Source: Chelativorans sp. J32 (GTDB lineage: Bacteria; Pseudomonadota; Alphaproteobacteria; Rhizobiales; Rhizobiaceae). Taken from it: a DNA stretch of 64,000 nucleotides. Positions 1 to 64,000 of the stretch are shown piece by piece. Under the pieces are notes generated by a model that did not search any database, was not told where the DNA came from, and was given only the letters and a program-made list of their open reading frames with translations. The DNA lies in assembly GCF_000518985.1 (NCBI RefSeq), contig NZ_JAEQ01000002.1, positions 62,001 through 126,000 on the forward strand, given 5' to 3'. Each line of letters starts with the position of its first letter. Position 1 is the first letter of the stretch. A program made the position numbers and the translations under genes.

Positions 1-1000
1 GGCCGATGACATCGCGCACGCTCGTCCCCTCGGCGCGTGCGGCGAAAGTAAGCGCCATCCTATGTTGCAGCACCGGCTCGGCCAGGGCACGCACATCATC
101 GATCGAAGGGGCCAGCCGGCCTTCGTAGAGGGCACGGGCGCGGGCGCAGAGCGTAAGCGCCTGACTGGCGCGCGGGCCAGGGCCCCAGCTCACATGCCGG
201 TCTGTTTCGGGATGGCCCATACCGGGCCGGGCCGAACGCACCAGAGCCAGGATGGCTTCCACCACGCTCTCCGGCACGGGCATCCGGCGGATCAGCATCT
301 GGATTTCCTTGAGCCGTTCCGGCGTCAATACGTTCGAGGGCCGCGCCTCGCCCACGCCGGTCGTCTCAAGCAGAATGCGCCTTTCAGCGTCGAGTTCCGG
401 GTAGAGGATGTCGATCTGCATCAGGAAACGGTCGAGCTGGGCTTCAGGAAGCGGATAAGTGCCTTCCTGCTCCAGCGGGTTCTGGGTCGCGAGCACATGG
501 AAAGGCGAGGGGAGGTCGTAGCGCTGGCCGGCCACCGTGACATGGTATTCCTGCATCGACTGGAGGAGCGCCGACTGCGTACGCGGACTGGCGCGGTTGA
601 TCTCGTCGGCCATCAGGAGCTGCGCGAAAATGGGGCCGGGGAGGAAGCGGAAGGAGCGACGGCCCTTGTCGTCCTGCTCCATGACTTCCGAGCCGAGGAT
701 GTCGGATGGCATAAGGTCGGGCGTGAACTGGATGCGCCGGGCATCGAGCCCGAGCACCACGCCCAGCGTCTCCACCAGCTTCGTCTTCGCAAGCCCCGGG
801 ACACCGACCAGAAGCGCATGGCCGCCCGCCAGGAGCGCCACGAGCACCCGCTCCACGACGGCTTCCTGTCCGAAGATCACCTTGCCGACCCCCTCGCGCA
901 CGCGAGCGATATCCGTCAGCGCGGCTTCCGCCTGGGCCACCATCTGCTCGTCGCTCGTCGTCTTGGGGCCGGTCGCATGGTCTCTGGCGATGATGCTCAT
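1..1000 (-). CDS. MoxR-family AAA+ ATPase (C-terminus beyond window)
   Basis: Minus-strand frame starting MSIIARDHATG at 1000 and open to the left edge, so the C-terminus is missing. Visible motifs are a Walker A variant GVPGLAKT, an ILGSE segment in the pre-Walker-B region, a Walker B LMADEINRA, and sensor-type segments QSMQEY and LATQNPLEQEGTYPL, all typical of MoxR proteins (normally about 330 residues). MoxR ATPases act as chaperones that mature partner proteins, often with DUF58/VWA proteins encoded next door; any such partner would lie outside the window. It is divergent from the DUF1285 gene. The family call is firm; the substrate is unknown. Confidence 0.93.
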   Translation of the reverse strand, partial: MSIIARDHATGPKTTSDEQMVAQAEAALTDIARVREGVGKVIFGQEAVVERVLVALLAGGHALLVGVPGLAKTKLVETLGVVLGLDARRIQFTPDLMPSDILGSEVMEQDDKGRRSFRFLPGPIFAQLLMADEINRASPRTQSALLQSMQEYHVTVAGQRYDLPSPFHVLATQNPLEQEGTYPLPEAQLDRFLMQIDILYPELDAERRILLETTGVGEARPSNVLTPERLKEIQMLIRRMPVPESVVEAILALVRSARPGMGHPETDRHVSWGPGPRASQALTLCARARALYEGRLAPSIDDVRALAEPVLQHRMALTFAARAEGTSVRDVIG

Positions 1001-1147
1001 TCGGCTTTGTCCTCGCGCTTTGCCGGCAATCGCTGCAATTATAGGGCAAATGGAATCGCAGCACGCCACCTCGGAACGAACTTAGATAAGTTCCTATGGC
1101 TGACAAGCCGGATAACAGTGACTATTTCGTGACGAAGGCTGGAGAGC

Positions 1148-1771
1148 ATGGTGAAGGATATGGCCAAGGGTAGGTTGGCAGAGCCCGCTGATGCGGCGGC
1201 ACTCTCGGCCCTGATTTCCAGGGCGGCGCGGGCCGGGAAGGGGGCTCCCCCGGTCGAGCGCTGGAACCCACCCTTCTGCGGAGATCTCGATATGGAGATC
1301 AAGGCGGACGGCAGCTGGTACTATCTCGGCACACCGATCGGCCGCATGCCGCTCGTTCAGCTCTTCTCCTCCGTGCTGCGCAAGGACGAGGATGGCAAGA
1401 CCTATCTCGTCACCCCATTGGAGAAAGTGGGCATTCGTGTAGAGGATGCGCCCTTCATCGCGGTCGAACTCGCCGTAACGGGGCAGGGCGCGTCCCAGGC
1501 GCTCGCTTTCCGCACGAATGTCGGCGATGTCGTCGAAGCCGGACCGGAGCATCCTATTCGCTTTGTCGAGGAGGTGGGGACCGGCGGCGTCAAACCCTAT
1601 GTGCACGTACGCGGACGGCTGGAAGCTCTCGCCTCTCGGCCGGTGATGTATGAACTCGTGGCGCTGGGGGAAGAGCTGGAGATCGAAGGCGGGCGAATGT
1701 TTGCGGTCCGATCGAAGGGAGCAATCTTCCCCATCATGCCTATGGAAAAACTGGAGGCCTCGAGCGCATGA
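1148..1771 (+). CDS. DUF1285 domain protein
   Basis: 207 residues starting at an ATG preceded by GGAGAGC; a second ATG five codons in (MVKDMAK) is possible. It matches the DUF1285 type: an N-terminal helical part, then a beta-rich domain with the stretch WYYLGTPIGR followed by VRLF-like and TPLEKVGI segments. The biochemical role is not established for the family. It heads a three-gene set: its last four bases (ATGA) overlap the start of the Nudix gene, and that gene overlaps the CCA-adding enzyme gene in the same way, so the three are probably made from one mRNA. Divergent from MoxR with about 147 bp between the starts. Confidence 0.88.
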   Translation: MVKDMAKGRLAEPADAAALSALISRAARAGKGAPPVERWNPPFCGDLDMEIKADGSWYYLGTPIGRMPLVQLFSSVLRKDEDGKTYLVTPLEKVGIRVEDAPFIAVELAVTGQGASQALAFRTNVGDVVEAGPEHPIRFVEEVGTGGVKPYVHVRGRLEALASRPVMYELVALGEELEIEGGRMFAVRSKGAIFPIMPMEKLEASSA

Positions 1772-2403
1772 GCACGCAGGATATCACGCGGTTGTCGGCG
1801 CAGGACTTCCGAAGGCGTGCCATGGCCCAGGATCCCGTAATGGCCAGGGATTCCTATGGCGATCACCGGCTCAACCCCGACCTGAAGCGGCTTTTCCTGC
1901 GGGATGGATTGCATGACGCAGCTGTTCTTGTCCCGGTGGTGGATCGGGCGGAAGGCGCCACGGTCATCCTGACGGAACGCTCCAGCGGGCTTCGCCAGCA
2001 TTCCGGCCAGATCGCCTTTCCGGGTGGCCGGATCGACCCGACCGACAACTCGCCGGAGGATGCAGCGCTCCGCGAAACGGAGGAGGAGATCGGGCTCGAC
2101 CGCTCATTTGTGGAGGTGGTCGGCCGCATGCCGGATTACGTGACGGGCAGCGGCTATCGGATACAGCCGATCCTCTCCGTCGTGCGGCCGGGTTTCTCGC
2201 TGATCCTGAACCCCCACGAAGTGGAAGCCGCTTTCGAGGTGCCCCTTTCCTTTCTTATGGATCCTGCCAATCATCGGCGGGAGAGCCGTATATGGAACGA
2301 GAAGGAACGCTTCTATTATACAATGCCTTACGAGGAGCGGTTCATATGGGGAATCACCGCCGGCATTCTCCGCATGCTTTATGAAAGGCTCTATGCCCGA
2401 TGA
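1768..2403 (+). CDS. Nudix hydrolase, CoA pyrophosphatase type
   Basis: 211 residues. A Nudix box runs over residues about 88-112 (GGRIDP...RETEEEIG), preceded by LRQHSGQIAFPGG, the extra conserved block (UPF0035 type) that marks the subfamily hydrolysing coenzyme A and its derivatives to 3',5'-ADP and phosphopantetheine. The metal-binding REXXEE core is intact. It starts inside the stop region of the DUF1285 gene (ATGA overlap) and ends in an ATGA overlap with the CCA-adding enzyme, so it is translationally coupled on both sides. Substrate is inferred from the family; other nucleoside diphosphate derivatives remain possible. Confidence 0.92.
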   Translation: MSTQDITRLSAQDFRRRAMAQDPVMARDSYGDHRLNPDLKRLFLRDGLHDAAVLVPVVDRAEGATVILTERSSGLRQHSGQIAFPGGRIDPTDNSPEDAALRETEEEIGLDRSFVEVVGRMPDYVTGSGYRIQPILSVVRPGFSLILNPHEVEAAFEVPLSFLMDPANHRRESRIWNEKERFYYTMPYEERFIWGITAGILRMLYERLYAR

Positions 2404-3638
2404 CCACGATCGCCGGCGCGCCCTGGCTTGAAAAGCAAGGCCTCCAATCCCTGCTCGAAGTCCTGAACGAGGGTGGGGAGGAAGCCCGGATTGCGGGCGG
2501 CGCCGTACGCAACACCCTTCTGGGCGAGGCGGTTACGGATGTCGATATCGCCACCACCACCGTTCCTGAAGAGACCATTCGCCGGGCAAAGCGGGCTGGC
2601 TTCAAGGTCGTACCCACGGGTTATGAGCATGGCACCGTTACCGTCATCGCCAACGGGAAACCCTATGAGGTTACCACCCTGCGTGCCGATGTCGAAACCT
2701 TCGGCAGGCGCGCGCGCGTCGTCTTCGGACGTGATTGGAAGGCGGATGCCGAACGTCGCGATTTCACGATCAATGCGCTCTATGCCGAGGCTGACGGCGG
2801 CGTGGTGGATTTCGTGAACGGCTTGGCTGACCTTGAAACGCGTCGGCTCCGCTTCATCGGCGAGCCGGAGCAGCGTATCCGGGAGGATTATCTTCGGATC
2901 CTCCGCTTTTTCCGCTTCTTCGCCTGGTACGGCTCGGGGCGGCCGGATGCGGAAGGATTGAAGGCATGCGCGCGACTGAAGGATCAGCTCTCCAGCCTTT
3001 CTGCCGAGCGGATCTGGATGGAGCTGAAAAAGCTGTTGAGCGCTCCTGACCCTTCTCGGGCGCTCCTCTGGATGCGGCAGACGGGCGTGCTTACTCAAGT
3101 GCTCCCGGAAACGGAGAAATGGGGTATCGATGCGATCCACTCCCTTGTTGAGACGGAACGCGCATTCAGCTGGCCGGTAGAGCCTATCCTGCGGCTGGCT
3201 TCCATTGTGCCGCCGGATCCGCAGCGGATGGAGAAACTCGCAACACGGCTGCGCTTTTCCAAGGCTGAATCAGCCGCGCTGATTTCCTGGGCGGAGTCGC
3301 CACAGCCCGACCCGTCGCTTAGCGAGGGGGAGTTCCGGAAACTGCTTTATGGGAGCGAGCCGAGGGCGATCGACTGGCGTTTGCGGCTGGGGCTCGCTTC
3401 CGCTCGTGCCCGTGCAAGGGAGAGCGACAAAGCCCTTGTCGAGGCTGCTGGCTATCAGCGTTTGCTCGATATCACGGCGCGTTGGGAAAGGCCGGTGTTT
3501 CCCGTCCGGGGAAAAGATCTGCTCGATCGCGGCTACAAGCCCGGCGAGGAGGTCGGCGCGAAGCTTTCCAAGCTTGAAAGGAACTGGGTCGACTCAGGGT
3601 TTTCGCTCTCGCGCGAAGACTTGCTCGACAATGCATAA
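2400..3638 (+). CDS. cca: CCA tRNA nucleotidyltransferase / poly(A) polymerase family
   Basis: 412 residues. The nucleotidyltransferase motif is near the N-terminus (AGGAVRNTLLG then DVDIATT with the catalytic acidic pair), followed by RRDFTINALY and the EDYLRILRFFRF segment, all hallmarks of class II CCA-adding enzymes and bacterial poly(A) polymerases. It adds or repairs the CCA end of tRNA. The length fits the alphaproteobacterial form that carries a C-terminal helical domain. It is last in a coupled three-gene operon and its stop codon lies at the base of a strong terminator hairpin. Poly(A) polymerase activity cannot be excluded from motifs alone, but this architecture favours CCA addition. 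Confidence 0.93.
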   Translation: MTTIAGAPWLEKQGLQSLLEVLNEGGEEARIAGGAVRNTLLGEAVTDVDIATTTVPEETIRRAKRAGFKVVPTGYEHGTVTVIANGKPYEVTTLRADVETFGRRARVVFGRDWKADAERRDFTINALYAEADGGVVDFVNGLADLETRRLRFIGEPEQRIREDYLRILRFFRFFAWYGSGRPDAEGLKACARLKDQLSSLSAERIWMELKKLLSAPDPSRALLWMRQTGVLTQVLPETEKWGIDAIHSLVETERAFSWPVEPILRLASIVPPDPQRMEKLATRLRFSKAESAALISWAESPQPDPSLSEGEFRKLLYGSEPRAIDWRLRLGLASARARARESDKALVEAAGYQRLLDITARWERPVFPVRGKDLLDRGYKPGEEVGAKLSKLERNWVDSGFSLSREDLLDNA

Positions 3639-3665
3639 GGGCGCCCTCGGGCGCCCTTCTTTCTG
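3637..3665 (+). terminator. Rho-independent terminator after cca
   Basis: A 10-bp GC-rich stem (AAGGGCGCCC / GGGCGCCCTT) with a 2-nt loop is followed by CTTTCTTT. It overlaps the cca stop codon and lies between cca and the convergent DUF1059 gene, so it may serve both. Confidence 0.85.
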
Positions 3666-3676
3666 CGACCGGCCAG

Positions 3677-3865
3677 CTAGGCCGCGTCCTGTTGCTGGAC
3701 AATCCGCGATCGGATGGCTTCGATCATGCTTTCGCGGATGATCGTCTCTCCGTGGACCTCACGCATGTGTTCAACGGCCCGGCGCATCACTTCCGCCTCC
3801 TCTTCGTGACGCGTATGCCATTCGCAACCGGGTACCAGCGATCCGCAATGAAACTCCTTCATCAT
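3677..3865 (-). CDS. DUF1059 small protein
   Basis: 62 residues, MMKEFHCGSLVPGCEWHTRH..., with the family pattern of an N-terminal C-G-x(5)-C-x-W motif (C7, C14), an acidic helix EEEAEVMRRAVEHMREVHG and a conserved histidine pair. DUF1059 proteins are small soluble proteins of unknown function found in many bacteria and archaea; the Cys and His positions could bind a metal, which is inference. The gene is monocistronic, convergent with cca and separated from the downstream LysR gene by about 70 bp. Confidence 0.87.
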   Translation of the reverse strand: MMKEFHCGSLVPGCEWHTRHEEEAEVMRRAVEHMREVHGETIIRESMIEAIRSRIVQQQDAA

Positions 3866-3934
3866 TCAATTCCTCCGTCTATCGGATGCCCGAATCATAC
3901 ACGATATCTGGGTGGAGGTCGGCCCGAGACAAGG

Positions 3935-4831
3935 TCACGATTTGTAATTTCCCGCTGTCTCGGCGATCTCTTTCCGGAGCCAAGCCTTGATCTTCACCTT
4001 TTTGGCTTCCGGCCGGTTCTTCGAAGTGACCAGGAAATAGCCGAACCTTGTTCTGGCAAGTTCCTTGAATGGCCGTACCAAGAGTCCGGCCGCGAGAGCA
4101 TCATGGGCAAGCGTTTGCCAGGCGAGCATCACTCCCTGACCCGCGATCGCTGCGTCGAGCGCCAGCGAAGCGTCGGTGAAGCTGTTTCCTTCCCACATGT
4201 CTTGCTCAGTCAGGCCGAAGGGATCCAGCCATATGTCCCAGCTGATCGTTGAATTCGCGTCACGCACCACCGGGACATCAAGAATGTCCCGCGGTTCGCG
4301 AAGCCGTTCCAAAAGGGCCGGTGCGCAGACGGGAAAGACCTCCTGAGCCAGGACGAATTCTGCATTGACGCCAGGCCATCCGCCTTCGCCGACACGGATT
4401 GCAAGGTCGACATCGGACGCGTCGAGATTGACGAGTGAAACAGACGCATCGAGCCGCAACCGCAGCTCTGGGTGGAGGGCCGAAAAGCGAGAAAGTCTCG
4501 GCACCAGCCATTTCGAAGCAAAAACAGGCGCCACCGAGATGGTGAGAACGGTATCGGCCCCGCCGCGTGATAGCGCCACCGCCTCGTCCAGCTTTCCGAA
4601 GCCCTCGTTGAGAAGGCCCGCCATCCGCATTCCGAATGGCGTGGGCCGCAACCCTCGTCCAGTGCGCTCAAACAGCAATCTTCCAAGCTGTTCTTCGCAG
4701 CGGATGAGGTGCTGGCTGACCGCTCCAACGGTCACGCCGAGCTCGGCAGCTGCGGCCGAGAGCGAGCCGAGCCGCAGCACCGCTTCTACAGCGCGCAGGG
4801 CATTGAGATGAACCTGGTTCAAATTTCTCAT
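3935..4831 (-). CDS. LysR-family regulator, GcvA-like
   Basis: 298 residues. The N-terminal winged helix-turn-helix is clear (LNALRAVEAVLRLGSLSAAAAELGVTVGAVSQHLIRCEEQLGRLLFER, residues about 9-56) and is followed by a periplasmic-binding-like effector domain. The wording of the helix-turn-helix (VGAVSQH) and FxRTGRGLRPTPFG resemble GcvA-type regulators. Such regulators usually control a divergent neighbour; here the divergent neighbour is the small gene at 4924-5115, about 90 bp away, which is the best candidate target. The effector cannot be read from sequence. Confidence 0.9.
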   Translation of the reverse strand: MRNLNQVHLNALRAVEAVLRLGSLSAAAAELGVTVGAVSQHLIRCEEQLGRLLFERTGRGLRPTPFGMRMAGLLNEGFGKLDEAVALSRGGADTVLTISVAPVFASKWLVPRLSRFSALHPELRLRLDASVSLVNLDASDVDLAIRVGEGGWPGVNAEFVLAQEVFPVCAPALLERLREPRDILDVPVVRDANSTISWDIWLDPFGLTEQDMWEGNSFTDASLALDAAIAGQGVMLAWQTLAHDALAAGLLVRPFKELARTRFGYFLVTSKNRPEAKKVKIKAWLRKEIAETAGNYKS

Positions 4832-4923
4832 GCAGTTTTTCTATAGCATGGCTCACGCAATCTGCATTGCGATCGGGCCGTTTAGGCGAGATTATAAGGA
4901 TAAGGAACTTGGAGGACCAGGAG

Positions 4924-5115
4924 ATGATGAAGCTTTTCTTGAGCGCTGCCGCATATCTCCCCCGGTCCCGGAGGGAATTCCTCGCCGCTTCGGCTCATCT
5001 CGACGAGCAGGAACATTGGCGACGTGATCCGCTCTCCCATCCCGCGATAGCGGCAATGAGCCAGCGGGACTTGGCGGACTTACCGCTCCGGCCAACCAAT
5101 CTCGGCAGTTGCTGA
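4924..5115 (+). CDS. Small protein divergent from LysR regulator
   Basis: 63 residues starting MMKLFLSAAAYLPRSRREF. The start is chosen because GGAGGACCAGGAG sits directly before the ATGATG pair. The protein has a basic N-terminal half and a C-terminal HPAIAAMSQRDLADLPL segment that resembles the tail of short DUF1127-like proteins. Function is unknown. It is divergent from the GcvA-like LysR gene, the classic arrangement of a LysR regulator and its target. It is too short for certainty, but the ribosome-binding site and context support it as real. Confidence 0.6.
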   Translation: MMKLFLSAAAYLPRSRREFLAASAHLDEQEHWRRDPLSHPAIAAMSQRDLADLPLRPTNLGSC

Positions 5116-5188
5116 GGAGGCCGGAGCTATAGGTCCGCGATGGACGGGGCTTCGCCTAGATCGAGATATCATCATAGGGAAAATCGAC

Positions 5189-7072
5189 CTATTCCGCAGC
5201 GAGACGGCCATCCAGGAACCCGCCGGACTGGCGCTTCCACAGTTGGGCATAGAGTCCGTTGCGGCGAATGAGGTCTTCGTGCGTGCCTTCCTCGACGATA
5301 CGCCCGCGATCCAGCACGATCACGCGGTCGAGTGCGGCGACGGTCGAAAGGCGGTGCGCGATCGCGATCACCGTCTTTCCCTCCATCAGGCCCTCAAGAT
5401 TTTCTTGGATTGCCGCTTCGATTTCCGAATCCAGCGAGGACGTCGCTTCGTCCAGGATGAGGATCGGCGCATTCTTCAGCATCATGCGTGCGATCGCCAC
5501 GCGCTGGCGTTGGCCGCCCGAGAGCTTGACGCCCCGCTCGCCTACATGGGCATCATAACCGGTGCGTCCGGCAGGATCGCGGACGCCGAGGATGAAATCA
5601 TGCGCGCGGGCGCGCTTCGCCGCCGCTATGATTTCCGCGTCGCTTGCTCCGGGCCGGCCATATGCGATGTTGTCGCGGATGGAGCGATGCATCAGGATGG
5701 GTTCCTGGCTCACAACACCGAACTGGCCGCGCAGCGAGGCTTGCGTCACATCCCTGATGTCCTGGCCGTCGAGAAGGATACGGCCGCTCTCCACGTCGAA
5801 GAGACGCAGCATCAGATTGATGATGGTCGTCTTGCCGGCCCCCGAAGGCCCGACCAGCGCAACGCGTTCGCCCGGCCGGATATGAAGGTTCAATCCTTCA
5901 ATGATCCCGCCTTCGCGGCCATAATGGAAAGAGACATTCTCGGAGCGGAGATCGCCTTTGGCAGGCGGTATAACGCGCGCATCGGGCGCGTCTCGAATTG
6001 CAGGTGGACGGGAGATCGTACCGGTCGCATCCTGCACGGTGGCGTAGGACCGAATGAGCCCGTTGATGTTGAACATAACATAGCCGGACATCTGGTTCAG
6101 CCTGAACATGAGGCCCATTACGGTGGCAATCTCGCCGGTGCTGGCGCTCCCGTTCATCCAGCTTGCGACGGAGAGTGCGCCGACTGCCGTGATCATGATG
6201 CCGTTGATGATGGTTATTGCCGCACGCACCCGCGTGATCGCACGGCCGAGCGCCCAAATGGCGTTGAGCAGGTTCGCCATGCTCTCGCGAACATAGCCGT
6301 GTTCACGCCGGCCGCTGTCGAACAGCTTGACAGCCATGATGTTTGTGAAAGCGTCGACCATACGGCCGTTCATCGCCGAGCGCTCGTCGGCCGTGCGCCG
6401 CCCCGCCCGCCGCAATGGCGGCAGGAGCAGGCGAGCGAGCGTGAGATAGGAGGCGAACCAGACCAGGAGCACCACGCCCATCAAGGGATCGAGGGTGGCC
6501 AGGATGGTGCCGGCCAGCACGAAGAATGTGAGGAAGCTCCACATGGTCTGGAGCGAGGAGGTTATGAAATCGCCGGTGGCTTCCGCGCCCTGGAGGATCT
6601 TCGTCGCGATCCGGCCCGCGAAGTCGTTCTGGTAGAATTCGTAGGGCTGCTCCATAACCCGCCGGAAGGCCTGCCAGCGTACACGCTGATAGAAGGCTGG
6701 CGAGATCACCTGCTGTTCCATCACGGTATTTGCGATCATTACCAGCGAGCGCACGACGAGCACAAAGAAGGCAAGCGCTGCCAATTGTACCCAGTGCTCC
6801 GAAAGCAAATCTGCCGGCGAGGTGCGGTCGAGCAGATCCACCAGCCACCCGAGCGCCCAGTAAAGTCCGGCGTCGACCGTGGCCGACAGTGCTCCCGCGA
6901 TCAGGAGCAGAATGAAAGGCAGTTTGGCCTGTTTCGCGAAGAATAGGATGAAATCCCGGGCGTTTTCCGGCAGCACCTCCCGGTCGGTATCGCCGAAGGG
7001 GTCTATCGCCCCTTCGGCATGTCGCCAGAGCCGGTCTCCGAGATCCTTCCTGAGGTCTTCTTCTGCGCTCAC
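5189..7072 (-). CDS. ABC exporter half-transporter (TMD-NBD fusion), second of pair
   Basis: 627 residues from a GTG start that overlaps the stop of the upstream transporter (GTGA); a longer in-frame start at 7126 lies inside the upstream gene and is less likely. Six membrane segments fill roughly residues 55-330. The nucleotide-binding domain has Walker A GPSGAGKTT, the signature LSGGQRQR, Walker B ILILDEATSSLD and the H-loop IAHRLS. This is the MsbA/Atm1-like exporter type. Translational coupling to the preceding half-transporter and near-identical C-terminal LYAQLW..RQSGGFL segments suggest that the two form a heterodimer. The substrate is unknown. Confidence 0.93.
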   Translation of the reverse strand: MSAEEDLRKDLGDRLWRHAEGAIDPFGDTDREVLPENARDFILFFAKQAKLPFILLLIAGALSATVDAGLYWALGWLVDLLDRTSPADLLSEHWVQLAALAFFVLVVRSLVMIANTVMEQQVISPAFYQRVRWQAFRRVMEQPYEFYQNDFAGRIATKILQGAEATGDFITSSLQTMWSFLTFFVLAGTILATLDPLMGVVLLVWFASYLTLARLLLPPLRRAGRRTADERSAMNGRMVDAFTNIMAVKLFDSGRREHGYVRESMANLLNAIWALGRAITRVRAAITIINGIMITAVGALSVASWMNGSASTGEIATVMGLMFRLNQMSGYVMFNINGLIRSYATVQDATGTISRPPAIRDAPDARVIPPAKGDLRSENVSFHYGREGGIIEGLNLHIRPGERVALVGPSGAGKTTIINLMLRLFDVESGRILLDGQDIRDVTQASLRGQFGVVSQEPILMHRSIRDNIAYGRPGASDAEIIAAAKRARAHDFILGVRDPAGRTGYDAHVGERGVKLSGGQRQRVAIARMMLKNAPILILDEATSSLDSEIEAAIQENLEGLMEGKTVIAIAHRLSTVAALDRVIVLDRGRIVEEGTHEDLIRRNGLYAQLWKRQSGGFLDGRLAAE

Positions 7073-8916
7073 TCGGCTGCCTCCGCGGGATCCAGCTCGA
7101 GAAAGCCGCCGGATTGCCGATGCCAAAGCTGTGCATAGAGCCCGCCTCTGGCTATCAGATCGTCATGCGTGCCCTGTTCGATGATGCGGCCGGCGTCCAT
7201 CACCACCAGCCGATCCATGGCGGCGATTGTGGAAAGTCTGTGAGCGATGGCAATCACGGTTTTCCCTTCCATCAGGCGGTACAGGTTTTCCTGGATCGCT
7301 GCCTCCACCTCGGAATCGAGCGCCGAGGTCGCTTCGTCCAGGATCAGGATGGGCGCATCTTTCAGCATAACGCGGGCGATCGCGATGCGCTGCCTCTGGC
7401 CCCCGGAAAGCTTGACGCCGCGCTCGCCCACATGGGCGTCGAAGCCTGTACGCCCCTTGATATCGCGCAGGCTGGGGATGAAATCCAGTGCGGCAGCGTT
7501 TTCCGCGGCCGCCCTCACCATTTCGTCATCGGCGTCCGGCCGGCCATAGAGGATGTTGTCGCGCACCGAGCGATGCAGCAGAGAGGTGTCCTGCGTCACC
7601 ATCCCGATCTGCGCGCGAAGCGAATCCTGGGTGACCCGCGAGATGTCCGCCCCGTCGATCAGTATGCGACCTCCTTCGAGATCATAGAAGCGGAGCAGCA
7701 GGTTGACGAGCGTGGATTTGCCCGCTCCCGAACGGCCGACGAGACCCACTTTCTCCCCTGGCCGGATCGTCAACGAGAGGTCCTCGATCACGCCGCCTTT
7801 CTTGCCATAGTGGAAGCGGATGTTTTCGAAGGCGATCTCGCCCCTGGTGACCTTCAACTCCGTTGCATCGGGCCGATCTTCCACGACGCGCGGTTTCGAT
7901 ATGGAGCCGATGCCGTCCTGCACGGTGCCGATATTCTCGAAGAGCATCGTCATCTCCCACATGATCCACTGGGACATGCCCCAGAGCCGCATCACCAGCG
8001 CAATCACCACGGCCACCGCGCCGACGCTGACGATCTCGTTCAGCCACAGCCAAAGCGACAATGCCCCAACGACGAACAGGCAGAGCGAGTTCAGCATATA
8101 GAGCAGGCCGTAAAGGCTCGTGATCAGGCGCATCTGCCGGAAGACCGTATCCAGGAAGCCGGTCATCGCCGACCGCGCAAAGCTCGCCTCCCGGCGCGCA
8201 TGGGAAAAGAGCTTCACCGTCTGGATGTTCGTGTAGCTGTCGACAATGCGCCCCGTCATGAGCGAGCGTGCGTCGGCCTGCTCCTGGGCCACGCTTCCCA
8301 AACGCGGGATGAAGTAGCGCAGAAGCAGGATATAGCAGACGATCCAGGCGAGGAGCGGCGCGGCAAGGCGAATATCCGCCGAAGCCGCTATTACCAGCAT
8401 ACCGGTGAAATAGACCGCGACATAGTTGAACACGTCGATCAGCTTGATCACGCATTCGCGCACGGCGAGTGCCGTCTGCATCATCTTGGTAGCGATGCGG
8501 CCCGCAAACTCATCCTGATAAAAGGTCATCGACTGGTTCAGGAGATAGCGATGCACCTGCCAGCGGATGCGCATGGGGTAATTGCCCATCAGCGTCTGGT
8601 GCAGCATCAGAGAGTGCAGCCAGACGACGACGGGCAGGAAGACGAGCACGATGGCGGCCATGCCGGCCAGTTTCCAGCCCTCGGTCTGAAGGAAGGTTTC
8701 CCGATCGTGCTGCGACAGCCAATCGACGATATTGCCTAGGAAGGAGAACATCCCGACTTCGACGATCGCGATCGTTGCTGAAAGCACTGCCGAAATCGCG
8801 ATAAACGGCCACAGCCCTCGCGTATAATGAAGGCAGAAGCCGACAAGGGTCCTCGGCGGCTCCTGCGGTTCTTCGGCGGGAAAGGGCTCTAGCCTTTTTT
8901 CAAACCAATGGAACAT
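7069..8916 (-). CDS. ABC exporter half-transporter (TMD-NBD fusion), first of pair
   Basis: 615 residues. A transmembrane domain spans residues about 35-320, and the ATPase domain has Walker A GRSGAGKST, signature LSGGQRQR, Walker B ILILDEATSALD and H-loop IAHRLS, so the ATP-binding site motifs look canonical in this subunit as well as in its partner. The architecture is that of MsbA/Atm1-like exporters. The downstream half-transporter begins in its stop codon. A small protein gene of unknown function ends 16 bp downstream of this start on the same strand (8933-9211), so all three could share a transcript. Substrate unknown. Confidence 0.93.
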   Translation of the reverse strand: MFHWFEKRLEPFPAEEPQEPPRTLVGFCLHYTRGLWPFIAISAVLSATIAIVEVGMFSFLGNIVDWLSQHDRETFLQTEGWKLAGMAAIVLVFLPVVVWLHSLMLHQTLMGNYPMRIRWQVHRYLLNQSMTFYQDEFAGRIATKMMQTALAVRECVIKLIDVFNYVAVYFTGMLVIAASADIRLAAPLLAWIVCYILLLRYFIPRLGSVAQEQADARSLMTGRIVDSYTNIQTVKLFSHARREASFARSAMTGFLDTVFRQMRLITSLYGLLYMLNSLCLFVVGALSLWLWLNEIVSVGAVAVVIALVMRLWGMSQWIMWEMTMLFENIGTVQDGIGSISKPRVVEDRPDATELKVTRGEIAFENIRFHYGKKGGVIEDLSLTIRPGEKVGLVGRSGAGKSTLVNLLLRFYDLEGGRILIDGADISRVTQDSLRAQIGMVTQDTSLLHRSVRDNILYGRPDADDEMVRAAAENAAALDFIPSLRDIKGRTGFDAHVGERGVKLSGGQRQRIAIARVMLKDAPILILDEATSALDSEVEAAIQENLYRLMEGKTVIAIAHRLSTIAAMDRLVVMDAGRIIEQGTHDDLIARGGLYAQLWHRQSGGFLELDPAEAAE

Positions 8917-8932
8917 TGCTTATCCTCGAAAA

Positions 8933-9211
8933 TTAACGGTGCCCTTTGCGCGGCGTGGTCGTGGCGCTGGGCTTGTTGATCTTCATCCGCGCGGAGGCGG
9001 CCTCTTCGACAACTGTCTTCCCGCGTTCTTTGCCAAGTAGGGCCTTCGCACCGGCATGGCCCACCTGCGGCTTTCCGCCAAGCGCTGCGGCAAAAGCTCC
9101 TGACAACGCCTTGGCGGGAACGTTGCCTGTCGCGAAGGGCGGGAGCGCGGTATCGACCGGAGCGGTAAGTTTTTCGAGCGCCTTGCGCTCTTTGGGCGAA
9201 TTGCTGGACAT
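8933..9211 (-). CDS. Hypothetical small basic protein
   Basis: 92 residues starting MSSNSPKERKALEKL, with AAGGA eight bases upstream of the ATG. The protein is rich in Ala, Lys and Pro, contains no membrane segment or signal peptide, and ends in a very basic tail (KINKPSATTTPRKGHR). I do not recognise the family. It lies 16 bp upstream of the ABC exporter pair on the same strand and probably shares their transcript. An overlapping open frame on the plus strand (8946-9377) is judged a shadow because it lacks a ribosome-binding site and family features. Coding status is moderately supported. Confidence 0.55.
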   Translation of the reverse strand: MSSNSPKERKALEKLTAPVDTALPPFATGNVPAKALSGAFAAALGGKPQVGHAGAKALLGKERGKTVVEEAASARMKINKPSATTTPRKGHR

Positions 9212-9496
9212 GAACGAATCCTTGAAAGCTTCCGGAAGGGGTTCCGGCGGATCCGCTCGTGCGTCTAGAAAACTGGAAGAAGCTTCGGAACGAAAACCGC
9301 CGTCAGGCCGCGCGCCCGATCCAGGGCCGCGGGCAGAGAAGGGAGACCACAATCCGGATTTCCATGTCTGCCTCTGACGGTTTACGTTAAGCTGGCCGGC
9401 CTTATATCCATTAATGCCGCGTCTGGCCAGAGACTTTGCGAAGACGATCCTGTATCTGTCTTCTCCTGTGTCTTCAGCGCGACAGCAAGGGACGAT

Positions 9497-9958
9497 ATGG
9501 CGCAGCAGGGCTTTCGTATAGCACTCTTTCAGCCGGACATTCCCGGCAACACAGGCGCAATCCTGCGCCTTTCCGCCTGCCTTGGCGTGGCCGTCGATCT
9601 CATAGAGCCTGCGGGCTTTGATCTGTCCAACCGGGCGCTGAAGCGGGCCGGCATGGACTATCTCGAGCTTGCCGCTCTCGAGCGTCATTCCTCCTGGGAG
9701 GAGTTCGATGCGTGGCGGCGTCAGAATGGGCGCCGGCTGATCCTGTTTACGACGGCCGGCACAGTGCCCTATCACGCGTTTTCGTTCCGCGACGGAGACA
9801 TTCTCATGTTCGGCAGGGAATCGGCAGGCGTTCCTGAAAACGTGCATAATGCCGCCGATTACCGTTTGCTCATTCCCATGAAAGAGGGCGCGCGGAGCCT
9901 GAACGTCGCGATGGCGGCGGCGATGGCATGCGGCGAGGCCGTACGGCAGGTGCGGTAA
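9497..9958 (+). CDS. trmL: tRNA (cytidine/uridine-2'-O-)-methyltransferase TrmL
   Basis: 153 residues, the usual TrmL length. The SPOUT (trefoil knot) motifs are present: FQPDIPGNTGAILRLSACLG near the N-terminus, LMFGRESAGVP for SAM binding, and IPMKEGARSLNVAMAAAMA at the C-terminal knot. TrmL methylates the 2'-O of the wobble nucleotide 34 in tRNA-Leu isoacceptors. It precedes hemF and petABC on the same strand, a neighbourhood I recall from other Rhizobiales, but a gene on the opposite strand and an inverted repeat separate it from hemF, so it is probably its own unit. Confidence 0.95.
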   Translation: MAQQGFRIALFQPDIPGNTGAILRLSACLGVAVDLIEPAGFDLSNRALKRAGMDYLELAALERHSSWEEFDAWRRQNGRRLILFTTAGTVPYHAFSFRDGDILMFGRESAGVPENVHNAADYRLLIPMKEGARSLNVAMAAAMACGEAVRQVR

Positions 9959-10013
9959 GGCGGCGTTATGCCCGAGGGAAGATGCGGCTCTTTTCATAGC
10001 AGAGCCGCTAGTC

Positions 10014-10031
10014 CCTCAAGTTAAGTTGAGG
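10014..10031 (-). promoter_or_regulatory. Orphan SoxR-box-like operator
   Basis: CCTCAAGTTAAGTTGAGG matches the SoxR operator consensus CCTCAAGTTAACTTGAGG at 17 of 18 positions. On the minus strand it begins inside a -35-like TTGACC (10035-10030); after the 19-bp spacer typical of SoxR promoters comes TAGCGG (10010-10005), a poor -10. It lies between trmL and the convergent small gene at 10048-10311, so no obvious target starts here. Confidence 0.5.
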
Positions 10032-10047
10032 TCAAGATGCGATGACG

Positions 10048-10311
10048 CTAATCCGCACTTGGCAGGCGGCGCATGGTGAACTCGATCATGTCGCCCGGCC
10101 GCTCGGCCCAGCTTTCGATCTCGGTCCAGTAGGCTTGCTTGGGCCAGCGCTCCAGCCATTCGCGTGCTTTTGCGCGGGCCTCCTGGCGCGGAAGCGAGAA
10201 GGTTTCACGGACGAAGCCGTCCCGAGGAAGGCGCTTGCCCTGACGCTCGGCGCGCTTCTTGTCGAGACTTCTCTTTATGCCCTCGAGGGGCGGCTTGGCG
10301 GGCACTCGCAC
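10048..10311 (-). CDS. Hypothetical small protein
   Basis: 87 residues from a GTG start (MRVPAKPPLEGIKRSLDKKR). I chose this start because AAGGAG lies seven bases upstream; longer in-frame starts run into the hemF region. The protein is soluble and charged: a basic N-terminal half, then a Trp-rich helical part (REWLERWPKQAYWTEIESWAERPGDMIEFTMRRLP). No family is recognised. It is divergent from hemF, with about 110 bp between the starts, and convergent with trmL. The even spacing of aromatic residues and the good ribosome-binding site support coding. Confidence 0.65.
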   Translation of the reverse strand: MRVPAKPPLEGIKRSLDKKRAERQGKRLPRDGFVRETFSLPRQEARAKAREWLERWPKQAYWTEIESWAERPGDMIEFTMRRLPSAD

Positions 10312-10423
10312 GAAAGAACTCCTTGACCCGGCACATAAGGAGATTAGGGATCGCTGCGGGAAATTGCGAGTCATTTGTAGCCGCCGGGGCGACCCGGGCA
10401 GGGGCGGCGCGTAAGAGGATGCC

Positions 10424-11338
10424 ATGGATAGACCCGATATTCCGGCAGGACTGCCCGAAAACATCGAGGAAAAGAAGCAGACGGCGAGGGACTGGTTCGA
10501 AGCGCTTCGCGACCGGATCTGCGCCGCCTTCGAGGAATTGGAGGACGAGCTTTCCGGTCCTCGCTCCACTTATGCTTCCGGCAGGTTCGAGCGCACCCCG
10601 TGGGAGCGCGATGGCGGTGCAGGCGGCGGGGGCGTCATGTCCATCATGCATGGACGCGTCTTCGAGAAGGTCGGTGTGCACACCTCCACCGTTCATGGCG
10701 AGTTTTCACCGGAATTCCGCAAGCAGATCCCCGGAGCGGAGGAGGATCCGCGCTTTTGGGCTTCAGGCATTTCCTTGATTGCCCACCCTCACAATCCAAA
10801 CGTGCCTACCGTGCACATGAACACGCGCATGGTGGTGACCACGCGGCAATGGTTCGGCGGAGGCGCGGATCTCACGCCCATGCTCGACCGTCGGCGCAGT
10901 CAGGAGGACCCGGACGCGATCGCCTTTCATAAGTCGATGCGTTTCGTCTGCGAACGCCATGCCGGGGTGACCGACTACGATAAGTTCAAGCGCTGGTGCG
11001 ACGAGTATTTCTTCCTGCCGCACAGGAACGAACCGAGGGGCATCGGTGGAATTTTCTATGACTGGCTGAAGAGTCCCGAGGATAAAGGCGGGTGGGATGC
11101 GGACTTCGCCTTCACCCAGGATGTCGGTCGCGCGTTCCTCGTTGCTTACCAACATATCGTGCGGAGGAACTTCAACACCAATTGGACCGAGGCCGACCGC
11201 GAGGAGCAACTCATCCGCCGTGGACGTTATGTCGAGTTCAATCTGCTGTATGACCGCGGCACGATTTTCGGCCTCAAGACCGGCGGCAACGTCAATTCAA
11301 TTCTCTCAAGCCTGCCGCCCGTGGTGAAATGGCCATAG
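10424..11338 (+). CDS. hemF: Oxygen-dependent coproporphyrinogen III oxidase
   Basis: 304 residues, standard for HemF. Conserved segments include [31 protein letters not shown] near residue 60 onward, [28 protein letters not shown] and [18 protein letters not shown] near the C-terminus. The enzyme converts coproporphyrinogen III to protoporphyrinogen IX with O2 in the heme pathway. Its position just upstream of petABC makes sense, since cytochromes b and c1 need heme, although a DUF6665 gene and about 220 bp of non-coding DNA intervene. Anaerobic HemN, if any, is outside the window. Confidence 0.97.
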
Positions 11339-11529
11339 TGGCCTGCACAGGCTACGGAAACTGAGCCGTTCCTCGGCCGGGCCACTGCGGCGATTCGCTG
11401 AAATGCTCCGTTGGCTTTTAGGTGCTCCTCGTCCGCTTTGTCGGCACGTGGCAGGTGACATGCGTGAAGACGAGCACCATATTTGCGGGCTTGAACCTTC
11501 CGTCGGAAGGTGCGCCTAGGGAAGAAACC

Positions 11530-11838
11530 ATGCTTCGTCCTCCAGGAACCGGCAATGCGCGTCTGCAGCAAACCGGGATCGGGGTGCTCGACTACGAGCT
11601 TGCCGGCGAGATGGCGGCATCGCTTGGAAATGCAGGAAAGCGCGCCGAGGAAAGCCTTGCGAAGCTTGCCGCTCATGGGGGCGGGGAGGCCGAACGCAAT
11701 GACCTCGTGCGCGAGGCCGCGGATGCGGTCTACGCGTATTTCATCCAGCGTGAACTCTGTGGCCTGAAGCGTCACGACGATATCGTGCGTCAGATGGCCA
11801 TTCCGCGTGCCGTCCTGGCACGGCTCGGCGCCCGCTAG
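11530..11838 (+). CDS. DUF6665-like small protein
   Basis: 102 residues starting MLRPPGTGNARLQQTG, chosen because AGGGA lies seven bases upstream; the frame is open further upstream but without family-like sequence. The LDYELAGEMAASLGNAGKRAEESL helix and the C-terminal FIQRELCGLKRHDDIVRQMAIPRAVLARLG segment match the small helical DUF6665 type that I associate with Rhizobiales. Function unknown; the protein is soluble and alpha-helical. It sits between hemF and petA on the same strand but with its own ribosome-binding site and about 190 bp of leader. Confidence 0.7.
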   Translation: MLRPPGTGNARLQQTGIGVLDYELAGEMAASLGNAGKRAEESLAKLAAHGGGEAERNDLVREAADAVYAYFIQRELCGLKRHDDIVRQMAIPRAVLARLGAR

Positions 11839-12059
11839 CGGCGCTGCCAGGGCTTTTCCGCTCGGCATCCGGCGCAGCCCGGCATTTTCCCCGCGACAAT
11901 CTGCCCTCTCATCCAAGGGGCGTCTGGACAAGTCCAGGCGTCGGGCATAGAAACCATCGCCAATTGCCGGGGGAAGGCGCCGCTCGTCGCAGCAACTATT
12001 AACGAGTGCGCGATTTTCCACGATTCTTCGGCAGGTATGAGGTGAAAGGACCACTGTCC

Positions 12060-12632
12060 GTGAGCGATATCGATTCGACCCACATCCCGGAACACAGCCG
12101 TCGCGATTTTCTTTACGTGGCCACTGGTATGGCCGGGGCCTTCGGCGCGGCCGCAGTCGCCTGGCCGTTCATTGACCAGATGCGTCCGGACGCCTCCACG
12201 CGCGCCCTCGCGTCTATTCAGGTGGACGTGTCGGCCGTGGAACCCGGCATGTCGCTGACGGTCAAGTGGCGGGGACACCCCGTTTTTGTCCGCAATCGCA
12301 CCGAGCAGGAGATGCAGGCGGCTCAAGAGACGCCGCTGGATCAGCTCAAGGATCCGGTTGCGCGCAACGAGAACCTGCCCGCCGACACGCCGGCCACGGA
12401 TTTGGCGCGTTCGGCAGGCGAGGGGAAGGAGAACTGGCTGGTCATGATCGGCGTCTGCACCCATCTGGGCTGCGTGCCGCTCGGCCAGCAGGGCGACTTC
12501 GGCGGCTGGTTCTGCCCCTGCCACGGCTCCCATTACGACACGGCAGGGCGCATCCGCAAAGGTCCGGCGCCGGAGAACATGGCCATTCCGACCTTCGAAT
12601 TCGTTTCCGACACCGTCATCCAGATCGGCTAG
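12060..12632 (+). CDS. petA: Ubiquinol-cytochrome c reductase, Rieske iron-sulfur subunit
   Basis: 190 residues from GTG, chosen over an upstream ATG at 12006 because AAAGGA lies nine bases before it and the length then matches other alphaproteobacterial Rieske proteins. A twin-arginine signal and anchor ([11 protein letters not shown] plus a hydrophobic stretch) lead into the Rieske domain, with cluster ligands in CTHLGC and CPCHGSHYD. The subunit carries electrons from ubiquinol to cytochrome c1 in complex III. First gene of petABC; petB follows 21 bp later. Confidence 0.97.
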
Positions 12633-12653
12633 GCGCAGGGGAGCATATTTTTC

Positions 12654-13940
12654 ATGAGCGGTGGACACTCTACCTATACACCCAAGACCGGCTTCGGCCG
12701 CTGGATGGACGCCCGCCTTCCGCTGCCGCGTCTTATCTATGATTCCTTCGTGGCCTATCCGGTGCCGCGCAACCTGAACTACGCCTATACTTTCGGCGGC
12801 ATCCTCACGCTGATGCTCGTGGCGCAGATCCTCACGGGCGTCGTGCTCGCCATGCACTATGCGGCGAACACCGAGCTTGCCTTCGGGTCGGTCGAGAAGA
12901 TCATGCGCGATGTCAATTCCGGTTGGCTGCTGCGCTACCTTCACGCCAATGGCGCCTCCTTCTTCTTCGTGGCCGTCTATGTGCACATGTTCCGTGGTCT
13001 CTACTATGGGTCCTATAAGGCTCCGCGCGAACTGCTCTGGATCCTCGGCTGCATCATCTATCTCCTCATGATGGCGACCGCCTTCATGGGTTATGTGCTT
13101 CCCTGGGGTCAGATGAGCTTCTGGGGCGCAACCGTGATCACCGGGTTCTTCTCGGCCATCCCGCTTGTGGGCGACTGGATCCAGCAGCTGCTCCTCGGCG
13201 GCTTCGCGGTGGACAATCCGACGCTCAACCGCTTCTTCTCCCTGCATTACCTGCTGCCCTTCATGATCGCAGGCGTCGTCGTCCTGCACGTCTGGGCGCT
13301 GCATGTGACAGGTCAGACGAACCCCACCGGCATCGAGGTGAAGCAGAAGACCGACACGGTAGCCTTCACGCCGTACGCGACCGTCAAGGACGGCTTTGCG
13401 ATGGTCGTGTTCCTCTTCGTGTTCGCCTATTTCGTCTTCTACATGCCGAACTATCTCGGACACCCCGATAACTATATCGAGGCGGATCCGCTGAAGACGC
13501 CGGCGCATATCGTGCCCGAATGGTACTTCCTGCCTTTCTATGCCATGCTGCGCGCCATCACCTTCAATGTCGGCCCGATCGACTCCAAGCTCGGCGGCGT
13601 GCTGGTGATGTTCGGCTCGATCATTCTGCTGTTCCTCACGCCTTGGCTCGATACCTCGAAGGTCCGCTCCGCGGTCTACCGGCCCTGGTACCGGCTCTTC
13701 TTCTGGCTCTTCGTCGCGGATGCCATCCTGCTCGGCTGGCTTGGCTCGCGCCCGGCAGAAGGGGTCTATGTGGCCTTGGCTCAGCTCGGAACGCTTTATT
13801 ACTACGCCTTCTTCCTGGTCATCATGCCGGTTCTGGGGCTGATCGAAACGCCGCGCAGGCTGCCGAACTCGATCACGGAGGCCGTGCTCGAGAAGAACAA
13901 GGCGGGTTCCTTGGAAACCCAGCCGGCCAGCCAACGCTAA
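12654..13940 (+). CDS. petB: Cytochrome b subunit of the bc1 complex
   Basis: 428 residues with eight or more hydrophobic segments. The heme-ligating histidine pairs are visible (LHANGAS...[12 protein letters not shown] and HYLLPFM...HVWALHVTG), as is the Qo-site PEWY motif in [18 protein letters not shown]. It is the central quinol-oxidising subunit of complex III in the inner membrane. Length and motifs match the proteobacterial full-length cytochrome b. It stands between petA and petC with short spacers, forming one operon. Confidence 0.98.
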
Positions 13941-13964
13941 GCGATGCGCAAGGGGATTTTGGAA

Positions 13965-14813
13965 ATGAGAATGTTTCTCCACGCTCTGGGGGCTGTCGGG
14001 CTTGGTCTTGCGCTCGCCACTTCCGTTGCGGTCGCCCAGGAAGAAGGAGCGACTCCGCATTATCCGCTCAAGAAACCGGAACCGCAGGAGTGGTCCTTCG
14101 CCGGCCCCTTCGGGACCTATGACAAGGGCCAGCTGCAGCGCGGCTTCAAGATCTACCGCGAGGTCTGCGCCGCCTGTCACTCCCTCGACATGGTCGCATT
14201 CCGCAATCTAGAGGACCTCGGCTATTCTGAAGAGCAGGTGCGTGCGATCGCGGCCGAATATGAGGTGCAGGACGGCCCGAACGAAGCGGGCGACATGTTC
14301 ACGCGTCCGGGCACGCCCTCCGACTACTTCCCGTCGCCTTTCGCCAATGTCGAGCAGGCCGCTGCTTCCAACAACGGTGCCGCTCCTCCTGATCTTTCGC
14401 TGATCGCCAAGGCACGCGGGGTCGAGCGCGGGTTCCCGACCTTCCTCTTCGACATCTTCACGCAATATGCCGAAGGTGGGCCGGACTACCTCCATGCGCT
14501 TTTGACCGGGTATGACGAGACCCCTCCTGAAGGTCTCGAGATCCCCGATGGCACCTATTACAATCCTTACTTCATCAGTGGCCCGGCGCTCGCTATGCCT
14601 CCTCCGATCTCGGATGGCCAGGTGACATATGAGGACGGCGCGCCGGAGACTGTCGAGCAGTATTCGCGAGACATATCCGCATTCCTGATGTGGGCGGCGG
14701 AGCCTCATCTCGAGGCACGCAAGCAGACCGGCTTCACGGTACTGATCTTCCTCGTGCTGTTCGGCGGGCTGGTCTATCTGACCAAGCGCAAGATCTGGGC
14801 CGAGCTGCACTGA
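13965..14813 (+). CDS. petC: Cytochrome c1
   Basis: 282 residues from the ATG at 13965; an ATG seven codons earlier has no ribosome-binding site, whereas AGGGG precedes this one. A cleavable signal peptide (MFLHALGAVGLGLALATSVAVAQ) is followed by the c-type heme site CAACH, the probable Met ligand in GPALAMPPPISDG, and a C-terminal membrane anchor (TVLIFLVLFGGLVYLTKRK). It accepts electrons from the Rieske protein in the periplasm. It is the last gene of petABC and is followed 22 bp later by a strong terminator. Confidence 0.97.
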   Translation: MRMFLHALGAVGLGLALATSVAVAQEEGATPHYPLKKPEPQEWSFAGPFGTYDKGQLQRGFKIYREVCAACHSLDMVAFRNLEDLGYSEEQVRAIAAEYEVQDGPNEAGDMFTRPGTPSDYFPSPFANVEQAAASNNGAAPPDLSLIAKARGVERGFPTFLFDIFTQYAEGGPDYLHALLTGYDETPPEGLEIPDGTYYNPYFISGPALAMPPPISDGQVTYEDGAPETVEQYSRDISAFLMWAAEPHLEARKQTGFTVLIFLVLFGGLVYLTKRKIWAELH

Positions 14814-14834
14814 CGGCCTTTTGACCGAATTCTG

Positions 14835-14860
14835 AAGGGCGCCCCAGGGGCGCCCTTTTC
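14835..14860 (+). terminator. Rho-independent terminator after petC
   Basis: An 11-bp perfect stem AAGGGCGCCCC / GGGGCGCCCTT around a single-base loop position is followed by TTTTC. It separates petABC from apt. Confidence 0.87.
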
Positions 14861-14906
14861 ATTGCCGCCGGGAAGGGGCAAAAAAGGGCGAACCAGGAAC
14901 CGGCCC

Positions 14907-15452
14907 ATGAAACAACCGCTAGAAGAGACCCTTCTTTCCGCGATCCGCACCATTCCCGATTATCCACGACCGGGAGTTCTCTTTCGCGACATCACCACGC
15001 TGCTCGGCGACGCACGTGCCTTTCGCCGCGCCGTCGATGAGCTTGTCCACCCCTATGCGGGTTCCAAGATCGACAAGATCGCAGGGATAGAGGCGCGCGG
15101 GTTCATCCTGGGCGGCGCGATCGCGCACCAGCTTTCTTCGGGCTTCATTCCCATCCGCAAGAAGGGGAAGCTCCCGCATGAGACCGTGCGCGTTGCCTAC
15201 AGCCTGGAATACGGGCTCGATGAGATGGAGATGCATATCGATGCCGTCTCGCCTGGTGAAAAGGTAATCCTCGTGGACGATCTGATTGCGACTGGCGGCA
15301 CGGCCGAAGCGGCGGTGCGTCTGTTGCGGCAGATGGGGGCAGACATTGTCGCCGCATGCTTCGTGATCGATCTGCCGGATCTGGGCGGCCGAGCAAAGCT
15401 TGAGGCCCAAGGGGTCGATGTGCGCACGCTCATCGCCTTTGAAGGCCACTGA
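14907..15452 (+). CDS. apt: Adenine phosphoribosyltransferase
   Basis: 181 residues starting [27 protein letters not shown] is nine bases upstream. A longer in-frame start at 14862 would run into the terminator and is rejected. The PRPP-binding motif [17 protein letters not shown] and the [15 protein letters not shown] loop are typical of Apt, which salvages adenine to AMP. The gene is separated from petABC by a terminator, so the petABC-apt adjacency is positional rather than operonic. A hairpin at about 15456-15480 (GCCTTA / TAAGGC core) follows the stop but lacks a T-tract. Confidence 0.96.
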
Positions 15453-15562
15453 GGACCGGGGCCTTACGCTAAGGCTCCGGCATTGGTGTGAACCGATGCG
15501 CGGGTCCGCCCTCATGCAGCCTTCATTTGTGCGTGGTGACGGCGGTAGGGGGCGAAAAATCT

Positions 15563-16045
15563 TCAGGCAGGTTGCTGGCCCGTATGCAGGAGCACGGTGT
15601 TTTCAAACTCAAACACTGTTTCGCCCGCGTCATTGAAAGCTCCGCCTTTCAGCGACACGAGAGTCCATCCCGGCTTCGAGGCCAGGGGCCTGTAGCCCAC
15701 CGCCGCTCGCGTGAAGGTGATCGTGTCTCCGGCATAGACTGGCTTGAGCCATTTGACGTTCGAGAAACCGGGCGAGGGGCCGAATGTAGGCCGCGGGCCG
15801 GGTCCGTCCCATTCCGCTGCCGTGGTCCGCTCACGCGCTTGGAGATTATATCGCATCCACATGGAGCAGGTGTGCCAGCCGGAAGCGCAGAGCCTGCCGA
15901 AGATGCTCCGTTCCGCCTCCTCCTCATTCAGATGAAAGGGCTGTGGATCATATTTTTCCGCGAAACGCTTGATCTCGTCCGCCGTAAAGGTGTGGCTGCC
16001 AAGTTCGATGGTCTCGCCGATCTTGAGGAAGGCGTCGAGATTCAT
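15563..16045 (-). CDS. MaoC-family hot-dog dehydratase, second of pair
   Basis: 160 residues starting MNLDAFLKIGETIELG at an ATG that overlaps the stop of the upstream MaoC gene (ATGA). The hot-dog fold signature is visible: FTADEIKRFAEKYDPQPFHL near the N-terminus (hydratase Asp and His region) and a SGWHTCSMWMRY helix. MaoC proteins hydrate or dehydrate acyl-CoA substrates. The paired, coupled MaoC genes suggest a heteromeric enzyme. The substrate is unknown, and no other fatty-acid gene is adjacent. Confidence 0.88.
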   Translation of the reverse strand: MNLDAFLKIGETIELGSHTFTADEIKRFAEKYDPQPFHLNEEEAERSIFGRLCASGWHTCSMWMRYNLQARERTTAAEWDGPGPRPTFGPSPGFSNVKWLKPVYAGDTITFTRAAVGYRPLASKPGWTLVSLKGGAFNDAGETVFEFENTVLLHTGQQPA

Positions 16046-16506
16046 GCGGCTGCTCCGGGATCGCGCAATCTGAACAGGATCGGGTTCTCGCATTCCATCA
16101 CTGCCTCACCCCGCTGGTTTCTTACGACGTGACGCAATGTGACAACCCCCACCTCGGGGCGAGACTTGAGCCGGCGCCTTGCGAGCACGGTGGTGGTTCC
16201 GCTCAAGACGTCTCCTGCCAGTACAGGTTTTCTCCAGCGCAGTTCCGTAACTCCGGGCGATCCTTGAGAAGTCGAGTCGAGAAGAAAGGCGTCACACAAC
16301 ATGCGCATGAACACGGAGCATGTGTGCCAGCCCGATGCCGCCAGTCCGCCCAAGATGCTTCGGCGCCCCGCTTCCTCGTCAAGATGCATGGGCTGTGCGT
16401 CGAACTCGCTTGCGAATTCGATGATTTCCTCTCGTGTGACGGTTCGTGAGCCGAGATCAAACACCCGGCCTTCCGTCATATCCTCATAGGCCCATTGCTT
16501 GCTCAT
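16042..16506 (-). CDS. MaoC-family hot-dog dehydratase, first of pair
   Basis: 154 residues, MSKQWAYEDMTEGRVFDLG..., with the same plan as its downstream partner: VTREEIIEFASEFDAQPMHLDEEAG with the family's Asp/His active-site region, then SGWHTCSVFMR and a conserved ELRWRKPVLAGD segment. The two genes are tandem paralogs joined by an ATGA overlap. The likely activity is acyl-CoA hydration; the pathway is not indicated by the neighbours. The start is an ATG with no better in-frame alternative. Confidence 0.88.
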   Translation of the reverse strand: MSKQWAYEDMTEGRVFDLGSRTVTREEIIEFASEFDAQPMHLDEEAGRRSILGGLAASGWHTCSVFMRMLCDAFLLDSTSQGSPGVTELRWRKPVLAGDVLSGTTTVLARRRLKSRPEVGVVTLRHVVRNQRGEAVMECENPILFRLRDPGAAA

Positions 16507-16553
16507 TCCGAATCCTCAAGTCCACCGATCTCTGGTCGCACAGATCGGGGCAA

Positions 16554-16583
16554 TAAAAAACCCCGGATGCCGGGCATCCGGGG
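16554..16583 (-). terminator. Rho-independent terminator of the peroxiredoxin gene
   Basis: Read on the minus strand, CCCCGGATGC / GCATCCGGGG forms a 10-bp stem with a 3-nt loop and is followed by TTTTTT. It lies 22 bp after the peroxiredoxin stop. Confidence 0.87.
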
Positions 16584-16604
16584 CTTCGGAAGCAATAGCG
16601 CTTA

Positions 16605-17147
16605 TCAAGCTGCTGCAGCTTGCGGCGCGCGCAGAGCCTGCAGGATGTTCTGCGGCGAGGACACGCCGTAGGGGTCCGTATCGCAGTTGTCGGAATAGCC
16701 TTCTTCCTCAAACCACATCTCGACGACGCCGTCGTTGATCACCGCGCCATAGCGCCAGGAGCGCATGCCGAAGCCGAGATTATCCTTGGCGACCAGCATG
16801 CCCATCTTGCGCGTGAATTCGCCGGAGCCGTCCGGAATAAGCTTGATATTGGTGATGTTCTGTGCGCGGCCCCAGGCGTTCATCACAAAGGCATCGTTGA
16901 CGGAGATGCAGTAAATCTCATCGATGCCCTCGGCTTTGAACTCCTCATAGAGCTTCTCGAAATCCGGAAGCTGATAGGTCGAGCAAGTGGGCGTGAAGGC
17001 GCCCGGCAAAGAGAAGAGCACCACGCGCTTGCCGGCGAAAAAATCGGCGCTGGTCTTGTCTTCCCAGCGGTAGGGGTTTGGTCCCTCGATGGATTCGTCG
17101 CGAACGCGGGTGCGGAACGTAACCTGCGGAACCTTTCTTCCGAGCAT
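16605..17147 (-). CDS. Peroxiredoxin, Prx5/AhpE-like glutaredoxin-type
   Basis: 180 residues starting MLGRKVPQVTFRTRVRD, chosen for the GAGGAG ribosome-binding site just upstream; the frame is open to 17321 but the added residues look non-coding. The peroxidatic cysteine sits in FSLPGAFTPTCSTYQLP near residue 60, as in the Prx5 group, and YCISVNDAFVMNAW follows. These enzymes reduce H2O2 and alkyl hydroperoxides using glutathione or glutaredoxin. The C-terminus ends in an Ala-rich tail. Monocistronic, with its own terminator. Confidence 0.95.
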   Translation of the reverse strand: MLGRKVPQVTFRTRVRDESIEGPNPYRWEDKTSADFFAGKRVVLFSLPGAFTPTCSTYQLPDFEKLYEEFKAEGIDEIYCISVNDAFVMNAWGRAQNITNIKLIPDGSGEFTRKMGMLVAKDNLGFGMRSWRYGAVINDGVVEMWFEEEGYSDNCDTDPYGVSSPQNILQALRAPQAAAA

Positions 17148-17358
17148 ATCTGAGCTCCTCAAAGCGCAAATGACCGCTGCCCCCACAAGGGAGGCGAGCA
17201 ATCCGTAAAACATTGATGATTGGCGCTCTGGGGAGCGCCGTTGCGGGCCGAAATAACCACTCGTCCGTGACCGTGCCAAGACAGGGTCCCGGAAAAAGTG
17301 CCGGATGCGTGAAAAGGTCACAAGTTTTGCTTCAACCGTTAAGTTAAAGCGCTTCGGC

Positions 17359-18462
17359 CTACACGTTGAACTTGAAAAGCATCACATCGCCGTCCTGAAC
17401 GACATAATCCTTGCCTTCGTCGCGCGCTTTCCCCGCTTCGCGCGCACCTGTTTCGCCCCCCAACCTCACGAAGTCTTCGTAGGCTATGGTTTGCGCGCGA
17501 ATGAAGCCGCGTTCAAAGTCCGTATGGATAACGCCGGCCGCCTGAGGCGCCTTGGCGCCCTTCTGTACGGTCCAGGCGCGCGCTTCCTTGGGGCCCGCGG
17601 TGAAGAAGGTGATGAGGTCCAGAAGCTCGTAGCCGGCCCGTATGAGCCGATCCAGCCCGGGCTCGTGCAAACCCATGGCCTCTAGATATTCGGCCGCTTC
17701 TTCATCCGGGAGCTGCGAGACTTCGGCTTCGATCGCCGCCGAAATGATCACTGTTTTGGCGCCCTGCGCCTCGGCCATTTTCGCGACCGCAGCCGTATGA
17801 GCATTGCCGCTCGCCGCTTCGCCTTCGGCGACGTTGCAGACATAAAGCACCGGCTTGGAGGTGAGCAGGTTGAGGGAGCGCAGCACGCGCATTCCCTCGG
17901 CATCGAGCTCTGACGTGATGAGACGCACGGGCTTGCCGTCCTGCAGAAGCGCGAGCGCTCGCTCCATGATGGGGAGGGTGGCCGTGGCTTCCTTGTCCTT
18001 GCCCGTAGCACGCTTCCTTATCTGGACGACCCGCCGCTCCAGGCTTTCCAGATCCGCAAGCATCAGCTCGGTCTCGACCGTATCGGCATCCGCTACCGGA
18101 TCGATCCGCCCTTCCACGTGGGTGATGTCGTCATCCTCGAAGCAACGCAGGACGTGGACGACCGCATCGACCTCGCGGATATTGGCCAGGAACTGGTTGC
18201 CCAGGCCTTCGCCCTTGGAGGCGCCCCGCACGAGACCGGCAATATCGACGAATGAAATGCGCGTCGGCACGATCTCCTTGGAACCTGCGATCTCGGCGAT
18301 CTTCTTCAGCCGTGGGTCGGGCACCGCCACCTCGCCCGTATTGGGCTCAATGGTGCAAAACGGATAGTTGGCGGCCTGGGCGGCCGCTGTCCTGGTCAGC
18401 GCGTTGAAGAGCGTCGATTTGCCGACATTGGGCAAGCCGACGATGCCGCATTTGAAACCCAT
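17359..18462 (-). CDS. ychF: Redox-regulated ATPase YchF (Obg-family)
   Basis: 367 residues. G-domain motifs: GLPNVGKSTLFNALT (P-loop), DIAGLVRGASKGEGLGNQFL (switch II region) and, in place of NKxD, the altered segment LYVCNVAEGEA that makes YchF prefer ATP. A C-terminal TGS domain closes the protein (IHTDFERGFIRAQTI, then GKDYVVQDGDVMLFKFNV). The protein binds ribosomes and affects stress responses. Transcribed downstream of pth and rplY, a conserved order, with a 90-bp gap to pth. Confidence 0.97.
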   Translation of the reverse strand: MGFKCGIVGLPNVGKSTLFNALTRTAAAQAANYPFCTIEPNTGEVAVPDPRLKKIAEIAGSKEIVPTRISFVDIAGLVRGASKGEGLGNQFLANIREVDAVVHVLRCFEDDDITHVEGRIDPVADADTVETELMLADLESLERRVVQIRKRATGKDKEATATLPIMERALALLQDGKPVRLITSELDAEGMRVLRSLNLLTSKPVLYVCNVAEGEAASGNAHTAAVAKMAEAQGAKTVIISAAIEAEVSQLPDEEAAEYLEAMGLHEPGLDRLIRAGYELLDLITFFTAGPKEARAWTVQKGAKAPQAAGVIHTDFERGFIRAQTIAYEDFVRLGGETGAREAGKARDEGKDYVVQDGDVMLFKFNV

Positions 18463-18552
18463 GAATAATCTGTCCTGTCGCTTTCGAAGCCGATCAAAGA
18501 AGTGTTGGCAGGGCTATGAGCGATGGGGCCGAGGATCGTCAAGCCCGGAAGC

Positions 18553-19269
18553 TTACTCTTTGCTGCCGAAGAGTTTCTTCAACATTGCGGCCATCGGGCC
18601 GCCCTCCGGCAGCTTTGCCGTCGCCTTGGGCCGTGCCTGGCGGATGTGGCTTTGGCCCTTCGATGCGGAGCCTCCGCCCGTCATTTCCGCAGCCCCAGCC
18701 TTGCCTTGGACCACAAGGCTGACCTTGTTCATGAAACCGGACTCGTCGCCTTGAGCGAGCAACGCAACGTTGTCGGCCACTGCATCAAGCAGCGGATCGA
18801 GCCACTCATGGTCAGCCTTGGCGAAATCGCCGAGCACATGAGGGGACACGCGCGCCTTGTCGCCCGGATGTCCGATGCCGATCCGCACGCGGCGATAATC
18901 CTGGCCGCAATGGGCGTCGATGGATTTGATGCCGTTGTGGCCACCGGAGCCGCCGCCGCGCTTCACCCGCACCTTTCCGGGGGGGAGGTCGAGCTCATCG
19001 TAGAGGACGATGAGGTCGGAGGTCGGAAGTTTGTAGAAACGCATGGCTTCGCCGACCGCTTGCCCCGACAGGTTCATGAAGGTTTGGGGCTTCATAAGCA
19101 GCACCTTTTCGGTGCCGATTCGGCCTTCAGCCACGAGCGCGTTGAATTTCTTCGACCAAGGCGAAAAGGAATGGCGGCGGTGAATGGCATCCGCCGCCAT
19201 GAAACCGACATTGTGCCGGTGCTTTTGATATTGCGGGCCGGGATTGCCTAGCCCCGCGATGAGAAGCAT
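18553..19269 (-). CDS. pth: Peptidyl-tRNA hydrolase
   Basis: 238 residues. The N-terminal [21 protein letters not shown] contains the catalytic His and substrate-binding Asn; [12 protein letters not shown] and [13 protein letters not shown] follow as expected. It releases peptides from prematurely dropped peptidyl-tRNA. The C-terminal extension of about 45 residues ([17 protein letters not shown]... region, Gly/Lys rich) is longer than the E. coli enzyme (194 aa), as I recall from other Rhizobiales. It lies between rplY and ychF on one strand, 27 bp from rplY. Confidence 0.97.
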
Positions 19270-19296
19270 GAAGCGCCTCCCGGAAGCTGCGAAGAA

Positions 19297-19929
19297 TTAC
19301 TCTCCGCTTCCTTCCGTCTGCTCTGCAGCCGCTTCGCCGGCTTCCGCCTCTTCCGAACGCAGGCCGGCCGGTGCGGCGATCGTCGCGATCGTGAAGTCGC
19401 GGTCGGTGATCGTGGGCGTCACGCCCTGCGGCAGCTTCACGGCCGAAATATGCACCGAGTCGCCGATATCGAGCCCTTCAAGATCCACTGTGATGTTGTC
19501 CGGGATGGCATTGGCGGGGCACACGAACTCAACCTCGTGGCGCACGACGTTCAGCACGCCGCCGCGCTTGATGCCGGGCGCCTTCTCGTCGTTGATGAAG
19601 TGCACGGGCACGTTCACCGTCACGACCGTGTTCTGGCTCACGCGCAGGAAATCCACGTGCATGGCGAAGCCGCGCACCGGATCGAGCTGGTAATCCTTGG
19701 GCAGGACCTGGATCTTCTCGCCATTCACATTGATGGTGGCGATGGTGGTCCGGAAACCGCCGGCATGGATGCGCAGGAACACTTCCTTGTAGGGAAGGGT
19801 GATCGAGAGGGGGGGCTGCTTGTCGCCGTAGATCACGGCGGGAATCTTTCCGCTGCGCCGAATTGCCCGGGCGGACCCCTTACCGACCCGTTCGCGCGCC
19901 TCGGCCGTCAGTTCGTATGACTGGCTCAT
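19297..19929 (-). CDS. rplY: 50S ribosomal protein L25, general stress form (CTC)
   Basis: 210 residues starting [35 protein letters not shown], with AAGG upstream; an in-frame open stretch above it is rejected because it has no homology-like features. It has the L25 5S-RNA-binding domain followed by the C-terminal TL5/CTC domain ([29 protein letters not shown]...). It binds 5S rRNA in the large subunit. It stands first in rplY-pth-ychF, with prs upstream, all on the minus strand. The Glu/Ala-rich C-terminus ([18 protein letters not shown]) is typical. Confidence 0.96.
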
Positions 19930-20099
19930 GGCTTTACCTTTCGTTTGTCGGAGCGCCTCCGGGCCGGCGGAAGCCAGGTCCCGAAAACGAGAAAGCCGCC
20001 TGCAGCGCCTTGGCGCCGGGTCGGCCTCCATCCGCGCTGCCTCCAAGGGTGTCTGCGCGGACTGCGGGTCTATAGCGCAAGGCGCCTAGGCGCGCAAGC

Positions 20100-21032
20100 C
20101 TAGTTGAAAAGGCTGGAAACCGACTGTTCCGACGCGGTCCGCGAAATTGCTTCCCCGATGAGATCGGCGATCGATATGGTGCGGATGTTGTGGGCGGCCT
20201 CGACTGATGAAGTCGGCTGGATGGAGTCGGTGATCACAAGCTCCTTGAGCTTTGAGCCCGTGATCCTTGCCACTGCGCCGCCCGATAGCACACCGTGCGT
20301 GATATAGGCGGTGACGCTCGTCGCTCCATTTGCAAGCAGGGCTTCTGCAGCGTTGCAGAGGGTCCCGCCTGAATCGACGATATCGTCGATCAGCAGGCAA
20401 TCCCGGCCGTGCACCTCGCCGATGACATTCATCACCTCCGACTCGCCGGGGCGGTCGCGGCGCTTGTCGACAATGGCGAGCGGGGCATCGATGCGCTTGG
20501 CAAGCGCACGCGCGCGGACGACGCCGCCCACATCCGGCGAGACCACCATCACGTTCTCCAGCTTGTAACGTGCCTTCACGTCGCGCGCCATCACGGGAAC
20601 GGCATAGAGGTTGTCGGTCGGTATATCGAAGAAGCCCTGGATCTGGCCGGCATGGAGATCAAGGGTCAGAACCCGGTCAGCACCTGCCTGGGTAATCAGA
20701 TTGGCAACGAGCTTGGCGGAAATCGGCGTGCGCCCCGAGGTGCGGCGGTCTTGCCGAGCATAGCCGAAATAGGGAAGCACCGCCGTGATGCGACGCGCCG
20801 AGGAGCGGCGAAAGGCGTCGATCATGATGAGCAGTTCCATCAGGTGATCATTCGCCGGATAGGAGGTGGACTGCAGGACGAAGACGTCCTCGCCGCGTAC
20901 ATTCTCCTGTATCTCGACGAAGATTTCCTGATCTGCGAAACGTCGCACCAACGCTTTGCCAAGTGAAATGTTGAGGTAGCGGGCGATGGCTTCAGCCAGC
21001 ACCCGGTTGGAATTGCCCGCGAAAAGCTTCAT
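20100..21032 (-). CDS. prs: Ribose-phosphate pyrophosphokinase
   Basis: 310 residues starting [24 protein letters not shown] synthase features are present: [20 protein letters not shown], the flexible loop [30 protein letters not shown] and the PRPP-binding [13 protein letters not shown]. It makes PRPP for nucleotide, histidine and tryptophan synthesis. The 170-bp gap to rplY suggests that the two may be separately transcribed. Upstream, about 280 bp separates it from the lipoprotein gene on the same strand, which holds no recognisable gene. Confidence 0.97.
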
Positions 21033-21312
21033 GGAGTGATCCCGGCCGACGCCACGTTTCAATTCGGGGCTTTTAGCGGCGTTGCCGATGATTGCAAGGG
21101 TGAATAGCCCATAACCGCCTGCAATTCGCCCTTGACGAGGTAATCTTCAGAGGGAAGACTAACCGCAGGTTGTATGGATGCAGTCAATTGAGACGCTTAA
21201 ATTAACGGGGATCGGCCCGTTTCGGTCAAATCGTCGCAATTTCCTCGATACACGATGTCAGACGGCAGCGATGAGCCATCACGCGAGATGAACGCGCAGG
21301 CTTCGACGCTAC
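21033..21312. other. Non-coding gap upstream of prs
   Basis: 280 bp between prs and the lipoprotein gene. I see no terminator, tRNA or convincing small reading frame. It probably contains the prs promoter and leader. Confidence 0.5.
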
Positions 21313-21921
21313 TCAGGTCCGGGCGTGGCCGGCTTGAAGCCAGGTTGCGAGTTCCTCTATCGTGCGATCGGCCACGGCATCCATATTGGCGCTGGTGACG
21401 GCGCCCCAACCTTCGCCGGATCCCGTAGCCTTTTCCTGCCCCTGAATCCGATGCAGGCGGTTCCCTGCGGGATCAAGTACATCCCACACGAAGATGATTG
21501 TGGTTCCCTTTTCATCGCTGACGGTGGAGAAGTACCCCTTCACGATAAAGGGGGCGCTCTGGCCGGTGGGCGAAATGGCAAGCCCCCGTTGCCCTGCGCG
21601 CAGGGCTAGGCGGTTTGATAGCGGCTGCACGGTTTCAGCCGCTGCGCCGATCACGGGCGCGAATTGGATGCGGGAAGCCGGGGAGATCGCGGCCATAGAC
21701 TGACCAGGCAGTGCTCCGACGCTGCTCTGGTCGGTAAGCGTCGTGCTGATGATATCGCCGGCGGCGGGCGACGCGGTTGTCTCCGGGGAACGCGTGGGCG
21801 TGGTGGAGGACGCAATCCGAGCGGCGCCGGATGTGGAGAGGTCGAGCGCCTCGGTCCCGCTGCAGCCGGCAGTGGCCGCCGCGAGCACCAGAAACCAAGT
21901 ACTTGTCTTCAAACGCGTCAT
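21313..21921 (-). CDS. Predicted lipoprotein of unknown function
   Basis: 202 residues starting MTRLKTSTWFLVLAAATAGC: a type II signal peptide with the lipobox ATAGC around Cys19. A Ser/Thr-rich linker of about 40 residues follows, then a folded part from about residue 95 (LALRAGQRGLAISP... TIIFVWDVLDPAGNRLHRIQGQE). The acceptance of an FVWDVLDPxGNR segment resembles conserved Rhizobiales lipoproteins of unknown function. It sits between prs and the peptidase-like gene on the same strand. Its processing would use Lgt, encoded a few genes upstream. Confidence 0.8.
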   Translation of the reverse strand: MTRLKTSTWFLVLAAATAGCSGTEALDLSTSGAARIASSTTPTRSPETTASPAAGDIISTTLTDQSSVGALPGQSMAAISPASRIQFAPVIGAAAETVQPLSNRLALRAGQRGLAISPTGQSAPFIVKGYFSTVSDEKGTTIIFVWDVLDPAGNRLHRIQGQEKATGSGEGWGAVTSANMDAVADRTIEELATWLQAGHART

Positions 21922-21970
21922 CGTTCTCTCCGCGATGAAAACACCCCCCAGAGTACTCCGCTCCCTGATT

Positions 21971-23122
21971 CTACCTTATGATCAAATCAAGGCCATGGCG
22001 AGAAAGCATCAGCGGCGCGGACTCGGTCGTGAGATACGTCCGGCCCAGGCACATCGCCGTGCCGGAATCGGAGTCCATGATGATCATATGGGCAAAGAGC
22101 GTCATGTCCGGCGCGATGGGCTCCGGATTGCCCGCGTAGAACATTTGCGGCTCCATCCAAGAAGGCGAAAAGCGCGCACCCAGCGAATAGCCGCAGGCGT
22201 TGAGTCGGTGACGCGTCAATTCATGCGCCTCCATTACCTTGGCGTGCGCGTCGAAGACATCACCGAACGTATTTCCGGGCACCATAGCCTTCTCGCAGGC
22301 AAGAAGCGCCGCCTTTGCCGCCTCGAAAAGCTCCTGGTGGCGCCGGGAAGCCTTGCCGGTCAGCACCGTCTGCATCATGGCCACATGATAGTGATGATAG
22401 ACACCCGCCCATTCCAATGTGAGCTGGTCGTTTTTGCCAAGCTTGCGCCGCCCTGCCTTATATCGGCAAAGCAGGGCGTCCGTGCCTGAGCCGATGATGA
22501 ACTCGTTTGCGGGATAATCACCGCCACCCAGGAAAATCGCGCCCTGCATCGCCGCGAGGATCGCAGCTTCGTCCCCGCCCTGCTTGATCAGGGGGAGTGC
22601 GGCGTCCAGGGCATCGTCTGCCAGTTCCGCCGCCCGTTTTGCCTTTTCTATTTCCGCTGGGCTTTTCAATAGCCGCAGGCGCGGCACGAGGTCGGACGCA
22701 TCCTCGATTTTGGCGAAGGTCTGGAGCTGTTCGTCAAGAAGCTTGCCGTTCCTGGCCGTCAGCCCGTGGGTGTCATATTCCACGCCGATCCGCATGCCGA
22801 GCAGGTCGAGATCATTCAGGAGATTGCGGAGGTCAAGGGCGGGGTTGGCGCCGTAGCGGTCGTTCCAGACAACGATGTTGTCGATGATGGAGGTGTGTCG
22901 CGCCTGGCGCAGATCTGCCGAGCGCGTGAGCAGAACGATAGAGCCATCGGCCTTTACGACGAGGCACTGGAAGAAGCAGAAGCCGAAGCTGTCATAGCCC
23001 GTCAGCCAATACATGCTCTCCTGCGCGAAGAGCAGCAATGCGTCGAGCTTGCGCTCCGACATCTCTATCAGCAGACGGTCGCGGCGTGCATCGAATTCGG
23101 CACGTTCGAAGTGTAAGGCCAT
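21971..23122 (-). CDS. M24-fold (pita-bread) hydrolase, metal-free type
   Basis: 383 residues starting MALHFERAEFDARRDRLL, chosen for the GGAGG seven bases upstream; the ATG overlaps the pgeF stop (TGATG). The N-terminal creatinase/prolidase domain is followed by a C-terminal pita-bread domain. The five metal ligands of methionine aminopeptidase-type enzymes are not seen: the usual D-x-G...D region reads LEWAGVYHHYHVAMMQT and the usual GHGIG reads GYSLG. This resembles creatinase and ectoine hydrolase (DoeA) more than true Xaa-Pro peptidases. The substrate is not known; annotation as Xaa-Pro aminopeptidase would be unsafe. Confidence 0.83.
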   Translation of the reverse strand: MALHFERAEFDARRDRLLIEMSERKLDALLLFAQESMYWLTGYDSFGFCFFQCLVVKADGSIVLLTRSADLRQARHTSIIDNIVVWNDRYGANPALDLRNLLNDLDLLGMRIGVEYDTHGLTARNGKLLDEQLQTFAKIEDASDLVPRLRLLKSPAEIEKAKRAAELADDALDAALPLIKQGGDEAAILAAMQGAIFLGGGDYPANEFIIGSGTDALLCRYKAGRRKLGKNDQLTLEWAGVYHHYHVAMMQTVLTGKASRRHQELFEAAKAALLACEKAMVPGNTFGDVFDAHAKVMEAHELTRHRLNACGYSLGARFSPSWMEPQMFYAGNPEPIAPDMTLFAHMIIMDSDSGTAMCLGRTYLTTESAPLMLSRHGLDLIIR

Positions 23123-23919
23123 CAGGATACCTCCAGGCAGATCGCCGAGATCTGGCGCCCATAGTCCGGCTCGCCGCGATGGGTGGCTCGGCGGTAGGAG
23201 AAGAAGCAATCCCCGTCCGCATAGGTACAGCGTCCGAGGGCTTCGGCCTTTACCCCAGCCCGGGTAAGCCGGTCTATGGTGTAGAGGTTGAGATCGAAGA
23301 GGGCATGGCCGGCTCTCCCGGAGTCGCGGAAATAGCGGGCATTGCCCCCGTCGGCCTGCACGAAGCGCTCGATGAATTCCGGTCCGACTTCATAATTCTC
23401 CTGGCTGATCGAGGGGCCGAGCACGGCCGCCACACGCTCGCGCCGGGCGCCGAGCCGCTCCATGGCGGCGATGGTGTTTTCGAGCACGCCGGTTAAGGCG
23501 CCTTTCCATCCTGCATGGGCGGCTCCGATCACCTGCGCTTCGGCATCCGCGAAGAGGACTGGCCCGCAATCGGCGGCAAGGACCCCCAAGGCGAGCCCCG
23601 GGCGACTGGTCACCAGAGCGTCGGCTTTGGGCCGGGAGTCAGCCGGAAATGGTTCCTCGACCGTTACGACTTCCGCGGAGTGGCACTGATGAAGGGTGAC
23701 GAGATCTTCCGCAGTCACGCCCATGGCGACGGAGACGCGGCGCCTGTTTTCACGGACGGATTCCGAGGAATCCGTGGAGCCGAGTCCAACATTGAGGCTC
23801 TCGAAGATTCCTGTGGATACGCCGCCGCGGCGGGTGAAGAAGCCGTGTCTCACACCGTTGTCACGGGCCCTATCGAGCAGGGGGGAGCGGAGAGGCTCCG
23901 GCCTTGTCGTGTCCAGCAT
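23122..23919 (-). CDS. pgeF: Peptidoglycan editing factor PgeF (YfiH/laccase-domain)
   Basis: 265 residues starting MLDTTRPEPLRSPLLDRA, with GGAAGG upstream; the frame extends to 24102 but the extra part overlaps nothing conserved. The family motifs are present: HGFFTRRGGVS, HQCHSAEVV, ADCGPVLFAD and GAAHAGWKG, giving the His-Cys-His metal site. PgeF removes L-Ser-containing muropeptide precursors misincorporated by MurC; eukaryotic relatives act on purine nucleosides. It is coupled to the downstream pita-bread hydrolase gene by a TGATG overlap. Confidence 0.93.
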   Translation of the reverse strand: MLDTTRPEPLRSPLLDRARDNGVRHGFFTRRGGVSTGIFESLNVGLGSTDSSESVRENRRRVSVAMGVTAEDLVTLHQCHSAEVVTVEEPFPADSRPKADALVTSRPGLALGVLAADCGPVLFADAEAQVIGAAHAGWKGALTGVLENTIAAMERLGARRERVAAVLGPSISQENYEVGPEFIERFVQADGGNARYFRDSGRAGHALFDLNLYTIDRLTRAGVKAEALGRCTYADGDCFFSYRRATHRGEPDYGRQISAICLEVS

Positions 23920-23998
23920 GCGCGCCTTCCGGTCAATTTTGGAGCGCGGATCGTGGGGCAGGGAACGGTGGAATGTCAATCCGGACCGGCGCTGCCTT

Positions 23999-25087
23999 CT
24001 AGCCGCCGGTGCCAAATGGCGGCACTTCCACACCCGCCGGCAGGATTGCCATCGCCTTGAACAGGGTTCCCATTTCCTGCGGGCCGGCAAGCCGTTCCAC
24101 ATCCATCTGAATCCGCTGTTGTTCCTCTGCGCTTCTGCCGGCCCCGAGCCGGCCCGCGCGCTCCAACAGCCCCAGACCCAATAGAAAATCGCCCTGGTGC
24201 ATGAGGCGTGTTGTTAGCCCATGCCCCTGCGCCACCTTCCGCAACGCGGAGAAATCCACATGCGCGGTCAGATCCGCTTCGCCGGGACTTTCCAGAACGT
24301 CTTCATAGCGGTGTCGGCGTACGGCCTGGAGCGTTTCCCCCAATGCCGGTCCCTCGTATCCGTAATCGATGAAGAGCCCTGCGCCGCTCCGCCGCGCCAG
24401 GCGTTCCGAGATAACGTCCATTAGCCCCTCACGGGCGGGAGCGATCTCGAAAATCGAGCCCTCTGGCGCTCGGTCCGCGTCCGGCGGTAGGAAAAGGGAA
24501 TCAAGGGCACCGGGACTTGCCCTGAAAGCGAGCGCGCCGTCTTTGGTCTGCCCCACCACGCGCTCGCGCCAACCGGCAGGCACTCTTACATACTGCTTTA
24601 TGGGTACGGCGTCAAAAAGCTCGTTGCCGACAATGAACAGCGGTCCGTCGGGGAGCTCTTCTACATTCAGGAACCAGTCCGGGCTTGCCTCGGCTCCTTC
24701 CAGCGTCTTCCTCTGGACGGCGGCCAGCCGTGGACTCGTCTCGACCATGGCAAAGCGGTGGGCTTCCACGAGGCTCGGAGCAAGTCTCGCAAAGGTGCGC
24801 AGCATATCCTTCATCAAGGTGCCGCGCCCGGGCCCGATCTCGGCGAAGAGCGCATCGGCGGGAGCTCCAGCTGCTTTCCAGGCCGCATAGAGCCAGATGG
24901 CGACGAGTTCGCCGAACATCTGGCTCACCTCCGGGGCGGTGGTGAAGTCACCTTCTGCCCCGAAGGGCTCGCGGGTGGTGTAGTAGCCGTCCTCCGGATC
25001 GAAGAGGCAAAGCGCCATATAAGCATCCACGCCCAAGGGACCGGTGGTCTCAATGAGCCGCAGGATGCGATCGCGCAGCCTCGTCAT
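23999..25087 (-). CDS. NDUFAF7/MidA-type SAM-dependent methyltransferase
   Basis: 362 residues. It begins [26 protein letters not shown], the family opening, and has the SAM-binding motif [16 protein letters not shown] near residue 85. The mitochondrial relative NDUFAF7 methylates an arginine in complex I subunit NDUFS2, which suggests a role in complex I maturation here (inference). It is coupled to lgt by an ATGA overlap and precedes pgeF on the same strand by about 80 bp. The lgt-midA-pgeF order recurs in Rhizobiales as I recall it. Confidence 0.9.
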
Positions 25088-25941
25088 GTCTCCGGCCGAG
25101 TCTGAGGCTCAGGCGTGCGGGCGGTCAGCATGGCCCATATGCCAGCGGCGACCATCGGCGTGGAAAGGATCATGCCCATTGTGAGCCAGCCGCCGAAGAC
25201 GTAGCCGATATGGGCATCCGGCTCGCGGAAGAATTCGACAAAAATGCGTGCCAGCCCATAGCCGCAGATGAACGCCCCGCCGACAAAGCCCGGTGTCTTC
25301 AATTTGAGAAAACGGTGGGTAAGGAGCCTGAGGACGAGGAAAAGCACAAGGCCTTCAAGCGCGGCCTCGTAAAGCTGACTGGGATGCCGAGGCAGCGGGC
25401 CGCCATCAGGGAATACGAATCCCCATGGCATATCTGTCGGCCGGCCCCAAAGTTCGGAATTGATGAAGTTCGCAAGGCGTACGAGGCCCAATCCCACGGG
25501 CGTGGCCGCCGCGACCGTATCGAGCATGCTCCAAGGATTGATGCCGCGCGACAATGAAAACAAGACCATCGCGGCGATCGTGCCGAGCATACCGCCGTGG
25601 AAGGACATGCCTCCTTGCCAGATCGCCACGATGTCCAACGGATTATCGATATAACGCGGCAGATCGTAAAAGAGCACATAGCCCAGCCTGCCGCCGAGAA
25701 CGACGCCGACTGCAGCCCAGATGACGAAATCGTCGAGATCCTCGGGCTTCATTGGGGGAACATTGTTCGCCCACAGCCCCGGCGTGCTCACGAGTCGTTT
25801 GGTGTACCACCAGGCAAAGAGGATTCCCGCCACATAGCCCAGTCCGTACCAGTGCACTGCAAGCGGCCCAATCTGGAAAATCACCGGATCGATATTCGGA
25901 AAGGGGAGGGCGGTCAGAGGCAGGAGAAGATAGTCGATCAA
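25084..25941 (-). CDS. lgt: Prolipoprotein diacylglyceryl transferase
   Basis: 285 residues, seven predicted membrane segments. The Lgt signature region [19 protein letters not shown] and the HPSQLYEA motif are present. The enzyme transfers diacylglycerol from phosphatidylglycerol to the lipobox cysteine in the inner membrane. It is the first gene of a minus-strand run (lgt, midA, pgeF, pita-bread hydrolase, lipoprotein), one member of which is itself a predicted lipoprotein. Divergent from ubiK with about 130 bp in between. Confidence 0.97.
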
Positions 25942-26073
25942 GCATGCCTCCTGTCTTGGTCTTGGCGCCGCGCGAAGCTATGGGCAAGCATTGCGGCGTG
26001 GTCAAGTCCGGCGCATGATGCTTGCATTCGCGGTCGGCCCGCCTTACCTCAATTATTAAACAGGAGCACCGAC

Positions 26074-26382
26074 ATGACAAACGGCCCCAACCGGATCCTC
26101 GATGAGTTCGCGAAGGTGGTGACCGATGCCGCCGGTGCTGCCCAAGGCGTGCGCCGCGAATTCGAAAATCTTTTCCGCGCTCAGACCGAGCGACTCCTGA
26201 ACTCGATGGATCTCGTCCAGCGCGAGGATTTCGAGGCGGTACGCGAAATGGCCATCAAGGCCAGGGAGGAAAATGCGGCTCTTCTGGCCCGCATCGAGCT
26301 TCTCGAAACGAAGCTCGCCGCCGCCCAGGCCACGGATACGGTCACCGACAGCCCTGCCGGCCCGGCCCGTTCAAAAAAATAG
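26074..26382 (+). CDS. ubiK: UbiK-family accessory factor (BMFP)
   Basis: 102 residues starting MTNGPNRILDEFAKVVTDAAG, with AGGAG upstream. Two amphipathic helices are visible, the second a coiled coil (REDFEAVREMAIKAREENAALLARIELLETKLAAAQ), as in brucella membrane fusogenic protein and UbiK. UbiK assists ubiquinone synthesis enzymes (UbiJ partner) and trimerises through its coiled coil. A low-complexity Ala/Pro/Lys tail ends the protein. Divergent from lgt. Role in ubiquinone synthesis is by family. Confidence 0.9.
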   Translation: MTNGPNRILDEFAKVVTDAAGAAQGVRREFENLFRAQTERLLNSMDLVQREDFEAVREMAIKAREENAALLARIELLETKLAAAQATDTVTDSPAGPARSKK

Positions 26383-26704
26383 TTATCCTCATCCAGCCTG
26401 TGAGCAACGCCAAAAAGTGCTGGCGCGAGAGTCGGTTACGCGGCACTTTGAATCATCCGTGGAACCGCGGCTATCCACACCGGCGGGCCGGTTGGAGAAA
26501 AAAAGCTGGTCAGGCGTCCTACGATCAATAGACTGAATTTACTTGATGATTCGGAATAGATCATCGGTCGGGCTGGGGCGGGCCTGTCTTGTGTCCTTGC
26601 GTGTTCACGCTCCGCTCAGTGTCGTACTCGGTCGCGTGCCTTGAACCGCATGTGTCACATGGCGGGCGTCTGACGACGCTCCCAAAGAATGGGAAAGCAG
26701 ATTA
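26383..26704. other. Non-coding gap between ubiK and ybjN-like gene
   Basis: About 320 bp. I find no RNA gene, terminator with a T-tract or convincing reading frame. It presumably carries the promoter of the YbjN gene. Confidence 0.5.
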
Positions 26705-27205
26705 ATGAGCCTTCTTGAACTCGACATGACGCGTGGCGCTCACCCCGTGGACGTTATCGAGCATGTCGCCCACTCGAATGACTGGAGCTTCGAGCGCAAT
26801 GGCGATGACGAGATCGCCATTTCCGTAGCCGGCACTTGGACAGACTACCACGTTTCGTTCTCCTGGATGGAGGAATTCGAGGCGCTGCATGTTGCCTGCG
26901 CATTCGATCTGAAGGTGCCCGAACAGCGGACGCTGGAAGTGATGCGCCTGATCGCGTTGATCAATGAGCAGATGCTGTTCGGCCATTTCGATTTGTGGGA
27001 GCGGGAGGGCGTCGTCATGTTCCGCCAGTCGCTCGTGCTTGCGGGCGGCCTCGAGCCGACCGGGCAGCAGGTGGAAGTGATGCTCAACAGCGCGCTTGAA
27101 GCCTGCGAATGCTACTATCAGGCTTTCCAATATGTCATCTGGTCGGGCACGAGCGCGCAGGACGCGCTGAACAGCGTTCTTTTCGAGACCTCCGGTACTG
27201 CGTGA
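26705..27205 (+). CDS. YbjN-domain protein
   Basis: 166 residues from the ATG at 26705. The YbjN-like fold is suggested by the [23 protein letters not shown] and [17 protein letters not shown] segments. YbjN proteins are type III secretion chaperone-like in fold and are linked to stress and motility phenotypes in E. coli; the role in Rhizobiales is unclear. In relatives I recall proC between this gene and the next; here only eight bases separate them, so proC is absent from the spot. Confidence 0.88.
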
Positions 27206-27213
27206 GAGGTGTC

Positions 27214-27561
27214 ATGGGTAGGGCGGAGGAGATCGTCTACGCGGATTTCGAGAAGGTCGATATACGGGTGGGGACGGTGATCGAGGCCGAGCCTTTCCCG
27301 GAGGCGCGCAAGCCTGCCATCAAGATGAAGATCGATTTCGGCCCGGAAATCGGCGTGAAGAAGTCTTCCGCCCAGATCACCGTCCACTACAACCCTGAGG
27401 ACCTTGTCGGCCGGCAGGTGATGGCGGTGGTCAATTTTCCTCCGCGCCAAATCGGGAAATTTTTGTCTGAGGTGCTTACCCTCGGATTCTCCGACGAGCA
27501 GGGGGCTGTGGTTTTGGCGGCGGTCGAAAGACCCGTTCCCAATGGCAGCCGGCTGCATTGA
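27214..27561 (+). CDS. csaA: tRNA-binding (CsaA-like) OB-fold protein
   Basis: 115 residues starting [26 protein letters not shown], with GAGAGG upstream. It matches the CsaA/tRBD family, an EMAP-type OB-fold of about 110 residues ([21 protein letters not shown], then [11 protein letters not shown] and [15 protein letters not shown]). Members bind tRNA, and CsaA has been proposed as a secretion chaperone. It starts eight bases after the YbjN stop, so the two are cotranscribed. Confidence 0.92.
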
Positions 27562-27656
27562 GCCGGCAGATCGAGCATCTGAAACCCGGATGCTTTCAAG
27601 GCAGGGAACGATTTACCTGCGATAGCGGTTCGTCACTCGCATTTTAGGAGTGCGGA

Positions 27657-27899
27657 GTGGAAACGACTATCGAGTTAACGGCGAGCGCTCGCCTTTTTGC
27701 CGAGCGTGCCCAGCTTCTTCCCTGGCTGGAGCGGCTTCGGTTGGACGAGTGGGTCTCCAAAGGCGACCTCATAGAAATCCCCGCAGGCAATCAAGCCGAG
27801 ACTTTCGTGGTGCTTGCCCGTCGCATCCGTATGGAAAAAGACGGCGCATGTACCCTTACCCTTCTGCTGGATCATCCCATGCGATCTGCGCAAGCCTAA
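27657..27899 (+). CDS. Hypothetical 80-residue protein
   Basis: 80 residues from a GTG start (METTIELTASARLFAERAQ) preceded by AGGAGTGCGGA. It is soluble, with an amphipathic helical N-terminal half and a short beta-rich C-terminal half; no family is recognised. It lies about 100 bp after csaA on the same strand and about 25 bp before an 18-bp palindrome in front of the FMN reductase gene. The good ribosome-binding site and normal base composition support coding, but it is short. Confidence 0.5.
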   Translation: METTIELTASARLFAERAQLLPWLERLRLDEWVSKGDLIEIPAGNQAETFVVLARRIRMEKDGACTLTLLLDHPMRSAQA

Positions 27900-27923
27900 A
27901 TTCCCCGGACAAATCGGCCAAGC

Positions 27924-27941
27924 AGTCACCTTGAGGTGACT
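27924..27941 (+). promoter_or_regulatory. 18-bp palindromic operator candidate
   Basis: AGTCACCT-TG-AGGTGACT is a perfect palindrome with 8-bp arms, about 125 bp upstream of the FMN reductase start at 28067. Its shape is that expected of a dimeric winged-helix regulator (HxlR, MarR or TetR type). Confidence 0.5.
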
Positions 27942-28014
27942 AGGTATGGAATTCGTGCCTTCTTGTGCGAATCGATCAAGTTACTATTTCTCCCCAGGTC
28001 ACTAATTTATACCA

Positions 28015-28044
28015 CTCGAGGTCGAACCTCCCATCGACCTCGAG
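28015..28044 (+). promoter_or_regulatory. Leader hairpin with CCUCC loop before FMN reductase
   Basis: A perfect 10-bp inverted repeat (CTCGAGGTCG / CGACCTCGAG) encloses the 10-nt loop AACCTCCCAT. It ends 22 bp before the start codon of the FMN reductase, and the loop could pair with the GAGG of the ribosome-binding site. It may act as a cis regulatory structure. Confidence 0.5.
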
Positions 28045-28066
28045 CGGCACGGTTTTGAGGAAGCTT

Positions 28067-28663
28067 ATGTCGCTTAAACTGAACATCATTATCGGTAGCA
28101 CTCGCCCGGGCCGCGTCGGGCCCGTCATTGGAGACTGGCTCAAGGAATTCGCCAAATCCCACGGCAAGTTTGACGTTGAACTCGTTGATCTTGCGGATTT
28201 CAACCTGCCGCTCCTGGATGAGGCATCGCATCCGCGCCTGCAGCAATATGAGCACGAGCACACCCGCCGCTGGAGCAAAAGCGTTGGGAAAGCGGATGCC
28301 TACGTCTTCATTACACCGGAATATGATTACTTTCCCCCGGCAAGTCTCGTGAACGCGGTTCAGGCGCTGGCGCTCGAATGGCATTACAAGGCGGCGGGCG
28401 TGGTCAGCTATGGTGGCATTTCCGGCGGCCTGCGATCGGCGCAAAGTTTGCGGCAACTGCTCAGCAATGTGAATGTTCACGCGCTTCCGCAGACGGTGCC
28501 CGTGCCCTTCTTCCCGCAGTTCATCAGTGAGGAAGGGGAGTTTCGCGCCAACGAGCAGATGAATGAGGGCGCCAAAGCAATGCTCGACGAGCTCCATAAA
28601 TGGGCAACGGCGCTGAAAACGATCCGGTCGGCACAGGAAAACCGGCAGGACAAAGCCGCCTGA
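28067..28663 (+). CDS. NAD(P)H-dependent FMN reductase (first of two paralogs)
   Basis: 198 residues starting MSLKLNIIIGSTRPGRVG, with GAGGAAG upstream. The flavodoxin-like fold shows the FMN-phosphate loop IGSTRPGR near residue 10, and VFITPEYDYFPPASLVNAV and GVVSYGGISGGLRSAQSLRQL. Members (ArsH/YieF/ChrR type) reduce FMN, quinones or metals. It has a paralog at 49742-50344 that is controlled by an adjacent HxlR gene; this copy has no linked regulator but has a palindromic operator candidate and a hairpin upstream. Confidence 0.93.
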   Translation: MSLKLNIIIGSTRPGRVGPVIGDWLKEFAKSHGKFDVELVDLADFNLPLLDEASHPRLQQYEHEHTRRWSKSVGKADAYVFITPEYDYFPPASLVNAVQALALEWHYKAAGVVSYGGISGGLRSAQSLRQLLSNVNVHALPQTVPVPFFPQFISEEGEFRANEQMNEGAKAMLDELHKWATALKTIRSAQENRQDKAA

Positions 28664-28681
28664 TTCGCCGAACCACCATTA

Positions 28682-28711
28682 GAAGGGCCGAAGCGAAAGT
28701 TTCGGCCCTTC
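28682..28711. terminator. Bidirectional terminator between FMN reductase and kinase
   Basis: GAAGGGCCGAA pairs with TTTCGGCCCTTC around a short loop, giving a stem of about 11 bp between convergent genes. It has no long T-tract, so the efficiency is uncertain. Confidence 0.7.
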
Positions 28712-28717
28712 CCGTTG

Positions 28718-30127
28718 TTAGGCAGGTACGCGGACGATTACCCGCAGACCGCCCAAAGGGCTGTCTTCGAGCGTGATGTCGCCCCCGTGGCTGCGGGCGA
28801 TATCGCGGGCGATGGAAAGACCCAAGCCTGTGCCGGTCTCGTCCAGGTTGCGTGCTTCGTCCAGCCGGACGAAAGGTTTGAAGACCTCCTCGCGCTTGTC
28901 TTCCGGAATGCCGGGACCGTTATCGTCGATTGCAACGAGCAGTGTCCCATCAAGATGCCGGGCGCTGACCTTGACCTCCGAGGCATAGCGGAACGCGTTG
29001 CCGACCACGTTTGACAGCAGGCGGGAAAACGCGTTCGGACGCACGTGCACCTCCGGCTTGCCGGTGAGGGAGGCGTCGAAGTTGCAGCCGCGCATCCTTG
29101 CCTCCTCCTCCATCTTCGTGAGGAACGCGGCAAGATCGAACCGGCCTGCTTCTTCCTGCGCTTCGCCACGGGCGAAGGCGAGATAGCCCTCCAGCATGAG
29201 GCGCATTTCCTCGACGTCCTGGTCGAGCGCCTTGATGTCGGCTCTGTTGCGCGCCAGTGCGAGCTGCAGCTTGAAGCGGGTCAGGATGGTTCTGAGATCG
29301 TGGCTGACGCCGGTCAGCATGGCCGTTCGCTGCTCGATCTGCCGTTCGATGCGCTCCCTCATTTGCAGGAATGCACTGCCTGCGCGACGGACTTCTTCAG
29401 CACCGCGCGGATGGAAATCACTGGTGGGACGTCCCTTGCCGAAGCTCTCGGCCGCCTCCGCAAGCTGCAGGATGGGACGGATCTGATTGCGCAGGAAAGC
29501 TACGGCAATCGCGATGAGAACCAGGGAGGTCCCTACCATCCAGAGCAGGAATATATGCGTGTTGGACGCGTAGGCTTGGCTGCGCCGCGCAAAGACGCGC
29601 AACACCTTGTCATTCAGCTGGATGCGGATTTCGATGATGTTCGAATTGCCCACGGTGTCGAGCCAGAAGGGCCGGTTGATCTGGCGTGTGATTTCCTCGC
29701 TCAGCGTCTGGTCGAGAATGGAAAAGAATGGCTTGGGGCCGGGCGCGGGGAGGGGCCCGGGCGGTTCGACGCTGATCCTTAGAGCAAGCCTCTCTTGGGC
29801 GATGCGGATGATGTTCTCGTAATTGTCGCTCTGCGGATAGGTCTCGATAATGTCGATAATGGCAGCGATGTCGCGCGTCACCGCTTGCGAGAGGCGCTGA
29901 GTTACCGTCTGCCAATGACGCTCCATGAACGAATAGGCGATGACGGCCTGCAGCAGGATCATCGGCGCGATCATGATGATGAGCGAGCGGGCATAAAGCC
30001 GTTTGGGCATATATTGGGAAACGGTGCGCCAGAAGCGCCGCCAGAGGCGACGTGTCGTTATCGCGACATTTCGAAGGCGCGCGGCTAAGCTGTCGCTCTC
30101 GGTCGAGGATAGATCGAACTTCGCCAT
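28718..30127 (-). CDS. EnvZ-like sensor histidine kinase
   Basis: 469 residues starting MAKFDLSSTES, with AAAGG upstream of the ATG. Order: two membrane segments around residues 45-65 and 200-220 flanking a periplasmic loop of about 130 residues, a HAMP region (RNQIRPILQLAEAAESFGKG), the HisKA H-box SHDLRTILTRFKLQ, and an ATPase domain with N box NVVGNAFRYA, G1 DDNGPGIP and G2 TGTGLGLSIA. It resembles EnvZ. The likely partner is the OmpR-type regulator at 31513-32238; the two are separated by two unrelated genes and a terminator. Confidence 0.93.
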   Translation of the reverse strand: MAKFDLSSTESDSLAARLRNVAITTRRLWRRFWRTVSQYMPKRLYARSLIIMIAPMILLQAVIAYSFMERHWQTVTQRLSQAVTRDIAAIIDIIETYPQSDNYENIIRIAQERLALRISVEPPGPLPAPGPKPFFSILDQTLSEEITRQINRPFWLDTVGNSNIIEIRIQLNDKVLRVFARRSQAYASNTHIFLLWMVGTSLVLIAIAVAFLRNQIRPILQLAEAAESFGKGRPTSDFHPRGAEEVRRAGSAFLQMRERIERQIEQRTAMLTGVSHDLRTILTRFKLQLALARNRADIKALDQDVEEMRLMLEGYLAFARGEAQEEAGRFDLAAFLTKMEEEARMRGCNFDASLTGKPEVHVRPNAFSRLLSNVVGNAFRYASEVKVSARHLDGTLLVAIDDNGPGIPEDKREEVFKPFVRLDEARNLDETGTGLGLSIARDIARSHGGDITLEDSPLGGLRVIVRVPA

Positions 30128-30334
30128 TTGCACCTTTCGCACCCGCCCGGCCTACACGCTCGGTAGTCTAGCCGCCTTTGCGGATAGCGTCACGGCGGCG
30201 GGAGTTTCGACAGACGCGATGCTGGTATTCTCTGCGCGCCCGTTTTGGAAGCCCTGAAGGCCGAAGGCGACACCAACATGGCGTTTGTGCATCGGTGGTA
30301 AGCACCGTGTGTTGGCTGAGGAAGTTTAACGACA

Positions 30335-30357
30335 GAAAAGGGGCCGTTGGGCCCCCC
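30335..30357 (-). terminator. Terminator after DUF982 gene
   Basis: On the minus strand a GGGGCC / GGCCCC stem with a short loop is followed by TTTTC. It ends the SPW-DUF982 transcript before the kinase gene. Confidence 0.72.
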
Positions 30358-30391
30358 CGTAGAACACGCAGCCGGATGGATTGCGCCGGCC

Positions 30392-30694
30392 TCAGATCGC
30401 AACCCGGCTGCTGAACGTCCCGGTTTGGCTCGCCGCAATAACCGGCCGAGCCTCAGGCACCAGAATTCCCGACTTCGTCGCGAAGACGAGGAAAGCGCTC
30501 CGTGCCGTCTCCGCATCCACCATCCTGTCGAGCGCGGCCTTGCATGTCTTCAGCGCAACCCGATGAACCTTGTCACGGCGGCTATGGGGCCATTCGGAAA
30601 GCACGGCATAGGCCTCCGCAGCCGAGGTCACCTCAGCCGGAAATCCCAACCCGACAACGATTGTCACGGGTTCTTCAAAGGCATTGATCTCCAT
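30392..30694 (-). CDS. DUF982 domain protein
   Basis: 100 residues starting MEINAFEEPVTIVVGLGFPAEVTSAAEA, with AAAGGAG upstream of the ATG. It matches DUF982, a small family abundant in Rhizobiales with the conserved SEWPxxRRDKVHRVALKTCKAALDRMV helix and an AFLVFATKSGILV-type C-terminal helix. Function unknown. It follows the SPW gene by about 65 bp on the same strand and is followed by its own terminator, so the two may form a small unit. Confidence 0.88.
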   Translation of the reverse strand: MEINAFEEPVTIVVGLGFPAEVTSAAEAYAVLSEWPHSRRDKVHRVALKTCKAALDRMVDAETARSAFLVFATKSGILVPEARPVIAASQTGTFSSRVAI

Positions 30695-30761
30695 TCGCAG
30701 CTCCTTTGGATCGGATCGCCGCCCGGTCGCGCACGCGGCCGGGCTCGGCGTCTGAAGATGC

Positions 30762-31124
30762 TCACGCAGTCGACGGCCGTTTGCTTGCGAACCAGAGTTC
30801 GAGCCCTGCCAACACCGCGACGATCAGCCCTGCCACGACATGCGCATAGAGAGCTGTGGAGACGGCGGTGAAACCGAGGGCCCATGGGGATGCGATTGCC
30901 CAAATCCCGAGGATAAGATTTATCCACTCCTCCCACTCGGCGAAAGCTACAAGCGCGCCTATGGCGACCAGCGCGATGGCAGCGCCGACCACCCATGCAT
31001 TCCAGGCCGCCGCCGTTTCAGTTGCAAAGCCGAATATCCAGGGCGTTAGAGCCAGCGCGACACCGACAACGAGGCTGGCGACGTCAAGGACAGTCTCCTC
31101 TGTCCTGCGATTCATGGTGTTCAT
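30762..31124 (-). CDS. SPW-repeat membrane protein
   Basis: 120 residues starting MNTMNRRTEETVLDVASLVVG, with GGGAGA upstream. Four membrane segments form two repeats, each ending in an SPW-type motif (LTPWIFGF near residue 35, ASPWALGF near residue 85), which defines the SPW family. The function is unknown, though such proteins are commonly seen in stress gene settings. It interrupts the OmpR-type regulator and the EnvZ-like kinase together with DUF982. Confidence 0.87.
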   Translation of the reverse strand: MNTMNRRTEETVLDVASLVVGVALALTPWIFGFATETAAAWNAWVVGAAIALVAIGALVAFAEWEEWINLILGIWAIASPWALGFTAVSTALYAHVVAGLIVAVLAGLELWFASKRPSTA

Positions 31125-31512
31125 GGTCACTCTCCCTTCCATCAAGCATGCAGGAAGCATTCCGCTTGCTTTCAACCGGCCGCAGCGTGAGCTCCGGCGG
31201 CGGAAGCTGCTCAAGCCACCGCGAAGGGACCCTGGTGCTCGTGCCATGCATCACTGAGGGGCCTGCCGATAAGCGGCCGACGGAACTTCGAGACCAGAGG
31301 AGGGCGCATGCGGGTTGAAGCCGGGGCCAACCGAACAGGAGGGGAGACAATCGTCCTCATAACCACATCCTCCGCGAGCAACATGGATACGAGCAAATGC
31401 CAAGGAGCCGATCCGCGGACGGCCCGCCGGCCCCGATTCCGGCGGCCGGCTAAAAAGATCTGGGTAGACCTTCTTCGGGTTTCAAGGCCGAGCGGCCAAG
31501 GAGGGCTCGCCT
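31125..31512. other. Non-coding gap upstream of SPW gene
   Basis: About 390 bp between the SPW gene and the OmpR-type regulator stop. I see GC-rich imperfect inverted repeats near 31424-31452 but no terminator with a T-tract and no convincing gene. Confidence 0.45.
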
Positions 31513-32238
31513 CTATTCGACACTCAGGCGGTACCCGATGCCGCGCACCGTCTGCAGCCAGATAGGATTGGCCGGATCGCGCTCGATCTTCCGGCGCAGC
31601 CTGTTGATTTGCACGTCAATCGTGCGTTCACCCACTTCTGACTCCTCGCCCACGAGTTCATGGCGCGGGATGGTCTCGCCGGCGCGCTGGGCGAAAATCG
31701 CCATGATCTCGCGCTCCCGTTCGGTAAGCTTCAGCAGCTCTCCCGAGCGCTTCAACTCTCGCCTCGTGATCTGGAACGTATACGGGCCGAAAACGATCTG
31801 CTCCAACTTTGGCGTGGTGGGCTGCCCGCCGCGTCGCAGAATGTTGTTGACCCGCAGCACAAGCTCGCGCGGGTCGAAGGGCTTGGCAAGATAATCGTCG
31901 GCACCCGCTTCAAGGCCGGTCACGCGACTCTCGGTTTCCGAAAGGGCGGTCAGCATCAGGATCGGCACGTCGCGTTCGTTTCTCAGGCTGCGCGTCAGCC
32001 CCACCCCGTCCTCGCCCGGCATCATCACATCGAGAATGATCAGGTCGAAGTCGAGCCCTGCGAGCTTTCGGCGGGCTTCCGCGGCATTGGCCGCCACCGT
32101 TATGCGGAAGCCTTCCTCGCTCAGAAAGCGCTTAAGCAGTGTTCGGATGCGTGTGTCGTCATCGACGACGAGCAGATGCGGCGCATCGTCCGCCGGCGCG
32201 GGGTTCATCTCCGCTAGCATGTCCTCACGGCTTATCAT
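31513..32238 (-). CDS. petR: OmpR/PhoB-family response regulator, PetR-like
   Basis: 241 residues. The receiver domain has the acidic pair and phospho-acceptor Asp in VVDDDTRIR and DLIILDVMMPGEDG, and the Lys in LAKPFDPREL. A C-terminal winged helix (RTIDVQINRLRRKIERDPANPIWLQTVRGIGYRL) follows. In Rhodobacter capsulatus petP and petR encode a MarR-type regulator and a response regulator next to petABC; the same pair occurs here, coupled by ATGA, though petABC lies about 18 kb away. The petR name is by analogy; a generic OmpR-like role is possible. Confidence 0.88.
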   Translation of the reverse strand: MISREDMLAEMNPAPADDAPHLLVVDDDTRIRTLLKRFLSEEGFRITVAANAAEARRKLAGLDFDLIILDVMMPGEDGVGLTRSLRNERDVPILMLTALSETESRVTGLEAGADDYLAKPFDPRELVLRVNNILRRGGQPTTPKLEQIVFGPYTFQITRRELKRSGELLKLTEREREIMAIFAQRAGETIPRHELVGEESEVGERTIDVQINRLRRKIERDPANPIWLQTVRGIGYRLSVE

Positions 32239-32768
32239 GATTGGCTCTCTCCCTCGCTCGTGCGGCCCGTTGGCTCGGGCCGGTCGAGCTGCGCCCGGAG
32301 TTCCGAATTCACCATTGCCCTAAGAAAGCGCTCCAACGCCGCCCTGTCCGTAATCCCGGCTTCCTCCAGTGCCGAATGGATGCGGCGGGACTGTGGCAAG
32401 GCAAGTTCCACGGCCAGGGCATGGCCCTTCTTGGTAACGTAAAGCTCGCGCTGGCGGCGGTCGCGCGGCCCCTGCACCTGCACGATATAACCCGTGTCGA
32501 TCAACTGCTTCAGCACGCGGGCGAGGCTCTGTTTCGTGATCCTAAGGACGTCGAGCAACTCCGCGACAGTCAATCCAGGCCGCCGATTGACGAAATGGAG
32601 CACCCGGTGATGTGCCCGCCCGAAACCATAGCTGGAAAGGATCGCATCCGGATCCGACGTAAAATCCCGATAGGCGAAGAAGAGCAGCTCAATCAAAGCG
32701 AAATCGAGTTCCTCGATCGCCGGTCCTGGCTCGCGCTTCTCGGTCGGCTTCATGGGGCTCTTCATCAT
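32235..32768 (-). CDS. petP: MarR-family regulator, PetP-like
   Basis: 177 residues. A winged helix-turn-helix (RPGLTVAELLDVLRITKQSLARVLKQLIDTGYIVQVQGPRDRRQ, about residues 65-110) is of MarR type. The first 30 residues are charged. The ATGA overlap with the response regulator gene matches the petP-petR pair in Rhodobacter. It is divergent from ilvE with about 230 bp in between. Effector unknown. Two nearby ATGs (32765, 32753) are alternative starts. Confidence 0.88.
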   Translation of the reverse strand: MMKSPMKPTEKREPGPAIEELDFALIELLFFAYRDFTSDPDAILSSYGFGRAHHRVLHFVNRRPGLTVAELLDVLRITKQSLARVLKQLIDTGYIVQVQGPRDRRQRELYVTKKGHALAVELALPQSRRIHSALEEAGITDRAALERFLRAMVNSELRAQLDRPEPTGRTSEGESQS

Positions 32769-32802
32769 ATGCCTTCACGTTCGCCAAATTACGTCAGCTA
32801 TA

Positions 32803-32831
32803 TTGACATATTTTTGGCGCCTTTGTAATTT
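32803..32831 (+). promoter_or_regulatory. Predicted promoter of ilvE
   Basis: TTGACA at 32803-32808, a 17-bp spacer and TAATTT at 32826-32831 give a good -35 and a fair -10 on the plus strand. The predicted leader is about 160 nt. Computer-free prediction; transcript start not known. Confidence 0.5.
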
Positions 32832-32995
32832 CTGCCAAGCTTTTCGCCTTATAGCGAACAAAATGAGCGTGTTGAGGTTGTTTTTCCGGAACTTTCCCTA
32901 AACAGTTTGCCTCAGGACGCAGTGTTCCGGCATAATCCGGTTTCGCCTGTTTGAAACGGGCATTTTTCAGGGCTTGGGCCCGAGGAGAGATTAGG

Positions 32996-33889
32996 ATGGC
33001 ATCTGTTCCCTTTGACCAGCTTGATGGCTTCATCTGGATGAATGGCGAATTCGTAAAGTGGGCCGATGCCAAGATTCACGTACTCACCCACGGGCTGCAT
33101 TATGCAAGCGCGGTGTTCGAAGGTGAACGTGCCTATGGCGGAGAGATCTTCAAGCTCACGGAGCATTCGGAGCGCCTCCATGAATCCGCACGCGTCATGG
33201 GCTTCCGCATTCCTTATTCGGTGGCTGAGATCGACGAGGCCTGCAAGCAACTCCTCGTGAAGCAGGGCCTGCAGGACGCCTATGTGCGCCCGATCGCCTG
33301 GCGCGGCAGCGAGATGATGGGCGTTTCCGCCCAGAACAACCGCATCAATCTTGCCATCGCGATCTGGGAATGGCCGAGTTATTTCAATCCCGAGCAGCGG
33401 ATGAAGGGCATCCGCCTCGACATGGCCGAATACCGCCGGCCGGATCCGCGCACGGCGCCGTCGAAGGCCAAGGCTTCCGGTCTCTACATGATCTGCACGC
33501 TTTCCAAGCACGCGGCCGAGGCCAAGGGCTATAGCGATGCGATGATGCTGGATTGGCGCGGCCAGGTGGCCGAAGCCACCGGCGCCAACATCTTCTTCGT
33601 CAAGGACGGCAAGCTGCACACGCCCGTTCCGGACTGCTTCCTGGATGGAATCACTCGGCGTACGGTGATCGAGCTGGCACGCCGCCGCGGCATCGAGGTG
33701 ATCGAAAGAGCGATCATGCCGGAAGAGCTGACGGGCTTCGAGCAGTGCTTCCTGACCGGAAGCGCCGCGGAAGTGACGCCGGTTTCGGAAATCGGGCCAT
33801 ATACGTTCCAAGTGGGTGAAATCACTCGCGTTTTGATGGACGATTATTCTCAGGAAGTGCGTCCTCGGCAGCGTCTCGCCGCCGAATAA
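32996..33889 (+). CDS. ilvE: Branched-chain amino acid aminotransferase
   Basis: 297 residues starting MASVPFDQLDGFIWMNGEF, with AGGAGAGA upstream. Fold-type IV PLP enzyme: the Lys in APSKAKASGLYMICTLSKH, the YVRPIAWRG and AEATGANIFFVKDGKL segments, and TGSAAEVTPV near the C-terminus are all family features. It catalyses the last step of Val, Leu and Ile synthesis. Divergent from petP. A hairpin with a T-tract lies in its leader (see findings). Confidence 0.95.
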   Translation: MASVPFDQLDGFIWMNGEFVKWADAKIHVLTHGLHYASAVFEGERAYGGEIFKLTEHSERLHESARVMGFRIPYSVAEIDEACKQLLVKQGLQDAYVRPIAWRGSEMMGVSAQNNRINLAIAIWEWPSYFNPEQRMKGIRLDMAEYRRPDPRTAPSKAKASGLYMICTLSKHAAEAKGYSDAMMLDWRGQVAEATGANIFFVKDGKLHTPVPDCFLDGITRRTVIELARRRGIEVIERAIMPEELTGFEQCFLTGSAAEVTPVSEIGPYTFQVGEITRVLMDDYSQEVRPRQRLAAE

Positions 33890-33906
33890 GCAAGCTGGAT
33901 CCAGCA

Positions 33907-33932
33907 CCGCCCGCGCCAGCTCGTGCGGGCGG
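33907..33932 (+). terminator. GC-rich hairpin after ilvE
   Basis: CCGCCCGC / GCGGGCGG with a 10-nt loop lies 17 bp after the ilvE stop. There is no T-tract (CTCCTCTC follows), so it may stabilise the mRNA end rather than terminate by itself. Confidence 0.5.
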
Positions 33933-34018
33933 CTCCTCTCCCAAATTTGACTTTGGCCAAATTCGGCGTTTCATGATGAGCGCCGGCGCGAGGCCGGCTC
34001 TTTGAGGAGAGGGGTAAG

Positions 34019-34294
34019 ATGGAAGCTTTTGTTCCCATCCTTGTTCAGGCCATATCCGGTATCGTTGCCGGGGAGGCGGTTGGCGCGGCCTTCAAAAAGG
34101 CGGCAATGAGCCAGTTGCCGATCATCATCAGCGGCATCGTCGGCGGCGTCGGCGGTGGCGCGTTGCTGTCTGGAATGGGTGGCGATGCCGGCGCACTGAG
34201 CGGCGTGCTCGGCAATGTGGTCGGCGGCGGCGCAGGCGGTGCCATTCTCACCGCCATAGTCGGCGCAATCATGAACTCCATGAAGAAGGCCTGA
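34019..34294 (+). CDS. Glycine-rich small membrane protein
   Basis: 91 residues starting MEAFVPILVQAISGIVAGEAVG, with GAGGAGAGG upstream. Two or three hydrophobic segments contain dense Gly (GIVGGVGGGALLSG, GGDAGALSGVLG, GGGAGGAILTAIVGAI). No family name is certain; similar proteins recur in Rhizobiales. Likely in the inner membrane; function unknown. It is followed by a good terminator and is probably monocistronic. Confidence 0.75.
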   Translation: MEAFVPILVQAISGIVAGEAVGAAFKKAAMSQLPIIISGIVGGVGGGALLSGMGGDAGALSGVLGNVVGGGAGGAILTAIVGAIMNSMKKA

Positions 34295-34311
34295 CGCGGC
34301 AACCATCCATT

Positions 34312-34341
34312 CGCGGGCGGCGCTGCCGCCCGCTTTTCCGT
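34312..34341 (+). terminator. Rho-independent terminator
   Basis: GCGGGCGG / CCGCCCGC stem with a 5-nt loop followed by TTTTCCGTTTT, after the glycine-rich protein gene. Confidence 0.82.
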
Positions 34342-34383
34342 TTTGCTATTGCCTTGTTTTCATAATCGCCTATTCCCTATTCC

Positions 34384-35031
34384 ATGAGCACTCTCCAAGC
34401 CGGCATCATCCCCGTCACCCCGTTCCAGCAGAATTGCACGATCCTCTTCGATGGGGAGGAGAAGCGCGGGGTTGTCGTTGATCCTGGCGGGGAGGTGGAT
34501 CATATCCGCGCCTCCATCGAGCAAAACGGCCTGACGATCGAGGCGATCTGGCTCACCCATGGTCACATCGACCATGCCGGCGGTGCGATGGAGCTGAAGG
34601 AAGCCTTGGGGGTAGATCTACTCGGGCCTCAGGAAGCCGACCGGGAGCTTCTCCTAAATCTGGAGAATCAGGCCCGTATGTTCGGGCTGTCCGATCCCGT
34701 CCGCAACGTCACCCCCGACCGATTTCTAAACGAGGGTGATGTGGTCTCGTTCGCTGGTCATGATTTCAAGGTTCTGCACTGCCCCGGGCATTCGCCGGGC
34801 CACGTCGTTTTCTACAACGAGGCGGCGAAATTCGCGCATGTGGGCGACGTGCTGTTCAATGGCTCGATCGGGCGCACCGATCTGCCGGGCGGCGACCATG
34901 CTGCCCTGATCCACTCGATCAAGACCAAGCTCCTGCCGCTCGGAGACGACATAGGCTTTATCTGCGGGCATGGGCCCGGGGGCCGGTTCGGCGACGAGCG
35001 GCGGACCAACCCGTTTCTGGCAGGTCAGTAG
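34384..35031 (+). CDS. MBL-fold metallo-hydrolase (GloB/YcbL-like)
   Basis: 215 residues starting MSTLQAGIIPVTPFQQNC. The metallo-beta-lactamase fold motif LTHGHIDHAGG (HxHxDH) at about residue 57, HCPGHSPGHVVF and a late HGPGG provide the metal-binding histidines. The overall plan is that of the glyoxalase II-like YcbL group. Substrate unknown. Monocistronic, with a following terminator. Confidence 0.92.
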   Translation: MSTLQAGIIPVTPFQQNCTILFDGEEKRGVVVDPGGEVDHIRASIEQNGLTIEAIWLTHGHIDHAGGAMELKEALGVDLLGPQEADRELLLNLENQARMFGLSDPVRNVTPDRFLNEGDVVSFAGHDFKVLHCPGHSPGHVVFYNEAAKFAHVGDVLFNGSIGRTDLPGGDHAALIHSIKTKLLPLGDDIGFICGHGPGGRFGDERRTNPFLAGQ

Positions 35032-35040
35032 GAATTAGGG

Positions 35041-35074
35041 AGGGCAATAAGGAAGATCCCTTATTGCCCTTTTG
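35041..35074 (+). terminator. Rho-independent terminator after MBL gene
   Basis: A 12-bp stem AGGGCAATAAGG / CCTTATTGCCCT with a short loop, followed by TTTTG; sits between the MBL gene and the convergent BA14K gene. Confidence 0.87.
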
Positions 35075-35092
35075 ATTCACTGCCCCGTCGCC

Positions 35093-35494
35093 TTACCCGA
35101 CATTGCAGAAGTGGCGCCGCCCGTCATAGCCCATATAGGTACCGGAGCTCGGGTCGAAGCTGCGATAGCGCATGCTGCAGGCCCGGTACCACTCAGGTGT
35201 CCAGGGCTCCGCACCGTAATAGACCGGGGCAGGGCGATAATACTCGCGATACACGGGTGCTGGCCGGTAATAACGGGGTGCCGGCGGGTCGATATAGACC
35301 CGATCCGAATAGTAGCGTGGCTGCGAGAGCGCCCCGCCTACGATTGCACCGACGGCAAGCCCTGCCAGACCCGCGGCCAGTTCGTCCCCGTGGTCGCGGT
35401 GGCGCCGCCAATGATCTGCATAGGCCGGAATGGTCACAAGGGTGGTCGCCGCCACGGCGGCGCCGAGGATGGTGCTCTTGAGGATCCGGTTCAT
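35093..35494 (-). CDS. BA14K-family lectin-like protein
   Basis: 133 residues starting MNRILKSTILGAAVAATTLVTIPAYA (signal peptide; GGAGAG upstream). After an export signal comes a hydrophobic Gly-rich segment (DELAAGLAGLAVGAIVGGALS), a Tyr/Pro-rich linker and the BA14K C-terminal motif WTPEWYRACSMRYRSFDPSSGTY-GYDGRRHFC. Brucella BA14K is an immunoreactive lectin-like protein; role elsewhere unknown. It and the longer paralog at 35877-36635 are tandem copies. Confidence 0.9.
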   Translation of the reverse strand: MNRILKSTILGAAVAATTLVTIPAYADHWRRHRDHGDELAAGLAGLAVGAIVGGALSQPRYYSDRVYIDPPAPRYYRPAPVYREYYRPAPVYYGAEPWTPEWYRACSMRYRSFDPSSGTYMGYDGRRHFCNVG

Positions 35495-35876
35495 CTTCGT
35501 CTCTCCTGTCCTGCGCGATCCCTTGGATCGAGCGCTTAAGCCGGATGCTATGATCCCGTAGCTGAACGGCATCTGAACGATAAACGCGGCAGGATATGGG
35601 CCAGGTTCCCTTCCGCTGTCGTCTTTCCGAGCGGACGCATCGGAAAGGGAAGGCGGAGGCACCCGAGGTGGCCGGCGGACGTGCGCCGGCAAGGGACGTG
35701 ATAGCTATGCGGCCGTTCTGTTATGGAGGTAGGTTTGACGCGGCTCGCCAGTCGCAGCGCGCGCTTTCTGCGGCAATGAACGCTGCGCTGATATCGCCAG
35801 CGTCTGTGCCGGCAACGCCGTGACCGGTACGGGAAAGCCGGGGTGGCTCCTAGAAGAGCCACCCCTTGAGGGCTGA

Positions 35877-36635
35877 TCAGCCAAACTGGCAGAAATGCCG
35901 ACGGCCGTCATAGCCAAGGAACGTGCCCGACCGCGGATCGAAGCTGCGGTAACGGGCGGTGCATGCATTGTACCAGTCCCGCGTCCAGGGCGCCGGTGCA
36001 CGATAGGAGCGAGAGGGCTGGCCGTAATAGGTCGTCCTTCGCTGGGGATACGCCACCGGACGGTAGCTTGGCGCCTGCCGATAAAATGGCTGCTGATAGA
36101 ATGGCTGGCGCTGTGCGTACTCCACGACCTGATAGCCTGGTGCCCGGCGATAGATCTGAACCGGCTGCTGGTAGACAGGTGCACTCTGATAGATGTCGAC
36201 CACTTCATAGCTCGGTGCCGGGCGGTAGATCGGTGCGCGCTGATAAATGTCGATCACTTCGTAGCTCGGTGCCGACCGATAGACCGGCATCGGCCGCTGG
36301 TAGACAGGCGCTTGCTGATAGACGTCCACCACCTGATAGGCTGGTGCGGGATCATAGCCCAGAGCCGGCCGAGGGTAGGATGGCGACGGCTGATAATAAA
36401 CGACGGGCGAGCCGAAGCCCGGCCGGCCATAGACCGGGGCGGGTTGATTGTAATAGGCACCCTGCGAGCGCGGCTGGCTAAGTACGCCGCCGATGATGGT
36501 GCCGAGAGCGACGCCGGCGAGGCCGGCTGCAAGAGCATCCCCACGGTTCCGCCTTCCTGCCTCGGCGGGAATGGCTGCAAAAGCCGTTGCAGCAACGGCA
36601 ATGCCAAATATAGCGTTCTTCATCAAATAGTTCAT
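35877..36635 (-). CDS. BA14K-family protein with Tyr/Pro-rich repeats
   Basis: 252 residues starting MNYLMKNAIFGIAVAATAFAAIPAEA (signal peptide; GGAG upstream). The same Gly-rich hydrophobic segment and BA14K C-terminal motif (WTRDWYNACTARYRSFDPRSGTFLGYDGRRHFC) as its neighbour flank a middle part of about 150 residues built of imperfect repeats such as APSYEVVDIYQ..APVYQ. It is about 120 residues longer than the tandem copy because of these repeats. Probably envelope-located. Unknown function. Confidence 0.88.
   Translation of the reverse strand: MNYLMKNAIFGIAVAATAFAAIPAEAGRRNRGDALAAGLAGVALGTIIGGVLSQPRSQGAYYNQPAPVYGRPGFGSPVVYYQPSPSYPRPALGYDPAPAYQVVDVYQQAPVYQRPMPVYRSAPSYEVIDIYQRAPIYRPAPSYEVVDIYQSAPVYQQPVQIYRRAPGYQVVEYAQRQPFYQQPFYRQAPSYRPVAYPQRRTTYYGQPSRSYRAPAPWTRDWYNACTARYRSFDPRSGTFLGYDGRRHFCQFG
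36120..36350 (-). repeat. Tandem Tyr/Pro/Gln-rich coding repeats in BA14K gene
   Basis: Coding repeats of roughly 18-25 codons, each carrying a core AP-x-Y-x-V-x-D/E-x-Y-Q, occur four to five times in a row (APAYQVVDVYQ, APSYEVIDIYQ, APSYEVVDIYQ, APGYQVVEYAQ). Repeat length varies, so edges are approximate. Confidence 0.7.
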
Positions 36636-36765
36636 ATCTAACTCCTTTCTCGCACGACCCTGCAGGGCGTGCGTCAACGCAAGCTGGATATGAGGTGTGA
36701 AACAGGGCTGGAATGGGAGCGGCCGAGCGCACTTTCATTCACATCGCAGTGCCTGAGCCGTGAAC

Positions 36766-36790
36766 AAAAACGCCGGCTCGAAAGCCGGCG
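36766..36790 (-). terminator. Rho-independent terminator of first cold-shock gene
   Basis: CGCCGGCT / AGCCGGCG stem with a 4-nt loop followed on the minus strand by TTTTTG, downstream of the cold-shock gene at 36830-37042. Confidence 0.83.
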
Positions 36791-36829
36791 TGAACTTCTC
36801 AATGCCGCCCGCGGCGGCATGTACGCTGA

Positions 36830-37042
36830 TCAGCCAAGAGAGAGATTGACCGCCTTCGGCCCTTTGCCGCGCTTGTCTGGCTCGGTATCGAAGGTCACTT
36901 TCTGGCCGTCCTCCAGACCAGGCAGACCCGAGGCCTGCACAGCGGAAATGTGGACGAACACGTCCTTCTGGCCATCATCCGGCGTGATGAAGCCGAAACC
37001 TTTCGCGTGATTGAAGAACTTTACGGTACCACTCTGGGGCAT
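36830..37042 (-). CDS. Cold-shock protein (CspA family)
   Basis: 70 residues starting [34 protein letters not shown], with AGGA upstream. RNP1-like KGFGFI and RNP2-like VFVHIS motifs define the CSD fold, which binds single-stranded RNA and DNA. About 400 bp upstream, on the same strand, lies a second cold-shock gene with about 75% similar sequence by eye. A rho-independent terminator follows. Confidence 0.94.
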
Positions 37043-37386
37043 GGGAAGGGATCCTTTTCTCCCGGTCATCAAAGTCTGCGGGCCATTACCAATGGCCCAG
37101 TTGTCCTCGGTCGTTTACTGGGGGAGAAGAAACAGTCAGCTCGCGCGCGATCCCTGCCGGATTTCTTGTGACACGCGACTTCCCGGAAGCCTTGTGCCGG
37201 GGCATGCTATTCCAGTCTCCGGGCCGGCAAATGCCCGAACACCGAAAAGTTTCCCTCATTTTCTCATTTCCAGCAAGCGAAAGTTTTGTGTCCTGTGTCG
37301 GGACCGAGGGGAGCAGATGTCCTAGCTGGTGTCAAAAGGCGCTCGTTACACCGGGCGAAACAAAAATAAGACGAAAAAGAATAGAC
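37043..37386. other. Leader and promoter region between cold-shock genes
   Basis: About 340 bp with no gene. It should hold the promoter and a long 5' leader of the cold-shock gene at 36830-37042; such leaders are often thermosensitive, but I could not fold it here. Confidence 0.4.
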
Positions 37387-37387
37387 G

Positions 37388-37418
37388 AAAAAGGCGCGGG
37401 AGTGTGTCTCCCGCGCCT
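37388..37418 (-). terminator. Rho-independent terminator of second cold-shock gene
   Basis: AGGCGCGGGAG / CTCCCGCGCCT stem with a short loop, followed on the minus strand by TTTTTCG; just beyond the stop of the gene at 37447-37659. Confidence 0.87.
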
Positions 37419-37446
37419 GTATGATAGCCGCTTAGCGGCAAGTGCT

Positions 37447-37659
37447 TTACGCAGCCGAAAGATTAACCGCCTTCGGGCCTTTGCCCATGCGGTCCGGCTC
37501 TACGTCGAAAGATACCTTCTGGCCGTCAACGAGCGAACGCATACCGGAGGCCTCAACTGCAGAGATGTGGACGAAGACGTCCTTCTGCCCGCTGTCCGGG
37601 GTGATGAACCCGAAGCCTTTGGTGGCGTTGAAAAACTTGACGGTGCCGGTCTGAGACAT
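37447..37659 (-). CDS. Cold-shock protein (CspA family), paralog
   Basis: 70 residues starting [34 protein letters not shown], with AAAAGGAG upstream. RNP motifs (KGFGFI, VFVHIS) are intact. It is a close paralog of the gene at 36830-37042, on the same strand, each with its own terminator, which argues for independent transcription rather than an operon. Confidence 0.94.
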
Positions 37660-37842
37660 GGGGAAACTCCTTTTCCCGTTCAAAAAAGGCGTCTGTGCGA
37701 CTTGCACAGGTTCGCCGTCGCCGCGAGTTCTGATGTCGGGAAAAGGTCGTCCAAAAAAGCGTCCAGTTCTCCGGGTCTGCAATCCCCGGGCGTCATGCCT
37801 TATGGCATAGAACGGTGTTTGAAGCAAGGTGGCAGTTCTGGC

Positions 37843-38265
37843 TCAAAGGCTGCGCTTGTACCAAAACGCGTCGGCAATTCGCTCCATGCCGATCCGCTCA
37901 TAGAAACCGACGGCATCAGGCACCGAGACGAGAAACAGAGCCACTTGGGGTCCGATCTGTCGCCGTGCCTCCTCCAAAAGGCCTTTCCCGATCCCGAACC
38001 CTTGAGCGGATGACGAGACCGCAAGTTCGGAAACATAGCAGCACCAGGAAGAATCAGTCACGCCTCTCGCGACACCCACCAATGGTTTGCCGGGTTGATC
38101 GAGCCGCGCCGTCACGATCAGGCCGGCTTGCGCCAGCATGGTCTTCAGCCGCTCCGGATCATCGACCGGGCGTAAAGCACCCAAGCCGGATTCGATCAGG
38201 ACGCGGCGGAATTCCTCCGCGCTTAGACTTTCTTCCCGTGCATAGATCACGCCAGCCTTTGTCAT
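37843..38265 (-). CDS. GNAT-family N-acetyltransferase
   Basis: 140 residues starting MTKAGVIYAREESLS (an ATG five codons earlier is also possible; no clear ribosome-binding site distinguishes them). The GNAT acetyl-CoA loop is visible as AQGFGIGKGLLEEA, with preceding VSELAVSSS and a C-terminal GFYERIGMERIADAFWY. Acyl acceptor unknown. It lies between the second cold-shock gene and a NIPSNAP gene, on the same strand as the latter. Confidence 0.87.
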   Translation of the reverse strand: MTKAGVIYAREESLSAEEFRRVLIESGLGALRPVDDPERLKTMLAQAGLIVTARLDQPGKPLVGVARGVTDSSWCCYVSELAVSSSAQGFGIGKGLLEEARRQIGPQVALFLVSVPDAVGFYERIGMERIADAFWYKRSL

Positions 38266-38314
38266 TGGTATAAAGTGCATGAAAAAGGGCGTGGAGCGAA
38301 GCTGCTTTTTGCTG

Positions 38315-39052
38315 TCAGTGCAACAGGGAGCGCGCCGTGGGAGCCAGACGGCATAACGAAACCGGTGCGTTGGTGAAGCTTTCGAAAGCATTCGCCATGG
38401 CGTCCTGCCAGCCGGGGGCCGAGTGGAGGCGCCGGGCGAAACGATGATGTTCAGCACGACTATCGAAGCGGCCGATCCAGACGAACACCCGCTCCTTGTC
38501 CCGCACCGGCAGGCGAGGGAACGTGTTCTTGCTTTGCTCGGTTTCCAAGCGCGCACCGGCCGGTGCTCCCGCCTCCACGAGAACCGGCAGGATGACATGT
38601 GAGAAATAGGCAGGGAAGTCGTCTGCTCGCTCCGGTACAAGCGGGAATGTATAAAGAGCAAACACGGTGCCGATCTCGGCCTGCCCGCTCGCAAACGGCC
38701 GTTTGACCCCGGCGAGAGCAAAACCCGTGTCCTCTCCAACCGGGTGCAAGAGCAGTACGTCGTCAAAGCGCTCCATCGTGGCATTCGCCTCGTCGCGATG
38801 TGCAGCCCATAGCGGCCCATCATAGAATGAAGCGAGGCTATGCCGGCGGCTGTCCATATCGGAGAAGCCGCGCAGCCATACGAAATCGTCCGGGCGATCG
38901 AGATCGCGGAACTGCCCGAGAACGGACATGCCGCATTCCTCCTGGCTTTCCACCAGATGCCGATCGAAAAGAGTGATCAGATCTTCCCGCCGTCGCGGGT
39001 GAAGCAGGTATCGCCGCAACTCTATGACGTTCTGTTGGACGGATAGGGACAT
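38315..39052 (-). CDS. NIPSNAP-family protein
   Basis: 245 residues starting MSLSVQQNVIELRRYLLHPRRREDL. The family pattern of a ferredoxin-like repeat (ELRRYLLHPRRREDLITLFDRHL) and later VFALYTFPLVPERADDF with a second copy is present. NIPSNAP proteins are dimeric alpha/beta barrel type proteins; in bacteria they are often linked to catabolic operons, but no substrate is suggested here. A longer start at 39097 is possible. Monocistronic by appearance. Confidence 0.87.
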   Translation of the reverse strand: MSLSVQQNVIELRRYLLHPRRREDLITLFDRHLVESQEECGMSVLGQFRDLDRPDDFVWLRGFSDMDSRRHSLASFYDGPLWAAHRDEANATMERFDDVLLLHPVGEDTGFALAGVKRPFASGQAEIGTVFALYTFPLVPERADDFPAYFSHVILPVLVEAGAPAGARLETEQSKNTFPRLPVRDKERVFVWIGRFDSRAEHHRFARRLHSAPGWQDAMANAFESFTNAPVSLCRLAPTARSLLH

Positions 39053-39160
39053 TGATCTCGTTTGCCCTGCCATGGGAGGGATTCCGTAACGAGGCAACGA
39101 TATCAGGCCCCTCCTGTCAGCATATCGTCAGGAGGAAATGGCCGAAACGATGGGCCACTG

Positions 39161-39706
39161 TTAGGTGAATGCCGGGCCGGCGAGCCGCTCCACATGATCC
39201 TTCAGGTCGGCAGGCCAGCCGGAGATAAGCTCGCGGAAGCGTTTGCCATCGCCGGCATAAAGGGCGCGTGAAGCCTCTTCATAACCGGCCTGATCGCCAA
39301 GCATCGCCATCATGAAGCGGTCTGCCGCCTCCTGGGCTTGACGGGCGTGCTCCCGTCCGCCGGCGTCATTTCGCGCGGCATCCACCAGTCTGCGCAGCGC
39401 TGCCGACGCGCCTCCCGGCTGCCGGTTCAGCCACTCCCAATGACGCGGCAGAAGCGTTACCTCGCGGGCAACCACGCCCAGCTTGGGGCGGCCGGGCGCG
39501 CGGGGTGCTGCAGCAAGGACGCGCGCAGCGACCTGTTCGGCCGTTCCCGAAAGGTCGAAATCGATCTGCCGGCCCGTAGCGTCATCGAAAATCAATATGT
39601 TCTCGTCCCGTCCCTGCTGCTTCAGGGCAAGAGCGACTTCCAACCTCGAACCGCTGGCAACTTTTCTGCCGCCGTCGAATGCGGTGCATGTCTCGCGTTC
39701 TTCCAT
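39161..39706 (-). CDS. DUF2239 family protein
   Basis: 181 residues starting MEERETCTAFDGGRKVASGSRLEVALALKQ. It matches DUF2239: an N-terminal region with ILIFDDATGRQIDFDLSGT, the conserved GRPKLGVVAREVTLLPRHWEWLNRQPGGASAALRRLVDAAR and a Met-rich helical C-terminus (QAQEAADRFMMAMLGDQAGYEEASRALYAGD). Function unknown; the segment with RHWEW and adjacent helices may be a small nucleic acid-binding motif (inference). A pair of CCCGG-containing repeats precedes it and may be the operator. Confidence 0.85.
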   Translation of the reverse strand: MEERETCTAFDGGRKVASGSRLEVALALKQQGRDENILIFDDATGRQIDFDLSGTAEQVAARVLAAAPRAPGRPKLGVVAREVTLLPRHWEWLNRQPGGASAALRRLVDAARNDAGGREHARQAQEAADRFMMAMLGDQAGYEEASRALYAGDGKRFRELISGWPADLKDHVERLAGPAFT

Positions 39707-39730
39707 CGCATTCCTCCTATCGAAACCAAA

Positions 39731-39770
39731 TTATACCCGGGTTATCATATGGTCAATATACCCGGATTAA
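39731..39770 (-). promoter_or_regulatory. Paired TATACCCGG-type motifs upstream of DUF2239 gene
   Basis: Two copies of TATACCCGG (39732-39740 and 39757-39765) with 25-bp spacing lie just before the DUF2239 start. The first is nearly palindromic (TTATACCCGGGTTAT). This pattern suggests a two-site operator or activator site. Confidence 0.5.
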
Positions 39771-39822
39771 AATGCGGCTTACGTGCTAGTCGGCTTCATG
39801 ATAGCAGTGCCTGTGGAGCCGG

Positions 39823-40356
39823 ATGGGGAGCGTGGTGAAAGAGCTTCTTCTGCTGCGTCATGCGAAATCGAGTTGGGATGATCTCGCCATCGAGGATTTC
39901 GGCCGGCCGTTGGCGCTGCGTGGACGCAAGGCTGCACCCCTGGTCGGTCGCGAACTTGCTGCCAGGGGTTGGGTTCCCGAGAAGGTGCTCGTCTCTTCTG
40001 CCTTACGCACGCGGCAAACCTGGGATTTGGTGCGTATGGAACTCGGCAATTCGGCTCTGCCGGTAGAAGACAGTAGGATCCTCTACATGACGCCCGCCGC
40101 GCAGATCCTTGCCGTTCTTCGCGTCGTGCCTTCGGAGATCAGCAGTGTTCTGCTGATAGGCCACAACCCCGGCCTGGAGGATCTTGCCCGGAGGCTTGCC
40201 GGACCTGGCTCGGACGAGGCGGCTCTCGCACGGCTTGCGCGGAAGTATCCGACCGCAGCACTCACCCGCTTCGTGCATGAGGGCTCCTGGTCGACACTGG
40301 ACTTCGCCGGGCCGCGCCTTACACATTTCCTCAGGCCAAAGGATATTGGAGCATAA
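39823..40356 (+). CDS. Histidine phosphatase-superfamily protein (SixA-like)
   Basis: 177 residues. The phosphoglycerate-mutase-type RHAKSSWDD motif is at residue 12 and the second His segment is in GHNPGLEDLARRL. SixA dephosphorylates histidine phosphotransfer domains; the exact target here is unknown. Starts with GGAGCC upstream of the ATG; a GTG four codons in is an alternative. It is followed 8 bp later by a hypothetical secreted protein gene, suggesting cotranscription. Confidence 0.92.
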   Translation: MGSVVKELLLLRHAKSSWDDLAIEDFGRPLALRGRKAAPLVGRELAARGWVPEKVLVSSALRTRQTWDLVRMELGNSALPVEDSRILYMTPAAQILAVLRVVPSEISSVLLIGHNPGLEDLARRLAGPGSDEAALARLARKYPTAALTRFVHEGSWSTLDFAGPRLTHFLRPKDIGA

Positions 40357-40364
40357 GCGACCGC

Positions 40365-40928
40365 ATGGGGAACTTGCGGATCCTGGCTTACACGATGGTG
40401 ATCCTGATGCTTTTGCCTCTCGCCTTCCTGTTCCTCCTCCCCGATGCTGCGCTTGCCGAGGAAAATACCTGGAAAGTCGAGGATGGCGCGGCCCTGGCTC
40501 AGCCGTCCGAAAGCAACAGCAACATCTATCGCCTGGAGGTCAGCTGCGGCGAGCCTTACCGCCTCGCAGTCTATACCGAGCAGGGTCCTGTGCTTGCCGC
40601 AGGCGGGCGGGGTGAGGCTGATTACTTCTATAAGCCTGGCCGTATCGAGGCGGAGGTGGCTGGCGGCTCCTTTCCGCTGGTTGCGGCCGGGTCTGACGAT
40701 GCAGTGGTTCTGTTCCGGGAGGGGACGGCCGAGCAGGGCTATATGGCGGACCTCGATCCGGATCTCCTGGCGGCCATCACTCGGGGTATCGAGCTCACGC
40801 TCTCCTTCGATATCACGCCGGGAGCGAATGCGAAGACCGACTCGCCCTTCGAAACCTTTGCCCGTTTTTCTTTGAAGGGTGCAGGCGAGGCGATTGCAGA
40901 GGCGCTTGCCGGCTGCGAGCCATCCTGA
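40365..40928 (+). CDS. Predicted secreted protein of unknown function
   Basis: 187 residues with an N-terminal signal peptide ([26 protein letters not shown]). The mature part contains two cysteines (in [11 protein letters not shown] and LAGCEPS) that could form a disulfide. No family is recognised. It starts 8 bp after the phosphatase gene and precedes uvrB on the same strand. No further function can be read. Confidence 0.7.
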
Positions 40929-41016
40929 CAGCCTCCTGTCAGCAGAGCAGAATGCACACCGGCATTCGCTTCTCCGCCCCTTCCCATTTGCGTCGCAAGC
41001 CTCCATATTTGGCCAC

Positions 41017-43803
<2,787 letters not shown>

Positions 43804-43869
43804 GACTGCACTTCTATGGCACCGGAAAGCTCGAGGTGCAGTTCAGTTCTTAGTCCGTCCTTATGGGTC

Positions 43870-44328
43870 TTAGACGACCCAAATCCGGGAGGGCGAGCGC
43901 GACGATAAACACTCGGCTGGTGGCGTCATTCGATTTTCCGGCTGGTTTTGACACGAAGCGTCATACTTCACCGTCTTGGCCGACGTTATGCTGGACGGGC
44001 CGGCGAAAGTCACAGATCCTTTCTCTATGGCTCCAGGGGCCAGGGTCCGCGGCAAAGTCGATGTATATGCGACAATCTTGTATTTGTCTGGTCCTTCCAG
44101 GATGAAACAGCCTTTGGCCAGATCGATCGGTTCTTTGCCGACGTTCTCCACAGTCAAATCGAACGATTTTTGCTTGCCGGATTCTTCCGTTTCGACTTCC
44201 AGCGCGTCGCGTGACGTGGTCACCTTTACTCCGTCATTGACGGTTTCAGTCGTCCCCGCGCATGCATACAAGGCGCAGGCCGCAAGCAGCAAAGATGGTA
44301 TAAAAACTATCGTCTTCTTGTTCATCAT
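43870..44328 (-). CDS. Predicted lipoprotein of unknown function
   Basis: 152 residues starting MMNKKTIVFIPSLLLAACALYAC. The type II signal (lipobox LYAC, with Cys following the hydrophobic stretch) is clear. The mature part is a beta-sandwich-like sequence with a single Cys pair (GCFILEG; DASCQNQ). It resembles YcfL-type small lipoproteins in plan but the match is not certain. Convergent with uvrB; the gap to clpS holds nothing clear. Confidence 0.72.
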   Translation of the reverse strand: MMNKKTIVFIPSLLLAACALYACAGTTETVNDGVKVTTSRDALEVETEESGKQKSFDLTVENVGKEPIDLAKGCFILEGPDKYKIVAYTSTLPRTLAPGAIEKGSVTFAGPSSITSAKTVKYDASCQNQPENRMTPPAECLSSRSPSRIWVV

Positions 44329-44684
44329 CTGACCTATACATTTAAATATCGGTGCGGCTGGAAATGTGCGGGCCGGAAGGGACTCCGATCGGCAATGGGA
44401 CCGCCCAACTGGCATAATGGTTACGGCTCCACTGCTACCCAGCCCATCAGAGATTTCAACTTTTGGTTGCTGTATTGGTTTATGTATCTTTGGGATGTTC
44501 TTGAAGCTTGACGTGGAAGTCCGGGAGCGCGCCGCCCATGGCGGGGGAACGCACGATGGGTTCTGACGGATCTGCTATGAGTGGGGATTCTGCTGCGTCT
44601 ACCCATCAAGGGCTCGGGAAGAGGAACAACGGCAGGCTTTGATAGGCGGCTACGAAGTGGGCGTAGGGTGCTGCTGTTCGTCCG
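44329..44684. other. Non-coding gap before clpS
   Basis: About 355 bp. No convincing gene or structured RNA was found; it likely holds the promoter of the lipoprotein gene and the end of the clpS transcript. Confidence 0.45.
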
Positions 44685-44990
44685 CTACTCCTCGGGCTCG
44701 GTGGTGAACAGCAGCGGATATCCCGCTTTCCGTCCGGCATCCGTGGCCCGCGTTGCCTTCGTCTCCGCCACATCCTTCGGAAAGACGGCCACGACGCAGG
44801 TTCCACGCCGGTGTGCCGTGATCATAACGCGATAGGCTTGATCCTGATTCAGCCGGAATTCGGCCTTCAGCACCCGCACCACGAATTCTCGCGGGGTGAA
44901 ATCGTCATTGACGAGGATCACCTTGTGCAGCTTCGGCCTGTCGACCTTCGGTTTTGTCCTGGTGCTTGGCTTGAGGACGACGTCACTCAT
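44685..44990 (-). CDS. clpS: ATP-dependent Clp protease adapter ClpS
   Basis: 101 residues starting MSDVVLKPSTRTKPK, chosen because the ClpS core starts here; GGAG lies about ten bases upstream. The core KLHKVILVNDDFTPREFVVRVLKAEFRLN has the conserved NDD segment that binds N-degron residues. ClpS hands N-end rule substrates to ClpA. The gene is not next to clpA here, so it may be the second (ClpS2-like) paralog that alphaproteobacteria often carry. Confidence 0.93.
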   Translation of the reverse strand: MSDVVLKPSTRTKPKVDRPKLHKVILVNDDFTPREFVVRVLKAEFRLNQDQAYRVMITAHRRGTCVVAVFPKDVAETKATRATDAGRKAGYPLLFTTEPEE

Positions 44991-45246
44991 GATGAGACAC
45001 TCCATCCGGAGTGGTTCGCATTGTGAGCAGGGAGTTACCACCTGCGGCCCACGTGTTCAACGTTGCTCGTACAGCCGCCGGGCCGAGTGAATTGCTGAGG
45101 CGCTTTAGGATATTTTGACCCCGCTCCGAGCGACTTTTGAGCGCTTGCAAATTGCCGAGGGCACGTCCTGCTATGGTTCAGGACCCATTCGCATCGGATC
45201 GGGGGGTCGCGTCCTGGAGCCTTTGGCCGACACCTGTGGGCTTCCC

Positions 45247-45462
45247 TCATGCAGCTCCGTCGAGCCCGGCATGCACGAGGCCGAGGGGGGTGCGGCGACC
45301 CATTGCCCAGGAACGTATCACGTGGCTTGCCACGCGCTCCCTGCTAACCACATCCGCTCGTTCGATGCCGAGCTCATCGCATACAGCTTCCACCGCACTG
45401 GAAATCTCAGCGATATCGCCGGCGTCGTAGACGCCGTATTCGGCAACCTTCGACGGGAGCAT
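45247..45462 (-). CDS. Hypothetical short helical protein
   Basis: 71 residues starting MLPSKVAEYGVYDAGDIAEISSAVEAVCDELG. AAGG lies nine bases upstream of this ATG; an ATG two codons earlier has poorer spacing. The protein is predicted all-alpha, mildly acidic, with no membrane segment. I think similar small proteins occur in Rhizobiales but cannot name the family. Isolated on the minus strand. Confidence 0.55.
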   Translation of the reverse strand: MLPSKVAEYGVYDAGDIAEISSAVEAVCDELGIERADVVSRERVASHVIRSWAMGRRTPLGLVHAGLDGAA

Positions 45463-45777
45463 GTTCATGTCCTTCCCTGTCTGGCGCACTCCGGCCTCCA
45501 CGGTTTGTGCGGCCGCCTTCCCTCTCCGGGTTTAGCATCTCGAGCATGATGCACGATTGCGGCAGCTCAATGAAGTTTGATTCGCCCTGGATACCCGTCA
45601 AGTGGAAAAACGGGCGCGGTGTTGCGGGCATGCATCAAAACTTTTGTCGGCTATTCGCAATCCGTGCGCGTAGTGGCTCCGCCCACGCCTTTTCAACCAG
45701 CGTGCGGAGGGGCATAGAATTCCTGTCATGAATGGCGGATAAGCCGCTTGCAAGATTGGCGACAGAGGTTCGATTCG
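45463..45777. other. Non-coding gap upstream of sqdB
   Basis: About 315 bp, with no gene I can support. It should contain the sqdBDC promoter. Confidence 0.5.
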
Positions 45778-46998
45778 ATGAAGATTGCTGTTCTGGGCGG
45801 CGACGGGTTTGTCGGCTGGCCGACCTCCCTCCATCTTTCTGCACGGGGACATGAGGTTCATATCCTCGACAATCTTTCCCGTCGCTGGATCGATACGGAG
45901 CTCGGAGTCCAGTCCCTCACGCCGATGGATTCCATCCAGGAGCGGACGCGAATCTGGCATCAGGAAACCGGCCGGCGCATTCGTTTCCACCTGATCGACC
46001 TCGCCCAGGATTACGAAATCCTCAAACGATGGCTGGCTGAACATCGGCCTGATGCCATTATTCACTTCGCCGAGCAGCGCGCAGCGCCCTATTCGATGAA
46101 GAGCGACCGGCACAAGAACTATACGGTCAACAACAATGTCAATGCCACGCACAACCTTCTGAACGCGCTGGTAGAGATCGATCTGGATGCGCATCTCGTT
46201 CATCTCGGCACGATGGGCGTATACGGGTATTCCAGTGTGGGCGCCGCCATACCCGAGGGATATCTGCCGGTGGGTATCGAGACCCTGTCCGGCGAAACGG
46301 TCCAGCAGGAGATTCTCTATCCTTCCAATCCGGGCTCGATCTATCACATGACGAAGTGCCTGGATCAGCTCCTGTTTCAATTCTACGCCAAGAATGACGG
46401 CCTCAGGATCACTGACCTGCATCAGGGGATCGTGTGGGGCACGCACACGCCTGAAACCAAGCTTCATCCGCAACTGATCAATCGGTTCGATTACGATGGC
46501 GATTACGGCACCGTGCTCAACCGCTTCCTTATCCAAGCGGCGATCGGCTACCCGATCACCGTTCACGGCACAGGTGGGCAGACGCGGGCATTCATCCATA
46601 TTCAGGATTCGGTGCGATGCATCGAACTGGCGCTGAAGAATCCGCCGAAACGCGGGGATCGGGTGAAGATCTTCAACCAGATGACCGAAACGCATCGCGT
46701 GCGTGATCTCGCGGGGCTGGTCGCTCGCATGACGGGGGCCAATGTCGCCTACCTGCCCAATCCGCGCAAGGAGGCACCCGAAAACGATCTTGTGGTCAAT
46801 AACGAACAGTTCCTGAAGCTCGGTCTCAACCCTACCACCCTTGCAGAGGGGCTTTTGGCCGAAGTCGTCGATGTGGCGAAGAAATTCGCCTATCGGGTGG
46901 ATCGCACCCGCATCCCCTGCGTCTCCGCCTGGACCAAGGACCTCGCACCAACAATCGAGCGCGACCCGGAAGGCAAGCGGCTGAAGAGCGTGGGGTAG
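45778..46998 (+). CDS. sqdB: UDP-sulfoquinovose synthase
   Basis: 406 residues starting MKIAVLGGDGFVGWPTSLHLSARGHEV. The Rossmann NAD motif GGDGFVGW with Trp, and the SDR catalytic core (THM...YxxxK seen as SIYHMTKCLDQLLFQF) match SqdB, which converts UDP-glucose and sulfite into UDP-sulfoquinovose. The long middle part and LHQGIVWGTHTPET and RAFIHIQDSVRCIELAL segments are those of sulfolipid enzymes rather than of a simple epimerase. First gene of a sqdBDC run for sulfoquinovosyl diacylglycerol; sqdA is not nearby. Confidence 0.92.
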   Translation: MKIAVLGGDGFVGWPTSLHLSARGHEVHILDNLSRRWIDTELGVQSLTPMDSIQERTRIWHQETGRRIRFHLIDLAQDYEILKRWLAEHRPDAIIHFAEQRAAPYSMKSDRHKNYTVNNNVNATHNLLNALVEIDLDAHLVHLGTMGVYGYSSVGAAIPEGYLPVGIETLSGETVQQEILYPSNPGSIYHMTKCLDQLLFQFYAKNDGLRITDLHQGIVWGTHTPETKLHPQLINRFDYDGDYGTVLNRFLIQAAIGYPITVHGTGGQTRAFIHIQDSVRCIELALKNPPKRGDRVKIFNQMTETHRVRDLAGLVARMTGANVAYLPNPRKEAPENDLVVNNEQFLKLGLNPTTLAEGLLAEVVDVAKKFAYRVDRTRIPCVSAWTKDLAPTIERDPEGKRLKSVG

Positions 46999-47023
46999 GG
47001 CAGGCACCCTCAGGGTCTCGGCC

Positions 47024-47836
47024 ATGTCTCGAAACGCATATGTGACCCTCGTCACCAATGCGGATTACGCGATGGGCGCGACAGCGCTCATCCGTTCGCT
47101 TGCGCGCACCGAGACGCAGGCCGACATTGTCGTGATGCATACCGGTGGCGTAGAAGCCGGCGCGCTGGCGCCGCTTCGCGATCTCGGCGCACAGCTGATC
47201 GAGGCAGAGCTTCTGCCGACATCTGATGACTTCAACGAGCGGCATCAGCGTGCGCGGCTCCATTCGGACGCACCCTTCACGAAGGGCAACAAGCCTGCCT
47301 TCCACACGCCCCTCGACAATTTCGTGAAATTGCGCCTCTGGCAGCTCACCCACTATGAGCGCGTGGTCTTTATCGACGCCGATGCGATTGTCATCCGCAA
47401 CATCGACCGCCTGTTTTCCTATCCGGAATTTTCCGCAGCCCCGAATGTCTATGAAAGTCTGGCCGACTTTCATCGGCTCAACTCCGGCGTTTTCGTAGCC
47501 CGTCCTCGTGAGGAAACCTTTCGGGCCATGCTGGCTGCCCTAGATCAGCCAGGCGCCTTCTGGCGCCGCACGGACCAGACATTTCTGCAGACCTTCTTTC
47601 CGGACTGGCATGGCCTGCCTGTCTTCTTCAATATGCTGCAATATGTCTGGTTCAACATGCCGGAGCTCTGGGACTGGAATTCCGTGTCGGTGGTGCATTA
47701 CCAGTACGAGAAGCCCTGGGAGGGGGATCACTCGAAAGCGGAGAAACTGAAGCCGCTGATTGACCTCTGGCACGCCTACTATTCCGGCGAAGCCATTCCT
47801 GTTCCGGCGGACCTAAGCAATCCCGTGAGGCCATGA
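47024..47836 (+). CDS. sqdD: Glycosyltransferase, SqdD-like (GT8 type)
   Basis: 270 residues starting MSRNAYVTLVTNADYAMGATALIRSLARTE. GT8/glycogenin-type motifs: FIDADAIVIRNIDRLF with the D-x-D metal site, and the LNSGVFVARPREETF segment. In Rhodobacter and Sinorhizobium, SqdD lies between SqdB and SqdC and is thought to take part in sulfolipid headgroup transfer. The position here, 25 bp after sqdB and overlapping sqdC by ATGA, strongly supports that role. Confidence 0.88.
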   Translation: MSRNAYVTLVTNADYAMGATALIRSLARTETQADIVVMHTGGVEAGALAPLRDLGAQLIEAELLPTSDDFNERHQRARLHSDAPFTKGNKPAFHTPLDNFVKLRLWQLTHYERVVFIDADAIVIRNIDRLFSYPEFSAAPNVYESLADFHRLNSGVFVARPREETFRAMLAALDQPGAFWRRTDQTFLQTFFPDWHGLPVFFNMLQYVWFNMPELWDWNSVSVVHYQYEKPWEGDHSKAEKLKPLIDLWHAYYSGEAIPVPADLSNPVRP

Positions 47837-48726
47837 GCGCGCCGCGCACCATCGTCTCCGGTGGAACGGGCTATGTCGGGCGCTTCATCGTCGAGGAGCT
47901 TCTGTCGGCGGGCCATGAGGTAACCGTGTTGGGTCGCAGGCCGCCGGCGCGGGACTATTTTTCCACGCCTGTCGGTTTCCTACCGCTGTCGCTGGAGCCG
48001 GAACAGGCCTCGCCATCGACCTTCGAAGGAGCGGATTTTTTTGTTCACGCTGCCTTCGACCACATACCGGGAAAATATCGGGGGGGCGAAGGAGACGATC
48101 CGCAGGCCTTCCGTCGGCGTAATCTCGATGGCAGCATCGCCCTTTTCGAGGGGGCCAGAAGCGCTGGGATAAGCCGCCTCGTGTTCTTGTCGAGCCGTGC
48201 AGTCTATGGCCCGCGGCCTCCTGGAACGCTATTGGCGGAGGAACACGAGCCTTGTCCGGATACGCTCTACGGCCAAGTGAAGCTTGAGGCTGAGCGCGCT
48301 CTCGCCAGTCTCGGCGGGCCTTTCCATGGCGTCAGCCTGCGTGTCACCGGCGTTTATGGACCGGCCGGGAAAGGGCAGCGGCACAAATGGGCGGATCTGT
48401 TCGAGGATTACCTGGCCGGAAAAGTGATCGAGCCGCGGGTGGCGACCGAAGTCCATGGGCAGGATGTCGGCCAAGCGGTGCGCGTGGTTTTGGAAGCGCC
48501 TGAAGCCCCGTCGCCCCTGCTTAATGTCTCGGATCTCCTCCTGGATCGGCAGGATCTTTTGGCCATTGTGAAAGACAAGAAGGGTTGTCGGCATCCGCTT
48601 CCCCCTCGAGCCGATGGCCGGGCAGTGAATGCCATGCGTACGAACCGGCTGCGATCTCTTGGATGGAGGCCTGGCGGGGAGGCTCTGTTAACGGAAACCG
48701 TTATTCGTCTCCTGGAACAATCCTAG
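47833..48726 (+). CDS. sqdC: NAD-dependent epimerase/dehydratase, SqdC-like
   Basis: 297 residues starting MSAPRTIVSGGTGYVGRFIVEELL. It is a short-chain epimerase with the GGTGYVG Rossmann motif, FLSSRAVYGP and a YxxxK pair (DTLYGQVKLEAERAL). The gene overlaps sqdD by ATGA and completes the sqdB-sqdD-sqdC order. SqdC is required for sulfolipid in Rhodobacter, although its exact reaction is uncertain. It is the last of the run; a thioesterase gene follows after about 110 bp. Confidence 0.85.
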   Translation: MSAPRTIVSGGTGYVGRFIVEELLSAGHEVTVLGRRPPARDYFSTPVGFLPLSLEPEQASPSTFEGADFFVHAAFDHIPGKYRGGEGDDPQAFRRRNLDGSIALFEGARSAGISRLVFLSSRAVYGPRPPGTLLAEEHEPCPDTLYGQVKLEAERALASLGGPFHGVSLRVTGVYGPAGKGQRHKWADLFEDYLAGKVIEPRVATEVHGQDVGQAVRVVLEAPEAPSPLLNVSDLLLDRQDLLAIVKDKKGCRHPLPPRADGRAVNAMRTNRLRSLGWRPGGEALLTETVIRLLEQS

Positions 48727-48839
48727 AGCTGGCGGAGCCGGCGCCGTAAGGTGCTCGCTCCACCTTCAGAGACTGAATCAAATTCCTGACGATCCGATTC
48801 CGATAAACCGTTCAAATCCTCGAAACGAAAGGGCAATTC

Positions 48840-49232
48840 ATGACCGAGGCTTCCGCCGATCCGCAAGGGGAGTTGACGCTGCGCACTCAGGCCATGCCGG
48901 GAGATGCCAATGCCGCGGGGGATATCTTCGGCGGTTGGGTCATGTCGCAGATGGATCTGGCTTCCGGTATCCGGGCGGCGGAACGGGCACGCGGACGCGT
49001 CGTGACGGCCGCAGTGAAGGAAATGGCTTTCCGGAAGCCTGTTCAGATCGGTGATACGCTGTGCGTCTACACGCACATCACTGCCGTTGGCCGCTCATCA
49101 ATCACATTGAAGGTGCAAGCCTGGGCGCAGCGTTACTTGTCCCATACGATGGAACTGGTGACCAAGGCGGAGTTCGTCATGGTCGCGCTCGATGGCACGG
49201 GGCGCCCGACACCCGTCCCGCCAGAGGTCTGA
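48840..49232 (+). CDS. Acyl-CoA thioesterase (YciA-like hot-dog)
   Basis: 130 residues. Hot-dog fold signature: MPGDANAAGDIFGGWVMSQMDLASGIRAAERA with the Asp residue of the active site in FGGWVMSQMDLASG. YciA-like enzymes hydrolyse acyl-CoA esters. It starts after an AAACGAAAGGG-type leader and converges with the HxlR gene, with only 7 bp between the stops. Substrate unknown. Confidence 0.92.
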   Translation: MTEASADPQGELTLRTQAMPGDANAAGDIFGGWVMSQMDLASGIRAAERARGRVVTAAVKEMAFRKPVQIGDTLCVYTHITAVGRSSITLKVQAWAQRYLSHTMELVTKAEFVMVALDGTGRPTPVPPEV

Positions 49233-49239
49233 TGCGGTA

Positions 49240-49653
49240 TCAACCGTGCTTGTGATCGAAGCGGGCGCGGGCCTCCTCGATACGATAGCGGTTTTCGCTC
49301 ACCCATTCCGAAAGGGCCCGGATCGGGATCAGAAGTTCGCAGCCGAGGTCGGTGAGTTGGTACTCCACCCTGGGCGGGATGGTCGGATACACCGTCCGCG
49401 TGACGAAACCGTCGCGCTCGAGGTTGCGCAGCGTCGTCGTCAGCATCTTTTGAGAGATGCCTTCGATGGTGCGGCGCAGCTCGTTGAAACGCATCGTGCC
49501 GTTACCGAGATGCTTCACCACCTGCATGGTCCATTTGTCGCCGACCATACTCAGCAGTTCGCTGATAGGCCGGCAAGCATCGGTGTTGTGAGCCTCGATA
49601 TAAGGCGCGGTGCTTTCCGCGCGGGCGGTTGACTCCAGGTAACCAGGTTTCAA
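49240..49653 (-). CDS. HxlR-family regulator
   Basis: 137 residues from TTG (MKPGYLESTARAESTAP), chosen because AAGGAGG lies seven bases upstream; an upstream open stretch to 49689 also starts at TTG but without a good ribosome-binding site. The winged helix is clear: CRPISELLSMVGDKWTMQVVKHLGNGTMRFNELRRTIEGISQKMLTTTLRNLERDGFVTR. HxlR regulators sense aldehydes or redox cues, and the Cys in DACRPI is typical. Divergent from an FMN reductase; an inverted repeat lies between them. Confidence 0.9.
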   Translation of the reverse strand: MKPGYLESTARAESTAPYIEAHNTDACRPISELLSMVGDKWTMQVVKHLGNGTMRFNELRRTIEGISQKMLTTTLRNLERDGFVTRTVYPTIPPRVEYQLTDLGCELLIPIRALSEWVSENRYRIEEARARFDHKHG

Positions 49654-49698
49654 AAAAGTGCCTCCTTGTGCGATGGCTCTGGTTTCCAATATAGCGTC

Positions 49699-49715
49699 GG
49701 TATCCTCCAGATACC
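49699..49715. promoter_or_regulatory. Inverted repeat in HxlR-FMN reductase intergenic region
   Basis: GGTATC and GATACC flank a 5-bp centre (CTCCA). The repeat sits between the divergent HxlR and FMN reductase genes, the expected place for the HxlR operator. Confidence 0.6.
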
Positions 49716-49741
49716 ATCTTCATCTTAAAAGGACGGACGGA

Positions 49742-50344
49742 ATGTCAAAGCTCAAGACGGGAATCATCATTGGTTCCACGCGTCAAGGCCGTTTCGCGGA
49801 CCAGCCGGCGCGCTGGATCTTCGATCTGGCGAAGGAAAGAAGCGAGCTCGATGTCGAGCTGATCGATCTGCGCGATTATCCGCTGCCCTTCTTCGAGGAC
49901 GCGACCTCTCCCGCCTACGGGCCTTCGCCCAACGAGATCGCGCAGAAATGGCAGAAGAAGATCGCCTCGCTCGACGGCTACATCTTCACTGCCGCCGAAT
50001 ATAATCGCGGACCGACGGCCGTTTTGAAGAATGCTCTCGATTACGCCTACAAGGAGTGGAACAACAAGCCCGCAGCATTTGTGGGCTATGGCGGAACGGG
50101 CGGAACCCGCGCCGTAGAGCAGCTGCGGCTTCACGCGGTTGAGTTGCAGATGGCGCCAATCAGGACCGGCGTCCACATTCTGCTTCCGGATTTCGTGGCC
50201 GTGCGCAGTGGCCAGAAGACGCTCGCGGAAATCGAGCATCTGAACGATGGTGCCCGCGGCATGCTCGACCAGTTCATATGGTGGGCGAGTGCCCTGAAGG
50301 CCGCTCGCCAAGCCACGGCCGCCGGCGAAGCGAAGGCGGCCTGA
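49742..50344 (+). CDS. NAD(P)H-dependent FMN reductase (second of two paralogs)
   Basis: 200 residues starting MSKLKTGIIIGSTRQGRFADQPARW, with AAAGGACGGACGG upstream. FMN loop IGSTRQGR, YIFTAAEYNRGPTAVLKNALDY and GYGGTGGTRAVEQLR match the flavodoxin-like reductase family, as in the copy at 28067-28663. It is divergent from an HxlR gene, which is a common setting for quinone or aldehyde-responsive oxidoreductases. The two paralogs in this window have different promoter contexts. Confidence 0.93.
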   Translation: MSKLKTGIIIGSTRQGRFADQPARWIFDLAKERSELDVELIDLRDYPLPFFEDATSPAYGPSPNEIAQKWQKKIASLDGYIFTAAEYNRGPTAVLKNALDYAYKEWNNKPAAFVGYGGTGGTRAVEQLRLHAVELQMAPIRTGVHILLPDFVAVRSGQKTLAEIEHLNDGARGMLDQFIWWASALKAARQATAAGEAKAA

Positions 50345-50361
50345 GACAGGCTTTTCTACTG

Positions 50362-50390
50362 CACCCCTCTGGTCGATGCGCCAGAGGGGT
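50362..50390. terminator. Terminator between FMN reductase and CNNM gene
   Basis: CACCCCTCTGG / CCAGAGGGGTG, an 11-bp stem with a short loop, followed by ATTGTT. It lies between convergent genes. Confidence 0.75.
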
Positions 50391-50401
50391 GATTGTTCGG
50401 T

Positions 50402-51718
50402 TCAGTCCCACCCGACGTTTTCGATTCCTACCGAGCGGTCGGTCTTCGTCGCGAGCACGCGATCGATCCGGCGACCATCCATGTCGACGATCTCGAAGCG
50501 CCATCCCAGCGCATCCACCACGGTCCCGGTTGTCGGCAGTTCCTGGGTATAGGAGAGAAGGAACCCTCCTAACGTGCTATAGCCGCGCTCCTCGGGAAGC
50601 TTGAGGCCGAGTTTGTCGGCCATCTCGTCGGCAGGCATCAGGCCCGGAAGCAACCATGAGCCGTCCTCGCGTCGCACCACATCGACATCGCCTTCCTCCA
50701 CATCGGCGCGGAAAACACCCGCGATCGCGCCGAGGATATCGGCGGGGGTGATGATACCTTCGAAAGTGCCATACTCGTCGTGGACCAGCGCCATCGGCAC
50801 TTCCGCCTGACGCAACGTCGACAGCACGTCGAGAGCGTCAGCGAAATCATGGACGATGGGTGCGGGCTGGACGAAAGCCCGCGGATCGACCTTTTCCTCC
50901 GTCAGATATGCCGCCAGCAGGTCGCGGGTCTTCACGACGCCGACCAGTTTATCCACTGAACCTTCTGCGGCGGGCAGGCGCGTATGTGGTGTCTCGCGCA
51001 GCATCTTTTCGAGGACTGCGTCGGGAGCGGTGAGATTGAGCCAGTCCACGTCGCCTCTTGGCGTCATGATCGCGCGAGCATTGCGGTCGGCAAGCCGCAT
51101 GACGCCCGCGATCATGTCCCGTTCCTCGGTCTCGATCGTCCCGCTATGCTCCGCTTCTGCAATCAGGGTGCGGATTTCTTCATCCGTTACGCGATTCGCC
51201 TCCTCGGAGCCTTGGCCGAGGAGTGCGAGAACGCCCCGTCCTGAAACATCCAACAACCAGACGAGAGGGAGGGCGACCTTGGCGAGCATTGCCATGAATG
51301 GCGCGACCCTGGCCGCTATACTCTCCGCGTGCCGGAGCGCCATCTGCTTGGGTACCAGTTCGCCCACGACGAGAGAGACATAGGTGATCAGTGCGACGAC
51401 GATGCCCACGCCCAGCGGATTGGCAATGCTGGCAGAAAGCCCCAGCCCTTCGAGCCAGGCCGACAGGCGCACGCCCAGCGTCGCACCGGAAAAGGCGCCT
51501 GACAGCACGCCGACAAGGGTGATGCCGATCTGGACGGTGGACAGAAAACGGCCCGGGTCGGCCGAGAGCTCCAGGGCGCGAGCGGCTCCCTTGTCGCCGT
51601 CTTCGCTGCGTGCTTTGAGGCGCGCGGGGCGAGCGGACACGACGGCGAGTTCCGACATGGCCATGAAGCCGTTGAAGATGATCAGGAGAAGAAGAATGGC
51701 AATTTCGATAAAGAGCAT
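50402..51718 (-). CDS. CNNM/CorC-family transporter-like protein (DUF21-CBS)
   Basis: 438 residues starting MLFIEIAILLLLIIFNGFMAMSELA. The N-terminal DUF21 part has three to four membrane segments; a CBS pair follows (residues about 215-335) and the C-terminal CorC/HlyC domain begins near VEEGDVDVVRREDGSWLLPG. Such proteins are linked to magnesium and cobalt transport or sensing and were once called hemolysins. A longer start at 51769 is possible. Monocistronic, convergent with the FMN reductase. Confidence 0.92.
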   Translation of the reverse strand: MLFIEIAILLLLIIFNGFMAMSELAVVSARPARLKARSEDGDKGAARALELSADPGRFLSTVQIGITLVGVLSGAFSGATLGVRLSAWLEGLGLSASIANPLGVGIVVALITYVSLVVGELVPKQMALRHAESIAARVAPFMAMLAKVALPLVWLLDVSGRGVLALLGQGSEEANRVTDEEIRTLIAEAEHSGTIETEERDMIAGVMRLADRNARAIMTPRGDVDWLNLTAPDAVLEKMLRETPHTRLPAAEGSVDKLVGVVKTRDLLAAYLTEEKVDPRAFVQPAPIVHDFADALDVLSTLRQAEVPMALVHDEYGTFEGIITPADILGAIAGVFRADVEEGDVDVVRREDGSWLLPGLMPADEMADKLGLKLPEERGYSTLGGFLLSYTQELPTTGTVVDALGWRFEIVDMDGRRIDRVLATKTDRSVGIENVGWD

Positions 51719-51793
51719 GATGGGCTCTGGTTGGAGCGTTGTGACGGAGCAGAACCTGCCCCGCGCCAAGATAGGGTATTGTAAGCGGTCACG

Positions 51794-52621
51794 CTACCTG
51801 CAGGCGCGATAGCCGTTCCGCCTCGCTTTGATGTCGAAATGGAAGTGATCGCGGTGGTCGGCGTCGTAGCCGGGGCCAAGCACAGTGGTGAAATACTGGC
51901 AACCGTCGGCGCGGACGGTATTGAGAAGCCCCCGCTGACGGAACGCAAACAAACCGGGGCGCCGAACGTCGATTTCACGGCCGTTCTTAAGCGTGATGCT
52001 CATGATGTCCAACGCATTGCCCTTGGAATGTTCCGAGGCGACTGCGGTGCCGCGAATACGCCGACAGGAATAGCTGGAGCCTTGGCGTATGGTGCCGATA
52101 CCCGAGAAGTAGCGCTTGCGGGCCGCAGGCGCGAGTTCATTCTTGGTCCAGTAGGCAACCGTCAGCGCCATCTGGCAGGTCAGCCTTGCTGAAGGCTGCA
52201 GCGCGATATTGCCGGAAAAGCCACTCACCTCAACCGGGTGCTCGATCCCGCATCCCCCGCCGTCATTGATCGGCGGAAGATCGCGATAGACGACTCCAAG
52301 CTTCTGAAGTTCTTGTCGGCATGCCACTTCCTGGGCGGGCATAGCCATCATCGGCTGATCGGGCGGGGTTTCCCCGGCAGGCGCCTCGGGGAGCCTTGGC
52401 GCAGGATAGCTCATCATCATCGGATTGGATGGTACGAGGTTCTGCAGGCCGCCGCCGGTCACAGCGCCCGTGCTGACACCGATGTCCACTTCCGGCCTGA
52501 GAACGCTGTCAACCGAACAAGCCGAAGCGGCTGCAAGAGCAAAGAGTATGAGGGCGTTTCTTGCAACCTGGGGCAGGCGGAAAAGTCGCGGACGCGACTC
52601 ATACTCCAACACGCTACGCAT
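51794..52621 (-). CDS. Extensin-like-domain lipoprotein, first of pair
   Basis: 275 residues starting MRSVLEYESRPRLFRLPQVARNALILFALAAASAC: a lipobox (AASAC) about residue 35. A Pro/Met-rich linker follows, then the extensin-like C-terminal domain: CRQELQKLGVVYRDLPPINDGGGCGIEHPVEVSGF, then SSYSCRRIRG...SEHSKGNALDI and the C-terminal YDADHRDHFHFDI. These proteins have a zinc-type His cluster and are probably peptidoglycan-associated. Neighbouring paralog at 52715-53461. Confidence 0.88.
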   Translation of the reverse strand: MRSVLEYESRPRLFRLPQVARNALILFALAAASACSVDSVLRPEVDIGVSTGAVTGGGLQNLVPSNPMMMSYPAPRLPEAPAGETPPDQPMMAMPAQEVACRQELQKLGVVYRDLPPINDGGGCGIEHPVEVSGFSGNIALQPSARLTCQMALTVAYWTKNELAPAARKRYFSGIGTIRQGSSYSCRRIRGTAVASEHSKGNALDIMSITLKNGREIDVRRPGLFAFRQRGLLNTVRADGCQYFTTVLGPGYDADHRDHFHFDIKARRNGYRACR

Positions 52622-52714
52622 CTCCGCTTCGGCTCGTCGGTCAAAGGGAGGCTAACGGCGAATGGTAAATGAAACCTCAGCGCCGGCGCGAATCTTGTGT
52701 CAAAAATGGGGCGC

Positions 52715-53461
52715 TCAGCGGCAGTAGGGCGCGCGCCTTTCTTTCATATCCAAGTGGAAATGGTCTTCGTGATCGGCATTCGTGCCGGGACCTAGCACGG
52801 TTGAGAACGGACCGCAGGCGGCAGCCCTGAGTTCCTTGAGAAAACCTGCCGGCTCGCCCCCATCGCCATATTGCGTCACCTCAATCTCCGTCTCGTCGGA
52901 GAACGCCAGACCTGCAATATCCAATGCCTTGCCGAAGGCATGTTCGGACAGGTTTTTTCCACCATTGATCGGTCGGCACACATAGCCGGAGGCTTGGCGC
53001 ACCGCTACAAGATCCGCCTTGAAGTGCTTTCGAGCCAGATCGCTGGCTGCGGATTGGAAGAAGCGGGCCGCGGCGAGGGCGGTTTCACATTCGAGTGTGG
53101 CAGGCGGTTCCAGGCGAATGCGTTCGGAAAGTTGTGTTATCTCGATCGGGTGAGGGAGCGAGCAGCCTTCTTCCGCGGCCACGTCATCGGCTTCTCTGAA
53201 GACAACGTCAAGTTTCCGCAGCTGTTCCCGGCATGCCCGCTCCGAGGAAGGAAGGGCGTCGGGCCTCGGCTCCGTTGTCGATGGTTCCGCTGAAGCTTCC
53301 GGCCTCGGTTGCGGTATTGGCGCCCGCTCGGGCAATTGGATGCTTCCGGCCAAAGCCGGCGCGGTCGCGAGAAAGAAGGTGCAGACAAAGAGCAGCAGCC
53401 GCGGACGGGCGCCCGCCGCGCGAATTTGCCGCTCAGGCACCGAGGGCAGCAAGTCCGTCAT
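52715..53461 (-). CDS. Extensin-like-domain protein, second of pair
   Basis: 248 residues starting MTDLLPSVPERQIRAAG, with a signal-like hydrophobic segment (RLLLFVCTFFLATAPALA). The extensin-like domain (CREQLRKLDVVFREADDVAAEEGCSLPHPIEI, SGYVCRPINGGKNLSEHAFGKALDI, NADHEDHFHLDM) matches the neighbouring gene. It overlaps the end of the DUF3775 gene by 29 bp, so the pair is translationally tight. Paralog at 51794-52621; the two are about 90 bp apart. Likely a cell-envelope protein. Confidence 0.88.
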   Translation of the reverse strand: MTDLLPSVPERQIRAAGARPRLLLFVCTFFLATAPALAGSIQLPERAPIPQPRPEASAEPSTTEPRPDALPSSERACREQLRKLDVVFREADDVAAEEGCSLPHPIEITQLSERIRLEPPATLECETALAAARFFQSAASDLARKHFKADLVAVRQASGYVCRPINGGKNLSEHAFGKALDIAGLAFSDETEIEVTQYGDGGEPAGFLKELRAAACGPFSTVLGPGTNADHEDHFHLDMKERRAPYCR

Positions 53462-53858
53462 CCAGATAATCCCCGAGCATCGGCATGTTGAGGAGATAGG
53501 TTGCGAGCCGGCGGTTCACGCGCCCCCGTGCATCAGCCACCGCCTGTGCCCATTCCGCCGCGTCATAGTCGCCCCGGCCGATCCAGGCGATCGCGACCAG
53601 TTCGGCACCCTCATCCTGATTTAGATCAGCGATGAGTTCGCGAAACTCCTCCTCCGAAAGATCTTGGCCTTCCTCCTCCGCAAGGCCATCATGGCTATGG
53701 CGTGCGCGCGCGTCGGGACCGAGCTCGACCTCATGTTCCCTGCCGTCCTCGTAGTCCTGATTCACAGCGGCGCTTAAGGCGCGTGCCTTTTCCGCGAGAA
53801 GGCGGACGGTGTCCGCATCAAGCGACAACTCCCATTCCCTCTCGGTCGGTTTCTTCAT
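53433..53858 (-). CDS. DUF3775 protein
   Basis: 141 residues starting MKKPTEREWELSLDADTVRLLAEKA. It matches DUF3775: a helical protein with ELVAIAWIGRGDYDAAEWAQAV and a C-terminal RRLATYLLNMPMLGDYLDDGLAAL. Function unknown; acidic overall. It overlaps the 5' end of the second extensin-like gene by 29 bp. The start is the first ATG with a nearby AAGG-like sequence; an upstream ATG at 53876 is possible. Confidence 0.85.
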   Translation of the reverse strand: MKKPTEREWELSLDADTVRLLAEKARALSAAVNQDYEDGREHEVELGPDARARHSHDGLAEEEGQDLSEEEFRELIADLNQDEGAELVAIAWIGRGDYDAAEWAQAVADARGRVNRRLATYLLNMPMLGDYLDDGLAALGA

Positions 53859-54026
53859 AAGGCGCTCCGCAGCCAATTACAGGATCATGCGGCCACCCCG
53901 ACGCACAAAGGCACTGTAAGCTATTGAAGCTTCGCACCATGCTTCTAAAAATCGATTGCGATTTTCAAGCGGATGCTACACGAAGTGCATCATAGCGCAT
54001 CCTGATCGGGATGCACTCCGGCGGAT

Positions 54027-54938
54027 TCAGGCGGCCCTTCGGGCTTTGAGAGCCGGTACGAGTTCCACCATCAGGATCGCTGAGAAGATCAGGGCACAGC
54101 CGGCCAATCCCGCTGGCGGAAGCCTCTCGCCCAGGAAGATGGCGCCAAAAAGCGCGGCGAAGACGGCTTCTGTCGATAGGAAGATCGCTGCCTGGGGTGC
54201 CGTCGTGTAGCGCTGGCCGACCACCTGAAGCGTGAAGGCGATTCCGCCCGAGAAAATGCCGGCATAGAGGATCTCGGGCAGCGCCGCCCTGATGGCGGAT
54301 GGCACGACCGGTTCCAAAGCAAACGCGACGACCAGGCTTATGACGGCGGTGATGACGAACTGCGTCACGGCAAGCGTCACAGGACGCCCGCTTTCGGAGG
54401 CTGCGCGGGCGATGAAGACAACCTGAAGAGCCCAGCAAACGGCGCAAAGGATCGTAAGCCAGTCTCCTGATTTCAACGCGACCACGCTTCCGCCGGATAA
54501 AAGCCAAATTCCGCTAAGCGCCGTGAGCGCAGCCGGCCAGACGATTGCGTTTGGCCACTGCCTGGAAATGAGAACACCCAGAAAAGGAACCATGACGACA
54601 TAGAGGCCGGTCAGAAAGCCGGAGTTTGTCACAGTGGTGGTCAGAAGCCCCACTTGCTGGGCAGTGACGCCGAGGAAAAGAAGCAGGCCAATAACGCTGA
54701 ATGCGCGCCAGTCAGAGGAGGAGAGGGGGCGTTCTGAACGCTTGCCCTCCCGCAGCGCGAAGGGCAGCATGAAAATGCCGGCTATCGCAAAACGCAGGCC
54801 GGTGAAGAGGAATGGCCCGATCGCCTGCATCGCAGTAGACTGCGCGACAAAGCCCATGCCCCATATGGCACCGGCGAGAAGCAGGAGAACATTGGCCTGA
54901 AAGCGGGTCATGGAAGACATCTGCGGTTCGTGTCGCAT
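54027..54938 (-). CDS. EamA-family (DMT superfamily) transporter
   Basis: 303 residues with ten membrane segments in two EamA repeats. Typical segments: LLLLAGAIWGMGFVAQSTAMQAIGPFLFTGLRFAIAGIFML in the first half and GIAFTLQVVGQRYTTAPQAAIFLSTEAVFAALFGAIFLGE in the second. It is a drug/metabolite-type exporter; substrate unknown. The start is uncertain (54938, 54920 and 54911 are all possible, and none has a strong ribosome-binding site). Divergent from greA with about 240 bp between. Confidence 0.88.
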   Translation of the reverse strand: MRHEPQMSSMTRFQANVLLLLAGAIWGMGFVAQSTAMQAIGPFLFTGLRFAIAGIFMLPFALREGKRSERPLSSSDWRAFSVIGLLLFLGVTAQQVGLLTTTVTNSGFLTGLYVVMVPFLGVLISRQWPNAIVWPAALTALSGIWLLSGGSVVALKSGDWLTILCAVCWALQVVFIARAASESGRPVTLAVTQFVITAVISLVVAFALEPVVPSAIRAALPEILYAGIFSGGIAFTLQVVGQRYTTAPQAAIFLSTEAVFAALFGAIFLGERLPPAGLAGCALIFSAILMVELVPALKARRAA

Positions 54939-55041
54939 TGCTCATACCAGCCGGGATCATCTTCGCAAGTCCGGCAACGGCACTAAAGTGATGGTCCAGC
55001 TTCCATCCCGGATTGACGATTCCGGGCCGGGACAAAAATTC

Positions 55042-55070
55042 ACGTGAAAAACGGCAGGACATTGCTATAT
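55042..55070 (+). promoter_or_regulatory. Predicted promoter of greA
   Basis: CTATAT at 55065-55070 matches the rhizobial -10; a -35-like CGTGAA lies 17 bp upstream. A transcript starting near 55077 would have a leader of about 100 nt containing the hairpin at 55089-55128. Confidence 0.4.
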
Positions 55071-55088
55071 TTCATGGGAGTCGAACGA

Positions 55089-55128
55089 AACGGTTCCGTG
55101 GCCCTGGCTTTCGGACCGTTTTCTTTTT
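55089..55128 (+). terminator. Terminator-like hairpin in the greA leader
   Basis: AACGGTTCCG pairs with CGGACCGTT (one bulged T) and is followed by TTCTTTTT. Placed upstream of greA rather than after a gene, it looks like a leader attenuator. Confidence 0.55.
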
Positions 55129-55175
55129 GTGTGCCGCCGGCGTGGCGGCCACATGAGGTCAGGAAGGTGTGAGAA

Positions 55176-55649
55176 ATGAATAAGGTCCCAATGACCCTGG
55201 CTGGATACGAGTCGCTGAAGGAAGAATTGCGCTGGCGCCAGCAGGAAGAGCGGCCGCGGATCATCGAGGCGATTGCAGAAGCCCGAGCGCACGGAGACCT
55301 GTCCGAAAATGCCGAATATCACGCGGCCAAGGAGGCTCAGAGCCTCAATGAGGGCCGCATCAGCGAACTTGAGGACCTGATCGCGCGCGCCGAGGTCATC
55401 GACGTGAGCAAGCTTTCCGGTGATACCGTCAAGTTCGGGGCAACCGTCGTTCTCGTTGACGAGGATACGGAAGAGGAAAAGACCTATCAGATCGTTGGCG
55501 ATCAGGAAGCCGACGTGAAGTCGGGCCGCATTTCGATCTCCTCGCCCATCGCGCGGGCGCTGATCGGGAAGGGTGTCGGCGATTCCGTCGAGGTCAACGC
55601 GCCCGGCGGCGCGCGCGGCTACGAGGTTTTGCGCGTCCAGTACGGCTGA
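55176..55649 (+). CDS. greA: Transcription elongation factor GreA
   Basis: 157 residues starting [55 protein letters not shown]. The coiled-coil tip with acidic residues (GDLSENAEY) and the C-terminal FKBP-like domain ([19 protein letters not shown]) are present. GreA stimulates RNA cleavage in stalled RNA polymerase. GGAAGG precedes the ATG. Eleven bases after its stop starts the core mannosyltransferase-like gene; the leader carries a terminator-like hairpin. Confidence 0.97.
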
Positions 55650-55659
55650 GCCGACGAAG

Positions 55660-56748
55660 ATGGGGGCTCTTGCCGGCCGGGCTTCCGCCGCCGGTCACCT
55701 GGATGTTCGCAACGTGGAGGTGGTGGCGCCCAATCTGAAGCGCCGCCTCTCCGGCGTCACGAGCACGATCATCCAGCTTATTCCGCTTCAGGCGCAGGAT
55801 CTTGGGATCGCCAGCTTCGGCCTCGGCCTGCCGCCGAGCCTGCCCAAAATGCGCTGGTGGCAGCTTCCGGCGCTGCTCCGGCGGCCGGCGGGAAAACCTT
55901 TCCGCATCTGGCATGCACGCCGAAACGTGGAGATGGTCGCCGGCCTCATCCTCAGGGATGTCTTCCGCGCCCCATTGCGCATCCTTTTTACCTCTGCCGC
56001 TCAACGCCATCACAAGCCCTTCACGCGTTTTCTCATCCGCCGCATGGATGCGGTGGTGGCCACCAGCACCCGCTCCGGCTCCTTTCTCGAGGTGCCCCAT
56101 CGGGTGATCATGCACGGGGTGGATACTGAACGCTTTCATCCGCCCCAAAATGCCGACGATTTATGGGCTGCCACGGGTTTGCCCGGTCGTTACGGCATCG
56201 GGTGCTTCGGCCGCATAAGGCATCAGAAGGGTACGGATCTCTTCGTCGATGCGATGATCGAGCTTTTGCCGCGCTATCCGGACTGGACCGCAGTTGTTCT
56301 CGGTCGTGCGACAGCGGAACATAGGGCGTTTGCGGAGGAGCTGGAGCGCCGCGTGCGCGAGGCAGGTCTTTCAGACAGAATTCGCTTTCTCGGCGAGGTG
56401 CCGGATGTTCGTCCGTGGTACCGGCGGCTCAGCCTTTATGTCGCCCCCTCGCGAAACGAAGGGTTCGGATTGACGCCGCTCGAGGCGATGGCGTCTGAAA
56501 CCGCCGTCGTCGCCAGCGATGCCGGCGCCTATGCCGAACTGGTCGTTGGGGGGGAGACCGGAATGGTGGTGCCTGCGGATGATGGTCCGGTGCTTGTCAG
56601 CGCGATCGAGCCCTATCTGGCCGATCCCGCCCTTGCCGAGCGGCAGGGAACAGCCGGCCGCGCGCATGTCGTGAACCGCTTCGCTTTGGCCAGCGAGGCC
56701 GCTGCACTGCGGGAGGTTTACGAAAGCTTGTGGAGGAAGGGGCGGTGA
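55660..56748 (+). CDS. lpcC: GT4-family lipopolysaccharide core mannosyltransferase, LpcC/WadC-like
   Basis: 362 residues starting MGALAGRASAAGHLDVRNVEVVAPNLKRRLSGVTSTIIQL. The GT4 GPGTP-like donor site is seen as GRIRHQKGTDLFVDAMIELL and NEGFGLTPLEAMASETAVVASDAGA, with E-x7-E. In Rhizobium LpcC and Brucella WadC, such enzymes mannosylate the inner lipopolysaccharide core, and I recall wadC lying near greA and the trxB region as here. The next gene overlaps it by GTGA. Core assignment is by family and context. Confidence 0.85.
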   Translation: MGALAGRASAAGHLDVRNVEVVAPNLKRRLSGVTSTIIQLIPLQAQDLGIASFGLGLPPSLPKMRWWQLPALLRRPAGKPFRIWHARRNVEMVAGLILRDVFRAPLRILFTSAAQRHHKPFTRFLIRRMDAVVATSTRSGSFLEVPHRVIMHGVDTERFHPPQNADDLWAATGLPGRYGIGCFGRIRHQKGTDLFVDAMIELLPRYPDWTAVVLGRATAEHRAFAEELERRVREAGLSDRIRFLGEVPDVRPWYRRLSLYVAPSRNEGFGLTPLEAMASETAVVASDAGAYAELVVGGETGMVVPADDGPVLVSAIEPYLADPALAERQGTAGRAHVVNRFALASEAAALREVYESLWRKGR

Positions 56749-57485
56749 AAGCCGAAGCCTTTGTCATCCATCTCGCACGGGCTCAAGGCCGCGCGCCGCA
56801 GGTCGAACGTTTGTGCAAAACCCTGCCGATGCCCGTGACGGTGATCAACGCGATCGACGCCGAAACGCTCTCGGATCAGGAGATCGCGCGGGTTTACAGG
56901 CCTGGGCTTCATCGGCCGCATTATCCCTTTTCCCTCCGCCGGACCGAGATCGCCTGCTTTCTGTCCCATCGCAGAGCTTGGCAGATGATCCTGGATCGCG
57001 GCCTCGATGCTGCTCTCATCATAGAGGACGACGTGGAGCCCATGCCGGAGTTCCAGGGCTTGCTTCAGCATGCCTTGACCAGTGCGGGCAGGGGGGATTT
57101 CCTTCGCTTCCCGAAGAAGGCGAGGGAGCGGGGTCCTACAATGGCCGAAGAGGGGCCAGCTCGCATCTTCGTTCCTCGTTCCGTGGCCCTCGGCATGCAG
57201 GCCCAGCTCGTCGGCCGCGATGCCGCGGGCGAATTGCTCGCCTTCACGCGCGAGTTCGACCGCCCAGTCGATACGATCATCCAGATGCGCTGGTTGCATG
57301 GTGTAAGCATCCTGAGCTCTTCGCCCGTCGCGGTGCGAGAAGTGGCGGCTGAGCTTGGCGGCACGACGGTTCAGAAGAAGAACAAGCGGCTCGGCGAGAC
57401 CTTGCGTCGGGAGGTAGGCCGCGCTTATTACCGTCTGGCGCTCCAGGGCTTCAACAAGCTTCATTCCCGTTCGGTCAGGAACTGA
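56745..57485 (+). CDS. GT25-family glycosyltransferase
   Basis: 246 residues from GTG (MKAEAFVIHLARAQGRAPQVERLCKTL), chosen because GGAGGAAGG precedes it and it overlaps the lpcC stop (GTGA). GT25 motifs: INAIDA, IEDDVEPMPEF and FRRTEIACFLSHRRAW. Such enzymes add galactose or glucose to lipopolysaccharide core or O-antigen. It overlaps the next gene by one base (A of the stop/start). Sugar specificity unknown. Confidence 0.88.
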   Translation: MKAEAFVIHLARAQGRAPQVERLCKTLPMPVTVINAIDAETLSDQEIARVYRPGLHRPHYPFSLRRTEIACFLSHRRAWQMILDRGLDAALIIEDDVEPMPEFQGLLQHALTSAGRGDFLRFPKKARERGPTMAEEGPARIFVPRSVALGMQAQLVGRDAAGELLAFTREFDRPVDTIIQMRWLHGVSILSSSPVAVREVAAELGGTTVQKKNKRLGETLRREVGRAYYRLALQGFNKLHSRSVRN

Positions 57486-58159
57486 TGACAAGAAAGAGAC
57501 TGTTCATCATCGGCAACGGACGCGTGCCCTTCGACATGTCGGAGCAGGTGGATTCGAGCGATCATGTGGTGCGGTTCAACGAGCCGAAACAATCGATCGG
57601 CATGACCGGCACCAAGACGACATGGCTCTTCGTCGCCAATTCCGGAAAACCCATGCAGCGGCGTCTGGAGGATCCCAAATATCCGACATCGCCGATCGTG
57701 CAGGCCACCGATCTGGTTTTTCTCGCTTATCACCCCCAGATCGTGCGCAAATATTTCAAGAAGCCGAATTTTCTCTCCTGGCTCGGCGGTCGGCGGGCCG
57801 ACTGGACCAAGGCGGCAATGGCCATGTTTGCCGAGGCCGGCAAGGCGGTCGCTCTGCTCCCTCCTTCAAATTATGAGGCAGGCTGCGCAGAGCTTGGCCT
57901 GACCCGTGAAATGATGCGGAGCGTGTTTCCAAGCACTGGATATTTCGGTATCCGGTATGCACTCGAACGGCTGCCAGCTGAAGAATGGGATGTGGAGATC
58001 GCCGGCTTTTCATGGGAAGGGTGGCGGCGCCATGCCTGGGGCGACGAACGGGCCTGGGTGATGCGCAAGGTTGAAGAGCGCAATATCCGAGTATGGCTGG
58101 CGGATGACGGCGGGGCGAACTCGAAGGAAAGGGACAGAGAAGATGGACAGAAGGCTTGA
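57485..58159 (+). CDS. GT29-like sialyltransferase-motif protein
   Basis: 224 residues starting MTRKRLFIIGNGRVPFDMSE. Three motifs of GT29 sialyltransferases are visible: L-type (IIGNG at 8-12, VDSSDHVVRFNEP at 22-34), S-type (FPSTGYFGIRYALE at 148-161), and VS-type His-x4-Glu (H183, E188). The donor is expected to be a CMP-sugar; Kdo as CMP-Kdo is the likeliest in this setting, by analogy with plant GT29 enzymes (inference). It overlaps the next gene by 17 bp and follows the GT25 gene directly. Homologues are sometimes labelled urease-accessory, which I think is uninformative. Confidence 0.75.
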   Translation: MTRKRLFIIGNGRVPFDMSEQVDSSDHVVRFNEPKQSIGMTGTKTTWLFVANSGKPMQRRLEDPKYPTSPIVQATDLVFLAYHPQIVRKYFKKPNFLSWLGGRRADWTKAAMAMFAEAGKAVALLPPSNYEAGCAELGLTREMMRSVFPSTGYFGIRYALERLPAEEWDVEIAGFSWEGWRRHAWGDERAWVMRKVEERNIRVWLADDGGANSKERDREDGQKA

Positions 58160-58844
58160 CGTCTACATCGGCTGGGATTCACGCGAGCCGATCGCCTATG
58201 AGGTCGCAAGAAAGACCCTGCTCGAAAGAGCGAGCATCCCGGTCGAAGTGCATCCGATCAAGCTTTCCGATCTGGTGGAGAAGGGCGCTTACACGCGGGA
58301 TATCGACCCGCTCGCGTCGACGGAGTTCACCTATTCGCGCTTCTTCACGCCCTGGCTTGCCGGATACCAGGGATGGGCGCTGTTCTGCGATTGCGACTTC
58401 CTGTTTCTCGACGACGTTGCCAAGCTGCTCGATTATCGCGACCCTTCCAAGGCGGTGCTCTGCGTAAAACACGATTATACGCCGAAGGCCACCGTGAAGA
58501 TGGACGGCAAGGTTCAGACCACTTATCCGCGCAAGAACTGGTCGTCCTTCATGCTTTTCAACTGCGAGCATCCCTCGACCAGAACGCTTACACCGGAGGT
58601 GATCAACCGGGAGACCGGTGCTTATCTTCACCGCATGCAGTGGGCTCAGGATGAGGAAATCGGTGGAATCCCGGAGACCTGGAACTGGCTGGAAGGCTGG
58701 AGCGAGAAGCCGGCCACCGGAACCCCCAGCGCCATCCACTTCACCAATGGCGGCCCATGGTTCAAGGATTGGCAGGAAGTCGATTATGCCGATCTCTGGA
58801 AGGCGGAAGCCTCCAGGGTGGATCCTGACTGGAAGCCGATTTAG
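58143..58844 (+). CDS. GT8-like glycosyltransferase
   Basis: 233 residues starting MDRRLDVYIGWDSREPIAYEVARKTLLERA, with AAGGAAAGGG upstream inside the previous gene. The DxD metal site is in WALFCDCDFLFLDD at about residue 75. LDVYIGWDSREPIAYEV and the late WAQDEEIGGIPETWNWLEGW are those of a family of small glycosyltransferases often left as hypothetical. Last in the plus-strand core run lpcC-GT25-GT29-GT8. Acceptor not known. Confidence 0.8.
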   Translation: MDRRLDVYIGWDSREPIAYEVARKTLLERASIPVEVHPIKLSDLVEKGAYTRDIDPLASTEFTYSRFFTPWLAGYQGWALFCDCDFLFLDDVAKLLDYRDPSKAVLCVKHDYTPKATVKMDGKVQTTYPRKNWSSFMLFNCEHPSTRTLTPEVINRETGAYLHRMQWAQDEEIGGIPETWNWLEGWSEKPATGTPSAIHFTNGGPWFKDWQEVDYADLWKAEASRVDPDWKPI

Positions 58845-58890
58845 CAACTATCGGCTCGTGCGCCGGGGCTTCCCTTGACTATGTGGGTGA

Positions 58891-58914
58891 CAGCCCGGCT
58901 CCATAAGCCGGGCT
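58891..58914. terminator. Hairpin between convergent glycosyltransferase genes
   Basis: CAGCCCGGCT / AGCCGGGCTG around a 4-nt loop, between the convergent genes ending at 58844 and 58976. No T-tract, so termination is uncertain. Confidence 0.6.
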
Positions 58915-58975
58915 GCACTGAGGAGGGGGCGTCCGCAAGTCTCTCGGAAGGATTCCTCTCCAGACCTGCTTGCTG

Positions 58976-59746
58976 TTATCGGAAACGAATTTTTTCGTGC
59001 GATAGGAGTTGATGCAGATTCCGGAGAGGCTTGACGGACTCGTGCGCTAATTTTTCCACGAGACTCCGATCGCGCTTTCGAAGCACCCTGTCGGCCTTCA
59101 AACCAGATCGGAGATAAGGCTCTGTCTTATCGAGGCCCATATTCTTTCCGGGAATACAGGGGGCCGGAATGACCTGATAGACGGTCAGCTGAGCGAAATG
59201 CGGGGAGCCTTCGCTAAACAGGAACTCGTCTACCGGATCTCGAAAACCTTCCGACAGGTCGAGGAGACGTGCCGCCGCTTGTTTGGAGATGACGTAGGCG
59301 GCGGTACCCATTTGCGTGCTTAACAGCCTCGCGACACGCCGGCCGAAATGCCTTTCCGCTGGCCGACCGAGCTTGGCTCTCTTCAGGCGTGTTTCGAGCC
59401 GTACCAAGTCACTATCAGCTGGTATCCAGTCGGTTGAGGAAAGGAACGGCTTCAGCCCGTCGGAGAAGTGCACGTCGTCTTCGAAGATTGCTGCGTAAGT
59501 CGCATCGGATGAAACGATTTCGCGCCAGATCTTCCGATGGCTTTCAAAGCAAGCGACCGCGCCCGGTCCGATAACGGCGCCGTAGAAGCTCAACGGCATC
59601 TTCTCCGCTCGCGCGATGATTGCCGGATCGTTCTTGTCGACCGCAGTGACCCGCGTCCAGGCGATGCCGAATTGTCGGCCGAGGCGCTCCATACGTGCCC
59701 AGCGCTCTACATCGCGGTCGAGATTGATCACATAGGCTGTCAGCAT
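58976..59746 (-). CDS. GT25-family glycosyltransferase
   Basis: 256 residues starting MLTAYVINLDRDVERWARMERLGRQFG. GT25 motifs: VINLDRDVERW, VTAVDKND, ACFESHRKIW and IFEDDVHFSDG. It is convergent with the plus-strand core run and likely acts in the same lipopolysaccharide or surface-glycan pathway. It is the second GT25 protein of this region, with distant similarity to the one at 56745-57485. Substrate not known. Confidence 0.88.
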   Translation of the reverse strand: MLTAYVINLDRDVERWARMERLGRQFGIAWTRVTAVDKNDPAIIARAEKMPLSFYGAVIGPGAVACFESHRKIWREIVSSDATYAAIFEDDVHFSDGLKPFLSSTDWIPADSDLVRLETRLKRAKLGRPAERHFGRRVARLLSTQMGTAAYVISKQAAARLLDLSEGFRDPVDEFLFSEGSPHFAQLTVYQVIPAPCIPGKNMGLDKTEPYLRSGLKADRVLRKRDRSLVEKLAHESVKPLRNLHQLLSHEKIRFR

Positions 59747-59806
59747 GCCCGAGCTCCGGCCCGGCGGAATTACCGGTCAGCGCCACTGGTACCGGCCGTC
59801 CTCGCT

Positions 59807-60280
59807 TTAATCAATCGCCACCAGGCCTTCGTCCTTCACCTGTCGGATCGTGAGGGCAGTACGGACCGTGTCGACATTGGGCGCGGAGGTCAGTTCCTCG
59901 ATCACAAAGGACTGAAATGCTCCCAGATCGGTTGCGACGCAATGCAGCAGGAAATCCGAATCTCCGGAAACCATCCAGGCCCGCCTGACGATAGGCCAGT
60001 TGCGCGCCCGCTCGGCAAATGTCCTCAGTTCGGCCTCCGATTGGTGATGCAGCCCCACGAGACAGAAGGCCACGACGTCAAAACCAAGCACCGGACTGTT
60101 GAGAAGAGCCCTATACCCCTTGATGATTCCGCTTTCTTCGAGACGGCGCACCCGGCGCAGGCAGGGCGGCGCCGATATCCCCACCCGCTTGGAAAGCTCC
60201 ACATTCGTGATGCGTCCATCCTTTTGCAGTTCGCGGAGAATTTTCCAGTCGATGGCGTCGAGATCGGCTTTCAATGGCAT
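59807..60280 (-). CDS. Lrp/AsnC-family regulator
   Basis: 157 residues starting MPLKADLDAIDWKILRELQKDGRITNVELSKRVGISAPPCLRRVRRLEESGIIKG: an N-terminal helix-turn-helix and a C-terminal RAM ligand-binding domain (VVAFCLVGLHHQSEAELRTFAERARNWPIVRRAWMVSGDSDFLLHCV). Divergent from trxB. The block Lrp-trxB-LysR is conserved in Rhizobiales as I recall it; whether it controls trxB is inference. Amino acid ligand unknown. Confidence 0.92.
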   Translation of the reverse strand: MPLKADLDAIDWKILRELQKDGRITNVELSKRVGISAPPCLRRVRRLEESGIIKGYRALLNSPVLGFDVVAFCLVGLHHQSEAELRTFAERARNWPIVRRAWMVSGDSDFLLHCVATDLGAFQSFVIEELTSAPNVDTVRTALTIRQVKDEGLVAID

Positions 60281-60526
60281 GCGGCCCTCTGCGCGGTCTC
60301 TCGCGCACGAATCTGTCGTGGTTGCGCAATAAATTTACGCGATCGTGCTGATTCCGCCAAGCTCTGGCCTTGCAGATGAATTTTGGCGTGCGACATGTGT
60401 TCGGACGATTGCGCTGCAAGGGATGCCAAGCTGTTGGAAAACCGTCCTTCGCCTTGCACAAAGTGTTATGCAATACTTAGATCAACGGCGCAGCATTCGA
60501 GCCTGCCTAGCAACGAAAGGACATGA

Positions 60527-61504
<978 letters not shown>

Positions 61505-61543
61505 AGCCCGCGGCGTAATAAGAAAATCAAGGGGAACCCGACG

Positions 61544-62434
61544 GTGGATTGGGACAAGCTACGTGTATTCCATGCCGCGGCGTCGGCAGGGTCATTCACC
61601 CATGCCGCCGAGACGCTCCACCTCTCGCAGTCGGCGATCTCGCGGCAGGTGAGCGCGCTCGAGCAGGAGTTGGGCGTCAGCCTCTTCCACCGCCATGCGC
61701 GCGGCCTGGTGCTTACCGAACAGGGCGAGATGCTTTATCGTGCCGCGCACGACGTCCTCATGAAACTCGAGACCGTCAAAATACGCCTGTCCGAGACGAA
61801 GGACCGGCCTTCCGGCGTACTCCGTGTTTCGACCACAGTGGGGCTCGGCAATGGCTGGTTGACGGAGAGACTGCCGGAATTTGGCGAACTTTATCCCGAT
61901 GTGCAACTCCAGGTGATCCTGGACAATGAGGAGCTCGACCTTACGATGCGGCAGGCCGATTGCGCTCTGCGCATGCGACAGCCGCAGCAGCCGGACCTGA
62001 TCCAGCGCAAGCTCTTTACGGTCCATTTTCACGTCTACGCTTCGCCCGCCTATATCAGCCGGTTCGGCAAGCCCAATTCGATCGACGAGTTGGACCGGCA
62101 CCGGATTGTCATCTTCGGAGAGACGGTGCCGCCACATCTGAGCGATATGAACTGGTTGGAGACGGCCGGCAGGCCCGAAGGGTCAAAGCGCGCTGCCGCG
62201 CTGCAGATCAACAATATCCTGTCTATAAAGATCGCCGTCCAACGGGGTGCGGGGATCGCGATCCTGCCCGATTATGCCGTGGGCAACGATAGCGGCCTTG
62301 TGCAGCTTCTGCCCGAGACGGAAGTACCCTCCTTCGATACGTATTTCTGCTACCCCGATACGATGAAGAACCAGGCGAAGCTTCAGGTTTTCAGGGATTT
62401 CCTGATTTCGAAGTCCCGTAGCTGGACCTACTGA
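61544..62434 (+). CDS. LysR-family regulator, LsrB/VtlR-like
   Basis: 296 residues from GTG (MDWDKLRVFHAAASAGSFTHAAETLHLSQSAISRQVSALEQELGVSLFHRHARG), with AAGGGG upstream. The helix-turn-helix and effector domain are typical LysR. Its position after trxB and before an AbcR-type small RNA gene is that of LsrB in Sinorhizobium and VtlR in Brucella and Agrobacterium, which activate an abcR gene and affect virulence, oxidative stress and lipopolysaccharide. Four TGCA motifs between its stop and the small RNA look like its operator. Confidence 0.88.
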   Translation: MDWDKLRVFHAAASAGSFTHAAETLHLSQSAISRQVSALEQELGVSLFHRHARGLVLTEQGEMLYRAAHDVLMKLETVKIRLSETKDRPSGVLRVSTTVGLGNGWLTERLPEFGELYPDVQLQVILDNEELDLTMRQADCALRMRQPQQPDLIQRKLFTVHFHVYASPAYISRFGKPNSIDELDRHRIVIFGETVPPHLSDMNWLETAGRPEGSKRAAALQINNILSIKIAVQRGAGIAILPDYAVGNDSGLVQLLPETEVPSFDTYFCYPDTMKNQAKLQVFRDFLISKSRSWTY

Positions 62435-62444
62435 CCGGCTGTTT

Positions 62445-62479
62445 TGCAGAGCCTTGCAAAAATGCATAGGTGAAATGCA
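62445..62479 (+). promoter_or_regulatory. TGCA-rich LysR operator candidate upstream of AbcR
   Basis: TGCA occurs at 62445, 62455, 62463 and 62476. The pair TGCA-N9-TGCA at 62463-62479 forms a dyad centred near -55 of the predicted small RNA start. This is the expected place for an activator such as LsrB/VtlR. Confidence 0.5.
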
Positions 62480-62490
62480 AAAGACCGTGG

Positions 62491-62519
62491 TTGTTATTTG
62501 AGCAGCCAATGCTCATATC
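62491..62519 (+). promoter_or_regulatory. Predicted promoter of AbcR-like RNA
   Basis: TTGTTA at 62491-62496 and CATATC at 62514-62519 with 17-bp spacing. The match is moderate, as expected for an activator-dependent promoter. Confidence 0.45.
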
Positions 62520-62525
62520 GTAGTC

Positions 62526-62642
62526 ACTCCCGGGGCGCGTTCTCCTCCCATTAGCCCCCGGCGAGTGTTCCCCTCTGGAGGTTTCGCCTTTATGGCACTT
62601 CCAACAATTGGGCCGGATCTCTTTGATCCGGCTTTTTTTTTT
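62526..62642 (+). ncRNA. abcR: AbcR-type small regulatory RNA
   Basis: About 117 nt between an LsrB/VtlR-like gene and an EF-G-like gene, matching the size and location known for rhizobial and Brucella AbcR RNAs. Two unpaired-looking anti-Shine-Dalgarno stretches occur (CTCCTCCCATTAG near 62541-62553, GTTCCCCTCTGG near 62567-62578), like the AbcR M1/M2 motifs. It ends in a strong terminator (GCCGGATC / GATCCGGC followed by T10 or more). AbcR RNAs repress many ABC-transporter mRNAs with Hfq. The 5' end is predicted only. Confidence 0.75.
62610..62642 (+). terminator. Rho-independent terminator of AbcR-like RNA
   Basis: A GGCCGGATC / GATCCGGC stem with a short loop is followed by at least ten T residues, among the strongest in the window. 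Confidence 0.88.
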
Positions 62643-62727
62643 TGCCTCTGGTTCTGCTTCTCGCGAGAGCAGGCTGATCCGCCAAAGGCGCAGGGGCTAT
62701 GGCGAATCATTGCTGCTCGTTGAAGAA

Positions 62728-64000
62728 TCAAGCCGCTTTGCCCCGGCTGCTCATTGCATCCTCGGCCAATCTGCCGGTCAATTCGGCCATGTGATCGAAG
62801 ACGGCGATGTAATCAGCAACACCCGCAGTTGCCGAACGAAGCTCAATGATGAGATTTCCCATCTCTGCTTCCGGGACCATGGCCTCCACCATATCCCATC
62901 CAGGCCAGCCCGGACGTGTATTGAAGCCTAGAATCTGCCCACGCCTTTGCGAGAGGATTGCCGTTACCCTCGCCGTCGCATCTGATGGTGTGTGGACCTC
63001 CACCTTCAGGATCGGCTCGAGGAGAACGGGGCTGGCTGCGGCAAGGCCTTCTTTCATGGCGAGGCGTGCTGCCTGCTGGAATGCCATGTCGGAGGAGTCC
63101 ACCGCGTGATAGGAGCCATCGGCAAGGTTGACGCAGATGTCTACGACGGGAAAGCCGAGCGGCCCCGTTTTCAGCGAATCACGAACGCCTGTCTCCACCG
63201 AAGGAATATATTGCTTGGGAACCACCCCGCCCGTGATCGTCTCGGTAAATTCAAAGCCGCTGCCGCGGGGCAGGGGCTTTATGTCGAGAACGACGTCGCC
63301 GAACTGCCCATGGCCTCCCGACTGCTTCTTGTGTCTTCCGCGCTGTGTTACAGCCTTGCGGATGGTCTCCCGGTAAGGGACCGAAGGTGGACGCGTCTCG
63401 ACCGCGACCTGGTATTTCCCCTCCAGCCTTTCCTTCGCAACCCGTAAATGCATCTCGCCCTGGCCACCCAGGATCGTTTCCGCAGTGTCCTGGCTTTGCT
63501 GCAGGATCAGGGAGGGGTCTTCCTCCCGTAGCTTCTGAAGGGCGAGCGACAGCTTTACCTCATCCTTGCGGTCGCGTGGGCTGACTGTCATCGAAAAAAC
63601 CGGGCGAGGGGGCGTGGGCCTGGCAAGTTGCTCCACGGCGGCCTTTCCCGTCGAGAGCGTGTCCCCCGTGCTCGCGCCCTCAAGCTTTCCAAGCGCGACC
63701 GTTTCGCCTTCGTTTGCTGCGGCAAGCTTTGTCTGGTCGCGGCCCAGAAGCCTGTAAATGCCCGAGATTCTGCCGGCGCCCGGAAGCTCCATTCCATCAT
63801 TGACGCTTCCGGAAAGGACGCGGGAAACCGAGATCTTGCCGCCGTGGCCGGTGTGTATCGTCTTCATCACCTGAAGCGTGGTGCCGCTTTCGCCATCGGC
63901 AAGGCCGAGCCGCTTTCTTGTCGCGGTTACGTCGGGCACGTCATGCCTGATTGCCTTCAGTAGCCGCAGGATACCGTTGCCCTTCTCAGCCGAGCCTATC
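62728..64000 (-). CDS. Elongation factor G-like protein (5' end beyond window)
   Basis: Open frame runs from 62728 to the right edge, so the N-terminal GTPase domain is outside. The visible part holds EF-G domains II to V: domain II near VMKTIHTGHGGKISVSRVLSG, domain III near EEDPSLILQQSQDTAETILGGQGEMHLRVAKERL, domain IV near RHKKQSGGHGQFGDVVLDIKPLP and domain V near the C-terminus (MVEAMVPEAEMGNLIIELRSATAG). Such FusA2-type proteins are distinct from the essential FusA. Convergent with lsrB and the AbcR RNA. Function not established. Confidence 0.9.
   Translation of the reverse strand, partial: IGSAEKGNGILRLLKAIRHDVPDVTATRKRLGLADGESGTTLQVMKTIHTGHGGKISVSRVLSGSVNDGMELPGAGRISGIYRLLGRDQTKLAAANEGETVALGKLEGASTGDTLSTGKAAVEQLARPTPPRPVFSMTVSPRDRKDEVKLSLALQKLREEDPSLILQQSQDTAETILGGQGEMHLRVAKERLEGKYQVAVETRPPSVPYRETIRKAVTQRGRHKKQSGGHGQFGDVVLDIKPLPRGSGFEFTETITGGVVPKQYIPSVETGVRDSLKTGPLGFPVVDICVNLADGSYHAVDSSDMAFQQAARLAMKEGLAAASPVLLEPILKVEVHTPSDATARVTAILSQRRGQILGFNTRPGWPGWDMVEAMVPEAEMGNLIIELRSATAGVADYIAVFDHMAELTGRLAEDAMSSRGKAA

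Follow-up and report, generated by a model that had tools for sequence, protein, structure and literature searches.

A compact GT29-like protein encoded in a putative lipopolysaccharide locus of Chelativorans is a candidate CMP-Kdo transferase

The open reading frame at 57485-58159 of the window (the whole stretch of 64,000 nucleotides from Chelativorans sp. J32 that was analysed) encodes a GT29-like protein that may transfer Kdo rather than sialic acid. The protein is predicted to be a compact, unanchored glycosyltransferase that has a GT29/GT42-class fold and an inverting mechanism. It would move Kdo from CMP-beta-Kdo onto a sugar of the lipopolysaccharide (LPS) core in the cytoplasm. CMP and the ulosonate would be bound by the L- and S-like motifs, while the acceptor hydroxyl would lose its proton to H183 in the VS-like motif. 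The core would thereby gain alpha-Kdo as a branch or an extension. The GT8-like protein encoded by the adjacent gene would act on the same intermediate. We regard this mechanism as a whole, with donor and acceptor linked, as somewhat probable. The features of the locus and the evidence for each of them are listed below.

57485..58159, forward strand: GT29-like glycosyltransferase of 224 amino acids (translation, family and fold comparisons)
57500..57622, forward strand: sialylmotif-L-like stretch, residues 6-46, IIGN...VDSSDHVVRFNEP...GTKT (family profile alignment with weak scores, and invariant residues)
57926..58009, forward strand: sialylmotif-S-like stretch, residues 148-175, FPSTG...AGF (invariant residues and ST3Gal1 alignment)
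58031..58048, forward strand: VS-like motif H183-x4-E188 with the presumed catalytic base (both residues invariant, n=41)
58143..58844, forward strand: GT8-like glycosyltransferase partner (Pfam GT8 below cut-off, adjacency, and natural fusion in L003/L008)
56730..57485, forward strand: GT25-family glycosyltransferase (Pfam GT25, E 2.1e-19)
55573..56748, forward strand: GT4 glycosyltransferase in the position of Sinorhizobium lpsB (Pfam Glyco_trans_1_4, E 4.4e-33)
55176..55649, forward strand: greA (NCBIfam GreA, 262.7 bits against a cut-off of 167)
58976..59746, reverse strand: second GT25-family glycosyltransferase, convergent (Pfam GT25, E 4.4e-28)

The gene order is greA, GT4, GT25, the GT29-like gene, and the GT8-like gene. 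The GT29-like open reading frame is translated into 224 residues without an internal stop. Its ATG overlaps the stop codon of the upstream GT25 gene (TGATG) and the GT8-like gene starts inside its last 17 nt. The GT29-like gene thus looks to be translated within an operon because genes overlap it on both sides. The listed start of the GT4 open reading frame overlaps greA and the true start is probably located further 3'. The lipopolysaccharide-cluster setting claimed in the initial annotation is supported, as the GT29-like gene belongs to a glycosyltransferase operon beside greA and GT4 that resembles the Sinorhizobium greA-lpsB locus (PMC3788101). The lpsB name for the GT4 gene is taken from gene order only (PMC3788101). 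The Sinorhizobium greA-lpsB-lpsCDE genes are described as an LPS locus (PMC3788101), and this locus supports, by gene order only, a putative LPS setting for the GT29-like gene. We consider the LPS core quite probable as the acceptor, and the GT29-like protein is a candidate for adding extra Kdo to the cores of Chelativorans and its relatives.

The acceptor could also be a glycan other than the LPS core (capsule, exopolysaccharide, or glycolipid) if the GT29-like and GT8-like genes constitute a movable two-gene module. The pair is kept with no greA, GT4, or GT25 neighbour seen at two loci, L025 (flanks of about 6 kb) and L020 (flanks of 1.5 kb), and the homologues of clade C lie beside other glycosyltransferase-like ORFs. 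However, the window and L001-L003 have the gene inside the greA-GT4-GT25 operon, and we judge such an acceptor to be unlikely. Homologues are partly found away from the LPS locus, for example on a Phyllobacterium plasmid. A plasmid of Rhizobium tropici CIAT 899 also carries a homologue, with 46.9% identity. Both the GT29-like gene and its GT8-like partner are missing in two genomes of the same genus (G090 and G167), hence the GT29-like gene is not essential to the genus.

The GT8-like gene is present in the retrieved flank at 19 of the 22 distinct homologous loci, where window copies are excluded and L008 is counted with L003. It was not seen at L006, L022, and L023, where the flanks cover 1.5 kb. 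In Chelativorans sp. ZYF759, the GT29-like and GT8-like proteins are fused in one ORF of 454 residues (L003:6001-7362; the same protein at L008:766-2127 on the reverse strand). The 27 genomes assigned to clade A are those with matches at 43% identity or above among 199 genomes of the family, and the surveys of the GT29-like gene, NeuB, and the GT8-like gene are treated as one set of 199 genomes since their genome identifiers agree. A GT8-like protein with at least 65% identity is found in 20/27 clade-A genomes compared with 6/172 others (Fisher p 1.1e-16, with shared ancestry ignored). GT8-like proteins of any identity (E<=1e-30) are found in 55/199 genomes, which consist of 20/27 clade-A genomes and 35/172 others. 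The partner itself matches Pfam GT8 at E 0.0038, which is below the cut-off, and has no NCBIfam match. At the loci that hold both genes, conservation is higher for the GT8-like protein (73-90%) than for the adjacent GT29-like one (52-74%).

The family assignment was made with single proteins and with two alignments, A1 (23 rows) and A2 (41 family members, including the 224-aa protein). The sole match in the single-protein Pfam scan is GT29 (PF00777) with 10.9 bits against a cut-off of 23 (E 0.29). Ten relatives were scanned singly, and four of them exceed the 23-bit GT29 cut-off (L012 with 29.9, L031 with 27.3, L030 with 25.2, and L054 with 24.1 bits) while the other six score 14.6-22.3 bits. 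No GT42 match was obtained in the Pfam scans of the protein and its relatives. At E<=1, PF00777 matches 20/23 members of A1 (best 1.1e-7). The A1 profile acquired seven PDB matches at E<=10, six of which are GT29 sialyltransferases; the best E is 0.011 and none is below 0.001.

When A2 is compared by hhalign with four bacterial proteins that exceed the Pfam GT29 cut-off, the score is 119.7 (E 5.6e-18). With a fifth above-cut-off protein (L067) added, the score is 109.0 (E 3.5e-16). As controls, the columns of the four-row set, without L067, were shuffled 60 times, which gave scores of at most 18.4, and alignments of eight further gene families from the locus score at most 24.0. The single hhalign pairs are uneven, with E 1.6e-12 for L065, 5.7e-8 for L028, and 1.0e-7 for L066, and the weaker pairs (L064 with 9.5e-6 and L067 with 8.7e-6) cover just 33-34 columns.

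The NCBIfam scan of the 224-aa protein and the phmmer search of this protein against the PDB returned no match, and the direct search of its own genome with PF00777 missed the GT29-like gene. These misses indicate that a search with one sequence or with the family profile alone is not sensitive enough in this case. The whole-genome search with the 224-aa protein identified relatives in 70/199 genomes of its family (E<=1e-5). PF00777 alone matches 1/289 genomes of the class (E<=1e-5) and 4/299 genomes of the phylum (E<=0.001). The A1 family profile matches 8/299 phylum genomes at E<=1e-6, including the genome of the protein itself.

The AlphaFold2 model that was built with A2 as the input has a pLDDT of 91.5 and a pTM of 0.87. 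In the Foldseek search against the PDB, the top nine rows are all GT29 and eight of them have E<=0.001, with TM values by query length of 0.47-0.53, which is on the low side. In the VIA-align list, rows 1-14 are GT29 structures (Z 10.9-12.7, rmsd 3.0-4.6, 162-181 residues), of which 13 are assigned by title and one (5cxy) is titled only 'Glycosyltransferase'. These rows include ST6GalNAc2 (Z 12.7, rmsd 3.5, 176 residues aligned), ST3Gal1 (12.4, 3.0, 163), ST6Gal1 (12.0, 3.5, 170), and ST8SiaIII (11.4, 4.0, 179), and the top structures include the CMP complexes 6apl and 2wnb. Rows 15-24 are bacterial sialyltransferases (Z 9.5-10.5), where the CstII-type (GT42) enzymes have Z 9.5-10.1. The next folds are HPPK and thiamine pyrophosphokinases with Z of at most 9.0, and the absence of a family from this list does not exclude that family. 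Based on this ranking, the modelled fold almost certainly belongs to the GT29/GT42 class and is closest to GT29. The initial annotation had suggested the comparison of an AlphaFold model with GT29 structures, with an unlike fold as the result that would speak against it; the model resembles GT29 structures best.

The resemblance of the motifs could have arisen by chance in an unrelated Rossmann-like protein. The single protein reaches only E 0.29 with PF00777 and has no phmmer match in the PDB, and other folds appear in the structural list from Z 9.0 down. On the other side are the profile and shuffle tests, the relatives above the Pfam cut-off, and the fold list that is led by GT29 and CstII-type enzymes. 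A chance match is therefore rejected as highly improbable. The GT29-type fold and motif order that had been proposed from the sequence are borne out by the profile comparisons and the predicted structure.

The motifs quoted in the initial annotation were located in the translation, with IIGNG at residue 8, VDSSDHVVRFNEP at 22, FPSTGYFGIRYALE at 148, and HAWGDE (H-x4-E) at 183. The L-, S-, and VS-like motifs are thus in the order that had been described within 224 aa. Thirteen residues are invariant in 41/41 members of A2 (G10, N11, R30, N32, G42, P149, G152, G174, F175, G179, W180, H183, and E188). They include H183 and the Asn of IIGNG (N11), the two residues whose conservation had been proposed as a check. 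The feature of sialylmotif L is present, with G10, N11, R30, N32, and G42 as its invariant residues, and the family profile aligns there with motif L of ST3Gal1 and ST6Gal1 with weak scores. The feature of sialylmotif S, with the invariant P149, G152, G174, and F175, is present as P-[ST]-[ST]-G followed by GF in 41/41 members and is aligned to YPSTG...YGF of ST3Gal1. The VS feature is present as H-x-[WF]-x2-E after GF in 41/41 members. The loose ordered motif chain fits 41/41 members, which were gathered by homology and hence are not independent.

H183 and E188 are aligned with the H-x4-E of L065, a bacterial protein of the GT29 type, and the profile alignment also matches them with the H-x4-E of a second such protein, L028. 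However, the ST3Gal1 alignment and the single L066 pair place H183 at a motif-III-like H-Y. These conflicting placements, in which H183 corresponds to the histidine of either VS or motif III, suggest that a merged III/VS region is possible. The motif III consensus is given as (H/y)-Y-(Y/W/F/h)-(D/E/q/g) (PMC8433944), and inspection of the 224-aa protein revealed no motif III between S and VS. A separate motif III would not fit, as only seven residues lie between GF (174-175) and H183. The protein is therefore a member of a divergent GT29-related subfamily and not a canonical GT29 member, because motif III is missing. Two of the three Arabidopsis GT29 proteins likewise lack motifs III and VS (PMC5811610). 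No transmembrane segment that could serve as an anchor was found in the 224-aa protein (the highest 19-residue hydropathy mean is 1.0). The cysteines of the L-S disulfide of animal enzymes are missing here, and the protein has one cysteine (C134).

The donor was approached through the gene content of the genome. No NeuB-type synthase was found in the assembled genome of the strain (E<=1e-10). CTP_transf_3 has six matches in this genome at E<=1, of which the three strongest were assigned. The strong match is KdsB (3-deoxy-manno-octulosonate cytidylyltransferase), with 401 bits against a cut-off of 281. The second is the isoprenoid enzyme IspDF, just over the family cut-off, and the third is a MocA-like transferase of the molybdenum-cofactor type. 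The genome also has one WaaA. The absence of sialic-acid genes that had been described for the window therefore extends to the whole assembled genome for NeuB and the CMP-transferase families. Sialic acid made by the strain itself is rejected as the donor, since NeuB was not found at E<=1e-10 and the sole CMP-ulosonate synthetase among the three strongest CTP_transf_3 matches is KdsB. For the same reasons CMP-Kdo would be the economical donor of the GT29-like protein, and on gene content we consider it probable.

A true sialyltransferase, or a transferase of another nonulosonic acid that uses CMP-Neu5Ac, CMP-Leg, or CMP-Pse, would also agree with the fold and the motifs. A NeuB-type synthase is present in 6/27 clade-A genomes and missing in the other 21/27, hence another CMP-ulosonate is possible as the donor in those six. 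However, NeuB and the GT29-like gene are not associated (6/27 against 35/172 other genomes, Fisher p 0.80). In the genome of the strain, NeuB was not found at E<=1e-10 and no second CMP-ulosonate synthetase was found among the assigned matches, and this activity is very unlikely for the 224-aa protein.

An enzyme of the GT29 fold could also use UDP- or another nucleotide sugar (hexose or uronic acid) in LPS core synthesis. The neighbouring genes encode glycosyltransferases of other families (GT4, GT25, and GT8-like). The plant GT29 protein GALT29A is reportedly a galactosyltransferase, hence the GT29 fold by itself is no proof that the donor carries CMP. Against such a donor, the invariant residues are largely within the L-, S-, and VS-like motifs, and motif L is described as chiefly donor-binding (PMC8433944). 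The CMP complexes among the best structural matches and the presence of KdsB, hence of CMP-Kdo, in the genome point in the same direction. A UDP- or other nucleotide-sugar donor of this kind thus appears unlikely, and CMP-Kdo is retained as the donor that we favour. Arabidopsis RCKT1 is a GT29 protein that is needed for Kdo on RG-II and has genetic support as a CMP-Kdo transferase (PMC11288761). Rhizobium LpcB (RL3439) has been called a CMP-Kdo transferase (PMC11103875).

Bacterial GT29-like proteins as such are already known, as 23 sequences were reported in 2018, of which 19 are alphaproteobacterial (PMC5811610). Those sequences are similar to the 224-aa protein in being proteobacterial and in lacking an anchor and the disulfide, but motif III was retrieved there and marine genera are named (PMC5811610). 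The animal GT29 enzymes (ST6GalNAc2, ST3Gal1, ST6Gal1, and ST8SiaIII) share the modelled fold class and the ordered L/S/VS-type motifs. Unlike them, the protein in this work consists of 224 aa with no anchor, a single cysteine, and no motif III, and no CMP-sialic acid supply was found. Arabidopsis RCKT1/MGP2 is also a GT29 protein from a setting with little or no sialic acid and is proposed as a CMP-beta-Kdo transferase for RG-II (PMC11288761). However, it is anchored and acts on pectin, whereas the Chelativorans protein is unanchored and encoded in a bacterial operon. The GT42 enzymes CstII and Cst-I are compact bacterial enzymes of the same fold class (Z 9.5-10.1), but their Z is lower than that of the GT29 rows and the Pfam match of the relatives is GT29. 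Two other Kdo transferases are different in predicted fold, as KdoT of Acinetobacter, a core Kdo transferase, is modelled as GT-B (PMC12856342) and WaaA (GT30) is predicted to have a GT-B fold (PMC5811610). Nothing on this family was noticed in the Brucella WadD paper (PMC6171495), and no assay of any bacterial GT29 protein was noticed in the accessible parts of the open-licence literature.

The tree of 45 rows exhibits three groups, A (with the GT29-like gene of the window), B, and C, each of which is set apart from the remaining rows by a well-supported branch. The branches of the outgroup rows are very long, hence the tree is treated as unrooted, and L030 may fall inside clade A. For clade B, 11 of the 25 plasmid records retrieved are annotated as 'urease (operon) accessory protein'. 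Thirteen distinct clade-B loci were considered, where nine are placed by the tree and the other four (L026, L027, L052, and L053) are assigned because they share 49-61% identity with the protein of Sinorhizobium meliloti. Unexpectedly, the clade-B gene sits between ureB-LprI and ureC of rhizobial urease operons at ten of them, which are listed below.

Urease-operon clade-B loci: L024:5983-6633 (Sinorhizobium meliloti pSymB), L039, L041-L043, L045, L047, L048, L052, L053

The exceptions are L026 (which has the label without the operon), L027, and L046. The clade-B rows of A2 keep the motif residues, and what is annotated as 'urease operon accessory protein' is a GT29-type homologue. The suggestion that such a label hides this family thus applies to the sister clade B, but the label is not simply misleading as it mostly reflects true urease-operon linkage (10/13). 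No paper on a 'urease operon accessory protein' was found in the open-licence literature. In clade C, the two loci inspected (L037 and L038, about 4600-7600) have the gene near ORFs that read as glycosyltransferases from their sequences, which suggests another glycan cluster as the setting.

A more far-reaching but less probable reading is that these clades constitute a rhizobial radiation (at least three clades) of small GT29-type enzymes that use CMP-Kdo and not sialic acid. One clade would build the LPS core together with the GT8-like protein, another would belong to different glycan clusters, and a third would have been taken into the urease operon for a glycosylation task. Eukaryotic GT29 has been proposed as inherited from proteobacteria (PMC5811610). 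If the root of GT29 lies among the rhizobial enzymes, the animal sialyltransferases and the plant Kdo transferases would derive from bacterial Kdo transferases. The role of GT29 before sialic acid becomes testable with the Chelativorans protein, which is small and unanchored, has a single obvious candidate donor, and is encoded in a defined operon. A diverged homologue with 32% identity, which is above the Pfam GT29 cut-off, is also present at L030:3717-4358 on the reverse strand in a genome of about 1.5 Mb (G111).
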